Of a DNA stretch of 64,000 nucleotides, positions 1 through 64,000 are shown one piece after another. Source of the DNA: Thuidium tamariscinum (Eukaryota > Streptophyta > Bryopsida > Hypnales > Thuidiaceae); contig OX344758.2 of NCBI GenBank assembly GCA_947034885.2, forward strand, positions 22,657,067 through 22,721,066, in the 5' to 3' direction. The position numbers and the translations under genes were made by a program. Numbering within the stretch: the stretch's first letter is position 1; every line of letters begins with the position of its first letter. The notes below the pieces were generated by a model that did not search any database, was not told where the DNA came from, and saw only the letters and a program-made list of their open reading frames with translations.

Positions 1-1266
1 TTTTTAGTGATTTTTAGGGCGTGAACCTATTACCGTGCTTTAAGAATTTTGGATTTTTATATCTAGTATCCCCCTCATGGGATTTGAAATTTGTGACTTT
101 CAAAACTCTTTTTTTCAAAAAAAAAAATTTCAATTTCAAAAAGAATTTTAGTCCTTTTTTTATTTTTCAAATTTTTTTTGCAACTCCATCACCCTCCAAA
201 ATCCCTCTTGATATTGAAAGGGGTTTGGAGGTAGAGCTCTCAAAACTTTTTTTTTCATTTTTTTTAACTTTTTTTTTTCCGACTATGTTACTAGTTCATT
301 TTTTTGGCAACTTTTCACCCTTTGAAAACCTTCTCTCGGTACCGAGAGATCAATTTGAAGGTGATAAAGTCAAGGGGGGGGGGGGGGGGGGGGGATTTTT
401 TTTTTTTTTTTTCATGACTCCATCACCCTAGAAATCCCCTTATTGGATTTTGAACGTCAAAAAAATTTTCAAAAATTCAAAATTTTTTTTGGAAGGTATT
501 GAGAGGCCTTTTGGAGATAGTAGGTTTTGAGATTTTAAAATACATTAACCACATTTCCACGGTCATAGGTCCACGGTCATGAAGCTGAAATTTCACTATG
601 AATAGATTTTTAAAAAATGACTTCACTTTTTTTTTCTCTTGGCTTAAAATATTCAAAGTTTTTTTTGGTTAATTCTCTAGGCTCACAAAACCTACGCTCA
701 CAGCTCACAAGCTCATGCTTTTAGGCTCACAAACTAGCATTGTTGCCTGTCATAGGCTAAGTTATCTTGTGCTAAATTGCTTATTTTGACAATTTTAAGT
801 GTTTTCCGTTCAAAGCTCCAAGATCTTCTGAGCATTTTTTTTGGGTGAAATTCAACCCAATCAATTTGGGACCATTGATTAAGACTAATTGAGTATTGGC
901 CACTTACTCATGTCCTATCTTACTTTGGGTTTCAAACTAGCTACACAAAATAGAGGTATTACCCCTAAGCACTCCAACACCTCAAATCTCACCTGTCTGA
1001 TTTAAAAGGTTGCCTTGTGTTGACTCTAATAATCTTTTCAATAGAATGGTCAAATCATTTTTCCATTTCTCTAATGCATTAAGGTTGTCTCCACTACCAA
1101 TCAAAACGGTTAGTTTTTATCAATCTTGTTTTTAATGATAGTTTGATTGGAATGAGTGCAAGAGGGTTTGGATTTTGGTGAACACGAACTAGGCGTTGAA
1201 GGGTTAAGGGGACCAATAAATTAATGGGACTCATTGTAGAGAAGTGCAAATGTTTGAAACATGATG
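1..1266. other. AT-rich intergenic DNA with homopolymers
   Basis: No gene seen. Contains a G21 run (374-394) directly followed by A and T17 (396-412), and many A/T runs. The stretch near 680-760 (gctcacaa...ctagcattgttgcc) is a weak relative of sequences near 48725 and 62700. Confidence 0.6.
374..412. repeat. G21-A-T17 homopolymer junction
   Basis: Twenty-one G followed by one A and seventeen T. Either a true simple repeat or an assembly-sensitive site. Confidence 0.85.
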
Positions 1267-1268
1267 TA

Positions 1269-2668
1269 CAGTGGGGGACCAATCAAAATGTCGTTTTCGA
1301 ATTCGTAGTGAGAAAAATTTCAGTTCTGCCAAGTTTGAAAGCCTCCAAAGAGCTCAAAAATTGGTATTTTACCACGAAATTTTTATCATAGCATTATCTT
1401 TAAGTTAATTATATTTATGCCAAAATTTTAAGGCCAAAATATTCACCAAAAAAAAGTTATTCAAAATCTACTAACATAGGTAGTGGTGAGAAACATTTCA
1501 CTACTTTCAACTTTGACACCTTCCTAAGGATTGAGTTTTTTTTCTTTTGCCATGAAATTTTTGTCATGAAACAATCTCTGTGTTTTTAATAATTATTAAA
1601 AATTTCAAGGTAAAGAAGATTTTTTTTAAGAAGATATTTGAAATCTCTCAACAAGTGTAGTTTTGAGAAAATTTTCACAATTGCCAACTTTGACACCCTC
1701 CCAAGGGTTGAAAAATTGGTTTCTTACCATGAATGTTTTTTTGTGAAGTCATCTATATATTGATAATATTTGATACAAATTTCAAATTTAAATGAACTAC
1801 CAAAAAAAAGATATACAAAATCTCCCAACATGTGTAGTTGTGAGGAGGAGTTTTTGAGCCCTTAGTATTGTGTTATTTTGTGGAGCAAAGTTTGATACAA
1901 ATGTAAGAACTCAACCTCACAACTACACATGTTGAGAGATTTTGAATATCTTTTTTTAGGTAAGTGTTTTGAACTTGAAATTCAGATCATATATTATCAA
2001 CATAAAGTTGATCTTATTCAAAAAATTTCATGTTAAATAGACAAATTTTCAGCCCTTGGGAGGGTGTCAAAGTCGGCAATAGTGAAAATTTTCTCACAAC
2101 TACACATGTTGGGAGATTTTGTATATCTTTTTTTTGGACAATTAATTTATATTTGAAATTTGTATCAAATATTATCAACATAGAGATGACTTCACAAAAA
2201 GAACTTCATGGTAAGAAACCAATTTTTCAGCCCTTGGGAGGGTGTCAAAGTTGGCAATTGTGAAAATTTTCTCAAAACTACACTTGTTGAGAGATTTCAA
2301 ATATCTTATTAAAAAAAATTGTTTTTACCTTGAAATTTTTTATACTTATTAAAAACATAGAGATTGTTTCATGATAAAAATTTCATGGCAAAAGAAAAAA
2401 AACTCAATCCTTAGGAAGGTGTCAAAGTTGAAAGTAGTGAAATGTTTCTCACCACTACCCATGTTAGTAGATTTTGAATAAATTTTTTTCGGTGAATCTT
2501 TTGGCCTTGAAATTTGGCACACATATAATTAACTTAAAGATGATGTTGTGATAAAAATTTTGTGGTAAAATACCAATTTTTGAGCTCTCGGGAGGCTTTC
2601 AAAGTTGGTAAAACTGAAATTTTTCTCACTACGGATTCGAAAACGACATTTTGATTGGTACCCCACTA
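1269..2668. mobile_element. Fold-back element, copy 1 (1,400 bp)
   Basis: The whole element is one inverted repeat centred near 1900. Ends read CAGTGGGGGACCAATCAAAA and, inverted, TAGTGGGGTACCAATCAAAA, flanked by TA on both sides (1267-1268, 2669-2670). Each arm is itself about four tandem units of roughly 175 bp, each with CAACTTTGACACC and a tail of the type aaatctcccaacatgtgtag. The TA target and CAGTGGG ends resemble Tc1/mariner-type elements. No coding capacity. Confidence 0.88.
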
Positions 2669-2744
2669 TACAACCCCTGGACACTTCAAGAACTATTGGT
2701 GTACAATGAAGGTAAATATTTACACAGTGCGGAATGTTGATGAA

Positions 2745-3013
2745 TTAAGGTAGGTACACCAAAAATGACACCTGACCTTAAAGCGCCATGTACAATGCGC
2801 ACACATTTCCAAAAGCAGTCATGTACCCAGACTTATAGATGATACTTTCAGAAACAGACTTTGACCATTAATAACTTTTGCATACAATATCCAAATCTTG
2901 CGTTCTTTGGTGCATTGGAATGTGCTTTCACTTGCCAACAAGACCATATGAAAATCTGAACAGCCTGATAGGCACAGTACCAATATTTGGCACTTTTGGG
3001 TGTACCCACCTTA
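2745..3013. mobile_element. Short inverted-repeat element with TTA flanks, copy a
   Basis: TTA|AGGTAGGTACACC at the left and GGTGTACCCACC|TTA at the right form an imperfect terminal inverted repeat with a direct TTA, as in PIF/Harbinger-type MITEs. The interior matches the element at 3592-4149 (aataacttttgcat, ttctttg.tgcattgga). Confidence 0.62.
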
Positions 3014-3591
3014 GTACAGGTCCCCTTAAACCCCCGCTATTCAGTGTAGTATGCATCGGGGATTCCTGTGAACATGGAGAACATGTTGACTGCAAGACAA
3101 TCTTGACACATCCCCTTCCTCCACGTCGAGTAGGTGAGAGCACATGGAGTGGGCATGCATTTGGAAGCTCACTGGGATCGGAGCAGCAAGTCCGACACCC
3201 ACCCTGCCAGCCTGCGGAGTTTGGTTTCTGGGGCCAATGCATCCGTGATCCCCTTCAAAAGCTGCCAAAAGCTCCTCTTCCATCCGCTAAGCTGAAGCTG
3301 GTTATTTCGCAGAGGTTGGTCAGTCAGCAACTTACTTACAGCAGGGGCCTGAAATGGATTGCTAACCAAAAACATCCCCCTCTGCCCTGCCCCGCGCCCC
3401 CCTCCAGTGCAGTGCAGAGCGAATCCGTGAGAGTTTGAACTTGATTGAGACGAGGGACGTGGGAGTAGGGGAAGAATCGGATCGGGGCCACCAACATGCC
3501 CATATGCACGCACATGGGGGAAGCCAAGCCTGCCCCAAGGCTCCTTGGCCAACCCGTCCGGACCAACACAAATAGTGAAATTAGGTCGCCT
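3014..3591. other. GC-rich segment between two related MITEs
   Basis: This 578-bp stretch is clearly GC-richer than its neighbours and open in several frames on both strands. No frame resembles a known protein. Ends near aatagtgaaattaggtcgcc, a motif also starting the element at 27749. It may be a captured host fragment. Confidence 0.35.
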
Positions 3592-4149
3592 TTAAGGTAG
3601 GTACACTCCAAAGCGCCATGTTCCTAAAAGCGTCATCTACAATGCCCATACATTTTCAAAGTCATTCATGTTCACTATTTGTAGATGGCGCTTTCAGAAA
3701 CTGACTTCGATCGTTAATAACTTTTGCATATGGTATCCAAATCCTGTGTTCTTTGATGCATTGGAACATTGCTTTCTACAATGCCCATACATTTTCAAAA
3801 TCATTCATGTTCACTATTTGTAGATGGCGCTTTCAGAAACTGACTTTGATTGTTAATAACTTTTGCATATGGTATCCAAATCCTACGTTCTTTGATGCAT
3901 TGGAACATTGCTTTCTACAATGCCCATACATTTTCAAAATCATTCATGTTCACTATTTGTAGATGGCGCTTTCAAAAACTGACTTTGATTGTTAATAACT
4001 TTTGCATATGGTATCCAAATCCTACGTTCTTTGATGCATTGGAACATTGCTTTCACTTGCCAAAAAGACTACATGAAAATCTGAACAAGATAATAATAGT
4101 AATTAGGCACAGTACAAATAAGTGGCACTTTTAGATGTAAAACCCTTAC
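3592..4149. mobile_element. Short inverted-repeat element copy b with internal triplication
   Basis: Starts TTTAAGGTAGGTACACTCC and ends near gatgtaaaacccTTA. The interior contains a 139-bp unit three times (anchors aatgcccata at 3641, 3780, 3919), whereas the related element at 2745 has one. The terminal match on the right is decayed. Confidence 0.58.
3636..4035. repeat. 139-bp tandem repeat, about three units
   Basis: Unit includes aatgcccatacattttcaaa, tagatggcgctttcag and aataacttttgcatatgg. Units two and three are nearly identical, so the amplification is recent. Confidence 0.88.
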
Positions 4150-4177
4150 AATTAGGTTGCCTAATCCCAAGAAACAC

Positions 4178-4521
4178 TAGGGGAGATTTGAGGGCCGTTC
4201 CAAGGTCATTCTCTTACCTATTCCCTATATTGTTCTAAAGTAGTAAATCATCCTATAATGGCTGCATTTTTGAATTTTTGAATTTTTCTTTTTTTCTTTT
4301 TTCAAAATTGCAAAAACTGCAAAAAGTGTTAACAAACCTAAAATTGGTTTTTTACAGTTGATTTTATTAAATATTAAAAAAGTAATTTGAATTTTTTTTT
4401 TAAATTATTATTTTCTAACACGGCAGTCTCTCGACCATGTCAATATGCTAATGTAGTGTGCTCCTACAATCCAAGAAGTCAAGAAAACTCACACTTTTCT
4501 AATGCCCTCAAATCTCCCCTA
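4178..4521. mobile_element. CATTA-family MITE, copy A
   Basis: 18-bp perfect inverted ends: taggggagatttgagggc at 4178-4195 and its complement at 4504-4521. Interior has the family block ggcagtctctcgaccatgtc. About ten copies of this family occur in the window. Confidence 0.82.
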
Positions 4522-5232
4522 ATGGTTACTCTACAAGCTATGGAAGTCAAAAAATGTTTCTACGAGCACTTTCATTTGTACACCTGGAGGTTCATGAGTT
4601 CCAACTAAGGTAAAACAACCCATTGTGGTTAGAATTTGGAGGTTGCCCTCATCCCATTGGTAAAAATTTTCAAATTTTTTTCACATAAAGAAAAATATGA
4701 GAAATAATAAGAGTAATTGAAATTAGACAAAGTATGAATTTATTATGAATTTTGAAGTGATCTACCCAAAATAACCAATAGGCTATGTACAACCAACAAA
4801 AATTGTATACAATATGCTCATCTTAATCACCTAAAGTGGTCATGATAATTTCTAATGTTAGTGACCCATTAGGCTATGAAAAATCACTTTTCATGGAGGG
4901 TTTTAATTAGGAATATTGATGAAAAGTCAATTTTCAATTTTCATTGCCTAATGAGGTTACTAATATTAGATGTTTTTTAGACCCTTTAGAAGATTGCACA
5001 TTCTTAGACTATGAGAATGCATCGAGAATGTTGGAAACTCTACTACATAAAGAATCTACCTTGTCAAATAATATTAATTAATTCTTTGTAAAAATTAATT
5101 ATTAAATAATTTTAAAATATTTTTTGAAAAAAGCAATTTCATTATTCTTCTACATTTTTATGCTTGTTGAAGTATTTAATTTTTTTCAATTCAAAATTTT
5201 AGACTAGTAGTAGGTGGTTGCATGTATAGGGA

Positions 5233-5512
5233 CATTAGATATTTTTTAGCCCCACAAGAGATTGTTTTAGGGTTGTTCCCCAAAATTGTTCCCTGTGTAG
5301 TGAACTAGTGACTATTGGTCAGAATTTTTTGAAAAATAAATAAAAATAAATAATTCAAAATTTCAAAATTTCAAAAAAGACATTAAAAAAAATTAATTTA
5401 ATAAAAAAAATTCAAAAAATTATTATTTTAAATATTTTATAATTTATTAAAAATTAATTAATTAATATTATCTAATATAGAAGTCTCTTGACCACATCAG
5501 ACATTGATTGTA
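5233..5512. mobile_element. CATTA-family MITE, copy B (3' end decayed)
   Basis: Starts cattagatattttttagccc, then agagattgttttagggttg and ends after agtctcttgaccacatcag. The right arm is missing. Confidence 0.55.
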
Positions 5513-5689
5513 GCTTGAAAAACCATCATGGGGTCATTAGGTGTTTACCATGGGTCATTTGACCAAAGTAGGCTTATGGGTTGTAAATTATACCTTAGAC
5601 CAATAACTAATTCAAAAGTAACTATGCATTCTTATAGAGTAACAATAAATATCTATATAGTATAGAATGTCAAGGAAAAAAAATTATTA

Positions 5690-5804
5690 TTATATTTGAC
5701 ATGGTTGTCTCCCAACCACATCAAATTTTACTTTGGCACAATTCCTAGATTTTCCCATTGTGTAGGAACTCACAATCTTGTTTGGAGCCAAATCTCATCT
5801 AGTG
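5690..5804. mobile_element. CATTA-family MITE, right half only (copy L)
   Basis: Carries the family block ggttgtctcccaaccacatc, then gaactcacaatcttg and the arm gagccaaatctcatctagtg. No left half is present next to it. Confidence 0.5.
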
Positions 5805-6968
5805 ATTCTCACCCTTCATTTTTACTAAATGTTGATGAAGTAATTCTATCATTGTGGCACCAAAAAATATCTTGATGGTAGATGGGCAAATGACAATTTA
5901 GTATTGGTAGTATTGAATACTTATTTTCTTTTTTACAATAATTTTGTAAATTAAATCTTGATGACTTTGATGATTTCTCTCTTCTTTATTTTTTCACTTC
6001 TTCAAAATAATTATTTCCACACCACCCTACAATTATGGTAATATAACATAAATGAAGCATACACATGATGTTGTTGCTCTCTCATGATACTTTGACCCCT
6101 AATTGCCCATTCTACCATATATGGTTGATATGAAATTTTACATCCATTTTGTACAAGCAATTAAATTTGTTTGACCATTTTTTTGCTTTGAGAATGGTTT
6201 CAATGGAAAGAGTAAAGTGTTTTTATGATATTCGCCATTGAAAATTTAAACATGCAACTATTGATTTGGAGCTATTTGCAATTTCTACTTATTAAAAAAA
6301 ATTGCATTTCAACAATTACTAAGTGGATTGTGTAATGAGTTTAATAGCTTTTCATGTGATATTATGTTTTTTAAAAGTACACTTTAGTGTGCTAACACTC
6401 TTTGTAGTTGTACATGTCTCCTTTGATCCCCCCCTGAAAATTTCTATGCAAGTTTGGAAAACATCGTGGGGAAAGACAATATACTAAATATTGAAAATGC
6501 AAGAAAAAATGTACTCTTCTCTCATTATAATCTCACAACTTCCATTCAATTTTGGGCTCAAAATTTGAATATTTATTGATAAACAAGCTCTTTAAGCATC
6601 TATATGGTTAGATTTTGGACAAAATTAATTTGTTTCATTAAGGATGACTACAAGCAAATACATTTTTTTTCATAGTCAAAACACTCTTGAAAAGGCTTGA
6701 GCATTTAGGAGTTAAATAGGTGGTGATGTTCTTGACTCCTAAAAGTGAAAATGTCTTTAGAGTCCTAAAGTGCTTTACTAACGTCTAGTGGTTTATGTAT
6801 TTTTATTGTCATTACATTACATGTGTGAGACTTAAACAATTTCTTAAAAGTTTTTATTTACAAAATATTATTTAATACACTAAGATATCAAGTACACCTA
6901 ATTGTATGAATTTCTAAAATTTTCACTTACAAATTTGGTATAAAAAGTACAAGTTGCATATAAATTAT

Positions 6969-6974
<6 letters not shown>

Positions 6975-7008
<34 letters not shown>
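6975..7008. repeat. (TA)17 microsatellite
   Basis: Uninterrupted TA dinucleotides followed by a short GA run. Confidence 0.92.
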
Positions 7009-7011
<3 letters not shown>

Positions 7012-8144
7012 AGAGAGATACAAATAAGTGTTGAATTTTGACCAAAATTCAAGTTAGATATAGAAACAATATTAGGTGATTTAGACTTAAAAATCAAATT
7101 AGAATATTTCATTGAAAATTTGAATTTTCTCAAAGTTTTTAAATGAAAAAAAGTATAATTTCTTAGGTTTTGATTTTCAAACATAAACCAAAATCAAAAT
7201 TAGATGATTTGAACATTGTAATCAAAGTTTGACCAAGGGGCATCTACTTGTAGGATGTAGGAATCTTAAAGGCATTAAGTTGATCAATTTCAATAGTTTG
7301 AAAATCTATAATTCATTCAATCAGTGTTCAAAAAATGTACATTAAAAAGAACTTAAATCTTCCAATTTGATTCTAAAGAAGACTTTAAATATTTAGATAA
7401 TATAATACTGAAAACCATTATCAATGCTTATTTGGGCATGTTTAAGTGCAATTGATGTAATGGTATCTAATTTCAACTCCTTTCCAAAATCAATACCTAC
7501 ACATTCTTGTGTAGTGTGCATTCCTACTATTTGTGAAAGTCTAAGGTCAGTTCTAGAAACATTTGTTTTCAACACTTTGAATATTCATAGTTTATTCACA
7601 TGGTGTTTAAAAAATGCATTCTAAGAGAATCTAAAAATACCTTTTGACTACCAACAAGATTCCACAGAATTTTTTTCAATATAGTAATGAAATACACCCT
7701 AATTTATTGTTTATTCTCTTCATTTTAGGTGTAGTTCCCTTCCTTCCATTGTGACTTCAACATGGAACAAGTGGGCCTTTGACTTAAGTATATGAAAAAT
7801 ATCATAGCATCAGTTTCATTTACCTATTCAACTGATACAAAAATGTTCAAATCAATCTTGTAAAGCACACTAAGGGAGGAGGTCCATAAAGCACCCATCT
7901 AAGAGCTAAAATTGAATTTTGGAGATGTGAAACTTCTTGAATTATTTTTCAGTAAATTTTTCTTGAAAGACAAGTGGAATTGGCATCTAGCCCTAGTTGT
8001 TTCATATTTCTTTGGAGCTCTATAGAGTTAACTGTGAATTTTAAAGTTGAAATGACATAGGGCTCTAAAATTGCGTTCTCCCTCAAATATACATTGTTTG
8101 TACCTTCTTGTAAAGATGAAAAAGAAACTTGTATAAACAATGTA

Positions 8145-9530
8145 CAGTGGGGTACCAATCAAAATGACGTTTTCGAATTCGCAGTGAGAAAAATTTCAGT
8201 ACTACCAACTTTGAAAGCCTCTCAAGAGCTCAAAAATTGGTATTTTACCACGGCACCATCTTTACGTTAATTATATGTATGCCAAATTTCAAGGTCAAAA
8301 GATTCACCAAAAAGAAGTTATTCAAAATCTCCCAACATGGGTAGTGGTGAAAAACTTTTTGCTACTTTCAACTTTGACACCTTCCTAAGGATTGATTTTT
8401 TTCCTTTTGCCATGAAATTTTTGTCACAAAACAATATCTATGTTTTTAATATGCATAAAAAATTTCAAGGTAAAAAAATGTTTTTTTAAGAAGATATTTG
8501 AAATCTCCCAAGAGGTGTAGTTTTGAGAAAATTTTCACAATTACCAACTTTGACACCCTCCCAAGGGCTTAAAAATTAGTTTCTTACCATGAAGTTTTTT
8601 TTGTGAAGTCATCTCTATGTTGATAATATGTGCTACAAATTTCAAGTTCAAATAAATTACCAATAAAAAGATATACAAAATCTCCCAACATGTATAGTTG
8701 TGAGAAAATTTTCACTATTGCCAACTTTGACACTCTCCCAAGGGTTGAGAATTTGTCTATTTAACATGAAATGTTTTGAATAAGATCAAATTTATGTTGA
8801 ATATATATATATATTCTGAATTTCAAGTTCAAAACACTTACCTAAAAAAAGATATTCAAAATCTCTCAACATGTGTAGTTGTGAGGTTGAGTTCTTACAT
8901 TCGTGTCAAACTTTGCTCCACAAAATAACACTATACTAAGGGCTCAAAAACTCCTCTTCTCAACTACACATGTTGGGAGATTTTGTATATCTTTTTCTTG
9001 GTAATTCATTTGAACTTGAAATTTATAGCACATATTATCAATATAGAGATGACTTCACAAAAAAAACTTCATGGTAAGAAACTAATTTTTTAGCCCTTGG
9101 GAGGGTGTCAAAGTTGGCAATTGTGAAAATTTTCTCAAAACTACACTTGTTGAGAGATTTCAAATATCTTCTTAAAAAAAAATTTCTTTACCTTGAAATT
9201 TTTTATACTTATTAAAAACACAAATATTGTTTCATGACAAAAATTTCATGGCAAAAGAAAAAAAACCAATCCTTAGGAAGGTGTCAAAGTTGAAAGTAGT
9301 GAAATGTTTCTCACCACTACCCATGTTAGTAGATTTTGAATAACTTTTTTTTGGTGAATCTTTTGGCCTTAAAATTTGGCATACAGATAACTAACTTGAA
9401 GATGGTTCCGTGGTTAAAATTTTGTGGTAAAATACCAATTTTTGAGCTCTTGGGAGGCTTTCAAAGTTGGTAGTATTGAAATTTTTCTCATTGCGAATTC
9501 GAAAACGACATTTTGATTGGTACCCCACTG
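8145..9530. mobile_element. Fold-back element, copy 2 (1,386 bp)
   Basis: Same structure as the copy at 1269-2668. Ends read CAGTGGGGTACCAATCAAAA on both strands, with TA on both sides (TGTA|CAGTGG and CCACTG|TACA). The centre lies near 8910. Arms are tandem units with CAACTTTGACAC and CCCAAGGG. The perfect outer ends suggest a younger copy than the first. Confidence 0.9.
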
Positions 9531-9898
9531 TACATATGAAAAGGTGGGTGGTTTTAGAGCTTGAGTGGTTTTCAAGCCTCCTCTCTTAATATTCCATTTA
9601 GTTAAAAAATCAAGAAAAAAATCATTAATGAAAAGAGCTACTAGATTAGGTCTCTTGTAGACAACTCGAAGTACAACACTAGTAGTCCCTTACCTTTGTA
9701 ATTTGTGAAGATACAGATAAGAGCATCCCCATGCCTGACACCTCAAGTAGAAGCATCAAGTGCCAATTAAGCGGGGTCTAGTGTGGATTGCCAACTTACA
9801 AGGGTCCTCCATTTCTCACCTACCCTATGCTTGCACTGCAATTCTACCCACCAAGTACGTCTTTCAAGGCAAGGGAATACCATTGTTAGGCTAGGTAG
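9531..9898. other. Intergenic DNA between fold-back copy 2 and the transposon
   Basis: No gene seen. The last 150 bases are richer in GC than the rest and directly precede the transposon end. Confidence 0.5.
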
Positions 9899-9943
9899 AG
9901 GCCCGGGGGGAGCACTACTTGTAATGTTTGAAGATCACGTGCG
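9895..9943 (+). repeat. Left terminal inverted repeat of the 9.36-kb transposon
   Basis: TAG precedes AGGCCCGGGGGGAGCACT, then about 20 less conserved bases, then ACGTGCGTTCAA. The same order occurs inverted at the right end. Confidence 0.72.
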
Positions 9944-10261
9944 TTCAAGGCCTTTTAAAGTGAGGGCTATGTAGGTAAATTTTTAGAATTAGTATAGGCC
10001 TATATTTACCTAAATTTCTAAAGTATGGTAATTTAAACTACCCTATCTTTCATTTTAAATAGAAATTCACTATAATTAGTTGTATGCTATATTATTTATA
10101 AATATAAGGTTTACAGTTGATAATTTATAGTGTATAGGGTTCTAGGTCAAGCATTAGGAACATGTTCAAGGGTATAGGGTTTAGGTAGTGAGAAGAAAAA
10201 AAGGTTTAAGGGTTTAGCAATTAGCACTAAGCATTCCAAGTTCATGGTCCACACTCCTTCC

Positions 10262-10413
10262 TATACCAAACAAATATTGCAACACACAAATCTGACAACA
10301 CATTCTACAACAGATACAAGTGTTTGAAAGAAATGATATACCAAACAAATATTGCAACACACAAATCTGACAACACATTCTGCAACACATACAAGTGTTT
10401 GAAAGAAATGATA
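10262..10413. repeat. 75-bp tandem duplication inside the transposon
   Basis: Two nearly identical 75-bp units start at about 10264 and 10339 (taccaaacaaatattgcaac). They lie in the left subterminal part of the element, where repeated protein-binding sites are common in other transposons. Confidence 0.8.
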
Positions 10414-11104
10414 CCCTGCAATACATTCAGGGTTTAGGATTGTGTTTATAAACACATTCCAATTGCAAAGTACTTACAAAAGAATCCACTGAAGGAAGAA
10501 TTCAGGGTTTGCAGTTGTCACCTAAATTACTTGAAATCTCATATCAACAAGCCTAAGACTTCCCAAAAAATTGTAGGACCCTGCAATTGCATTCTAGAAT
10601 CCTGGTACTCAACAACAACAAGTACAAAGTCCGAGCTGCAATTGCGTAATCCACAGGGAAAAAAATGTGGATATGCCGAATCAATAAGCCTGTAATTGCC
10701 TAAATCCAGTAAAACCCTGCAATAGCGTAATCCACGCTATAAGCCTACAATGCAACAACTGAAAAATAGCCCAGATTCCATTCGCGAAAAAATAGTCAGA
10801 ATCATGAATTTCAATTGCTACAATTCCACAAGGACCTCACAAAACTCTGAATTCCAACCACTTGAAGTCCGTGGTGCTCCCGATGCTCCTAGAATGACTA
10901 GAACTCCCAATTAAAATCTGCACAACAAGGGCAACGCATATGAACATCTGCAGTTTCTGGAATCAACTTCATGAATCCCTACACCTTCCAACTAGTTCAC
11001 AGTACACAAGAACAACAATGTCTGCCAAAAATACAATAAATCATCTGCTCAAATGCTGTAAAACTCATGAACAAATTTGACTAACAGGAAATGATGTACA
11101 CACC

Positions 11105-11674
11105 TCAGAAACGCATTGTTGGGGTCACCCACATGTTTGGAGAATTCCAAACACAGTCGTGAGGCAGCACAATGATCTGCTCTTGCCAACATGCACGAAT
11201 TGCTCCACGAATGCAAAGTAAATCGGCCACATTGAGGTCGTCCAATGGCTTCGGGTGCATGCACTCAGGCAGAAGTGAGTCAAGCCTCCATGACTTCTGG
11301 AACAAGTCCAAGTTGTTGTCGAACTACTCCAACAAGAACTTCCTCTTCATGCGAGGTGATACCTTCTCTGCTATGAAGGCCACATCACGAGATGCCAAGC
11401 GTAGTGCTGCCCATTGTACAGTCGCACCGAGGAACTCCCGCATTTGCTTCGAGGTGGATGCAAACACGGCCAACATCTGCAACAACCCAGAACGATCCAC
11501 CCCAAGGCGCTCCAAATTGATCCACGGTTGAGCAGACACACGACACAAGTCAAGGATGTGGCTCAGAAACACATCCATCAGAACCCACGCTCCCGCCCAC
11601 GTTTCCCCCTCAAGGCGTGCGAATGCCATCTCCGAAATAGCAGAAGAGGCTTCGTGAAGGCGCTTGGATGCCAT
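11105..11674 (-). pseudogene. Second frame of the transposon, unknown function, one in-frame TAG
   Basis: An ATG at 11674 opens MASKRLHEASSAISEMAF; the frame reaches TAG at 11324-11326 and continues in the same frame to TGA at 11105. The product would be about 189 residues, mostly helical, with several Trp and Leu and no motif I recognise. Codon use is GC-richer than the surroundings. It lies inside the same inverted repeats and on the same strand as the transposase frame, downstream of it, so it may be an accessory transposon protein or a captured host fragment. It could be extended 5' by an intron: TGA lies 20-25 codons upstream of the ATG in the same frame. Confidence 0.45.
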
Positions 11675-11821
11675 CTCGAAAGCATGAAAATCTTCCTCAA
11701 CCGTAGCCTCGCAAGAAACCCCAAATCAACCCTAACCCACTGCAGCCGGGACAGCAGCAATGACAACTCCCGCAGACACTGCACTCTCGAGTTTCAGAAC
11801 GAGGAAAAAAACGAGACCTAA

Positions 11822-13437
11822 TTCCCTAAAAACGGCGAAGAGAAACTTAGTACAAGCCTAGAAGAATCGTGTCCCACAATGAATCCTAACCTACAGCAAT
11901 GAACGACCTAAACCGCATCTATTGTAGACTCAAAAATTTCAAAACAACAAGAAGAACAACATCCAAAGCCCTTCACCCAAAACACCTCAAAGTTTTCTAA
12001 GTAAAATAGCGTAAACCCGGAAGAATTGAGTCAGCTATTCTAACCCCAAAACCAGAATTGCAATGGACCTTTTTGGAGAAATCCAATTCCCTCACTACGA
12101 TTCTAGCAGCAACGCAGTGAAAGACATCTGCAAATGAAAATGGGCTAGGGTGAGTTTTTACTATGAGCCAAATTTTGGCAGGGGAAGATGATAGCTTGAA
12201 GGCTGAAGTTCAACCTCTTCCAAATCAAGTTCCCACAGAATCTCGCTAGAATCCCAAAACCACCTGGATGTTCCTTCTCCAGGATATGCAAATCCTACAC
12301 TAGACCCTATAGCCGTTACAGAATTTGACATTTTTGAAAGGAGTGATTGCTCAAGTTTAGGGTCTCACATGTCACACCCAACCAGGGATTTGGCAGCATT
12401 TTTCCCATTCAAAAATTAAGGGAGATTGCCTACTTATAACCATATGAAACTTAAAGGATATAGATTCCACTCATACCTCCAGGTCTTAGGATACTAAATG
12501 CAAACCCACCTAAACCATTAACTAAATACAAGGGTTTAGGGTACAGTCCTTATATTACAGTAAATGGCCATAGTATAAACATCTCATAGACTTAAATGAC
12601 AAAATTCACCAAAAACTTGTCAAGATTAAACATAACAACAAATTCTTAGAATTCAAACTACAAGATCAGCAACTATAACTCGCACCCTAAAACATACTAC
12701 AGAAGGGTTAGTACCAAACTACACTCCCTAAGAACACAAAAAGGAGATATTCAACATTTCACAAAGCAATGAATTGCAGCTAAACTAGAACACTCTCTCT
12801 CTTCTCCTTCTTGTACTTGTCAAAATTTTAAAATTAGTATACATGTGATTCCACCTTTAAGACCAAAGAAATCTGAAGGTTCTATTTCACAATTCGGAGA
12901 GATTGTTGCGTCCAATTGCAAATTCTTTAGCAAAACAGTTGTTAGGTTTACAGATAATATTCCACAAAATCATAATGCGCTCCTCATTCTATTACCACAA
13001 CAAGGAATTGAAATCTAAACCAGCCTACCATGTATAAAACACAAATGCTGAATAATTCAAAGAAGATTGTACAATATGAATTATCCATCTTGGAAACAGC
13101 CTTTACAATTATATATTACCCAGAAATTAACTAAAGAAAAATGACTAAACACCTGAACACAGAAAACACCAAAACACAGACTAAAACAATCACTAAAACA
13201 CAGACTAGAACATGTTTGCCCTGGCAACAAATACAGGGCATAGAATAATCTTTGCAATAATTAGTGCCATCCTAAGTGAAGTAAGAAGCACTGAAATCAT
13301 AACACACTTACAACAGATTAAAAGGCAAACTCTAATGACCTTCTACAATTTGCTTCATCCAACAATGTGAGAAATAAAACACAAGACAACCAACTTGAAT
13401 TTCAGTACATAAAGTAATTACAGAATTAAAGAAACTG
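11822..13437. other. Transposon interior between the two frames
   Basis: AT-rich sequence with short scattered ccctaaa motifs and no coding segment that I can support. It probably holds the 3' UTR of the transposase and the 5' region of the second frame. Confidence 0.4.
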
Positions 13438-16400
13438 CTACACTGAATTGTTGGACACATATTCGTTAAGGTTATCTACATCACCACGGTCTAAGGTATA
13501 TATATGCAAATCTGGATTATATGTGAGAGTTACATTAGTGATAATGGAGTCAAGGCCAATCCATTTTGAATCACTTAGATCATACCTGAATTTATACTGT
13601 CTAGGTGCACGGGTGTAATAATGCATCATAATTTGAATGGAGGAGGAGTTTTTGCAAGGAGGTACGTTACGGTTTGCCAAATCCACTGGCTGCTTCGATG
13701 ATCCCCATGAGCTACTACCTGCATGCCTCCGCATTTTTTGGATACGCCCTACCCACCATGTTCTCTCATCCACACCTTGCAATACAGAAGCTGTCATACC
13801 AGATTTTGCAGCTCGTGATCTCCCCCTCCTCTTTGCTACAGTTAGAGTAGACGGCTGTGTAACAGTTGAGCGCTGCACAAAAAAAAATCCAACATCCGAC
13901 CCAATTCCAACAAGATAGGTATTTGGGCACTGCGCAGCACTAAGATATGCATCACTGTTATTGAAATACAAGGAGTTCTTCACGCGAGTTAATCTGTCCT
14001 TTGACAAAAAGGGATTACCGTTCAGTTGCCCAACCAAAGTGGACTTGAAGATTTTGTGGCCATCGAACTCCACAAAAGCTTCCACTTTTGCCGACACCGG
14101 AATGGAAGAAACATGTTCCTTGTGGTTGCTCAACATGTCAGAAATGACATCACGAGTTTCACTTTCTAATACTGTAATGGCTGGGACTCCATCATCCACT
14201 ACATCTTCCTCAGATTCCGTGACTCCAAGCTCACTTGCCTCGGCACGACGTTGCAATTCCTGCTCTTTCTGCTGTAAATCTTCACGCAATACTTCCATGT
14301 CACCATCCTCACCGCACACAGGTTTGGTGGAAGGTGAAAACGCAAATGATTTCTTGTCAGCTCGCTCAGCAATCCAAGGTTTTTCAAACCAGACCTTCTG
14401 CTTCGCAGTGGCATTAGGATTTGGAGCCATGTTTAGACTATTTATCAACTTCTGAGCATCTTTGAGTCCCTCTTTCAAGGCTTCAATGACAAGATCATTG
14501 GTTGCTACTGGAGTGTAGTCTCTGAGATCAGGTTCAATTTCATTGTCCTGCAATTCATGTAACTTCCGCCAAATGTTGTTCATCTTATTGTGTGCCCTAC
14601 CAAACTTAATCCCGTTTCCTCCATACTCAATTTGGAACAGATGGTTCACTATGTTTGTACAACTTACCAATTCATGAAAATCGTAAGCCCTCTCCATGCC
14701 TACCATTCCTCCAACCTTAGAGAAAAATATCTCACAAGAGTCACTACCCGTTAGATGGAATGGTACAGGCAAATGAGGGTATTCATCACGGAAATGGCAA
14801 ATAAGCAGAACAATGAAATGACAAGACAATTGTATGTCTATGAAACATTGTTGGCTAACAAAATTCACTTTAGAATTTATAGGTTCAATATTCCCTATTA
14901 CTCCATGGTTACCATGCTTCATCCATAATTTCCAGATTCGGAAGAAGAAAGACACTTTCACAGCTTTCACTATCCGGGCACGCACGTCATGCCGTGGAGA
15001 CAAGAATATGTCTATGTAATCTGCACAAATCTCCAAATATAGCTTAGTACCAAGGGTGTGTTCACGATGAACATCAGTAGACAAACGAAGGGACCGTAGG
15101 CAATCTCGAATCTTCTGAGAACACAATCTCTGTGCACTAGCCTAATTATAGTGGTCCTTCCTGTCAAAATCCTCTTGAAGTAAACCATGTTCATCAACTG
15201 TGAAACGGTTGAAGACTTGGCATATATGTTGGTGGAGTGCTAAATCACCAACTAATCTCAAAGTGCGGACATTGCTGTCAATAGGGTTCAACAATTTCTT
15301 ACCATTGTGAATATAATCCTGATCATGCAACCCTGTAGCTTCACCATTTACATTCAAAGCTGAAGTGAAAACCCAACCCTCCCAATCAACAGTTAATCTC
15401 AGCCCCTACAAACCTTTGAAATCTTGAAGCATTAACTGCCTTCTGCGTGAGTCACCATCACTCGCATGTCCAATGATAGGACCCACAACAGAGTGGCAAT
15501 GAGTCATCCACAAGTCGTTAATCCTATCCCACTGTTGTCTTACCCATTGTGAATCAAAACAACCACAAGTACAACAAGCAACAAGCACTAGTCTTGGCAA
15601 TTTCTCATGCAATGGATTCACAACAATTACTCTTGCAAAGCCACCTACCTTGTCCAACCTAAAAGACTCTACCATCTTCTTGTAACCAACATCCTGAACT
15701 CCTACAGTTGGCTTATAATGCGGGATACAGACATGTGACTCTTTTGGTCCACAGAAGCCTACCATAGTATCCGACCTGGCCTCCCACGAAACTCTCCCCC
15801 TCACCTTCGTTTCATCCTCAGCAAGTATAACCGGGATAGGTCCACTGATACCGTGCATAGCCTTAGCATCAATGTATATACTTGCAATGGACTTGAAGAT
15901 GTCTGCATGTTCCCCCGCTATGAACTGAACCCCTTTCCTACATTCCCGATGTATTGTATCATAACCAGGCTCTGCAAAATTTAAGGCAAATAGATCACAG
16001 AGACGGCGCCCCCCATAGATCCGCATAGCTCGTGAAAAACATTTCGTATTCTCATTGTAACGATTCCCACGATCATCCCTATTCAAATTGGTTGCCACGT
16101 CCTTCATGAAGTCCCACAGTCCAGGCTTGCCTCCAAATGCACTTGTCCTGTGGGCACTTATGATATCATTACAGAATTTTGTTAGATTGTTATCAGATGC
16201 AGCATTCATGGCACTTTCACGCATGGTTGGTCTTTTTACCTTTAGTTGCACAATTCTCATTCTAACGTGCTAGTAGTGCAATTTTTCTAGGCGACACTTC
16301 CTAGATAGTTGTCTTGCAAATTTGGACACTTGAAATACAGATAGGTACCCTAAGCGGATCCCTCCAGCAGTGGTTCTAGGCCCCCTCTTGACCAATGCTT

Positions 16401-17871
16401 GGTCCTCTCTCTGAATTCTCATTTTGAAATCATTCTGACGGGGAATCTGAGTACACAAAGGGCAAGTCAGATTTGGGAACGGCTCTAAAGACATGGACAG
16501 ACGGGTGCACTGTCTATGCCTAAACGCCCCACTCACTTGAACCACATCATTTTAAACTTGAACTGAAGCAAACAAATGTGGTTTAGGATACCATTCAATA
16601 CTAGGATGAAGATTGTTTAGTAACGCAGAAACAACAGACATATTGCCCCCATACTCAACAAATGGACCCCTAAATCCATAACACATCAACGCAGCCACAA
16701 TTTCTTTATCTACAGTTTGGGATATACCTTCCACAGTACTTGATGTGCCCCACATCAACCATGTATGAAGGTCACCTTGATTGGAGCGAGTACTCGTGGT
16801 GCTAGATTTACTTGGGCGCCCTGGTCGTCCTGTTCTTGCTGGCTCCTTTTGCAACTTCATTGCATCCTGAACAACCTTCTTATGCTTTGGACCATTCAAA
16901 TGATTTTCCAAGTTTGCCTCCAAGTTCTTCTTCAATGGACAAAGGACCATGAAGTCCCGACAGTATTGGTACTTCACCTTAAACCAATAGCACCTGGTGT
17001 CCTGTACTTCCAAATTCCCGAGAATTGAAAAATGTTTGTGCTCGTCTGGGAGAGTAACATTCACTGACTGGAGGATGGCAACTCCCTCGGCAATCATGCG
17101 TTTGTGATCTTTTGGGGATAGAATAACTGTCCTTCCGTTCTTCGACTCTGATTGTGGATGGTTGTCAAAGTCAATCCCCTTTGCAGCACAAAAATTCCTC
17201 ACATGGCCATCACTTATGATGTGAGACCTGCGGAAATTGTTGAACAAATTATCAATTTGCGCCTTTGTGTGATCCTTGCTATCACCTCCACAATCTTTTT
17301 TGCATTCTCTGCACCACAATTTTACAACTCCATTCCCATTTAAGTCAAAAGTCTTCAACCACTAGTTGTGGTCGGACATAGCAACCCTCTTCAGTTGTGC
17401 TCGCATTTTCTTTGCCTGTTCCAAATATCGATCCATGATTTCCGTAGACAAAAGAACTGATTTGAAAGGGATGTCCTGAACCTCGCTGTAATCTCCACTG
17501 CCGCTCACCCTGGATGAGCCAACAATCAGCATGATTGGATCCGGTGTTGGCACTTGAACTTCAACAGAATCTTGTACAGCATCCACAAGCTCCTCAGTGG
17601 GCAAAGCGGAAGCTCCATTGTGAAGTCGACGTCGCTTGTGTCCTTCATTGTCTCCTTCAACAAGCCAAATGACATGCACCTCTGCAGAGATGCCATTCAA
17701 TCGCTCCAGCTTCTTCCTAACGCGTCGCTTGTCTTCAGCGTCCCAGAAATGGAATGGCCACTTAAGAATGTCGTTGATTTCCAGAGTAATCCGAAGTGCC
17801 TCCAATGTCAAAGCACCTCTGATGTCAACTTTTCCAAAGTACTCTGGATCTGCACCCTCTTCTTCCAATGT
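13438..17871 (-). pseudogene. Transposase-like reading frame of 1,478 codons broken by five in-frame stops
   Basis: One frame runs from a 3' splice site (attgtag, ending about 17872) to the TAG at 13438 with no frameshift. It is interrupted only at 17362 (TAG), 16552 (TAA), 16270 (TAG), 15406 (TAG) and 15142 (TAG). Visible parts in order: a Cys-rich segment at codons 187-228; a C-x6-C-x12-H-x5-H zinc finger at codons 304-330; CPLC at 470-473; a core with ILAEDETKVRGRVSWE (Asp at codon 686), NPLHEKLPRLVLV and GHASDGDSRRRQLM (Asp at 805 and 807), resembling RNase-H-like DDE transposases; IHNGKKLLNPID; and a C-terminal WWVGRIQKMRR module. The motif order recalls P-element/THAP9-like enzymes, but I cannot assign a superfamily. 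An upstream first exon must exist and was not identified. As it stands it cannot give a full protein unless the stops are bypassed. Confidence 0.78.
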
Positions 17872-18039
17872 CTACAATATAATTCTATTGGAAGTTATAA
17901 CAGCCATATTCAAAATCCTAAATTCCTACAATCAGCTTACTATTGTCAAATGCAAAGACCCTAATGACCAAGGTCACCCAAAATGACAGAATTCTCTAAA
18001 CAAATAACCCTAACCAACTTACAAGATGGCAAGGTATGA

Positions 18040-18345
18040 CACCCTAGAACCCTAAAAAAGAACTTCCAATTACCCTAAACCCTGAACAATCTTCCTGCTC
18101 GATTCCAGTGATCCACGAACCTTTAACCCTGACCAATGAATACCAGAACAATTCCAAACCTAAACCCTATAATCTCACCACTTTCAAGAAGCTTGAACCC
18201 TAAACCCTAACCAATGAACTGTAGTACTAATCCAAACCTTGAACCCTACAATATGAGGCCATTCAAAAAGCTTGACCCTAAACCCTAATTCAGTAGTAAA
18301 TCCCACTTCTAATCCCAACCCTGAACCCTAAAATCTCAAAAGCTT
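18040..18345. repeat. Telomere-like CCCTAAA-rich tandem, about 80-bp period
   Basis: Units beginning accctat/accctac/accctaa start at 18163, 18243 and 18325. Each carries aagcttg and ccctaaaccctaa. CCCTAAA recurs irregularly over about 300 bp. Position upstream of the minus-strand transposase suggests its promoter or 5' leader with telo-boxes rather than a true telomere. Confidence 0.6.
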
Positions 18346-19206
18346 GGACCAAAACAATAATCAAATACACGCCACAATAAGAGAAACCAATCTCAGCTTG
18401 TATATTTCTTTGAGCTGGACAATACACACTACCCTAACCCGTAAGCAACTAAGTTACAATCTTAGGTGGCGAATACTCAATACTGTTCTGTTTGAAAACT
18501 CTGAAGAAACAAAGGATTTAGCATTGCCACATTTCAAGAACAATGAAAGACGTGCTCGCACAATCGTGTAGTGCACCACCCTAAAGCCATAAGCAATAGT
18601 TGGTGACCCCTATTGTGTAGGGAATCCAATAGGTAACCACTGCAATAGAATCCTTTGCAGCAACCTAAACCTCCTCAGTGGTCTCTCTGCAGAAGTGCAA
18701 ACTATAGCCACATTCCAGCAACACCAAGCAACATTCCAGGAACAACAAGACGACATTCAAGCAACACCGTAGCTGCAGCGGAGCAGAACCCTAAACTTGC
18801 TTGCGTGAAACTGTCTGCCTGGGACGGGGTCTGGCAAGAAAAAATTAGTCGATCGACAGGATCGAACTTCATCGACAATTTTTCATCCATGACCAATAGA
18901 ATTGCAATTAAAACACAGTATTGGGTTCCTTCTTCAAGTTAACAGCACATAGTTCAGCTATTACTTGGAATCTAGCAAATTTCTTGGGATCCTTCCAGAG
19001 TAGTAAGGCCCCACTGTTGCATTTAGTGTTCTTATTCTTGCTTTTTCTTTTTGGCAATGCTATTGTACATAAAAAATTTACCCAAATTTGATTATTTCTT
19101 TATATCCTTCATTATTTATAAACAAAAATTTCCATTCTTGTAATGCTATTTTATTTCAAAAAAAATTATAAAATTTAGGTGCAAGGTAATTATAATACCC
19201 CTTCAT

Positions 19207-19260
19207 TTGATCGCACGTTGACAATAAAAAAAATGGGAGTGCTCCCCCCGGGGCCTATAG
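19207..19260 (-). repeat. Right terminal inverted repeat of the 9.36-kb transposon
   Basis: On the minus strand it reads AGGCCCCGGGGGGAGCACT, then 19 bases, then ACGTGCGATCAA, matching the left end. Confidence 0.72.
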
Positions 19261-19557
19261 AAGATTGTTTTGGGGTTGTTCCTTAAAACTATTTTGTGTA
19301 TTGCAAACCAACTACTATTGGCATAAATATTAGAATTTAAAAAATTTAACCAAAATTTTTAGAAAGTATTAAACAACTTTAAACAACTTAAAACAATTTC
19401 AATTTTATTAAAAATATATTTAATAATGATTAATTAATTAATATTATCTAACATGGTAGTCTCTTGATTATGTTAGATTGCTCATGTGGCACTGTTCCTA
19501 GTCTTCCTATAGTCTAAGAACCCACAATCTTCTAAAGGCCTCAAAAAACATCAAATG
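19257..19557. mobile_element. CATTA-family MITE copy C, left arm truncated at the transposon end
   Basis: Begins tagaagattgttttggggttg and ends caatcttctaaaggcctc, aaaaaacatcaaatg. The block ggtagtctcttgattatgtt is present. The outer left arm expected before the start is replaced by the transposon's right inverted repeat. Confidence 0.62.
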
Positions 19558-21229
19558 ACTACGTATAGTAGTATTGAGAATCAAGATCAAATTTTAGATG
19601 CAATTATGTTACTTGAAATGTGACCTTAGAGCAACAAACTTTCAATCTATTGCTTTTTAGTGACATTATTGCTAAAGTAGGAGATCCTATCTCTACTACA
19701 ATTTTGAAGCAACCCTATTTGAACCACTATGTATCAGTAGTGTATACTTCAAGAGGTAACCCATTGAAAGAAAGGAATGTAATTCATGTACTATCTCCTT
19801 TAGTCTAGTGAACTTTGGTACAGGGTCTAGAACAAATGATCTCTTCAATTGTACACTAGTGGAAACATAAACCACGTAGACTAGAAAAACATGGTTTGAA
19901 AAACCAACAACTACTTAAGTTTGTCATGTGGAATATTCTTTCTAGTCTATACAATTTATGTTTTGGCCCATATTTCAATTAGTGATTTTGTCTCCCATAA
20001 GAGGATCAAAGAAAGGCCAAGTTTTTTTTTATATGTATGTGTATAAGTGTTTGTGTTTGTGTACATATTTATACAAACACTTCAAATTTTCAAATGTACG
20101 TTATTAATCTATAGTAACTCAAAAATAGTACAAATAGTTATATGGCAAAAATAAGATATTCTACTATAGAACTACCTTACCTATTGTATATTTTATGTTC
20201 TCCAACCTCTTATTGGAGTCTACCCTTAAAGGTCTAGTAGACCCACCATATACAATTATATATTTTTCTCTTAGAATACAAAGCATGTACAAAAATATAG
20301 AAAGACATGTATTATTGGATTGAAATTTCAACAACTAGTATTTTTCATTTGGATGTCATTTTAATATTTAAAGCCTATCATATTGAAATACTACAACAAA
20401 CATCTAGAAAATGTAGGCCATTTTGCAACTTTTCAAACATGTAGGAAGTGCAATAATGATTTAAATTGAAAGTGCCATGTATCTTTGGATCTAGCTCAAT
20501 GTGAATACAAAATTTTGTATATAGTATGTAAGTCAATTCATGAATTTTGTACGTCAAATTAAAAAAACAAAACACCATGTTGTAACCTTGGTTGTAACTT
20601 AAATGGGGCTTCTACAACTTGCAAGGCTTAACCTTGGAAGGATAGGCTTGTGTGCATTAACATCAAGCTTTGGTGTCCATCATTTAGTTTGTTGCCATTT
20701 TGCAACCAAATAAAAATAAAATTCTTTAAATTTATTTATTTTTCAAAGATGAATTACAAGTCTAATATAAGTCATGTAGATTTGAAATTTGAAATTTTTA
20801 AAAATAAGTGTGAACTTTAAAGAAAAAATGAAGCAAATACATATCATATACAAAATATACTTGGAAAATCTATAATTATTACTATAGAAATGTAATATTG
20901 TCTATAACATCATCGTATAAATCAAAATTGTTGTGTCCCTCTAAAATTTTGAAAATCAACAAACATAATTATAGATCCAAAGTTTATGAATATTTTTAAA
21001 ATTTATATTTAGACTTTTGGAGTAGAAACTACACTTGATGAACTTCATATTAGTAGTTGAAATCAAATTTTAATAAATATCATATTTATGGTTAAAATTA
21101 ACACCAAGGATAAATATTTAAAAATGACCAAAATACACTATAAGAGTGATTTGTGGATTAATCCTAAAGTGCTTTGCCATTAATTTTTGGACAATGCACA
21201 AATTGAAAATTAATTTTTTTTCATAAGAA
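19558..21229. other. AT-rich intergenic DNA
   Basis: No gene, RNA or clear element ends recognised. Confidence 0.55.
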
Positions 21230-21725
21230 ATATTTTATGAAGTTTTTGTCTTATCAAAGGGTTGGATTTGGTGTTATTAGAGTACTTATTTTCCTAAAAG
21301 TACAAATGTAGAAGTTTATCAAGTCGTTGACTAAGCCACAATTGCATTGATTCTAATTCAAACATGGAATTGCAAAAACGAGGTTATAGAATCAAACAAC
21401 ACAAAATTTCCAAATAATCACCTTGTTAAGAGAACCTCATTTCAAATCCATTCCAACAAAATTTTCTAAACACTAACAATATTTTGCTTGTAATTAAATT
21501 TAAAAGGAATTTTGAATTTTTCCTTTCAAAATTTATAGAAAAATTAGTGGTGATAGCATTGGTGAATCAAAGCATATGGATAGAGTCTAAAACTCAAACT
21601 CTACAACTTTTGTTTGCATCTCAATTCCAAAATTTTCTTCTAAATAGTACTTTATGGTGATTTTTCAGAAATTGTCAATTCTAGAAATGAGTTTGAATGC
21701 TTAGGGGACGCTTAAGGGACGTTTA
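21230..21725 (-). repeat. Dispersed repeat B, copy 1
   Basis: Matches the inverse of 49687-50170 over most of its length, for example acaaatgtagaag, catggaattgcaaaaa, aacctcatttcaaatccat and gatagcattggtgaatc. Its outer end near 21700 (gcttaggggacgctt) resembles the CCCCTAAG ends of repeat A. Confidence 0.75.
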
Positions 21726-21866
21726 AGAGTTTAGCATCTTCTTTAAAAAATTCAATGATACTATAATGAGGAAATCTACAATATTGATTCCTTGAAAATG
21801 TACTCAAGCAACTTTGATCAAAATGTGAATGAAAAAACGTATTTTTTCATCCTACAATCTTCAGTT

Positions 21867-22163
21867 CAGGGTTGTTTTTTCTGGCGATTTGGTGCAAAAT
21901 TGCACCAAATTTTTTGGCCTAGCACCAAGCCTCTAGGAAAAAAACAGTAAAATTTTGGATGAAATCGCCAATAAACTCCAAATTCTTTAAAATAGTGGAT
22001 GAAATCGCCAAATAATGAATGAAAATAGAATGATAGATATGTATTATGTGCTCATATGATATTTTCTATTCAATATATGGATGAATGTTGAGATTTGGAG
22101 CTCCACAATAAAATGAAATATCGCCACTTTGACACTTCACAAGAAATGAAAAAAAAACACCTG
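21867..22163. mobile_element. hAT-type MITE with 8-bp target-site duplication (297 bp)
   Basis: Ends CAGGGTTGTTTTTT and, inverted, CAGGTGTTTTTTTTT. Flanked by cttcagtt at 21859-21866 and 22164-22171, an exact 8-bp duplication. CAGGG ends with 8-bp duplications are the hAT signature. Related to the copy at 43623. Confidence 0.88.
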
Positions 22164-22171
22164 CTTCAGTT

Positions 22172-24293
22172 ACGTGAAGTCATCCAAACAGACATTTTAG
22201 CGTCGTTACAGGGTTAATCTTGTAACCCGACCTGATTACGAACGCGGACCGCGTCGGCGCGGCAGCGCGCGTCTGCGTCCCTGCGTGACGGTGCTACGGC
22301 TGAGTGGGCGGGCGCAGGCAGAGCCCGAACGGAGGGAGGTGGGCAGCCCTGGCAGGCTGGCTTTCTCTGCAGGCAGCAGGCAGAAGAGAGGCCGCAGGCA
22401 GTCCGATTGCGATTTCCAATTCGCAATCCCGGCGTGTAAGTAATTTCGCAATGCATGCTGTCATGTAGGCCGGGGCGCCATGGCATTATTCTGGCGTAGC
22501 CTGCTTGCGCAATCCGTCCCCTCCGCCGGATTCGTGCAGCTTTTCGGTCGGCCGCGCAAGATGTGAGCCAACCAAGGCGTCCACGGCGCTTTGCCAGGTC
22601 GAACGCTCTCTCTCGCTCGCTCTTTAGCGCCCTCAATCTCCCCATCAATTCCCTTTTGGAGTTCGTCACTCACATCACCATCACCACCAACGTCATCACC
22701 ACCCCTCCGCTGGTGTGAGCGATGGATGCGCATGCACCAAAGCTAGCGTGGGCCATCCTTCAATCCGGGCCGGCCTGTTTCGATCACATCCATGCGTCGT
22801 CGGCTGCCATTCCCCTTAAATACCCACCTTCTCCCGCTCCATTTGCATCCTTTCTCTTCTCTTCTCTTCTCTTCATGGCCCTCTTCCTCTTCTCCCGAGC
22901 GAGCTCGCTACTTGAGCTCCTGGAGATTCACCTCTCATTCAATTGCGGTGTTCCCGGAAGCTTCAGAATCCGTCGCCGCGTCCCTTCAGTCAATTAGCAT
23001 CGGGAGAATTGGGGTGGGGTGGGGTGGGGAGGGGAGGGGGACCGTACCTCGGGTGTCTGTCCCTGTGAATTTTTTTCCACTGTAGAGATCAATGATATAC
23101 TCCAGTAGTACACTACCCGGGATTGGCTTTGGCCATGAAGCTAGGATTTTTATTGCCCACGTTGGGAGTCTTTGTCCACGGGATTCAATCCTTCCTGCTG
23201 TGACATTCAAGACGGGTTTTGTCGCGCTGCCATCAGTTCCTGCTCATTGCACTTGTAAACTGTCAGAAACGTAGAATCGTCCACGATAGCGCAATAGCCT
23301 CATCCTGTTTTCTATCCTTCGCCGTCGTTCAACTTGGAGCCTGTTCTTGCGATCCCTTCCTTTGAGCTCCTGGAATTCCTCTCTTGAATCCGGTCTCTGT
23401 AACACTGTTGTGCTGATTTTCTTCATTGGGTTCGCAAGCCGCTCTGAACTGCTCCAATGTCACCTATCTGCATCTGCACCTGCACCGAAGTGTGGGTTGA
23501 ATTCGAAGCTGGCCTGGGTCAGCTCGTTGGTGAATTCGATTCGATTGCCCCATGACGGTGCAGGTCCTTATGCAGAGACATGACCTTGGAGCTTTTGATA
23601 CTCGAATGGTGGTAGAGTTTCTTCCATCCTTGTTTTTTTTTTCCAGCCCGTCGTCTTCCTATCTCTCGCCTTCCTCGTTGCAATGCCATGTTCCTGCATC
23701 TGCACCTGCACCGCGCTGCCGCAAGAGATTGGAGTCCATGTCTCCCTCTTTCTCTGGTACGGCGGTGAAGGTGCTCCTGCAGAAATATTACATTGCAGCT
23801 GACGCTTAGTAGAATCGTGGCGGAGTATTCACCCGTTTCGGCATTGGTAATCCTTTGTCCCCCCTCCTGTCGTGTGTGCATTTGTATTGCTTTTTCAGCG
23901 TCTTCTGGATTATTTTGAAACTGATTCTCATATACAAAATTTAGACTGAAGTCGAAGGCTGGCTGCTTGCAGATTTTCTGTTCACAATGATCATTGTGCA
24001 ATTGATGCCAAAGCCGGCTCCTGGTATCCACTTAGTGAATTATATCTCACTTCTTTCGTGCAGTCCAGCTCTTGATTGGAAAAGACTATCAGGCCGTCAC
24101 ATTCAGGCCGAAAACTCTCATTCAAGAGACGCGAACTTTTTCGAAACGTGTCAGTTGAGCTGGTTGTGACACCTTCAACCCAATCAGAGCCAGCGCAACT
24201 GGTGTAAATAAATGTGGCTGGACCACCGACGTCATCATTGACTGGAATTAGGGACCACTTCCCTCACCGCAAACATTCCTCTCTAATTTGCAG
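22172..24293. other. GC-rich island, probable promoter and leader of a plus-strand transcript
   Basis: A sharp rise in GC and CpG after 22200 contrasts with the AT-rich repeats. A TATA-like ccttaaataccc lies at about 22815, followed by a pyrimidine-rich CTTCT leader and an ATG at 22875 in good context, opening a 40-codon frame that starts MALFLFSRASSLLELLEI and could be a signal peptide. No long frame has coding character on either strand. Probably the 5' part of the gene whose exons start at 24294. Confidence 0.4.
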
Positions 24294-24849
24294 GGACCTG
24301 CACGTCTGGTGTCAGTGCCTTGCGACATTCGTCTGAAAAGGTTCCTCTCCTTACCACAGACAGAGTTTTCAATTGCCAGAACCTCGCGCGTTGCGTCCAG
24401 ATTTCAAACAACACATGTGAGTATCGTAGAAATTTTTTACTACAATATAAATCTGACTGTGGATAAGCTCAATTGACGGAATGCGCCATGCAATGCGAGT
24501 GAGTGTAGCGCCCTTGACGCTTTGGTATCTTTTTCTTCATGTACAATCTGGACTACAACCAATTTATTGCACCCTTAATCCTTTCAACTGAGTTTTCATC
24601 TCAGATGGACAAACCGCGGCTTCCGTTGCTACAAGAATTGTGGTAAGTATCTGGGAGTGACGCTTTGGGTCTCTCTACTGAAAGTCTGCGAATTCGTTAC
24701 CGTGGGATTGAGGCTGAACCTGCTTGCATTGCCAGCACAACTGGTTAGAATTGATTTGTTGAACAGATTACCATTTAATTTATTAAGTGATATGCCTGCA
24801 ACTGTGTTTGTTGCTAACAGGATTATTGTCCGCCTCGCAATTGCCTGGG
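24294..24849 (+). CDS. Three exons of a putative EG45/RlpA-like (double-psi beta-barrel) secreted protein
   Basis: Three short exons join in phase across strong splice sites: 24294-24416 (tttgcag ... gtgagt), 24605-24642 (tctcag ... gtaagt) and 24821-24849 (aacag ... gtaagc). Together they read CVQISNNT-YGQTAAS-VATRIVDYCPPRNCLG. The RIVDYCPPRNC core is typical of EG45-like, plant natriuretic peptide and expansin-type barrels, secreted cell-wall proteins. A likely continuation, EVDLTPDFHHMWGNAG (about 25562-25613, after accag), is one base out of phase with exon three, so there may be a frameshift or a missed small exon. The 5' exons are not established; a signal peptide could come from about 22875. 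The family call is recognition from a short motif only. Confidence 0.42.
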
Positions 24850-27084
24850 GTAAGCAACCCAACTGCTCCACAGTTGTGGCATCGCTCATCTCGAGGCAAT
24901 TCCACCCACCTGCTGCAGTCCCTCTTCACTGTTGCGATATGGGCCAAGTCAACAGCCACTGTGGAAAGTGAACTCTGCATTCTGTCCTTTGGGCAAGCGT
25001 GTGGAAAGCGCGCCTCAACAACGTATTTCAATCGCTGCATTTTCTTTTCTTTTTTCGCACAGGAGCAGAAACTCTCAAAATAGACGGAGTACAAAAGCAA
25101 TCCCCAACTTATTGAGTTGCAATCAGAATTTAGTTAGTTAGTTAGTTAGTTAGGTACGCTCTGGAGATTATTTGAACAATGTGATCAGTGTGTGCTCGCC
25201 ACGCTGAAGATCTCATATTATACAATACATTGTTTACTGTTTCAATTCCATTTTTTTTGAATTCTGTCTCTCTTGAGCGGTACAGTGAAGCTACAGCGGG
25301 ACCACTCAAAAGCGGTCTGTTTCATTGGAAAGCGTGCCACGCCGTGGTCCTCCTAATCGGCCTCCCAGAATACCTGATGACTCTTCGTTCTTAGTGATTT
25401 CAGCTGATTCAATGTACTTGCAAATTTGAAGTACTGGAAATCCTGAACAGTGCACGTAACTTGTGAACACGATCCTCAGCTAGGATTAATAAATTATGTT
25501 TGGGGCAGTTGCATCGTAACAGAAGAATCAGGATAATTACACTCACTCATTGATCAATACCAGGAAGTGGACCTGACTCCAGATTTTCACCACATGTGGG
25601 GAAACGCTGGAACTTAAGCCCTCATTACCAAACTATTGATCAAATTTGGAGGATTGAAATTCATGTTTGGAGCCCACATTCCCGAATCAGGTACTGGAGG
25701 TAGAGCAACCCAAAGTTAATCAACCCGAAACTACTGAAGTCCCGATTTATCACACATTTTTCCAACTCCGCCAGGTGAAAAATTTGAGAGTAACGAAGAG
25801 CCACCCCAGGTCCACTTTCTGGTATCGCAACCGACGAGCTGTAACAGAACCCACCCCCCGCCCGCTCGTCAGCGCGCACTTATTTCGAGTTGACAAAGAT
25901 TGCCATTTGAACAGCTGCGCAATGCTTTTGTTTATGCCCAAATGCGGTCCGTGCACCTCTGCGTCCTGAACCCTCATCTCATTATTCTTGGAGCGCTGGT
26001 ATGATATCGGTAGCCTCCGTTCGGGAAGATATTTCCCAGTGGCGCTTCCCAAATCACCTGCTCGCACGGCACCAATGAAAACGCACTCATGTCTCGCTTG
26101 TACCGGAAACCGACTGATCACAAATTAAAACCGAGGACATGGTGGACATCCTCAATTATTAGTGTCCGCCTTCAACAGAACTAAATTACAAAGATCAATA
26201 TCCCCTCTCCGCCCCAATCGAGCCTCATCTACGGTAAAGCCCATCTGAACTGGTACTGGTACGTTGGTACATGAACTTGATCGAATTGGGCGCTTCTATT
26301 TACACTAATTTAAGAAGTCTCATTACTGCCACAAACCTTGGAGCTGCAACTGCTGAGTTACCACACTAACAGTTGAAGCCCAAACGGGAGATATCACCAG
26401 CGGGCCTGTTTCATTTGTTTCAGAAAAAAACCCTAAGAAATTCCGGGATTGCAACCTAATCTTCCTTATCACCTCCGTACTGGCTGTTTGTCGTCGGTCT
26501 CAACCGAAGATTCGGAGAGGAATGATCCGTCGCATGTGGCTGGAAAAACAAGAGGCGACCAGGTGCAGGAAATTGTGCAGAACAGGAAATTTAAATCATT
26601 GAATGATTCCCGTGACGGAGTGAACCGACCACTCCAGTGAGCTCACTCCCTTTTCAAATCGGAAAAGACGGAATTCCCTTCACTTTCCTGGGCTGCGAAT
26701 TTCTTACTGTGTGGGAATTCCTCCCCGGATGAGCACGAGGACGACCTCCCTATCAAAGATGCACGCCACGTGTCCTATTTCCAGGTCAGGAGCGAAAATA
26801 TCTGATGAGTGGGGCATGGAGCACCATGTGGCGCCTGCTGTGGCGGCCTCGCCAAGTGATAATATGGAAAGCCAATTTCAAGTGGTGCCACATCAGAAAA
26901 ACACGCTCGGCCATGCCACTTCTACTCACTCCCCATTTTTTTGATCTTTTCAAATCTAAGTTTTTTATATATTTTTATATTTCTTAAACAAATAAAAACC
27001 CACTCCAAACTCCACGGAAGTTTTTTTTTTTTTTTTAAACACATGGACAATTACTGGACGGAAGGTCGGTTGAGACCTGCTGCA
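24850..27084. other. GC-moderate DNA downstream of the EG45-like exons
   Basis: Contains one candidate further exon near 25562-25616 and a TTAG tetranucleotide array at about 25131-25154. Otherwise no coding segment that I can support. Confidence 0.4.
25131..25154. repeat. (TTAG)6 microsatellite
   Basis: Six consecutive TTAG units. Confidence 0.85.
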
Positions 27085-27094
27085 CGAGTGAAAG

Positions 27095-27360
27095 GGAGGA
27101 CACTAAATGCTCCATTTGAACTGGGCCCCACAGGAGCAGATTTACCCTGGGGAAAACACAGGAATCTTTTATTTTTTGGAAATAATTTTTTTGCAAATTC
27201 TGAATTCTTATTTGCGATGAGGGACTCCAAATTAGGTACGGAAGAATCTCGAATATACTTAGACACAACCCAAAAATAGTGGGCTTTTTTACTTTTACCC
27301 CTAGAGAACCCAAAAATTACCGTGTGGGGCCCAGTTTGAATGGAGGATTTAGCTGTCCTG
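27095..27360. mobile_element. Mutator-type MITE with 10-bp target-site duplication (266 bp)
   Basis: Long inverted ends (about 36 bp, imperfect): AGGACACTAAATGCTCC and, inverted, AGGACAGCTAAATCCTCC, both reaching AACTGGGCCCCACA. Exact 10-bp duplication cgagtgaaag at 27085-27094 and 27361-27370. Length and duplication size fit MULE-derived MITEs. Confidence 0.9.
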
Positions 27361-27748
27361 CGAGTGAAAGCACTGGCGGTTCCGACTTGGGCTTGGTTTT
27401 ATTGAAGATTAAGTGTGCAATACTACTTTTTTTTTAAATTTTACTTATTTACTTATTTATATATATATTTTGCCACCAGATTGGCTCGCCATTCCAAGCT
27501 AAATGGTACACCTCTTGTACTCCATTTTGGTCAATTATAACATTGTTCAGCAAGGCTGGAAGTTTCCCACTGAGCTGAGTGTCCAATAACCCATCAGAGG
27601 GAATATCAAAGAGAAGTGAGACCGACTCTGCCCTGGACCACATTTTATCTGAGTGTGTGGAAAGGGGAGCCTGGTACTTCGATTATCTGCATAGAATCAA
27701 CTGACATGAGACCCACCCTTCGTTCCACGAAGACTAACCTGTACGCTC

Positions 27749-27970
27749 AATAGTGAAATTAGGTTGCCCCTCACTAATTTTTTGACACTCCGCACAATAT
27801 TTATTGTTGTTGCACAAGAATGCAATACTTTTGAATTAGTTATTGGTGTAGTTGGAACTCCAGACCTCTATGTCTACAAAATGGAAGTATTGACTTTAGT
27901 GATGGTTTGTAGAGTAACTTTCTTGGGATAAGGCAACCGTTTATTGTTAAGGCAACCAAATTTCAATATT
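27749..27970. mobile_element. Short inverted-repeat element (222 bp)
   Basis: Left AATAGTGAAATTAGGTTGCC and inverted right AATATTGAAATTTGGTTGCC. Target duplication not clear. The left end motif also occurs near 3569. Confidence 0.7.
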
Positions 27971-27974
27971 TAGT

Positions 27975-28245
27975 GAAGGAGGATGAGGATTCTAGTCCTC
28001 CATTCAAAGTGGGCCTACCAAGGTGTATTTTTTGTTCAAGAAAAATGGAGTTTTTATAATTTCTTGCATTTAATTTAATTTTTTGCAAATTCTAAATTCA
28101 TATTTGCAATCAAAGACCCCGAACTAGCTAGGAGAAGTCTAGAACATACCCAAAACACAACTAAAATAGGGGTCTTTTCTACTTTTATCTTAGAGAGAAT
28201 CTAAAATTTATCCTACAAGAGTTATTCTAAATAGAGAATGCGGTG
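27975..28245. mobile_element. Decayed relative of the Mutator-type MITE
   Basis: Shares tcctccattca, aaagtgggcc, tttgcaaattct and aacatacccaaaacacaac with the copy at 27095, but is AT-shifted and its ends are worn, as expected of an old methylated copy. Confidence 0.55.
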
Positions 28246-28353
28246 TCTTGTTTAGAAGGATGCTAGTAGACATTAAATGTCTTATAGATGACAAAGAATC
28301 CTTTTGTATAGGACAAATGTGTAGATGTTCATTCCTAAAATTTGTGTGAAAAG

Positions 28354-28634
28354 CATTAGATGAGATTTGAGGCCTCAGGAGGGCCGTTTCGGGTTTATTC
28401 CCGAAATAGTTTCCAAAATTGTTGGTTGTTGTCAAGCCAACAATTTTCTTTTTAAAATTAAAAAAAATAAAAATTTGGGTCTTGAAATGCAAAAAAAAGT
28501 TAAATATTTTTTAATATTGTGGCACAGTCTCGGCCATGTCAACTTCTAGTGTTTTTGCATTCCCCATAGCAATTACTACGTTCTCATAGTTTGATAACTC
28601 ACGGCCTTTCCAAGGCCTCAAATCTCATCTAATG
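28354..28634. mobile_element. CATTA-family MITE, copy D
   Basis: 22-bp perfect inverted ends: cattagatgagatttgaggc at 28354 and the complement ending 28634. Interior carries ccgtttcgggtttattcccg and acagtctcggccatgtcaac. Confidence 0.88.
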
Positions 28635-29019
28635 GGAAGGTCTTGTACAATAGTTTGACCTCCAATAAATACTCTAAAGCAAGTGATTCTCATAGTACCC
28701 AAAAGGCTCATTTTCACAATGACCATCTTGTCTTAGAGTTTATCATAGAAGGTAGGTCATGTCCATTGATTTCATTTCAAGCCTCACTAGTTAGTAGTCA
28801 CTACCCATCCCTTTGTTTGCAACTAGATATAAATTAAAAGTTCTATAATTCTTTTTAAAAAATAAAGCCATATACCTACTACAAGTCATAAAATTTTCAA
28901 ATGTTTTGGGAAAAATTTGAAATTTCTACAAATCCTTAAAGAAAAAATGAAGGAAAATTTATATCACATACAAAATACGTAAAAAAATTGTAAATTTTCT
29001 TTTTAGAGTAAATAATATA

Positions 29020-29774
29020 AGGTGATTGCAAGAAACACTTAACATTTTTGGCTCAAAAATACAATTTTTGGCCATAAGACTGGTAGTACTACACAATACT
29101 ACCACTACTGCATGTCAGTAGTGCGTTTGCAAATCTAAATTGTCGATTCAGGATGTCTACAAATCTAGACCGTCAACTCAATACTATGCAATACTATAGA
29201 CTACTACAAAGTACTTCAAAGGCCATTGGGAGAAGAAAAATAGTAGGAAAAATGTCTATGGACCTTTTCATTTTTAGTAATTCAAAAAAAGTTCAAAAAA
29301 TTATTTTTTTTAAATTTATTTTTCTAAACAAGATTGCGCTTACATTGCAATAAGAAAAAACCTTCTAAGAAATTTTTTCCCACTTTGTAGCCTTTGTGCA
29401 AAAGAAGGTCACTTTGACCCCATGTGTGCAACAAACATGTTGCTATTTTCATAAAAACTCATTGTCAATCCTTGTAGTGTTAGTACTTAGTAAACCTCCA
29501 ATTTGCCTAATTTGTGGTTTCAAATTCGGATTTTTGGGTCAAAAGTAGGACTACCCCCCTCCCCTAAGGCTAAGGTAGACATTCAATTGGGGCAAGTTAA
29601 AAATAGTAAACTAATTTGAAATTTTTTTAAAAATTATTCAACATCTGAAACTTTTGTGTATACCTTCATTCCAAATTTGAAGCCAAAAGGGTAAAAGATG
29701 AAAAAGTTATGAGTAAAAAACTACCTATTGGAGGTCAAGGAGACAAAAAAAAATTGTTTCTCGCAATCACCCTA
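29020..29774. mobile_element. Repeat D, copy 1 (755 bp)
   Basis: Left aggtgattgcaagaaacac and inverted right agggtgattgcgagaaacaa. Matches the element at 34946. No coding frame. Confidence 0.75.
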
Positions 29775-29829
29775 GAAAATATACCCAGACCAAATACTTG
29801 AACTTGTTTTATATGAAAAATGAAGGAAA

Positions 29830-31209
29830 TTAACTCCTAAATGCCTAGGGCACCTAAATTTGGTGTTTTGAAAACTTTGAAGCTAAATAAAATCTAACAA
29901 AGGTGTTATTTATAGTAGTTTAAATTTTTTGAATATTCTTTTTGAAGTCTAGTTTAAGCATCAAAAACTCGATTGTGAAAATCATTGATTATGGTTTTTC
30001 TATTCAAGATTTTGTATAAGGGTACCCATTGCAATCTTGACCTTGTTTATGTCAACAAAAACGTTCAACATTACATCAATGCTAACATAAAAACATGGGT
30101 TGTTACATTTGATGTTTAACAAAATCCGTCAAGAAAAATTAGGTCTTATCATATTAAATGAGGGTTTCTACTAGTGTTTTATAGTCTTTAGGGTTCTTAG
30201 AAATGAGCCTCAAATACCAACTAATCTTGGATACAAAATCATGTTAGAAATTCATTTAAAAAAATTATAGAGCAAATTTTGAAAAGCCATTAGACGAAAT
30301 TTGAGGGCATTAGCAGATTGCGGGTTCCCGAACTACGGGAACGCAGTTTCTGCCTTGTGAACTCGAATCCTACGTGGTCGGGAAACTACCACGTAATTAT
30401 TTTTTTTTTCAAAAAAAAAATGGATTTATTTTCATATTTTAGGACCCCCAATTTTTATTTTTTTATTTTTTGATAAAAGTCGGCCTGACAGCAGTCAGTA
30501 GCATTGGGAGCTGTTTCGGGAACAGACCCGAAACGGCCCTATAATGCCCTTAGATTTCATCAATGGCAAAAATTTATTGGAGTTATGCATCTTGGGTCCT
30601 TCAACCTCATATTTTTTTTTGTAACCAATTTTTTAGATTTGACATGTGACAATAGGATGAAAGACTTGAAGTCACTTTTGCAATTCTAACACCCTCATGA
30701 TCAAAGATTACAATCTTTCAATCCATAAATGGTGAATTTTGTTAAATTGGCGGTATTCCAAATGCCATTTTCAGACTGCATGGTTTGAACTGAAAACTAA
30801 CATCTAGGACAAGTATAGATTTTTAGACATCTCAAACAGATATATATTTCCAAAATCTAAGACAAATTATGATTTCAAACCATGCGGTTTGAAACATCTT
30901 CAAGGATGGATATAGATTTTAGACATCTACAATAGATAAAGATTTCAAAAATCTATGACAACTTTAAATTTCAGACTGAGTAGTCTAAATTGTCAAAAGT
31001 GTCAAACTAATGAAATGCTGCCATTTTAACAAAATTCGCCATATAAGTGATAATGTTGTATTTTCTTTTTCTAAGTGATCTCTGACATGTCTAGTTGAAT
31101 TTGTACGGTTATAATTTCAAGAAAATTGATAAAGCATATCAGGATTTTTGTTTTTTAATTCAATTTAGAGAAAATTCCAAAAAGTAAAAAAAAGGCATTT
31201 AGGAGTTAA
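29830..31209. mobile_element. Repeat A, copy 1, carrying a nested MITE (1,380 bp)
   Basis: 16-bp perfect inverted ends TTAACTCCTAAATGCC. Contains the CATTA-family MITE at 30288-30566. Internal segments match the copies at 44088 and 53928 in reverse orientation. Confidence 0.78.
30288..30566. mobile_element. CATTA-family MITE, copy E, nested in repeat A
   Basis: Left cattagacgaaatttgagggc and inverted right cattgatgaaatctaagggc. Carries gtttcgggaacagacccgaa and acgtggtcgggaaactaccac. Orientation is opposite to copy D. Confidence 0.83.
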
Positions 31210-34200
31210 CCGGTGCAACTTGAAAAATATCCCAAACGCTGTTTCCGAGGGAGAAAAAACAAACTTCCCACCCCCTATTTACTTCCTTTCGTACTTGTAG
31301 ACCTCTCCAAGTCCAAATCGGGTGACGCTGATGACACATCCCGTCGCATGGGCGGTATGGCCCTGACTCGACTTCTCCCCTTCCCCGCAAAAAGCACGGT
31401 TGCAAACTTGCAAATGGGCAGGCTCATCTCAGGAAACAGGCTGGGGCTCCCATGCACCGCTTGCCAAATTTTAATTTAGACATCAGCATCTGCTCACCCC
31501 TGTCTGGCCCAACATCTGACCTCCGTCACACGACTTGCAGTCATTACACAAGAATCAGTGACTCCGATGATTGTGATTTAGCTTTACATGACTCAACTTC
31601 GGCAAGTTTTGGATCTCTGCTCTTTTGCCGCCCGGTCTGTAGCCCTGATGACGGCGACGCCGGACAGACGCATCCCCGGACACAACCTCCTCCCAATTTT
31701 ACTGGTCCACAGCGTCGGTTCCAGGTCACTCAAATCATTCCGTTTGAACCCGGCCTAGCCTGTACTGACGCCGATCGAGGCCCGAAAGGGTTTGATGGAT
31801 GCCTTTCCAGGTCACTGTAGAAATGAAGAATTGAAGAATGCACTGCCTATTGGTGCAAATATCAGATCATTTGTGGCAAAGTAGCTGGGTGATGATATCA
31901 AGAGGTCTTGTTCTTTTCGGATGAACAGCAAGACATGGAATGACTGCCTGGGATTGGCAGTCAATCTGATTGGAATATCACTCTTTCGTTAAGATTCACG
32001 TCTTCACCTTGGAATCGCCACCGGTGATGCCGGGGGCGACGAGATTTTAATTATTTCCCGGGGTGAGTCACGGGGACCGATCTCAAACCGCGCAACTGTC
32101 TGTGCAGATCGATGACAGCTAGCCTGTCAGGAAGGATCGATCAGACTGAGACGGTGGATTGGTTCGAAGAGTTTTGGAATAGCTGGAAATCTTGGAAAGG
32201 CAGGCAAGTACGTCCCTCAAAAGCGAGAAAGTAATAAAGGAGGAGATACTGATGAAATTTCCTTTTTTCATGAAGCAGGACCGACTGCAGGAGCTTGCTA
32301 GCTAGCTAGCTGGGAGTAGTTCGAGGACCGGGCCCCATCGCCACTCATGCTTTCTCCACTTTTCGCGTCAACTCAATCAAGCGCAGGAGAATCATTCCGC
32401 AGTGTCAGGATCACCAGACGGATGTACGTCTTGGGCATGGAATCAAGTAAGCCAAATCCAGGATGGTCTGTTGGAGCTCGAGTGCTCGACGAGACCCGAA
32501 AGCAGAGGCGTACGTGGCTTTTTCTAGCGAGTGCCCGCGACTGGCGCCTAGGCTGGCGGCGCAGCCTTCACAGCTAGAGCCCACTCACCGTCCACCGGTT
32601 CCGGTCAAAATATCTCAACGAAAATGATCCGTCACACATCCCGGGACAGGTACACGCATCCGCCCCACAATTTCCCATGCAAATCGGGTCAGTACCAAGT
32701 TCAAATCGGGGTCACCGCCATATTATGAACTAACTTACTTGGGAACAACTTAATAACAACTTATTAATTAATAACACTCCCAGCTGCCGGCCGGTGTAGA
32801 CGCCAGTCGCTACGGGCAACTCGCCCGTAATTAATCAACCAACGCTGCGGATCTCACGTCGGTTGTCGGAGATCCCAAGACGCCGATCGATGGACGGGGC
32901 AACGAACGAATTAAATCGGTCGAAAAACTGAACGGTATTCTTTGGGACTGTAGCGCTTGCGTGGCTCGAAGCGGAGTGAAGCCTGATCGATCCAGTTTTG
33001 GCTGCTTTAATTGCGTGTCGATCACAGATCGATCGCAGCTTCGTCATCCGCTCGTTCCCTGCAAATCCGTCTGAAAGCGAAAGCGAGCAAAGTTGATCCA
33101 CACCCATCATGAATTCCTACTTCTTGCTCCAACCTGGTCACGCACGCAGCCTCGACTGGAGAGAAAGGTGAGATCGAGTGCGAGCCCCGTTGTGAGGTCG
33201 CAAGCGATTTGATCTAAGCGATTCGCTGGGACCAGTGGTAGGAGCTACTTTAGGTTTTGGGGAGGATAGCGAAGCGAACTGCACGGTAGATGATGCGAGT
33301 CTCGTTGAATGCATGTCGAGCTTGAATCGAGTGACTTTGAAAGGCTCGGGGAAAGGCTTCCCTATTTCGGGGATGATTAATTTCTCGCTTTCTTTCGATT
33401 CCTGGAGATTCCAATTCGGGGGTTGCCGTGCGTCGATCGATGTCGACAGTGGAGCTTTTAGCAGGAAAGGGGGTTGGCTTTGGAGGGTCCGTGATGAGCG
33501 TTGAATGTCGTGGGCATACCGCCCTTGAATTGAATTGGAAGAAGCGCACAATCGCACATTCCAAAGGGCATTCATGGCGGAATGGCCGTTACTTACGGAC
33601 TACCATGAGTGCCAAACCTTTACGGAATCAATGCAATGTCAGGGATGAGTTCAAGGAAGACTTTACGGAATGAATTCAGGTGACGTACCAGTTCGTTAGC
33701 CGAGTAGTTAGCCGAGGTTAGCCGAGGTTGGAGACCTGTCCAGACTCCAGAGCTTTTTTCTTTTCCTTTGGTGCCTTTTTGAATCATAATCATAAATGCT
33801 CAGTCTCGATTTTCTCGATCGGGACGAAACAGGAGATTTTGTTCGATTCGGGGAAAAACTAGTAGTGCTCCGTCATATTCTGAGCGGTAGCCTGACTAAT
33901 ATAGTTGCAGGAAAGTAATCCTAGATCCAATCATACAATTTGCAGGTGTTTAAGGATCTAGCCGTTTAATTTAGAATCCATGGCTCTTGAAGCTATAATC
34001 TCCGTGTGTGAGTACAACACAATGCATGGTGCTTCGAATGTGTGAACAATCAAACTACATACTCCAGCTTTGGTTCCCACCAGGATCTGATTTCGCAACT
34101 TCTTTTCAACGAGACGAATTGGGCGACTTGAGAACCTTTCAATTAAGATTGCCATTTCAGTTCAAATAGAGAAATTCCAAGAGATCGGCACTTTCTTAGG

Positions 34201-34945
34201 CTCTCGTCTGAAACCGCAGGTCTGTACCAGCCACGACTAACTTAGTTTCAAGGTTGAGCGCACTTGAACATCACAATTTTGGCACTCTGAAACATGCCGA
34301 TTTCTCTTCTATGACCTTACAGAGTTTCTTCTTCCAGGTTTGATGCTTTGATTCACACCTTGCAGATCAAACCCAAAACACCAATTTCGATCAACTGGCA
34401 CTTTCCAGTACGATTAAGCAAGTTTCATGTGAAAAAAGTCGATTAAGACACAAAACAACCGAAACATATGAACGACAAATCGATTAATGACAGATCACTG
34501 CGGATATTGGCTGGATTAGAAGCCTCAATTTCAATCTGAGACGCATTCTGTGGAGTACTGCAAGCAGGATTGGCAAACATCAATGAAGATTGGACTCCAT
34601 GGCCAGTCTGACGAGAAATTTCCGAAGCAGGGCTGGGAGAAGTCCCTACGAACTCTTGCCGTTGGATCTGTCATGCGAACTTTCAAGATTAGAAATCGGT
34701 GCTTGTAATGCAAACATCAAAACCGTCGTCTCGCAAGGACGGGATTAAGAAATTGCAGCAAGAACTTTGACAAGGGAGCTCGAATCTCAAAGTGCCCAGA
34801 TTAGGTGAACAAATTCCAAATCTCGGTGGAGAATTTGTGTTCTCTTGACACCTCCTAATCAGAATCCTCATTATCCTAAAATAACTAATTGGTTAAATTT
34901 ATGAAAGCCCACTGATTTCTGAAAAAGTGTTTGAAATTACTTCCA
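31210..34945. other. Second GC-richer island, no gene established
   Basis: CpG-containing DNA without repeat signatures, so probably genic or promoter DNA. Candidate signals: gaaag|gtgaga donor near 33169; gttgcag and tttgcag acceptors near 33910 and 33945; a gctagctagctagct palindrome near 32295. No frame on either strand resembles a known protein. A noncoding or poorly conserved transcript is possible. Confidence 0.35.
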
Positions 34946-35675
34946 GAGTGATTGCAAGAAACACTTGTACTATTGTTGTGTTTTGGCACACTATTTATGA
35001 ATTTTTTTGGAGTAGTTTAAAATTAGGAATTTAAAAAAATAAAAATTAATAATTTAGCCAATGTATTTTCCTTCAAAATGAAGGTAACCACCAAAGGAAA
35101 TTTGTAAAAAAAATCTCTAGGTAGGAGAACTAGAAAAGTACAAAATCTCAAGAAAATAGACACTTTAAGGTTTTAATTAATAAAAAATAGGATAAAGTTT
35201 AAATAAATAAAGTAAAAATTTTCCATCTGTAAGAACTTTATGGAGATGATCATATACCAAAAAATCCACCAAAATAATTTTTTACATGTTTCAAAATGCA
35301 TGTAGAAAGAGGCTCACTTTGTGAACTTCTACAGAACATATATATAGTTATTTTTCAAAATCCTTTGAACACTAGCTGAAAGTATACTATAAGACTATCT
35401 CAGCCAAATTTCATCTTCAAATTTGTTTCTTTGGGTACTACTTTGTTCAAAAAAAATAAAAAATGGCAAGGGTGATATAATATTGTGGGCTATTATTAAA
35501 TAGTAATTTTTTTTTAAATTCCAAAAAAATTAGACAATGTGTATAATAGTTATAGGTACCTTGTCTACAAATTTTGAATTATTTGGAGCCAAAATGCAAA
35601 AGCTATGGCCAAAAAACTAATCAACACCCAATGAGTGACAAAAAATAGGACAAGAATGTTTCTTGCAATGACCCT
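34946..35675. mobile_element. Repeat D, copy 2 (730 bp)
   Basis: Left agagtgattgcaagaaacac and inverted right agggtcattgcaagaaacat. Shares the aagtta/aagctatgg...aaaaaacta block near the right end with the copy at 29020. Confidence 0.75.
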
Positions 35676-36223
35676 TCAATATAAAATTAGTAACATAAGG
35701 GGCAATAAACTTTCCTTCATGTATTACTTTCAATGCAATTTAATGTGAATTGTCAATTTTGTAAAATTGGCCCAATTACAAACATCAAAGTTCTAGTGTA
35801 TAATCTTCATAGAAATGTATACATTGACTATATTTTCAAACTTTTTAAAAATCGTTTTTTTAATTTTTAGAGTACTTCATAAAATTAAACATGAATATTG
35901 TAAAAATCCAACAAAATCAATAAGTGTTTCTTTCAATTTCTTACGAATATATTGGAGATAGACTTGTCAAATTATCATAATTCTCTAGTTTATATTTGTG
36001 GTGGTAGAATTGGACGCAAGAGGGCTCTATCACCATGTGCTTAGTTTTGAAAATGCTAAGTTGGATGACTAAAGTCCATGCCTAGGACTTGATACAAGAA
36101 CCATTGGAGTCCAACTCTCACATCACTATAAAAAAGGTCCTAGGTGACATTGGAGAAACAAAAAATCATAAATAAGTCAAATGGATTCCCTACAACTATA
36201 CATGGTAGAGGTCGAGGTCCATT
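35676..36223. other. AT-rich intergenic DNA
   Basis: No feature recognised. Confidence 0.5.
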
Positions 36224-36538
36224 CATTAGAAGGGATTTGAATGCAAGGAAGATCTATTCCCTTGCTTGTTACCTGTATTGTCTAGAAATTGTAAATTAGT
36301 CCATAATACCTAATTAGTCCATAATACCTAAAATTTGATTTTAAAAATAATTTCTTTTTCAATTTTTTTTTTTAATTCACTTTTTTAAAATTAAATTATT
36401 AATTGAATTATTAAAATAATTCATGTTTTTTAATATGGCACTTTCTTGATTACATTAGACTGCTAATGAGGCATGATCCCATAGTCTGGGAACTCAAAAT
36501 CTCTTGCAGTCTTCCAATGCCTTCAAATCCCCCCTAAT
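36224..36538. mobile_element. CATTA-family MITE, copy G
   Basis: Left cattagaagggatttgaatgc and inverted right tattaggggggatttgaaggc. Interior block ggcactttcttgattacatt. Confidence 0.75.
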
Positions 36539-37460
36539 AATTCTACAATTTGAAGAGTCTTAAATATTAAGTCAAAAAGATTAACAAGATACATTAAAGA
36601 TGGATGCATTGCCAAAAAATGATTGCAGAAGATAGATACAAAATATTTAACCACTTCATGAAACTACCTCAAGATTTCAATCCAATAAATATGTCTTTTA
36701 CAAAAAAGGATCATCTTATTCAATCATTGTCATTGTGAAAGGATATGCCCCTTCACCACAATACTAAGCAAAAAAGATTAGATTTAAGGATGAATATATA
36801 TGATCTCTCCCTTTAGAGTACTTTGAAAGTCATTTATCAAACACTTTTAGTCGAACTTGGACATCTTTTCTCAACTAAAAGGACCCAAAAAAATGCATTT
36901 CATGCTAATATTTCACTCTTGAGAAAGAATGCAACACCTAATATATCCAAATCTCATTAATCTTTTAAACACACCAATGATAAATTGCAGGAAAAATTGA
37001 CAAAAGGATTGTTTTGCTTCCTAGGTTCCAAGAAGAAATATAGAAGGCAAAACAATCATTTTTTTATGATGAAGAACAAATAATTTTCATTGGATTTTTT
37101 TGTCTACATTCACTATCCATAATGTTTTTTTTATTATGATGTACTTCTCTAGAATTTCCAGATTTTTTAGAAATAGTTGAAAACAAATATGAATTTCCCT
37201 CACTAGGGGTAGTCACACCTTCACCAAGCAAACTTCTTTGGATAAATGTAGGGAAATAAGAGCCAACTAGACACAATAGTATTCTTGATGAAGGTGTGAC
37301 ATCCCATTTGGTGTCTTATATGGATAATAAAAAACTACAAAATTGGTTTACTATCTAAATAGGATATTCACTACTTGGATCCAATCAAATAGCATTGGAA
37401 GCACAAGTTCAAGTTTCCACCACAATCTATGCAAATAGCTCAAGCTTGTGAAAATTTTGG

Positions 37461-37712
37461 AGTAAAACCACTAAACACCATCCAACAAACCTCTTTTTTT
37501 TACCAATGTCTTCCCTAGTGGCCTTGTTGCAGAGGCTAATTTTTGGAAGGTTGACTACTAGTTTATTAGATTCTAAAAATTTCAAAGTGAAACCACTAAA
37601 CACCACCCAACAGGCCTCTTTTTTTTACCAATGTCTTCCCCAATGGCATTGTTGCAGAAGCTAATTTTTGGTGGGTTGACTACAGTTTGCTAGATTCTAA
37701 CAAATTTGGCAA
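37461..37712. repeat. 125-bp tandem duplication
   Basis: Two units (anchors aaaccactaaacacca at 37465 and 37590) share accaatgtcttccc, ttgttgcag and gctaatttttgg. No coding frame spans them. Confidence 0.82.
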
Positions 37713-39555
37713 CATTTCACTAAAATAACCCCTCACTCTAGTAAAACTAGAAAGCAACAAGTAAGAACTTTGCTCACAGAATTGTTTCACGCCCACTAAA
37801 TCACATCCGCAACAAAGTCATGGACGTCGTGCAATTTTCACAGAACAAGTATATTCCATCACGGAGATGGTCCGTTGCACTAATGGGAGCTACCATATCA
37901 CAATTCTTTACAGAATGCAGTTGCTGTGAAGGTGACTACCCTACTTTTTTCTGCAAAAATTCTTGATCATTTGCAATTCACAAAAATTCTAAAGATTTTA
38001 TGCCATGTAATACACAAGCAACTTCATCTCTTAAAAATAAATATTAAAAAATTTCACTCATAAATAACAGCAAAGGAGGATATACAGTAATATGTTTCTA
38101 GGATTAATTCAGCACAACATTTGCAGTATCTCCAATTTCTGGATGAAAATGTGTAACAGAGACATCTCCACCAATGCAAGAAAACAACTCCACCACTGCA
38201 AATTGAAGTACTCGTCTACTAGATTTGGAGGATAGGACACTAATAAATGCAACCCACTGTACTTCCAACCAATAGCAAATTTCCTGCTCTCCTAGTCTGC
38301 AAATGTCAATAAATCACCTTCATTCATTACGGCAACATGCTACTTGGAGAAGAAAACGCAGTGTTAGGAGTAAAAGGGGAGAATTGCATAGCTGGGATCT
38401 GGGCAGGATTGAGGAAACAGAAGATAATCAAGCAGCTACAAGACTGGAGAAAAGACATGAATATAAAACAGCATGACTCAAAGACGTCGATTGACCTACT
38501 AGTTACTACCCTTAAATCATTATGAGTTAAAGACATGAATAAAAAACGTCATTATCCTTGTTAAAACACAAAATTTCTCAAACTAGCACTTTTCTCAGAC
38601 GCATGTCTGCACCTCAGATCTTTATGAGTCCAAATTTAAAAGAGTCGTGCACTTGACAGCTCAACTTTGACTCTGAAACACGCCATTTTAACAAATACGA
38701 TCAGAATCCTCCAACACGTGAGATGGCTCCCATGTCCTTCCCAACTTCACCTATGCTCATGAAGATGATCACAGACGGCAAGGCCAGAATGAGGTTAAAT
38801 TAATGAACGGAAAAAAAGGGTTGATGGTGTGTACCTGTGACTCGGCAGCAAGAAACGAATTAGAGAAATCTACGCCTCCAGGAAAAATGGGAAACGAGTC
38901 TTCGTAATGTGTATCAATCCACAGTAGCAAGCCCAAAGGATCGCAGCTCTTGAACTGGCCGTTTTACTGCAGTGCAGTCAGACTCGTGCTCTTGATTTAC
39001 CAGAACTGTGATACTCTTTTATTACATAACAGGACAGCCCCTGAAGCAACTGTACACGTCCAGTGGGTTAACAAGCTCTGCCAAGTGCGTCTACCACGTA
39101 GCCAAATCCTTGTAATTCTCTGCATCTCCAGTCCGAACGCAACCAAAGGGCTGCCAAGACCTCCACAAAGAATGCTCTGCCGATATGGAGAGCAGGTGGA
39201 GAAATTTACAGCTTTCGTACTTGAATACACAGACTACAAAAATATAGAACCGATAAGCAGTAGAACATTGGTGCTGGCTGTACGAAACCGATTGGGATCT
39301 GTCTGACTATGTTCAGGAGAAACTTACTGCCTTCAAGAAAACAGGATTGAAGTCGTGTTTTCAATCAAGGCTTGTCTAAGGTTAAGGCTTGGAGACAATC
39401 GCTACCACTCTTCCATTAGGAAGAAAGGGCAGGGCTATCAGTGCGCCGTAGATTGCCATAACGAAGTCCTGCCGGCTCTCCACCAGCAGATCTTCTCACC
39501 AAACTTACTGAATCAAAGCAGCATGTTCATCTTGAACGTTTTCGTTTGTGCGGAG
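37713..39555. other. Intergenic DNA, right part likely SLBP 3' UTR
   Basis: 38900-39555 is GC-richer and directly downstream of the SLBP stop, consistent with a 3' UTR. Open frames here on the plus strand are antisense and show no recognisable protein. Confidence 0.4.
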
Positions 39556-42090
39556 CTAGCATTCCTCATCAGACCAGCCATCATAGATCTTCAAGTCTGC
39601 GTCTTCAACCAACTCGGATTGCACGTCCATCATACAATCATCTGCCGCAGAGCCTCTGATACCATCATGTTCCCTTGTTGGAACAAACATCTGGTCAGGG
39701 TCCTCGTCATCCTCCCCCTTCGGAGGATCGTACTCGTGTAACAAGCGGCGCCATTTCCGAATCTGGCCATCCCAGCTCCGTTTACTGCACACCTGTCTTA
39801 TGTCAGGTGTTCGGGGATGCACTTTGGTTCGCTGGTACCTACAAGAAAAGTAGGAAGGATGATTAACTCATGGTTAGCTCCATCAATTAAACCCTGCAAG
39901 AAATTGGATCCTTTTTCTGAGCTGCAAATATACAATTTGAATCACAGAACCTACACTCAACCGAAGTACAGAAAAGATTCTCATGCTTGTTAAATTGCTT
40001 CCTCTGAATTTTTTTGGAAAAGTTCGTTCACCTTGGAACCATCTCTGTGTATCTTTCATAGCCCAGCGTATTCTTTCCATAATCAATTTGCTTCTGCCGT
40101 TGGCAAAGTCGATGAGGGTCTGATTCAACTGGTTTTACCGGTATACCTGCAAAAAAAGAGTTAATGTGGAACACAAACCTACATTAGCACCAAAAACACT
40201 CTTTGTCGTCGACATTGAAATGACTCCCAAGGGATATGAGAGTCACATTTATATATATTAGGAAAGGGAAAAACAGAAACTCATACTATTTCCTTATAGT
40301 ACGTCTCTTTCCGAGGAAGCAAGAGGTTGCGCCAAATACGAAAATACTCCATTGCAAGCTTTTAGGGTGCAAGCTTGAATAGACGGCCCTCGCTGCCAAT
40401 TCCTCGGCTAGGGCTCCAGACTCAAAATGCTTGCTCCGCAATCCCACTCAAACAAACCCCCGTTGCAAACGTGCACAGAATAACAAATAATAAAACTTCC
40501 AGTTGCGGGCAAGCCAAACCCTGAGCGCACGAATGGAGCAGAAGAAATTGAGGGTTTTCCAATCCGGACCTCAGAACCACTTGCAAACACCCTAAAATTT
40601 CCCGGATGTTATTTCCTATACTCACGACCTCCATTACAAACAACCCTATGTTCCGACACGATAACACATGTTGCGCTCCGGGTTGCCTCAACATGGAAAT
40701 CGAGGCTCTCCAGGCCGGCATGTAGAAAACCAAAACTGGGTCTTCCGGAGAAGGCCTTGGAAGAGTTCGCTTATGCCCACATTGACTCCGGAGAAAGGAC
40801 GCTATGAATAGTTCCCCAAACCCTCATCACCACCATGGCAAACGAAAACGATTTTGAGACGCTAGGCCACACCGACATGGTGAAAAAACAAACAGGATGA
40901 GGTCAAAGAAGGCAAAATTACATACCGAGAGGAGCTTTTGTAACAGTGAACTTATGGCTGTAGTCCACAACCGTCACGGACTTGGGCTGCTGAGCTGTGG
41001 TAGCCATGCTCTGTTGTTGTAGAAGTTGTAGTTGTTGCTGTTTCTGCAACTCTTGTTTCTGCAACGCTTGTTTCTGCAACTCCTTCTGCAAATCACGCTC
41101 CAAATCTCGCTCCTTCTCCGCCCAGCGCTCTCGCCGTCTCTCAGCCTCGGTGTCACTCTCACTCCCCTTGTGGCTCCCAACGGCGGCGCCAATCCTCAAG
41201 CGTTGGGCAACATCAGAGGGCGGAAGGGGCGGTACCTTCTTCCTAACCTCAGATCTCTCCGACGCGCAGCTCAAATCGAAGTCCACTCTCCGAACGCGCA
41301 CTTTCACATCAAAACCTAGCTCGTGGCCATCGCCATCGCCATCGTAACCCTTGTTCTCTCTGTTCGTCACAAGAGGTCGAGCTCTGCGATTCAGAGCCTC
41401 CCGCAAGTCCACAGTGATGTTCGGCCTGGGGTTGGAATCTTCTAAGAAAAGACCACTGTCGTCTTCGTCGTCTTCTTCGTCTTCGTCATAAAACTCCCCC
41501 TCCTCTCTAACCCTAACCTCGAACCGCCCCGCCGTGCCTGGCAGCCTTCTTGCCATTTGCTGATGCTCGCGCACCCTCTCATACATGTCGATGTTCATGG
41601 AGATCATGCGATGCTCAGGCTCGAATTTGCGCTTGCTCGCCGCCCCGGCCTCCATGATCATGGTCTGGGATGATGCGGTCCCACCATCCTTAGTGACCAC
41701 ATCCAATCCATGTCCTCCATCATGCAACCGGCTCTTCAACGTGATCATGCGGTGCCCCGGAGGATTGTTCAAGATCTTCTTCGGATTCAAACTCTTCTTG
41801 GGCGAGGGGAGTCGGCGGATGAGCGTCTGCAGCGGTCTCCTCACGGGAGAGGCGTCATAGCGAGGCTCTGCCCACTTGATGAGGCTCCGGCCGTTGCTGG
41901 AAGTGTCATCGGAGCGCGTCTTGATGCGCTTCCAATGGGATTGCCGGTCTCTGCTGTCATCCTCCTCATCCGAAGAATAGACGGGGATGTAAGATAACGG
42001 ATGGTGGGGTGCTGCATCAGCTTTCTTCGGAGACTGGAATGCAGTCTCTGAAGGGGTTGGCTGGTCATGTGACGAATCGATCGTCGTCAT
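39556..42090 (-). CDS. SLBP: Histone RNA hairpin-binding protein (stem-loop-binding protein), 3 coding exons, 520 aa
   Basis: Exons read 42090-40926, 40146-40032 and 39838-39556. Donors are gtatgt and gtgaac, acceptors ttttgcag and cttgtag, and the phases join without a stop. Residues about 398-466 form the SLBP RNA-binding domain: DPHRLCQRQKQIDYGKNT, then GYERYTEMVPR, then SKRSWDGQIRKW and HEYDPP, matching the family order. In animals this domain grips the 3' stem-loop of replication-dependent histone mRNA and drives its processing and translation. The usual TPNK motif reads TPDI here (T437). Residues 1-388 are long, charged and probably disordered, with an acidic DED/EDD run near 205-215 and a Q/K-rich QKQ repeat near 345-370. 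The C-terminal 54 residues are acidic. The ATG opens exon 1 and TAG closes exon 3. The domain call is from motif recognition and splice consistency; the exact N-terminus and any extra UTR exon are inferred. Confidence 0.93.
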
Positions 42091-43614
42091 CTAATGAGCT
42101 CGCACACACTTCCTCCGCATTGCAATGACTTGAAGGGAACTTCACGAATGCGGAGTAATGTGGGGACGACTCATGCGCTTTAATGCTAGCCTAAGTTGCC
42201 AAACCTCCAATCTTAAACCCTCTAAAAGTATACACGTGGAAGACTATCCTCCCCAACGCACAATTCCAATCTCAAGCTACAGATTCACGAAGCTTAGGAC
42301 CCATGATTCACGAAGCTTGACGAAGAAATGCTGCACTCTAAAAAAACGGATAGAACTAGGCCTTTCAAACACTAAAATCACCACCACTCTGTAAATTTCC
42401 AACCCTTCCTCCCTATCAGCTCATCAGTGCAATGCCGAGCTCTAAACTATCACCTACGACTTCCACTAAACCCTATCGAACCCAAGGGAACACAATCACT
42501 AAACTCCGGCGCAGTACCACCACCGATCCACAAGTGGCAATCACAACAGTGGCACCCAATCCCTATCCCACGCCGCTCAAAGGGCCCAATAGCCAAAGGA
42601 GTCGCCACTCAAAAGCTACGATCCTCCAAGCAAGAATGGAGTGTCGCAAAACAAAGATAAAGACCCACTCACAGTGAGATCCACTCCAAAGCTAAAAACC
42701 TCAAAAATCATTCAAAACTCCAAAACAGAGGCACGAGTGAGAGACTTCTCCTCCTGCTTCAAATTTTCGAAGAATTCGAATCTGTTTCAAGAATGGCATG
42801 AATCTAAACCAAATGAAGTGATTTCAGAGCTCAGCAATTGCAACGATTCCAGTCCCCCACCCACCCACGGAGACGTGACGACACCGGGGCTCGATTTGAA
42901 AACAGAGTTTCCAGACATCGCCCGATTTTCAGCCGACAACGCGGATTCCGCCAGTTGAGGGGCGCTCCAAAATGAATTCCGCGTCGTCAGGGCGCTCGAT
43001 CCCGGTGGATTGACGAGAAGAGTGTGTGGATTGAAGAGCCAGGCTTATACCGGCGCTGCTCCGTCGGGCTCTCTCCGTCTCGGCCTGCTCAGGCAGGGTT
43101 CGACGGGCGAACGAATGAATAAACGTTCCGGATGAGGTTCATCTCGAGGAGGTGATCCGACGGGCGAAGGAGGACTGAGGTGGCATTATCGACGGCGTTC
43201 GTAGTTGTCTGCAAGGAGCGCGGGAACTTAAGTATTGTCGAAACTGGAAGGAGCGCGGGAACTTATTGTGGTGCTATTCGTCCAAGAAGGGGTAACTTAC
43301 TCATCCGTTTCGGGTTTTCAGTTCATCCGTTTGGGGGTACTCATCCGTGATATCTATGGAAAGTCCACTTACCGGTAACAGAGTTGGGGCTGCTGCTTCT
43401 CATCCAAACTCCTCGTTCCAGTAATTTTCCCGCCACAGTATTGTGACAACTGTCAGTGTGGCTAGGTCAGTGAACTGGTGGGAACTGAACTGGGGAGGCT
43501 TCAAAATAATCATTGTATTGGCCCATCATTAGGTGAATGTAAAAACTGCCCCCTAATTTGTGTCCCGTAAGTTTTGCATTTCTTCACATCCCCTAACTGT
43601 TTTAAAGTCTCTGA
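42091..43614. other. SLBP upstream region
   Basis: 42100-43400 is GC-richer and rich in CpG, probably SLBP promoter and 5' leader. Short imperfect repeats of tactcatccg occur at 43300-43350. Overlapping plus-strand frames at 42158-42958 look non-coding. Confidence 0.4.
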
Positions 43615-43622
43615 TTGAGAAT

Positions 43623-43895
43623 CAGGGCTATTTTTTTTGGCTTTCTGGTGCCAGATTGCACTAGAAAAAAATAATCTGGCTAAAAACCACCAAAATAAAG
43701 CCAAAAAAATTGGATGAAATCATTATACAACTTTGAAATTTAAGAAAATATAAGATGAAATTGCCTCATTGTGGATGAAAATGATGCTATACATTCAATA
43801 AGTGGATGAATGTTGTAGTTTGGAGCACCACTACAACATTTTATATCACCACTATGGCACTTCTTCAAAAATGAAATTAAAAAAACAAAACCCTG
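43623..43895. mobile_element. hAT-type MITE with 8-bp target-site duplication (273 bp)
   Basis: Ends CAGGGCTATTTTTTTT and, inverted, CAGGGTTTTGTTTTTTT. Flanked by ttgagaat at 43615-43622 and 43896-43903, exact. Shares ggatgaaat, gtggatgaatgtt and ttggagc blocks with the copy at 21867. Confidence 0.9.
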
Positions 43896-44087
43896 TTGAG
43901 AATAGGAATCTAGAATTTGCAAATTTTATCATTTGGGGTCCAAAAAAAAAAAAAATGTTTTCTTGAAGGATAAAAAACAAGGCAATGAGGGGGTCAACTC
44001 TCCTTGGCCTAGTGAATACTTAGATGATGAATGTGTTCAAGGATTCAAGTTATGGAGAAATCTAAAGGAACTGGAATGGGTTATCCC

Positions 44088-45031
44088 TTGACCCCTAAAT
44101 GCAGAGGCCTCTTTTGAGCTTCTAGGAATATGCTCTAAATTGTACAAAAGACAAGATTTTGATATGTTGTATCAAATTTTTTTATATTGGAACTATCATA
44201 ATAGGTTTTTCAGCTTGTGTAGAAGACCGCGAGTTCCCGGACTGTGGGAACTCGCTGAAAGCTGCCACAGAGGCGATCTGATGTGGCCAAGAGACTGCCA
44301 CATCAAATATTAATATTTAATTAATATTTTGATTATTTTGATTATTTTTTAAGATTTTTGATAAGATTTTAATAATATTTTTAATATTTTATTATTATTT
44401 TATTATTGTTTAATCTGACGGGTTCATAGACTCGGGAATAGGGTTGAAACAATCTCTCAGACCCCTGAAAAAACCTCTTATGACAAAATCAAACCAAACA
44501 TCTTAAAGATTGGATAGGAAAAGAAAACACAACAATATCATGTGTAGATTGAAAGATTATAATGCTTGATCATGATGGTGTTAAAACTACAAAAGTGACT
44601 TAAGGTCTTTCAATCCTCTTTTCAAAAGTCAAATCTAAAACTATGGTCACTAAAAAAATATGAAGGTCAAGGGGCCTATCATGCATAATCCAAATGAATT
44701 TATGGCTTTTCAAAATTCTATTCTATGATTTTTTCAAATGAATTTCTAATATGATTTTGTCTCCAAGATTTAGTGTATTTGAGGCTCATTTCCAAGAGCC
44801 CTCAACACTATGGAAAGTCAAGATTGCAATGAATACCCTTGTCCAAAATCTTGAATAGAAAAATGACAATCAATCATTTTCAAAATAAAAATTTTGATGC
44901 TAAAACAAAACTTCAAAAATAAAAATTTCAAGAATATAAAGTACTAAAAACAAAACCTTAGTTAGATTTTTTTTCAAACTTCAAAGTATTGTTGACACCA
45001 AAATTTGGTACCTTAGGCACTTAGGAGTTAA
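44088..45031. mobile_element. Repeat A, copy 2, carrying a nested MITE
   Basis: Left TTGACCCCTAAATGC and inverted right TTAACTCCTAAGTGCC. Contains the CATTA-family MITE at 44197-44482. Confidence 0.7.
44197..44482. mobile_element. CATTA-family MITE, copy F, nested in repeat A
   Basis: Left cataataggtttttcagc and inverted right cataagaggttttttcagg. Interior has cgagttcccggactgtggg and gtggccaagagactgccac. Confidence 0.78.
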
Positions 45032-45815
45032 CCCATAACTCCTAAAATTCATTTATGTTCAATGAGTCCTAATACTACTTCAAAAAACTCATCCTCCAAG
45101 CAAGGACAAAATCTCCATCAATATTTATTATTTAACAAATCTAACTATAGAATCATTTGGTTCACTTTTCAAGTACATTGCCCCAAAAAATTTAAGTCAA
45201 TATGACCTTCAATTGCAAGTTCAATGTCCTTAAACTTCAAAATGTAGGCTTCTCTAGAGTTTTCTAAAAGGTGAAGTTTTGTCATTCAATTTTTTAAGGA
45301 AAAAAACTTGTATGTCCTATAACTTATGCATTTTAGTCAACAAGTTAGAAAAAGGGTTGAATACATGTATAAAGAAAAAACTTTTATATTTTTACTTTTA
45401 AAACATTGTAAAATGGTGGTATTGAATGAAAGATAGATCTAATATGCTAGTAACTTTTGAAATAATTTGAGAACTATGAATCACACTAATTATTCAGGAT
45501 TTTCTAGGAAATATGTATATTCTTCTTTTTTAGTTTTAAAAAAAAAATTGCAAAATTGAGAGCAAAAGACAACCTCATATGTTTTTTCTAACTTCATTAT
45601 TTGCAAGATTAAGCTCCTTGTAACTTATATACCACATGGTTTGGGATGTCTATCTATCTACCATTTGTGATGGTTAAATTTGGCAAAATTTAAATCATTT
45701 TTGAAAAAATGTAACATGTGTCATCTTAAGAGTGGTTTAAAGGACATGGACCACTGAGAATCTAATGTCGATATTTTATTTTGGTAGACATGTGCTAAAT
45801 AAAACCTTAACAACA
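45032..45815. other. AT-rich intergenic DNA
   Basis: No feature recognised. Confidence 0.5.
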
Positions 45816-46151
45816 CATTAAAGGACATTTGAAGGCAATGGGAGATTGGAAGTTCTTTTAAGTTCCCAAACTTTAGAAATGTACCACATCAATAGTCTAA
45901 TATAATCAAGAGACTGCCATATCAAAAAATAATAATAATAATTTTTTTAATTTTTTAAAATTATTATTTTTAAAATTCAGTTTAAGATTTCTTTAAAAAC
46001 TTTGAAATTTTTGAAGAATTTTCTTTTAATTCTTTCAAAAATTCAAAAATTCAGCCATTATAGGTTGATTTATTGTCTTAGGACAGCATAGGGAATGAGG
46101 AAGGGAACAACCCTAAAACAACCCTTCTTTGCCTTCAAATGTCCTCTAATG
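45816..46151. mobile_element. CATTA-family MITE, copy H
   Basis: Left cattaaaggacatttgaaggc and inverted right cattagaggacatttgaaggc. Interior block aatcaagagactgccatatc. Confidence 0.85.
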
Positions 46152-48296
46152 TCATACAATCCAAAAAATAATTAAAAAGATAATTTCAGGATATTCTTTT
46201 TTGCCTCATGGTTTGACACTAAAATAACATAAAACTTCTAATTTTAGAAATATTTATCAAAATGACATGAAACAAAGCATCAAATGTAGATATCGATGAC
46301 TAGCATCCATCCTAAAAATTATTGCAAAAGTTCCAAATTATGAAGTAACTTCACCGAGCTTTCAAAAAGCTCAAATTAGGCTTCTTGGTCCTTTAGGGTT
46401 AAGAGGACATTTTCATTCCTCACAAGCAATTCAAAGAATTAGACATAGAACTTCTAAGCTAGACGAGTATTACAACATTTTTGTAGTAAGTTCTATAACC
46501 TCAATTGAAGTACTTTCAATGAAGTACTTTTTCTTAGGCAACCTCAAGAAAGAAGTGACATCCCACACCTACCAATGAAGAGTTCTTTCTTTGTAGCAAT
46601 CAAAATTCTACTTTAACATAACCACTATTGATACCTATTACAAGGGAAAAAAATACAAACCAATTTTTTTCAAAGAGTCGTTGCTACTAGCTCTTGTAAT
46701 TCCAATTATTCTTTAGGTAGAAGTTTCAAAGGACAAAAAATGTCCTTTGAGGATTAAAAGACATTTTGGGTTTTGTAGAGGTTGCTTAAAACACTATTGA
46801 ATGATGAGTTTTCAATTATGAGCTCTTCAAGGCAACATGCTAGCTCAAAGCTACTATTCAAAAACTATGACAAGCTTTCAATGTAAATATTCCACATTCA
46901 AAACGTTATTTGCAAACCAAGTTTATCACAATAGATGCATCTTTTGGAAACAAAATAAGGATTTTAAGAAATGTAAATATATTTAAATATTGTAGATGCT
47001 ATCATGAAAATTCTTTGAAAGTCAAGCCCTTTGATTTAGGTTTGTCTTTTAAGAGTTATTTACTTCACGTCACTTTTGAAAAAAAGATCTTGTATATTCT
47101 TCAAAGATGAAGTAAGGTAGAGAACCCAGATCCAGTTTAATTTGAACCCTAATGCATCCAATTTCACTTTTCTACATATTGATGTATAATAAATTGTACT
47201 TGGTATAGAATTGGAGATCAAAGTCACAGAATTGGTTGAAAAATCACTCTAATGCAACTTATACACATAATAAAAGGTTCATTAATTATTGCATAATTAT
47301 GAAGGACTTATTGGAATTAGGATGTTTGAGAAGTATTTGGATCACTTCATTTGTTAATAAAGAAAGATATATCATTGCTTATCAAAGTAAAATCACGTAG
47401 TTTCTTAGATCCTTTTGGACTCTAAACAAAAATTTGTAATTGTTTACATTGACCAAAGGGTTTATAATAAGCTTCCTATCTAGAAGGTAATCAAGTACTA
47501 AAATTTTCCTTTAGATGGTCAAACAACCAATTTGCATATCAAAGAATGGATGATTTTCATTTAATTTTTTGTCAACGACTTTATTAAATCTTTGCCACTC
47601 AAATGTCAAATTCTTGACAATAGAAAAAGGGGTTCCAACTTCCAAGGGGTTCCTACTTCCAAGGGCTTTTCAAACCTCAAAAATTCTCATTCATCCCAAC
47701 CAACATTTGAGTTTTACAAAATTATACTTTTTGTACAACAAATTTGATGAAATTGAATTCAATCATGTAGATTTATACATATATATAAAATAATGAATAT
47801 GAAAATATCTAAGAAAGGATTTAGGCACTAAGACATTAATGCAATATGCTAGGATAATTCCAAATCTTGAAGGGAGAGTAAAGGAACCTCCAAGGGAATT
47901 GAATATTATTATATTTTTCATTCTCATTCTTGTAAACATCATTTATAGGTGTACTTTGGAAAGACATGCATACCCATAACCACTAATAAGTTGAAGTCTC
48001 ATTGTCCATCCAATAACTAAATATATAAATAAAAATTTATATATTTGTTTTTTAGACATTAAGTCACATGTCTCCAATACTATAAGAAACTTATATTTTA
48101 TATGACATTCTCATTAATTTTTTGTCATGCATTTTAGTAGACATCTAATAAAACATCTTATGTTTTTGGATCAATAATAGGGTGTTTAGGTGATCACTTG
48201 TGTGTTAGTCTATGTTACACACTAGGTGCATCTATATAGTTGTCTTTGTTATATTCATATAAGGATGAAAAGAGAATGAAACTAATTTTGTCGATT
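46152..48296. other. AT-rich intergenic DNA
   Basis: No gene or RNA recognised. An actataagaaac motif near 48080 may be one end of a decayed CACTA-type element. Confidence 0.5.
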
Positions 48297-48585
48297 CATT
48301 AGAGGGGATTTGAAGCCTCCAAAGGGCTATTTCGGGTCTATTCCCAAAACTGTTATCGTAATTGTTGGTTGCTGTTAGCCAATATTTATCCCCCCAAAAA
48401 ATAAAAAAATAAATTTTGGGGTCCTGAAATATGAAAAAAAAAAACCAAATTTTTTTCAAAAAAAATAATAATTTAGTGACGTGGCACTCTCTCGACCATG
48501 TAGGATTCCTATTCACGTGGCTAAAACTACGTTTCCGCAGTCCGAGAACCCACAGTCTTCCAATGGCCTCAAATTTCATCTAATG
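48297..48585. mobile_element. CATTA-family MITE, copy I
   Basis: Left cattagaggggatttgaagcc and inverted right cattagatgaaatttgaggcc. Interior carries tatttcgggtctattccc and gtggcactctctcgaccatg. Confidence 0.85.
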
Positions 48586-49686
48586 TCTTAAACCATTTCC
48601 TACTAAGCCAATGATTTGAAGGTGTTTATAACATAAATACCTATAATATAGATGTTTAGAACATAGATACACTATTACTATTGAGGTGTTTATAATATAG
48701 ACACCTATACTATAGGTGTATAGAACTCTAGGCTCATAGACTCACACTTTTTATGCTCACATACTAGCAACTGTGCCTACCCAATACATGTCATTTTATT
48801 TTGTAATTACCTTGATAATTTCTCACATTATGAATAAGTGTCACTTTAGTTACATTTACCTTAGTAGTCACCTTATTCACCTAAAACAAGCATAATATTT
48901 CATAACATAACCACTACATAAAGGTCTTTTAGAATTACTTCCTCCAATAAATTTCCACTCAAAAAGTAGAAGATCCTACTATAATCACCTATCATTTCAT
49001 TATTGCCACATTAGGAAATTAATTATAGACATTATCAGTCAATCCCATGTATAAGACGAGGCTAAAAAGTGAAACATATAAGGATAAAATCAGAATTGTA
49101 GAAGAGAGTACCTATCCAATCATTTTAATATTTTTGATATGAAAGAAAAATGAAAAAGAAATCTATGGATTTAAAAAAAAAATTGGACTCTAAAAGAATT
49201 AGATACAATTTTTCAAAGCAAAAGGTGCATAGATCATTATTGATGTTCAAAAACTATAGCAATAATGAATTAAAATTTGTCTTTCAATAAAACAATGAAG
49301 TCCAAAAACTAATAAATAAGGTGCTTAATGATGTTCGTGATAGTTCCATGAATACTTCAATATAATGTCAAAAATTGAGCATCACACATGTCCATTCTTT
49401 ATGGTAATGTTTGGCAACTCAAGACTTCAAAACTACATTGCTTCTATGTAAGATTTTCCTATCATTTCCTATAATGTTTGATTAATGTTTGCATTATCAT
49501 TAGAATTTTCAAATTAGCCATTTCTTCAATCATTACTTAGTGATTAATAACCCATGATTGTAGTCCTTACACATTGCTTTCTATCCAAAAATTGTGTACT
49601 TTGAGTTACATTTTCTTCCTTAAAAAAATGAGCTCAATTCTAGTAACCATCTCCACTATTTATAGACCTTACATAGGGGTGGATTT
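48586..49686. other. AT-rich intergenic DNA
   Basis: 48600-48780 (ataacataaatacc...ctatactataggtgt) is related to 62560-62740. No gene. Confidence 0.5.
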
Positions 49687-50170
49687 TAACCCCTAAGTGT
49701 CAAGACTCATCTCTAGAATTGACAACTTTGGAAAAATCATCATAAAGTACTTCTAAAAGGAATATTTCGGGATGGAGATGCAAATAATATTTGTAGAGTT
49801 TGAATTTGAGATTCTAACCTTATAGTTAGATTCACCAATGCTATCACTAGTATTTTTCTATAAATTTTTAAAGGGAAGGTTTAAAATTCCTTTCAAATTC
49901 AACTATAAACAAAATATTGTCATTTCTTGGGTAAATTTTGTTGAAATGGATTTGAAATGAGGTTCTTTTTATGTAATGATTTTTTGAAATTTTTGTGTTC
50001 TTAAAATCTAGTATCTCATTTTTGCAATTCCATGTTTGTATTAGAGTCATGCAATTTTGGCTTGGTCAACCACTTAACAATCTTCTACATTTGTAATTTT
50101 AGATTCGTATCCTAGCGATATCAAATCAAATCATTAGATAAGACAACAATATCATAAAGTATCTTTAAAA
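49687..50170 (+). repeat. Dispersed repeat B, copy 2
   Basis: Starts ttaacccctaagtgtc. Inverted relative of 21230-21725. No coding frame in either copy. Confidence 0.75.
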
Positions 50171-51965
50171 ATTTGGATGACTTTCATCCTAGCTATAATG
50201 GAAAAAAAAATTAAATTTCAATTTGTACATCATCAAGAAATTAGATGTTGGAAATTGACTATTGACTATGACACTAGGTCATTCTTTAGGTGTCTAGGAC
50301 CAAGGTTTTTTCTCCGGGAAGGATTGTTCTATCATATTTGGACAAAATTTCATATGTTTCATTCCAAATTTAGAATCACATGATTTCTTTCTAAAGTTGT
50401 AAATTATATAATTTTTTCTATGAAGATATGGAATTGCTCTAGAATTTTTGGAGAAACAATAAGGAAATTCATAACAAACAACAAATACAAAATACATTTC
50501 AAAATTCTAATTTTTTTAATAGGTTGTAATAGAAGGACCTATAACCAATAAAATGCACACATCTAAACATGATTCAAACTAGTGGAAGGCTACATGAGCA
50601 TTTTGAAAAATACATTTACAAAAATAATGTGGATTGTAAAAAATTTGATAATGTTATCTTTTAAATTGAAATTTCTATGAATATTAAGTGGCAAAAATTG
50701 CATAATTTGATCAACATGTAAAGTTATCCAATACAAATCATTCAAAATCTACTTTCTCACTCATTGCTTCCTACTTTCTTTCTCACTTATATGTCATTAC
50801 CTTATTAATCTTAACCTTGAAAAAGTACAAAAACACACATTCCAAGGAGAAAATGGAAATTCATTCCAACCTTGATTAGCAATGCGGTACCCTCTTGATT
50901 GTTAATGGGGCGCCAGTTTGCAGTGAGTCCCTCTACCATATAGTTCTCGACATGTAAACCATATTTCTTTGTCATTCAACACATGAAATGTACATGTAAG
51001 CTTCTTAACTTCAAATTACTATAAAATCCTCTCTTTGATAATGTCAAGTATGATCAAATCCAAACTTGGAAAGCTTCTATTTTGTAAGTTCTTCTCAAAA
51101 GCAAGAAAAACATTTTGAAGACACAGATTGCATCATCATAGGGTAGTCAAGCAAACATCACAACTTTGAGACCGGAGGGATTTAACCATCAACTTAGTGC
51201 CAAACTGCAGGAACACTGATTCTGAATTTAGTCAAAGGCTAATCTGCCGAGGTAAATACACATTGAATAACTCCACGGTCATATTGCAGTCGCTAAATGT
51301 CTAAGACGTTGGCTAACATGATCCTCAGGCTCGCCGATCACCTGCACATCCAGAAAACAATCACAATTCACTCAGTTACATTTGATACTGTCGGTAGGCA
51401 AACCTTCGGAGCCCTAGGTTGCTCCAAAACTTAACACTTCAACTATTTCTACTAAGAATACATTAAATGTCTTGGCCCTTATATTACCCTGTATACCTAT
51501 TTCTAAGTGGGAATGCAAACTCGAAACAAAACAGTATGGAGGAGACAACATAATCGTCACTAACCCAGAATCATCATCCTAAAATCTTACACAATAGATA
51601 CAAATTGATAAGGATGCAAATCACCTAATCATCTCCAATAGACCATCTTTCAATAAAACCTTACCCTTCCAAACTTTCGCACCCAGTATCCAAATGCGCA
51701 GTCTTCGATCCTCTATCACTGACTAACAATAAAAGGGTAAAAATGTAGCCATTCTACCAATAGAAATTATGCTCAACGGGGTCCCAGGCGTCCAACCTAA
51801 AATTCTAATAAAAACAGCTTAACAGAAAATTGTAAGAAAATCCACAGCCATCGTCAGTTAGGCCAACATTTCGTTGCTTAATTTCTTGCGACTCTCAAAA
51901 ACCCTAAACCTATAATAGGGATAGAGCACGTACACAGTGATGACGAATCACAGTCTTCAGCTCGT
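50171..51965. other. Region downstream of eS30 with a possible small exon
   Basis: On the minus strand ggatgtgcag precedes a 20-codon open stretch (about 51338-51279) reading VIGEPEDHVSQRLRHLATAI then TGA. It has a coding look but no identified partner exons. A telo-box lies at about 51900. The rest is presumed eS30 3' UTR and AT-rich DNA. Confidence 0.3.
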
Positions 51966-52416
<451 letters not shown>

Positions 52417-52660
52417 GTGATTGATAGCAGGCGGGCAAACACGGTGACAGCGGCTGCGTCGTCAATGACGATCTCGTTGGCGAGTGAAAAGAGAGCTCCG
52501 GAGGAAGGCTGCCGAGTTTTCAACTATCCTCTTCTCCGCGAAACCCTAATTCATCGTAACGAATGAAGCTCAGAAATCATTCAGTACTTACTCATCCAGG
52601 CCTTTGTGGATGAACGTTTCGTTCTCTTGAAGACGGACTACCCATTGCCACCTATTTCCA
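52417..52660 (-). promoter_or_regulatory. Presumed eS30 5' UTR and promoter with telo-box
   Basis: Immediately upstream of the eS30 ATG the DNA turns GC-rich and contains TTAGGGTTT (minus strand, 52541-52549) followed by a purine-rich stretch. This arrangement is typical around transcription starts of plant translation-apparatus genes. No TATA box is obvious. An alternative first exon ending ATGG|gtagtc near 52650 also has the correct phase and would restore Gly2, but its donor is weaker and it would need a longer intron. Confidence 0.5.
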
Positions 52661-53927
52661 ACCATGGCTAGAGTGGTTTTTTTTTCTCCTTTTTCTAAGT
52701 TGGGACTAAAAGTGCATGTCACACATTTCAAAGTAGTTAGCAAAAAAAAAGTAGGAAGAAGAACTTTGGAAAGTAGTTTTTTGAATAACTTAAATTAGAA
52801 AAGTCTAGAGATTGACTATGGATTTGGCACATTTTTTACCTTTCAAAATTCATAGTAATTTCAATTTAAGTGATAAAATTACAAAAGTTTTTGAAATCCC
52901 TATCATTTCTATCATTTCACGTCTGAGAATATTTGTTATGCCTCACAATACTCCAAATCATGTCTAAAATACTTTAAATGATTAGTCATATTTGGTTCTA
53001 CCTTACTTGGAGGGCTTAATCATTTGTGTTTTTGTAATGGGCTCCAATAAATCACTCTAATTGACTCTTAGATTATATATCTTTGTCTTTATTAGAAGTA
53101 AAAGACTCTATACAATAACTACACCTAAAATAGAGCAATCGTCAAAATCAATCCCTATTTTTGAGGGAAAATAAATAGGGAGAATACCCTAAATGGTGTG
53201 TATTCCAAGGACAAATGCAAGGTGGAGTTAAGGAACATCTTGAATAGTGCGCAACTCTATTTATAGTATTGTAGAGGTGGCAACCTTGCAAGTAGTCCAT
53301 TTTGAGTTCACTTTGTGTTTCTACTTTTTCTCTATGATATGTTTTTGATACTACTAGTGTTATTTCTTCATACTCATCAAATGCATTTTGGCAATACCTA
53401 GAATAGGCCTGCATGACAATTTTAGCACCCTACACCTTGCATCTTCTTTGAAAATTTATAACTAATTCACAATGTGTCCACAAATTATGGAACCACTTGC
53501 ATTTTGATTTGCGGTCCTTTACCAATTTCCAAAAATTGTTATTCATTTTCTACAACATAGACTTGCATATAGATAGTGCAACAAAGTTTATTTGCACCAT
53601 TTTAGGTGTAGTTACCTTACTAACCAATTAAATTTTGATTGAAAATTGACAAAAAAAATATTGGAAGTTTGTTAAGGGTGATTTAGGATGATTGGTAAAA
53701 TCGGGGAGAAAGGTTCAGAAACATGATTTGGATTGTAGCAATTGTTTAGGATAGATCAACATCAAGAGTAGTAAGGTAAGCAATGAACTCATGGCTATTA
53801 TATTTCTATGTAAATGGTGGGCTATAAATTATACAAAAGCACTATTTGCAAGTTTCTTTTGAAGTAGGTGTGCTATGCATAGCTATGTCATAAAGAGCTG
53901 TGTGCTTGATTACTAAAGATCTATGTA
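52661..53927. other. AT-rich intergenic DNA
   Basis: No feature recognised. Confidence 0.5.
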
Positions 53928-54573
53928 CTAACTCCTAAATGCCCAAGGTCTTTTTAGAGCTTCTAAGGATTTACTCTAAATTGAATAAAAAGACAACATT
54001 TTGATAAGTCCCATCAACTCTATTTAGAATTGTAAGCATATAAATTCAAACTAGACATGTTAGAGACCACATAGGAAAGAAAACACAACAATCATCACTT
54101 ATGGATTGAAAGGTTATGATGTTTGATTATGACATATAAAAGTAGTGTGAAGTCTTTCAATCCTTGTTTCACATGTCAAACTCAAAAAGTTGGTCACAAT
54201 AAAAAAAATATAAGGTTGAAGGGTCTATTATACAAAAACCCAATCAATCTATGGCTTCCCTAAATCTATTCTATAATTTTTTTGAACGAATTTCTAATGT
54301 GATGTTTTATCCTAGATCTAGTATATTTGAGGCTTATTTTTAAGAGCCTTTAACACAGCCAAAAGTCAAGATTATAATCAACATCCTTGCACAAAAATTT
54401 GAGTTGAAAATCACAATTAATTATTTTCAAAATTGGATTTTTAATGCTAAATTAAATTTCAAAAATAATTTTTAAGAAATATGAACCACTAAAATAGCAA
54501 CTTGAAGAAGTTTTATTTTATTTCAAAGTATTGTCTAAATCAAAATTTGTTGCCTTGGGCATTTAAGTGTTAA
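53928..54573. mobile_element. Repeat A, copy 3, without the nested MITE (646 bp)
   Basis: Left CTAACTCCTAAATGCCCAAGG and inverted right TTAACACTTAAATGCCCAAGG. Lacks the CATTA-family insert found in the other two copies, so it serves as an empty site. Confidence 0.75.
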
Positions 54574-55976
54574 AAATTGGAAAATATTCATGAAATTGCA
54601 ATAAATCTTTACTCTCCAAAGAAAGGGTTATCAATTGTATTTCATTCATCTTCAAGATCTGCAATATTAGGATTCCAATTCTTGATTGGTATTAGGATTA
54701 CATATAAAAAAATCTGTAGTTTAGTATAGACGTATGTATATAAACAAAGCTTGCAAAGTAGAACAAAATATTTTATTCATGACTCTCAAAAATTTTGACA
54801 TGACTTTGTCGGATTTGGAGACTCATAACTCGAAATTCCTCTACAAGGAAAATTTATGAACTTCTCATTTAATTAGGGCCTCAAGTTAAGAAGAAGAATG
54901 AACATTTTAAAAACAAAATGATATTGCCTTCTTTTTTCCAAAGTTGAAACCCAAAACAAAACAAATGCATAACACTCTAACTTGTCAATTATTGGCCTTC
55001 ATACAAATTAGATTCTTCAAAAGTATCTATCTCTAATCTCCCCTAAAAAACAAGGAAGAAAAAACAAAATTTTGAATTTCATTTTCTTTAGATGCCAAAA
55101 TTTCTCAAAACCCACTTTGGCTTTGAGGGGTTAATAAAGTATTGACCATTGTCCTTTGGGCAAAATAAAAATTATATCTGTAGGCATTAGGCATCAAACT
55201 TTGACCTCTATCCTCAAGTGTGATTTTTTATTCTACCTTTAGGCCAATGCTATATCTTATACACTATCTATTATAGTCCCCTATCCAAATGTGTCTCCAA
55301 TGATCTAAATTTGGCAAATACTTCAAGGTCCAACAAATTTTGTGAACATGTACATAGGGAACAAAGAGAGTGACTATATTAAATGCGTGTATGTATGTAT
55401 CTATATATAGTACTATAATAAAAAAACATTTATTAATAGGAAATTTCTTATATATTGCTTAAATGGATTTTGCAACAAAATTAGGATCTCAAATTGATTT
55501 AAGAGATTTCCTTCATAACAACAAATTAAAAAAATCATCACTCTCTAGACCTCATAAAAATCTAAGTCTTTGTAAACCATGTCATATTGTTTAATATTAA
55601 GGAATTATTGATCCATTCAAGTTTTAAGGTCAAATTTCTTCATCATCTAACTCTACCCTCTTTAGTAGAGATTTTAATCATAGAAACAATATATTCTTCA
55701 TCAATGATTTGTCTCATTGGCATGCTTCATTTAATTCCATTTATTGATAGATTTAACTTTTGCTTTCAAAGATTTTGTTTTAAGGACTCTCTAATTTATA
55801 GGATGAAATAAATCTAATTTCCACATATTAAGAATGTAATAGTATCTACCTTTGTTAGTTTCAGAAAAAAATTGAGCTTTCTTTGAGAAAAATGCAATCA
55901 TGTCTAATATTATAGTGTAAAGCATACCAATATGTTTAGCTTTTTAGTTGAGAGAATGCAATGACTGATTTTCCAA
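54574..55976. other. AT-rich intergenic DNA
   Basis: No feature recognised. Confidence 0.5.
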
Positions 55977-56198
55977 CACTATAAGAAAAAGGGGTGTTTT
56001 AAGTGAGTTTTAAAGTATGTAGTCCTAGGCATAAGATTATAAGTAATGACCTATATGGAGATTTTAAATTAAAATTTACTAAAATACATATATTTCTAGT
56101 AAATTTTTACTAAAAATCTCTTTAAAGGTCATTATTTGTATTCTTATATTTAGGACTATACTTTAAAATTCATTTAAAAAATCCTTTTTCTTGTAGTA
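55977..56198. mobile_element. CACTA-type palindromic MITE (222 bp)
   Basis: Left CACTATAAGAAAAAGGGG and inverted right TACTACAAGAAAAAGGAT. Arms remain complementary inward (gtttTAAAGTAT.TAGTCCTA; aatgacct...aggtcatt), so nearly the whole element can fold. The ends resemble En/Spm (CACTA) termini. Confidence 0.78.
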
Positions 56199-59093
56199 TA
56201 ATGTGTATAATGTAAGAAATTTTACTATGTCCCAAAGCAAATTCAATTGTGTCAACAAAAATGACAACATAAAAAGAATGGGGATCACATGAATACACAT
56301 TTATTCTAGCATTTTTATTGTGCAAAGAGGTTTAGTTGTCAATTAAATCCCATTTTGCTATCATATAGGTTGGGTTGAGAAATAATAAAAAATTGTTGGG
56401 ACTTTACAAATGGTATGAGTCAAGAAAGAATGTAAAGATGCAGCTTATCAATTTTTTGTGATTAGTCTTTTTAAATGGATAGTAGTATGTAAGAGTTTAC
56501 TAGAATAGAATAGAATAGTATTCAATTATTATTTTTATTCTTTCTTTGTGAATCGCTTCAAGTTAAGAATATTTTCTACACCTTATCTTCAAGTACATAT
56601 GTAGCATGGATTTTAATTATAGGTAGAGAATCTTGCAATAGTAAGGATTGGTAAATAAGGTGTTTCCTACAAAGGAAAAGCCAAGTATGAAAAACCATCT
56701 TCATATAATGTGAAATATGTCATAAAAGATATTTCAATAGTAATGACATTGCCAATTTTGCAAACAAATTTTATTTGCAGAGGCATTACATATATATTAA
56801 TGGATTGTAAAATGTAATTTTCTATTGATCAAAAGGTAGGATTAATGAATTTGATACTTGTCATTTGCAAAAAAAATTATTCTTTTAAAAGAATGAACAA
56901 CAATATAGGATATAAGGATTTCATGCTTAGGGCACAAATGATAACTATTACTCCAAATTATAATATTACAAAATTTCACAGTGGAATATGGTGGCAATAA
57001 TGTTGTCTAAAATGAGTTGGTACTTAGATTTGAATTTATACAATAAAAATGTATGCATTAATAAGTTTTGGCATATATTGCTATATACATAGGTACTTAT
57101 CAGCTGCTAGAAACTACTCCTTCTATTTCAAAATAATATTGATGGTTTCCTTTGTAAAATAAGAACAAAATGCCAAGTATAATTTTGAGACAAAGGAAGT
57201 ATTATTGATGTATTGATATTAAAAAATAAATTTTGTTTGTTTGTTGTTGCAACTGTCAAATGGGACCAATGTTTAATTTTGACGGACATACATGTATTTC
57301 TACAATGTAAGGATGCCATTTTTTTGGTAAACAACATTCCATTACAATGAAGTTGAAGCCTCCAAAAGGCAACTTTGATGCGCATTATTTAGTGAACTTC
57401 AAACATGTACAAAAACTTTCATATATGAGAGATAGTGAATATGTTGATTTTCTTTAAAGTATGCATCACCCCACTTTCAATACTAGAAAAAACTTGCATT
57501 TCTTTTGGTGTTGGCCTTGTACATACATGTTTCACAAAACCTCAAGATGTTAGCAAGTAATTTGCCTAGAAAGGCAAATTTTGGGGGATGTTGCAAAGGA
57601 CATAGGCAAAAAATTGTAAAAACAAGTTCATTCCATCATTAACGTTGATGTTTCACTTGACTCACATCATCCCTTTTGTAAGATGATTACAAAAAACTAA
57701 ATAAACTTAATGTCTTATTTTGTTCTTCTATGCAAAAGTTGTGAGCTTTAAAAGTTTTAGCCATGTTGCGGCATTAATTAATTAGACAATTAAGATTGCT
57801 TAGATAGCCAAACTTTTGCTAGCTTGGCAAATATGTTTTTTAGAAGGGTAGGCTTCAAATTCAAGGCCTTTTAGAAGAAGCTTGTTCCTTCCACTAGGAT
57901 TAGGTAGGAATATATCATTGCTACCATAAATAGATTCTAATAGATTCTAAAAACAACAACTTTGGAGACATTCAATAAGTCAACAAATCCATCTTAACAA
58001 GATGAGGATCTATGCATAGACTAACAAATTTTAATACAAAGGTTTTATTAAATAATTTCAAAACAAACTATTTTGCAATTTTGCAAGTGTATTTTCTATA
58101 TACTTATAGATTCCTTTGTTTTGTGATTGTAGAAGCTTTTATAATATCATTCCTAATGCATTGATAAAATTCTATCAAAAATGGTTCATCTTGAAGTTAG
58201 GGAGAATATATCCATTGTAGACGATCCTCATTTATTGAGCCCTCCCCCCTAATATAGTCATTTTCTAGGTTTTTGTCACAAGTCTTTTGACCTTAATGTA
58301 TTGATCTACCTTAATGAAATTTATGAAGGACAATCTGATTTATATTTCATTTTTATTCATAAATTTTCCTACAATATTATAGATACAATATTCTCTAAAA
58401 TGGATTAGATTAATGAAGATTCATAGCATTGTGCCTTAATATTTTTTTAAAGGATAAATTTATTGAATATAAAAACTTATAACTTTATAATTTCTTTTAA
58501 ATGTTTGAAATAAAAACTTCAAAAGAACTTTGTGTAAATAAACATCTAGCTGATTCCATGTTTGGTTAATTTTCATTCACATGTTGAATCTTTCAAATAA
58601 ATAATATCCTTTTTCCTAAATCTTTGTTTTTTTAGCTTCAAATTTTTGTACTATGTCGAAGATAGTTTCTAATATCTTCTTAACTTCTATAAATTTGATT
58701 TTTTTCATGTAAAGTCAATACAAAAGATAGTAATGTTAAAAATTTATATTGAACACTTGTATTCAAACACGTATTATGAAGATTATCCAATACATTTTTA
58801 ATTTAACATTATGAAACCAAACATTAAACTTTATATTTCAAATGAGTATAAGTAGTCTAATTTTTTGTTTTCTAAAAGTTTGATTTGATAAATAGCTTCC
58901 TAAATTGAAATTGTTCCTAAAATTGTTGTATTGATTGATCACATAGTAGACCTAACCTTCAACTAAGAGATCTTCAAAATTTGTTAACCTTTGACTAAGA
59001 GATCTTCAAATTTTTAAAAATTAAAAATTCAACAACATAATAAGCATAAAGTTATACAAATTCAATCCAAAATTTAAATTTGTAATTTAAAGA
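56199..59093. other. AT-rich DNA upstream of the TTC29-like gene
   Basis: No gene or RNA recognised. A short duplication of actaagagatcttcaaa lies near 58960-59010. Confidence 0.5.
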
Positions 59094-61582
59094 ATGTCAT
59101 CTCCTAAAGGTGAAAGAGGAAGCGCATTGGTTCCCATGCGGAAGAAAAAGGTAAGAACTCATTTGAAAGATTCTCAAAATTAAATTAGGGCTTAATATTA
59201 TTTATGAAATCATTGATTTTTCAATTAAGAATAAACTTAAAATGAAATTAACTTTAAATTATTAATCTATTTACATATTTACACATGTGCAAATATTATA
59301 TAATTCTTCAGTTTCGAAAACCATCAGCTACAAAAATCCCAGTTAAACGTGGAAGTGCCATCATACAAGGTTTTCAAAGTACTCTTTATATTGATGTATG
59401 CTCTTCATCTACAACACCCATTTTATTTCTAATTGAACTAAAATATTAAGAATTCGTGTTATTTTATTTTGTCCTACTCTTATATTTACTTTTATATGTT
59501 AAATAATAAAACAAACTAAAGCAATTTATTGGCTCTAATAAATTTTCAAAGAAATTGAATTTATTGAATTGAATATATCATGCAATTTATTTCTACATGA
59601 TGCTAGTTAGAATCAGCAACTACAAAAGCAAATGTTGGATTAACTCATATTAAGATTCCAATATGGCAACAATTAGCCATTAAAATATTGAGTGGTGGAC
59701 ATCCAAAAGCTTACATTGGTATGTTAAAAAATAACTATATTATCATGTATTATGATATTTATATGAAAGATTTCACAATTTCATCTTGCTTTTTTATGAT
59801 AGTACTCTTCAGAATGGTTTGAGGATGCTTCTTTTTGAGCTATGGTATTTTCTTAAATTTCTTGTGTTAATATTAATACATTGTAAGTGTTGATTATACT
59901 TTGTAGAATTTTTTGAATTAACTCATCAACCACAACCTCCAGCCCCTTCTTCCGATTATGTAGATCCAAAAGATGCTATTGGAGCAAAACGAGTAAGTTT
60001 GTATGTTTTTCTCAACAATTTATAAATTGTATACGAATAATTGAGCAAAAGTGATTTACATTTAAAATATGAATCATGCTTAAAATATATTTTCTATTTC
60101 GCTTTTAGATTTTTAGGCAATATATAATGCTATCATATGAGGAAAGAAATGCAAACAAATGAGCCTTGAAGGTAGATGTAAGTAGCTATTTTAAAACAAT
60201 TGAAGGTGTCTTTAAATTAGATAAAGTCCAAAATCATGAACTAATGACTAAAATCATTACATTTTATTATCATTTCAATTATATGAATAATTCAATGATT
60301 ATAGTTGGTTGACGAAGATACACTCAATCCTCTTAGATTGCACATGGAAAATGCTGAATTGGGTCTTCGTAAAGGTGAATGATACATTTTTAATATCCAT
60401 TGACTCCATGGTCATTGTTATATTCATAGAGTTTTATTCCTATGAATTTAACATAGATAGTTTTATCTTTGAAGAATCAATAAATTTGAATTTTGCCTTA
60501 TGTAAATTCTTCGAAGTCTAGTGTAGATGACGTAGGGAATTTATGTTTTTGATTTTTTTACATAATTTTTAATCAAATTATATAAAATTCTTATCACTCA
60601 TTCAAATGACTAAGATTTATCTAGATTTAAATTGTACTAAATTAATTATTTTTTCACCATAAATTATTGATCCTTAAGAAAATAATTTTTTGTTAATTAT
60701 ATAAATACAACAAAAATGAATTTTTGGAAAAGTCTTAAGAGTGTTTGTCTACAACACAATAAAAATAAGGATAATATTTTGATGGATTAAATAATGCACT
60801 TCTTTGCAATAGAAAACTACAAAGAAGTTTTCCTTGCAAACTATGAAATTGCCAATTTATTTGAAGAAGTAAGAGATAATGAACAAGCATTATTTTATTT
60901 TTGGAGAGCACTTCGAGCAACAGAAAAAAACAAAATTCTAGAGCATACAACAAAGGTATTTAATAATAATGATGATGATAATATATTTCAATAAAAATGT
61001 GTACAAATATTCTTTAGAAATTTACTTGTGATAATCTAATAGTAAAAAAAGAGTGGGATGAATTTCAAAGAGCAATATGTCATAATTTAAATATGTAACA
61101 AATGTTTAGTGATCTTATATTTGTAAATTTTTTTACTATCAAAATTTATATTATATAATTTTTTTAGTACTTATAACGTTATAGTGAAAATTGATGAAAA
61201 ATATGTCAAACATACCACTAAGTTCTGTTGTGTGAGAAGGCAAGATTTGCTTTAGGAAGAGTATATTGGAAATTGAATGATAGTCAACATGCAATTGAAA
61301 ACTATGAAGAATTCATCTCCATGGCCAAAATTGCTAGGGATATTGCTAGCACCATTCAAGCTGCAACAAATCTTTTAGAAGTATGCATAATTTTGTCCTA
61401 TCTAAATTAAAAAATATGAATATATTGATGTAATAATTGATCATTTTCTTCCTTTGTGTTTGTATTTCTATATTAAAATAATTAAAATAAAAAACATTGT
61501 CTCTTTTTAGATACATAAAAAATGTGGTGAACAATTTAAAGAAGATGGAGATTTTATATCAAGTATTGAATGTTATCAAAAG
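59094..61582 (+). pseudogene. TTC29-like tetratricopeptide protein, at least 9 exons, in-frame stop, 3' end not found
   Basis: Nine exons chain in phase: 59094-59150, 59312-59395, 59607-59718, 59907-59992, 60109-60171, 60305-60374, 60813-60955, 61237-61380 and 61511-61582, 277 codons in all. Eight exon junctions use GT donors and AG acceptors; the last exon would need a gcaaga (GC-type) donor. The product follows the order of TTC29: IKILSGGHPKAYIEFFELTH, then NPLRLHMENAELGLRKENY, then helical TPR-like pairs containing RVYWKLNDSQHAIENYEEF. TTC29 is an axonemal dynein-associated protein of motile cilia and flagella, so a role in sperm motility is expected. Exon 5 contains TGA at 60160-60162 (codon 131), possibly a decayed Arg CGA. 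The family is about 475 residues in humans, so the C-terminal 40 percent is missing or unrecognised. Either a recent pseudogene or a gene with an unseen splice variant. Confidence 0.72.
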
Positions 61583-63428
61583 GCAAGACTAACTACTTAT
61601 AAAATTCTACTAATTCTGTATCTATAAATTTAATATTTAGTATAAAATGATGATACATGGATCTTCCAACAACATTAGTTTTATATGTATTAAATTCATA
61701 ACTAAATCTTCACAAAACATAGATGTCTACTAAAATATGACTCTCTTAATTTCTTCAAATATAAACTAAAATAACACTTATAACTAGAAGTTCATTTTTT
61801 AAATTATTAGAAATATATTTTAATTTATCTTTTGGAAAATAGAAAATCCTTTATTGTAAGAGAAGAAGATAGTGATTTTTAATGCTAGTCTTGTATCATA
61901 TAGTTTGCATTCATTTGTTCACAAAAAACTTGAAGATAAATGTTAGAATTCTATTCTTATCAAAACATATATAATATTACTTAGTAATCATTATAAATTT
62001 ATAATGAATACTAAGTAATATCCAAATCCAAATCCAAATATTATGGAGTCTATAGGATAAAACATTTGAATGGGATAGTTGTATAGGAAGACATTTAGAA
62101 ACTTCTTCATGACAATGTTCAATATTTTGAGAGATTGCATGTGGGGGAGGCACCTCCATACAAATGAAGGAAGAGAGTTCACAATGATGTGTCTATGTGG
62201 GATTCCAATCCTTTTCATTTATATATTCTAATTTTGTTATCCTCATAGGTAATACCTCTAATGATTTTACATGCTACATTTAGATATTTACAAAATTAGG
62301 ATATGTCCTTGACTATGGATTATGTTGGAAAGAAAAGGAAACTATAGATGCCTTGTACAATCATGTCATTTTCTAAGAGAAATTAAATATTATGGATTTA
62401 AATACATTTTTATTGTTCTTTTTTCAGGACTCTAAATTTTTTTTAAAGTTGTAGCTAGTGCGTTGTAAATTTTATAGATCTCTTTGTATTGTAGGCAATG
62501 GTGCTAGTATGTGAGTATAAAAGTGTGAGCATGTGAGCCTTGAACATATATAAGTAGATATCATGCAACCATTGAAGGTGTTTATAACATAAACATCTAT
62601 AATATAGGTATTTTTAATATATATATATGCACTATTGTTATAGACGGTTACTATAATATAGACACTTATATCATAGCTTTATAGTATTTTAGGTTCATGG
62701 GCTTACACTTCTAAGCTCATATAATAGCAACCTTCAAATTGTTGGGTGATTTTGAGTAATTTAAAACTTCAATTTGCTTTCAATGAGTGTACCTAAAAAC
62801 ATACACTATTTAATGGTGAAGAAATGCATCCTTTGTACACAACAAAAAAACATCCTTTAGAAAGGCTTGAAATTTGTTGTTTGGACAAAGAAGGTCATCA
62901 AAAACTTTTTTCCAAAATTCAAATGTTACAATCTTTTTATCTACATTATCAAATGGGTTGAACTTTTTTTTCTTACGCATTTTTATATAGTCTAATATAC
63001 TTTTGTACAATTGAAGTTCAAATCAAAAAGATTTTTTGCAATTTTGATTGAGATATATATAAAAAAAATGTAATTTCTGACATTTTCTCTTAGAACCACC
63101 CCCCATCTTATAGGGGTTCAGATACACAATAATTCCTCTACAAAGATATGTTGCCTTAACCCCTAAGCGCTCAAGCGACCATTTTCTGGTCGCTGCCTGA
63201 CTTCGGGCAGAATTTTCGAGCAAAAAAAAAACTTTTTTCAAAATTTTTTTTTTTTTCAGTTTTGAAAAAATTGGGTTTTCTTTCAACATTGATATTCAAA
63301 ACTAAGATCAGTACGGTCAAACAAAAGTTATAGCAAAAAAAAGGAGAAATAGTACAAAGTGTCTAAAATTGCTTAGTGTTGAAAAACTTACTATTTGGGG
63401 GAATTACTGATGCTTTCTTTAGTAAATA
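61583..63428. other. AT-rich DNA downstream of the TTC29-like exons
   Basis: No further exon of the TTC29 family could be recognised. 62560-62740 is related to 48600-48780. cttaacccctaagcgctc at about 63153 resembles the ends of repeats A and B. Confidence 0.5.
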
Positions 63429-64000
63429 ATTTTTATTTTTTTACAAGTCAATAAAAACCATAATTTTGACCAATCAAAAAAAATTTTAAATCATAAAAAT
63501 AGAAATTGTATTTTTGGTGAATTTTTGAAGTTATACCTTCAAAATTCATTTGAAGAGAATCTATAAATATTTTTTAAATTTTGATCATATGTATACTTTC
63601 TAATTTTTGTACTTTACATTATCTTCTTTGATGCTAACTTCAAAAAAGTTATAAAGCTTATATTTTATAACACATTTGTATTTTGTCTTAATCCCTTGGG
63701 CTTTTAGAGGTTGAATATATTGCATTTTTCTATAAATCAATAAAAAACACAATTTTGACCAATCAAAAAAAATTTCAAATCCTAAAAATAGAAATTGTAT
63801 TTTTGGTGAATTTTTGAAGTTATATCTTCAAAATTCATTTAAAAATAATCTAAAAACTTTTTTTTTACTTTGACTGTATGGATACTTTCTACTTGTTGTG
63901 CTTTACATTATCTTCTTTGATACTAACTTCAAAAAAGTTGTAATTCTTATATTTTATAGCACATTTGTGTTTTGTCCTAACCCCTTGGGCTTTTAGGGGT
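63429..64000. repeat. 289-bp tandem repeat running out of the window
   Basis: Anchors ctttacattatcttctttga at 63612 and 63901, and ttttgaccaatcaaaaaaaa at 63460 and 63749, give a period of 289. At least two units are present; the second ends with ccccttgggcttttaggggt at the window edge, so the true array length is unknown. Confidence 0.85.

What the first reader, a model, noticed from the sequence alone, without database searches (positions are those of the whole stretch)
39556..42090. A full SLBP gene in what looks like a land plant
Seen: a three-exon gene whose domain reads DPHRLCQRQKQIDYGKNT ... SKRSWDGQIRKW. Known: SLBP serves non-polyadenylated, stem-loop-ended histone mRNAs in animals and some algae, while flowering-plant histone mRNAs are polyadenylated. 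Inferred: this lineage may keep stem-loop histone processing, or has put SLBP to another RNA target.
Basis: partly seen in the sequence, partly recalled or inferred. Interest (0 to 1): 0.85.

Follow-up and report, generated by a model that had tools for sequence, protein, structure and literature searches.

The report
Histone stem-loop system in land plant
A land-plant genome, probably a moss, carries an intact gene for the protein that binds stem-loop ends of histone messages, and 8 of the 9 histone H4 genes checked have such a stem-loop just after the stop codon, although plants are generally thought to lack this system.

Summary
Window 42090-39556 (minus strand) holds a three-exon gene with GT-AG introns, 520 aa, and one SLBP_RNA_bind domain (PF15247, E 1.4e-32), 42/75 identical to Drosophila and 38/75 to human SLBP. 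It is the only such gene found in its 363-Mb genome. A plant-type eS30 gene 10 kb away argues against animal contamination.

The decisive check was in the same genome. Nine H4 genes were found. Eight of nine carry a 6-bp-stem, 4-nt-loop hairpin, GGTGTT-NNNN-AAYACC, 29-45 nt after the stop; six of these eight have [AG]TCAAGTC about 18 nt further on. The animal stem-loop consensus itself occurs only at chance level (98 against 97 control hits). So this lineage seems to keep SLBP-based histone 3'-end processing with its own stem-loop and a candidate U7-type downstream element.

Not shown: RNA evidence, binding, a U7 RNA, or other core histones (the genome search was mostly unreachable). Plant origin is well supported; moss is inference. 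No listed open-access title describes a land-plant SLBP; one potato paper using the word SLBP was not opened.

The parts
40926..42090 (-). SLBP gene, coding exon 1 (388 codons plus 1 nt): long N-terminal region without a Pfam match, acidic and Gln-rich stretches
40147..40925 (-). intron 1, 779 nt, GTATGT...TTTGCAG
40032..40146 (-). SLBP gene, coding exon 2: first half of the RNA-binding domain (ESDPHRLCQRQKQIDYGKNTLGYERYTEMVP)
39839..40031 (-). intron 2, 193 nt, GTGAAC...CTTGTAG
39556..39838 (-). SLBP gene, coding exon 3: second half of the RNA-binding domain (TPDI...SKRSWDGQIRKW) and acidic C-terminal tail, stop TAG
40032..40120 (-). RNA-binding domain PF15247, part in exon 2 (protein residues from 398)
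   Evidence: coordinates derived by hand
39724..39838 (-). RNA-binding domain PF15247, part in exon 3 (to residue 465)
   Evidence: coordinates derived by hand
51966..52415 (-). stand-alone plant-type ribosomal protein eS30 gene (exons read as 52415-52412, 52249-52112, 52012-51966): marker of the host lineage, not part of the SLBP system
   Evidence: exon limits read by eye

Best explanation
The gene encodes a genuine stem-loop binding protein that binds a 16-nt hairpin in histone pre-mRNA and mRNA (GGUGUU-NNNN-AAYACC, then usually ACC). As in animals and volvocine algae, it would direct cleavage a few bases after the hairpin, so that these histone mRNAs end in the stem-loop instead of poly(A). 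The shared [AG]TCAAGTC element about 18 nt after the hairpin would be the landing site of a U7-like snRNP. Shown: the gene, its domain, the hairpins and the downstream element at H4 genes. Inferred: binding, cleavage, lack of poly(A), a U7-like partner, and extension to H3, H2A and H2B.
For: Intact gene, the only one found, with the full domain. By alignment, the arginine that contacts G7 of the stem (Arg181 in human; PMC10388802, passages) is kept in SKRSWD, and RQKQIDYGKNT is kept. 8 of 9 H4 3' regions have the hairpin at 29-45 nt after the stop; 40-nt pieces around it fold in 8 of 8 as a stem of at least 6 bp with a 4-nt loop, -6.8 to -9.1 kcal/mol, z -1.69 to -4.33. One stem change, C to T in L064, keeps a G-U pair, and the loop varies. 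Relative to the animal consensus the fourth stem pair is swapped from Y-R to G-C (G-U in L064), so pairing is kept where sequence is not. [AG]TCAAGTC stands within 50 nt after the hairpin in 6 of 8, reached in 0 of 5000 shuffles.
Against: No RNA data, so stem-loop ends are not shown. Only H4 was examined. One of the nine H4 genes lacks the hairpin (L059). RF00032 gave no match over its cut-off (best 27.1 bits; 75 of 89,637 candidates scored) and RF00066 (U7) gave none (65 of 142,314 scored; nothing rang in the controls either). The hairpins differ from the animal consensus at 3 (seven genes) or 4 (L067) of 16 positions, a distance that 338 of 1800 shuffled 3' regions also reached or beat at 3, so likeness to the animal sequence alone is not evidence; the shared place and pairing are. 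The TPNK motif reads TPDI. The exact hairpin and downstream patterns were chosen after seeing the nine sequences, and the nine genes are paralogues.
Confidence: 0.8

Rival explanations
1. SLBP and the hairpin are kept, but as a stability or translation device: the mRNAs are cleaved and polyadenylated downstream by the ordinary machinery, and the hairpin plus SLBP act inside the 3' UTR.
For: [quoted passage not shown] No U7 candidate was found (inconclusive).
Against: The hairpin sits 29-45 nt after the stop with a second conserved element at a nearly fixed distance behind it, the layout expected of processing signals. In the first 500 nt after the stop, 7 of 9 genes have none of the five A-rich hexamers tried, though plant poly(A) signals are loose and this is weak.
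Confidence: 0.13
2. SLBP has been turned to another RNA target, unrelated to histones.
For: The animal stem-loop consensus is at chance level in this genome (98 against 97 control matches), and none of those 98 places lies at one of the nine H4 genes.
Against: A hairpin of the same geometry, in this lineage's own version, stands at 8 of 9 H4 genes.
Confidence: 0.04
3. The gene is contamination from an alga or animal, or a decayed relic.
Against: It lies 22.7 Mb into a 24.3-Mb contig, about 10 kb from a plant-type eS30 gene, with an open frame and clean splice sites.
Confidence: 0.02

Closest known systems
Metazoan SLBP and histone mRNA stem-loop (human SLBP 4L8R/4QOZ; Drosophila 4TUX, 4TV0, 4TUW)
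   Same: RNA-binding domain over its whole length; Arg181 equivalent; hairpin of 6 bp and 4 nt just after the stop codon; usually ACC after the stem; a second element downstream
   Different: TPNK reads TPDI; fourth stem pair G-C (once G-U) instead of Y-R; first loop base A, G or C instead of U; downstream element [AG]TCAAGTC; N-terminal region of 388 aa without a Pfam match. The animal RNA features are recalled
Volvox and Chlamydomonas histone genes with 3' stem-loops (Muller 1990, Fabry 1995; known to me here only through PMC6827988 passages)
   Same: green lineage, stem-loop histone 3' ends
   Different: chlorophyte algae; their hairpin sequences and SLBPs were not compared here
Flowering-plant histone genes
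   Same: the nine H4 proteins have the usual C-terminal end
   Different: according to PMC6827988 (passages), plant histone mRNAs are polyadenylated without the stem-loop and BLAST found no promising SLBP candidate in Solanaceae

Membership tests
SLBP (PF15247) | SLBP RNA-binding domain over the family cut-off | tested here: met
   111.9 bits, cut-off 27, profile 2-70 of 70
SLBP (PF15247) | arginine that reads G7 of the stem (human Arg181) | tested here: met
   aligned R in SKRSWD; role from PMC10388802 passages; position counted from Thr171 of TPNK
SLBP (PF15247) | TPNK motif with the phosphorylated threonine | tested here: not met
   TPDI: T and P kept, N and K not. A regulatory motif; I do not count it as defining the family
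SLBP (PF15247) | binds histone mRNA stem-loop | not testable with these tools
   needs a binding assay
Stem-loop histone genes | 6-bp/4-nt hairpin shortly after the stop codon of core histone genes | tested here: met
   8 of 9 H4 genes; H3, H2A, H2B not reached
Stem-loop histone genes | animal consensus GGYYYTTYTNARRRCC (recalled) | tested here: not met
   98 matches against 97 of the control, none at the nine H4 genes; H4 hairpins differ from it at 3 or 4 positions
Stem-loop histone genes | mRNA ends in the stem-loop, without poly(A) | not testable with these tools
   no RNA data
U7-dependent processing | conserved element downstream of the hairpin | tested here: met
   [AG]TCAAGTC in 6 of 8, 0 of 5000 shuffles; pattern chosen after seeing the sequences
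U7-dependent processing | U7 snRNA gene | tested here: inconclusive
   RF00066 no match, 65 of 142,314 candidates scored, controls silent

The most novel reading that the evidence does not exclude
A land-plant lineage keeps a complete replication-dependent histone mRNA system (SLBP, a lineage-specific stem-loop, and a U7-like snRNP that pairs with [AG]TCAAGTC), so its loss in flowering plants was a later event and not a trait of all land plants.
Probability: 0.6. Interest if true: 0.92.

Novelty: new variant of a known kind. Interest (0 to 1): 0.86.

Why it matters
The textbook contrast has animals ending histone mRNAs in a stem-loop and plants ending them in poly(A). A land plant with SLBP and matching hairpins on its H4 genes would date the loss of the system within land plants, give a non-animal system in which to ask what it is for, and offer a concrete bait, the complement of [AG]TCAAGTC, for a plant U7-like snRNA.

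Tried and rejected
Animal-consensus hairpin, genome-wide: chance level. I held loci around 50 of its 98 places (one in L003, thirty in L009-L038, nineteen more fetched); tblastn with H4, H3, H2A and H2B gave no match in the 58 loci then held (38 of them already), and the same tblastn with the SLBP protein found L001 and L002 as it should. The other 48 of 98 were not read. Three matches within 36 kb on C4 looked like a histone cluster but gave no histone match; a blastn of these stretches against each other in the same script printed nothing, and I did not verify that it ran. RF00032 gave six matches below its cut-off, and a motif search of L001-L008 found no histone there. U7. Animal consensus in the window: none. 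SLBP relatives in viral contigs and prokaryote genomes: none confirmed. Rfam (gathering scores) and tRNA scans of the window were empty.

Literature: none of the titles listed describes a land-plant SLBP. Limits: searches found no paper; one search listed 15 of 997, none holding the SLBP term; one search listed 10 of 13. Passages were seen in PMC10885604, PMC5089844, PMC6827988, PMC4442281 and PMC10388802 only. PMC11360750, a potato paper in which the listing counts SLBP seven times, was not opened and could bear on the question. Most subscription papers are not held; four that I wanted were not held. One search was rejected for a sign in a term.

No structure was predicted.

Full report
What is there. 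On the minus strand at 42090-39556 lies a three-exon gene for a 520-aa protein. Both introns are GT-AG and both joins keep the frame. Residues 398-465 match the whole SLBP RNA-binding domain (PF15247, E 1.4e-32), and the only PDB relatives at the threshold are SLBP chains. Over 75 aligned residues it is identical to Drosophila SLBP at 42 and to human SLBP at 38, one human residue being dropped for the human count. RQKQIDYGKNT is kept (human has RQKQINYGKNT) and so is RSWD of the human chain. The human TPNK motif reads TPDI. Arg181, whose contact with G7 of the stem-loop is described as key in PMC10388802 (passages only), is kept. The first exon (388 codons) has no Pfam match; it is open by more than chance (0 of 2000 shuffles), but its function is unknown.

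Whose genome. The window is G000:C10:22657067-22721066 of an assembly of 363,211,507 bases in 19 contigs. The ten contig lengths seen run from 17.5 to 54.2 Mb, and the 98 pattern matches fall on C1 to C11 only, which suggests eleven chromosomes. About 10 kb from the SLBP gene is an eS30 gene (Pfam Ribosomal_S30, 5.4e-26). Its core is 45/46 identical to the best PDB chain, a 62-aa stand-alone eS30; the three best chains score 84-88 bits, and the chains named as FUBI fusions score about 71 or less (60 of 72 rows shown). That the best chains are from flowering plants and that FUBI fusions mark animals is recalled. The gene has no ubiquitin-like part and ends [15 protein letters not shown] by my reading. 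So the contig belongs to the plant lineage. That it is a moss is my inference from genome size and contig number; a streptophyte alga is not strictly excluded. The search found a single SLBP gene (nine candidates scored, two matches, the two domain exons of this gene).

Do histone genes carry the target? The animal consensus hairpin gave 98 matches against 97 for the reversed pattern, that is, chance. None of the 98 lies within 250 kb of one of the nine H4 genes (coordinates, compared by eye). The H4 pattern search gave nine genes and no control match; it needs an exact pattern, so more may exist. All nine encode the same usual H4 end. I read 595-601 nt after each stop codon. A scan of the first 300 nt for hairpins of the animal geometry, 6 bp and 4 nt with at least five Watson-Crick pairs, found ten: in 8 of 9 genes the same hairpin, plus two unrelated ones further down in L063 and L067. 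The shared hairpin is GGTGTT, four loop bases, AACACC (AATACC in L064), starting 36, 36, 29, 36, 36, 45, 39 and 38 nt after the stop in L060 to L067. Shuffled sequences gave 2.6 hairpins of any kind per set of nine. The loops read ATTG, ATTT four times, GCTT, CTTG and CATG. The one stem change keeps a G-U pair. Against the animal consensus the fourth pair is swapped to G-C, so pairing is kept where sequence is not. Seven of eight have ACC directly after the stem. Each of eight 40-nt pieces folds as expected on its own (z -1.69 to -4.33, with 0 to 10 of 200 shuffles folding as well, so single cases range from weak to strong). In the fetched loci and the window together, 684,384 strand-bases with some overlap between loci, the motif does not occur; for a motif this long that is what chance predicts, so eight in nine short regions is far from chance.

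Behind the hairpin stands a second shared element. [AG]TCAAGTC lies within 50 nt after the stem in 6 of 8, reached in 0 of 5000 shuffles. The related word found by the looser pattern starts 33-34 nt from the start of the hairpin in seven of eight (L066 reads TATCGATT; L067 has none). The rest of the 3' sequences looks unrelated by eye, which argues that these two elements are conserved for function and not by recent duplication; I did not quantify this. Both patterns were defined after seeing the sequences. The ninth H4 gene (L059, C1) has neither element, and may be an ordinary polyadenylated copy.

How it probably works. The layout, stop codon, short spacer, hairpin, about 18 nt, conserved element, is that of animal replication-dependent histone genes, where SLBP holds the hairpin and the U7 snRNP pairs with the downstream element to place the cut. 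That knowledge of the animal pathway is recalled, apart from the passages cited. A plant SLBP with its RNA-binding domain intact next to this layout makes retention of the pathway the simplest reading. Binding, cleavage, missing poly(A), a U7-like RNA and the other core histones remain unshown.

What is known. [quoted passage not shown] None of the titles listed by searches describes SLBP in a land plant, but lists were capped, the subscription literature was not searched, and PMC11360750, a potato paper that holds the word SLBP seven times (listing), was not opened. Annotated plant SLBP entries may well exist in protein databases that I could not query.

Verdict. Observation confirmed, interpretation strengthened: a known kind of system, in a lineage where it is generally held to be absent, with its own version of the hairpin and downstream element.

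Noticed in passing
window 52415-51966 (-): Stand-alone plant-type eS30 ribosomal protein gene in three exons.
   Followed up: yes
window 13438-17871 (-): Four long adjacent open frames (566, 287, 269, 169 aa) that look like a transposon gene or a low-copy plant gene; only a sub-threshold zinc-finger match.
   Followed up: partly
L059 (G000:C1:22155880-22156600): One H4 gene without the hairpin or downstream element, possibly a polyadenylated, replication-independent copy.
   Followed up: partly
G000:C4:9469635, 9493252, 9505848 (in L039, L040, L041): Three matches to the animal stem-loop consensus within 36 kb on one strand; no histone match by tblastn. What the stretches are was not settled.
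   Followed up: partly
G000, many contigs: GGTCCTTCTGAGAACC makes up 15 (my count) of the 98 consensus matches, probably part of a dispersed repeat.
   Followed up: no
window 1916-2629, 8284-8885, 63435-64000: Tandem arrays with 177-bp (two arrays) and 289-bp units.
   Followed up: no
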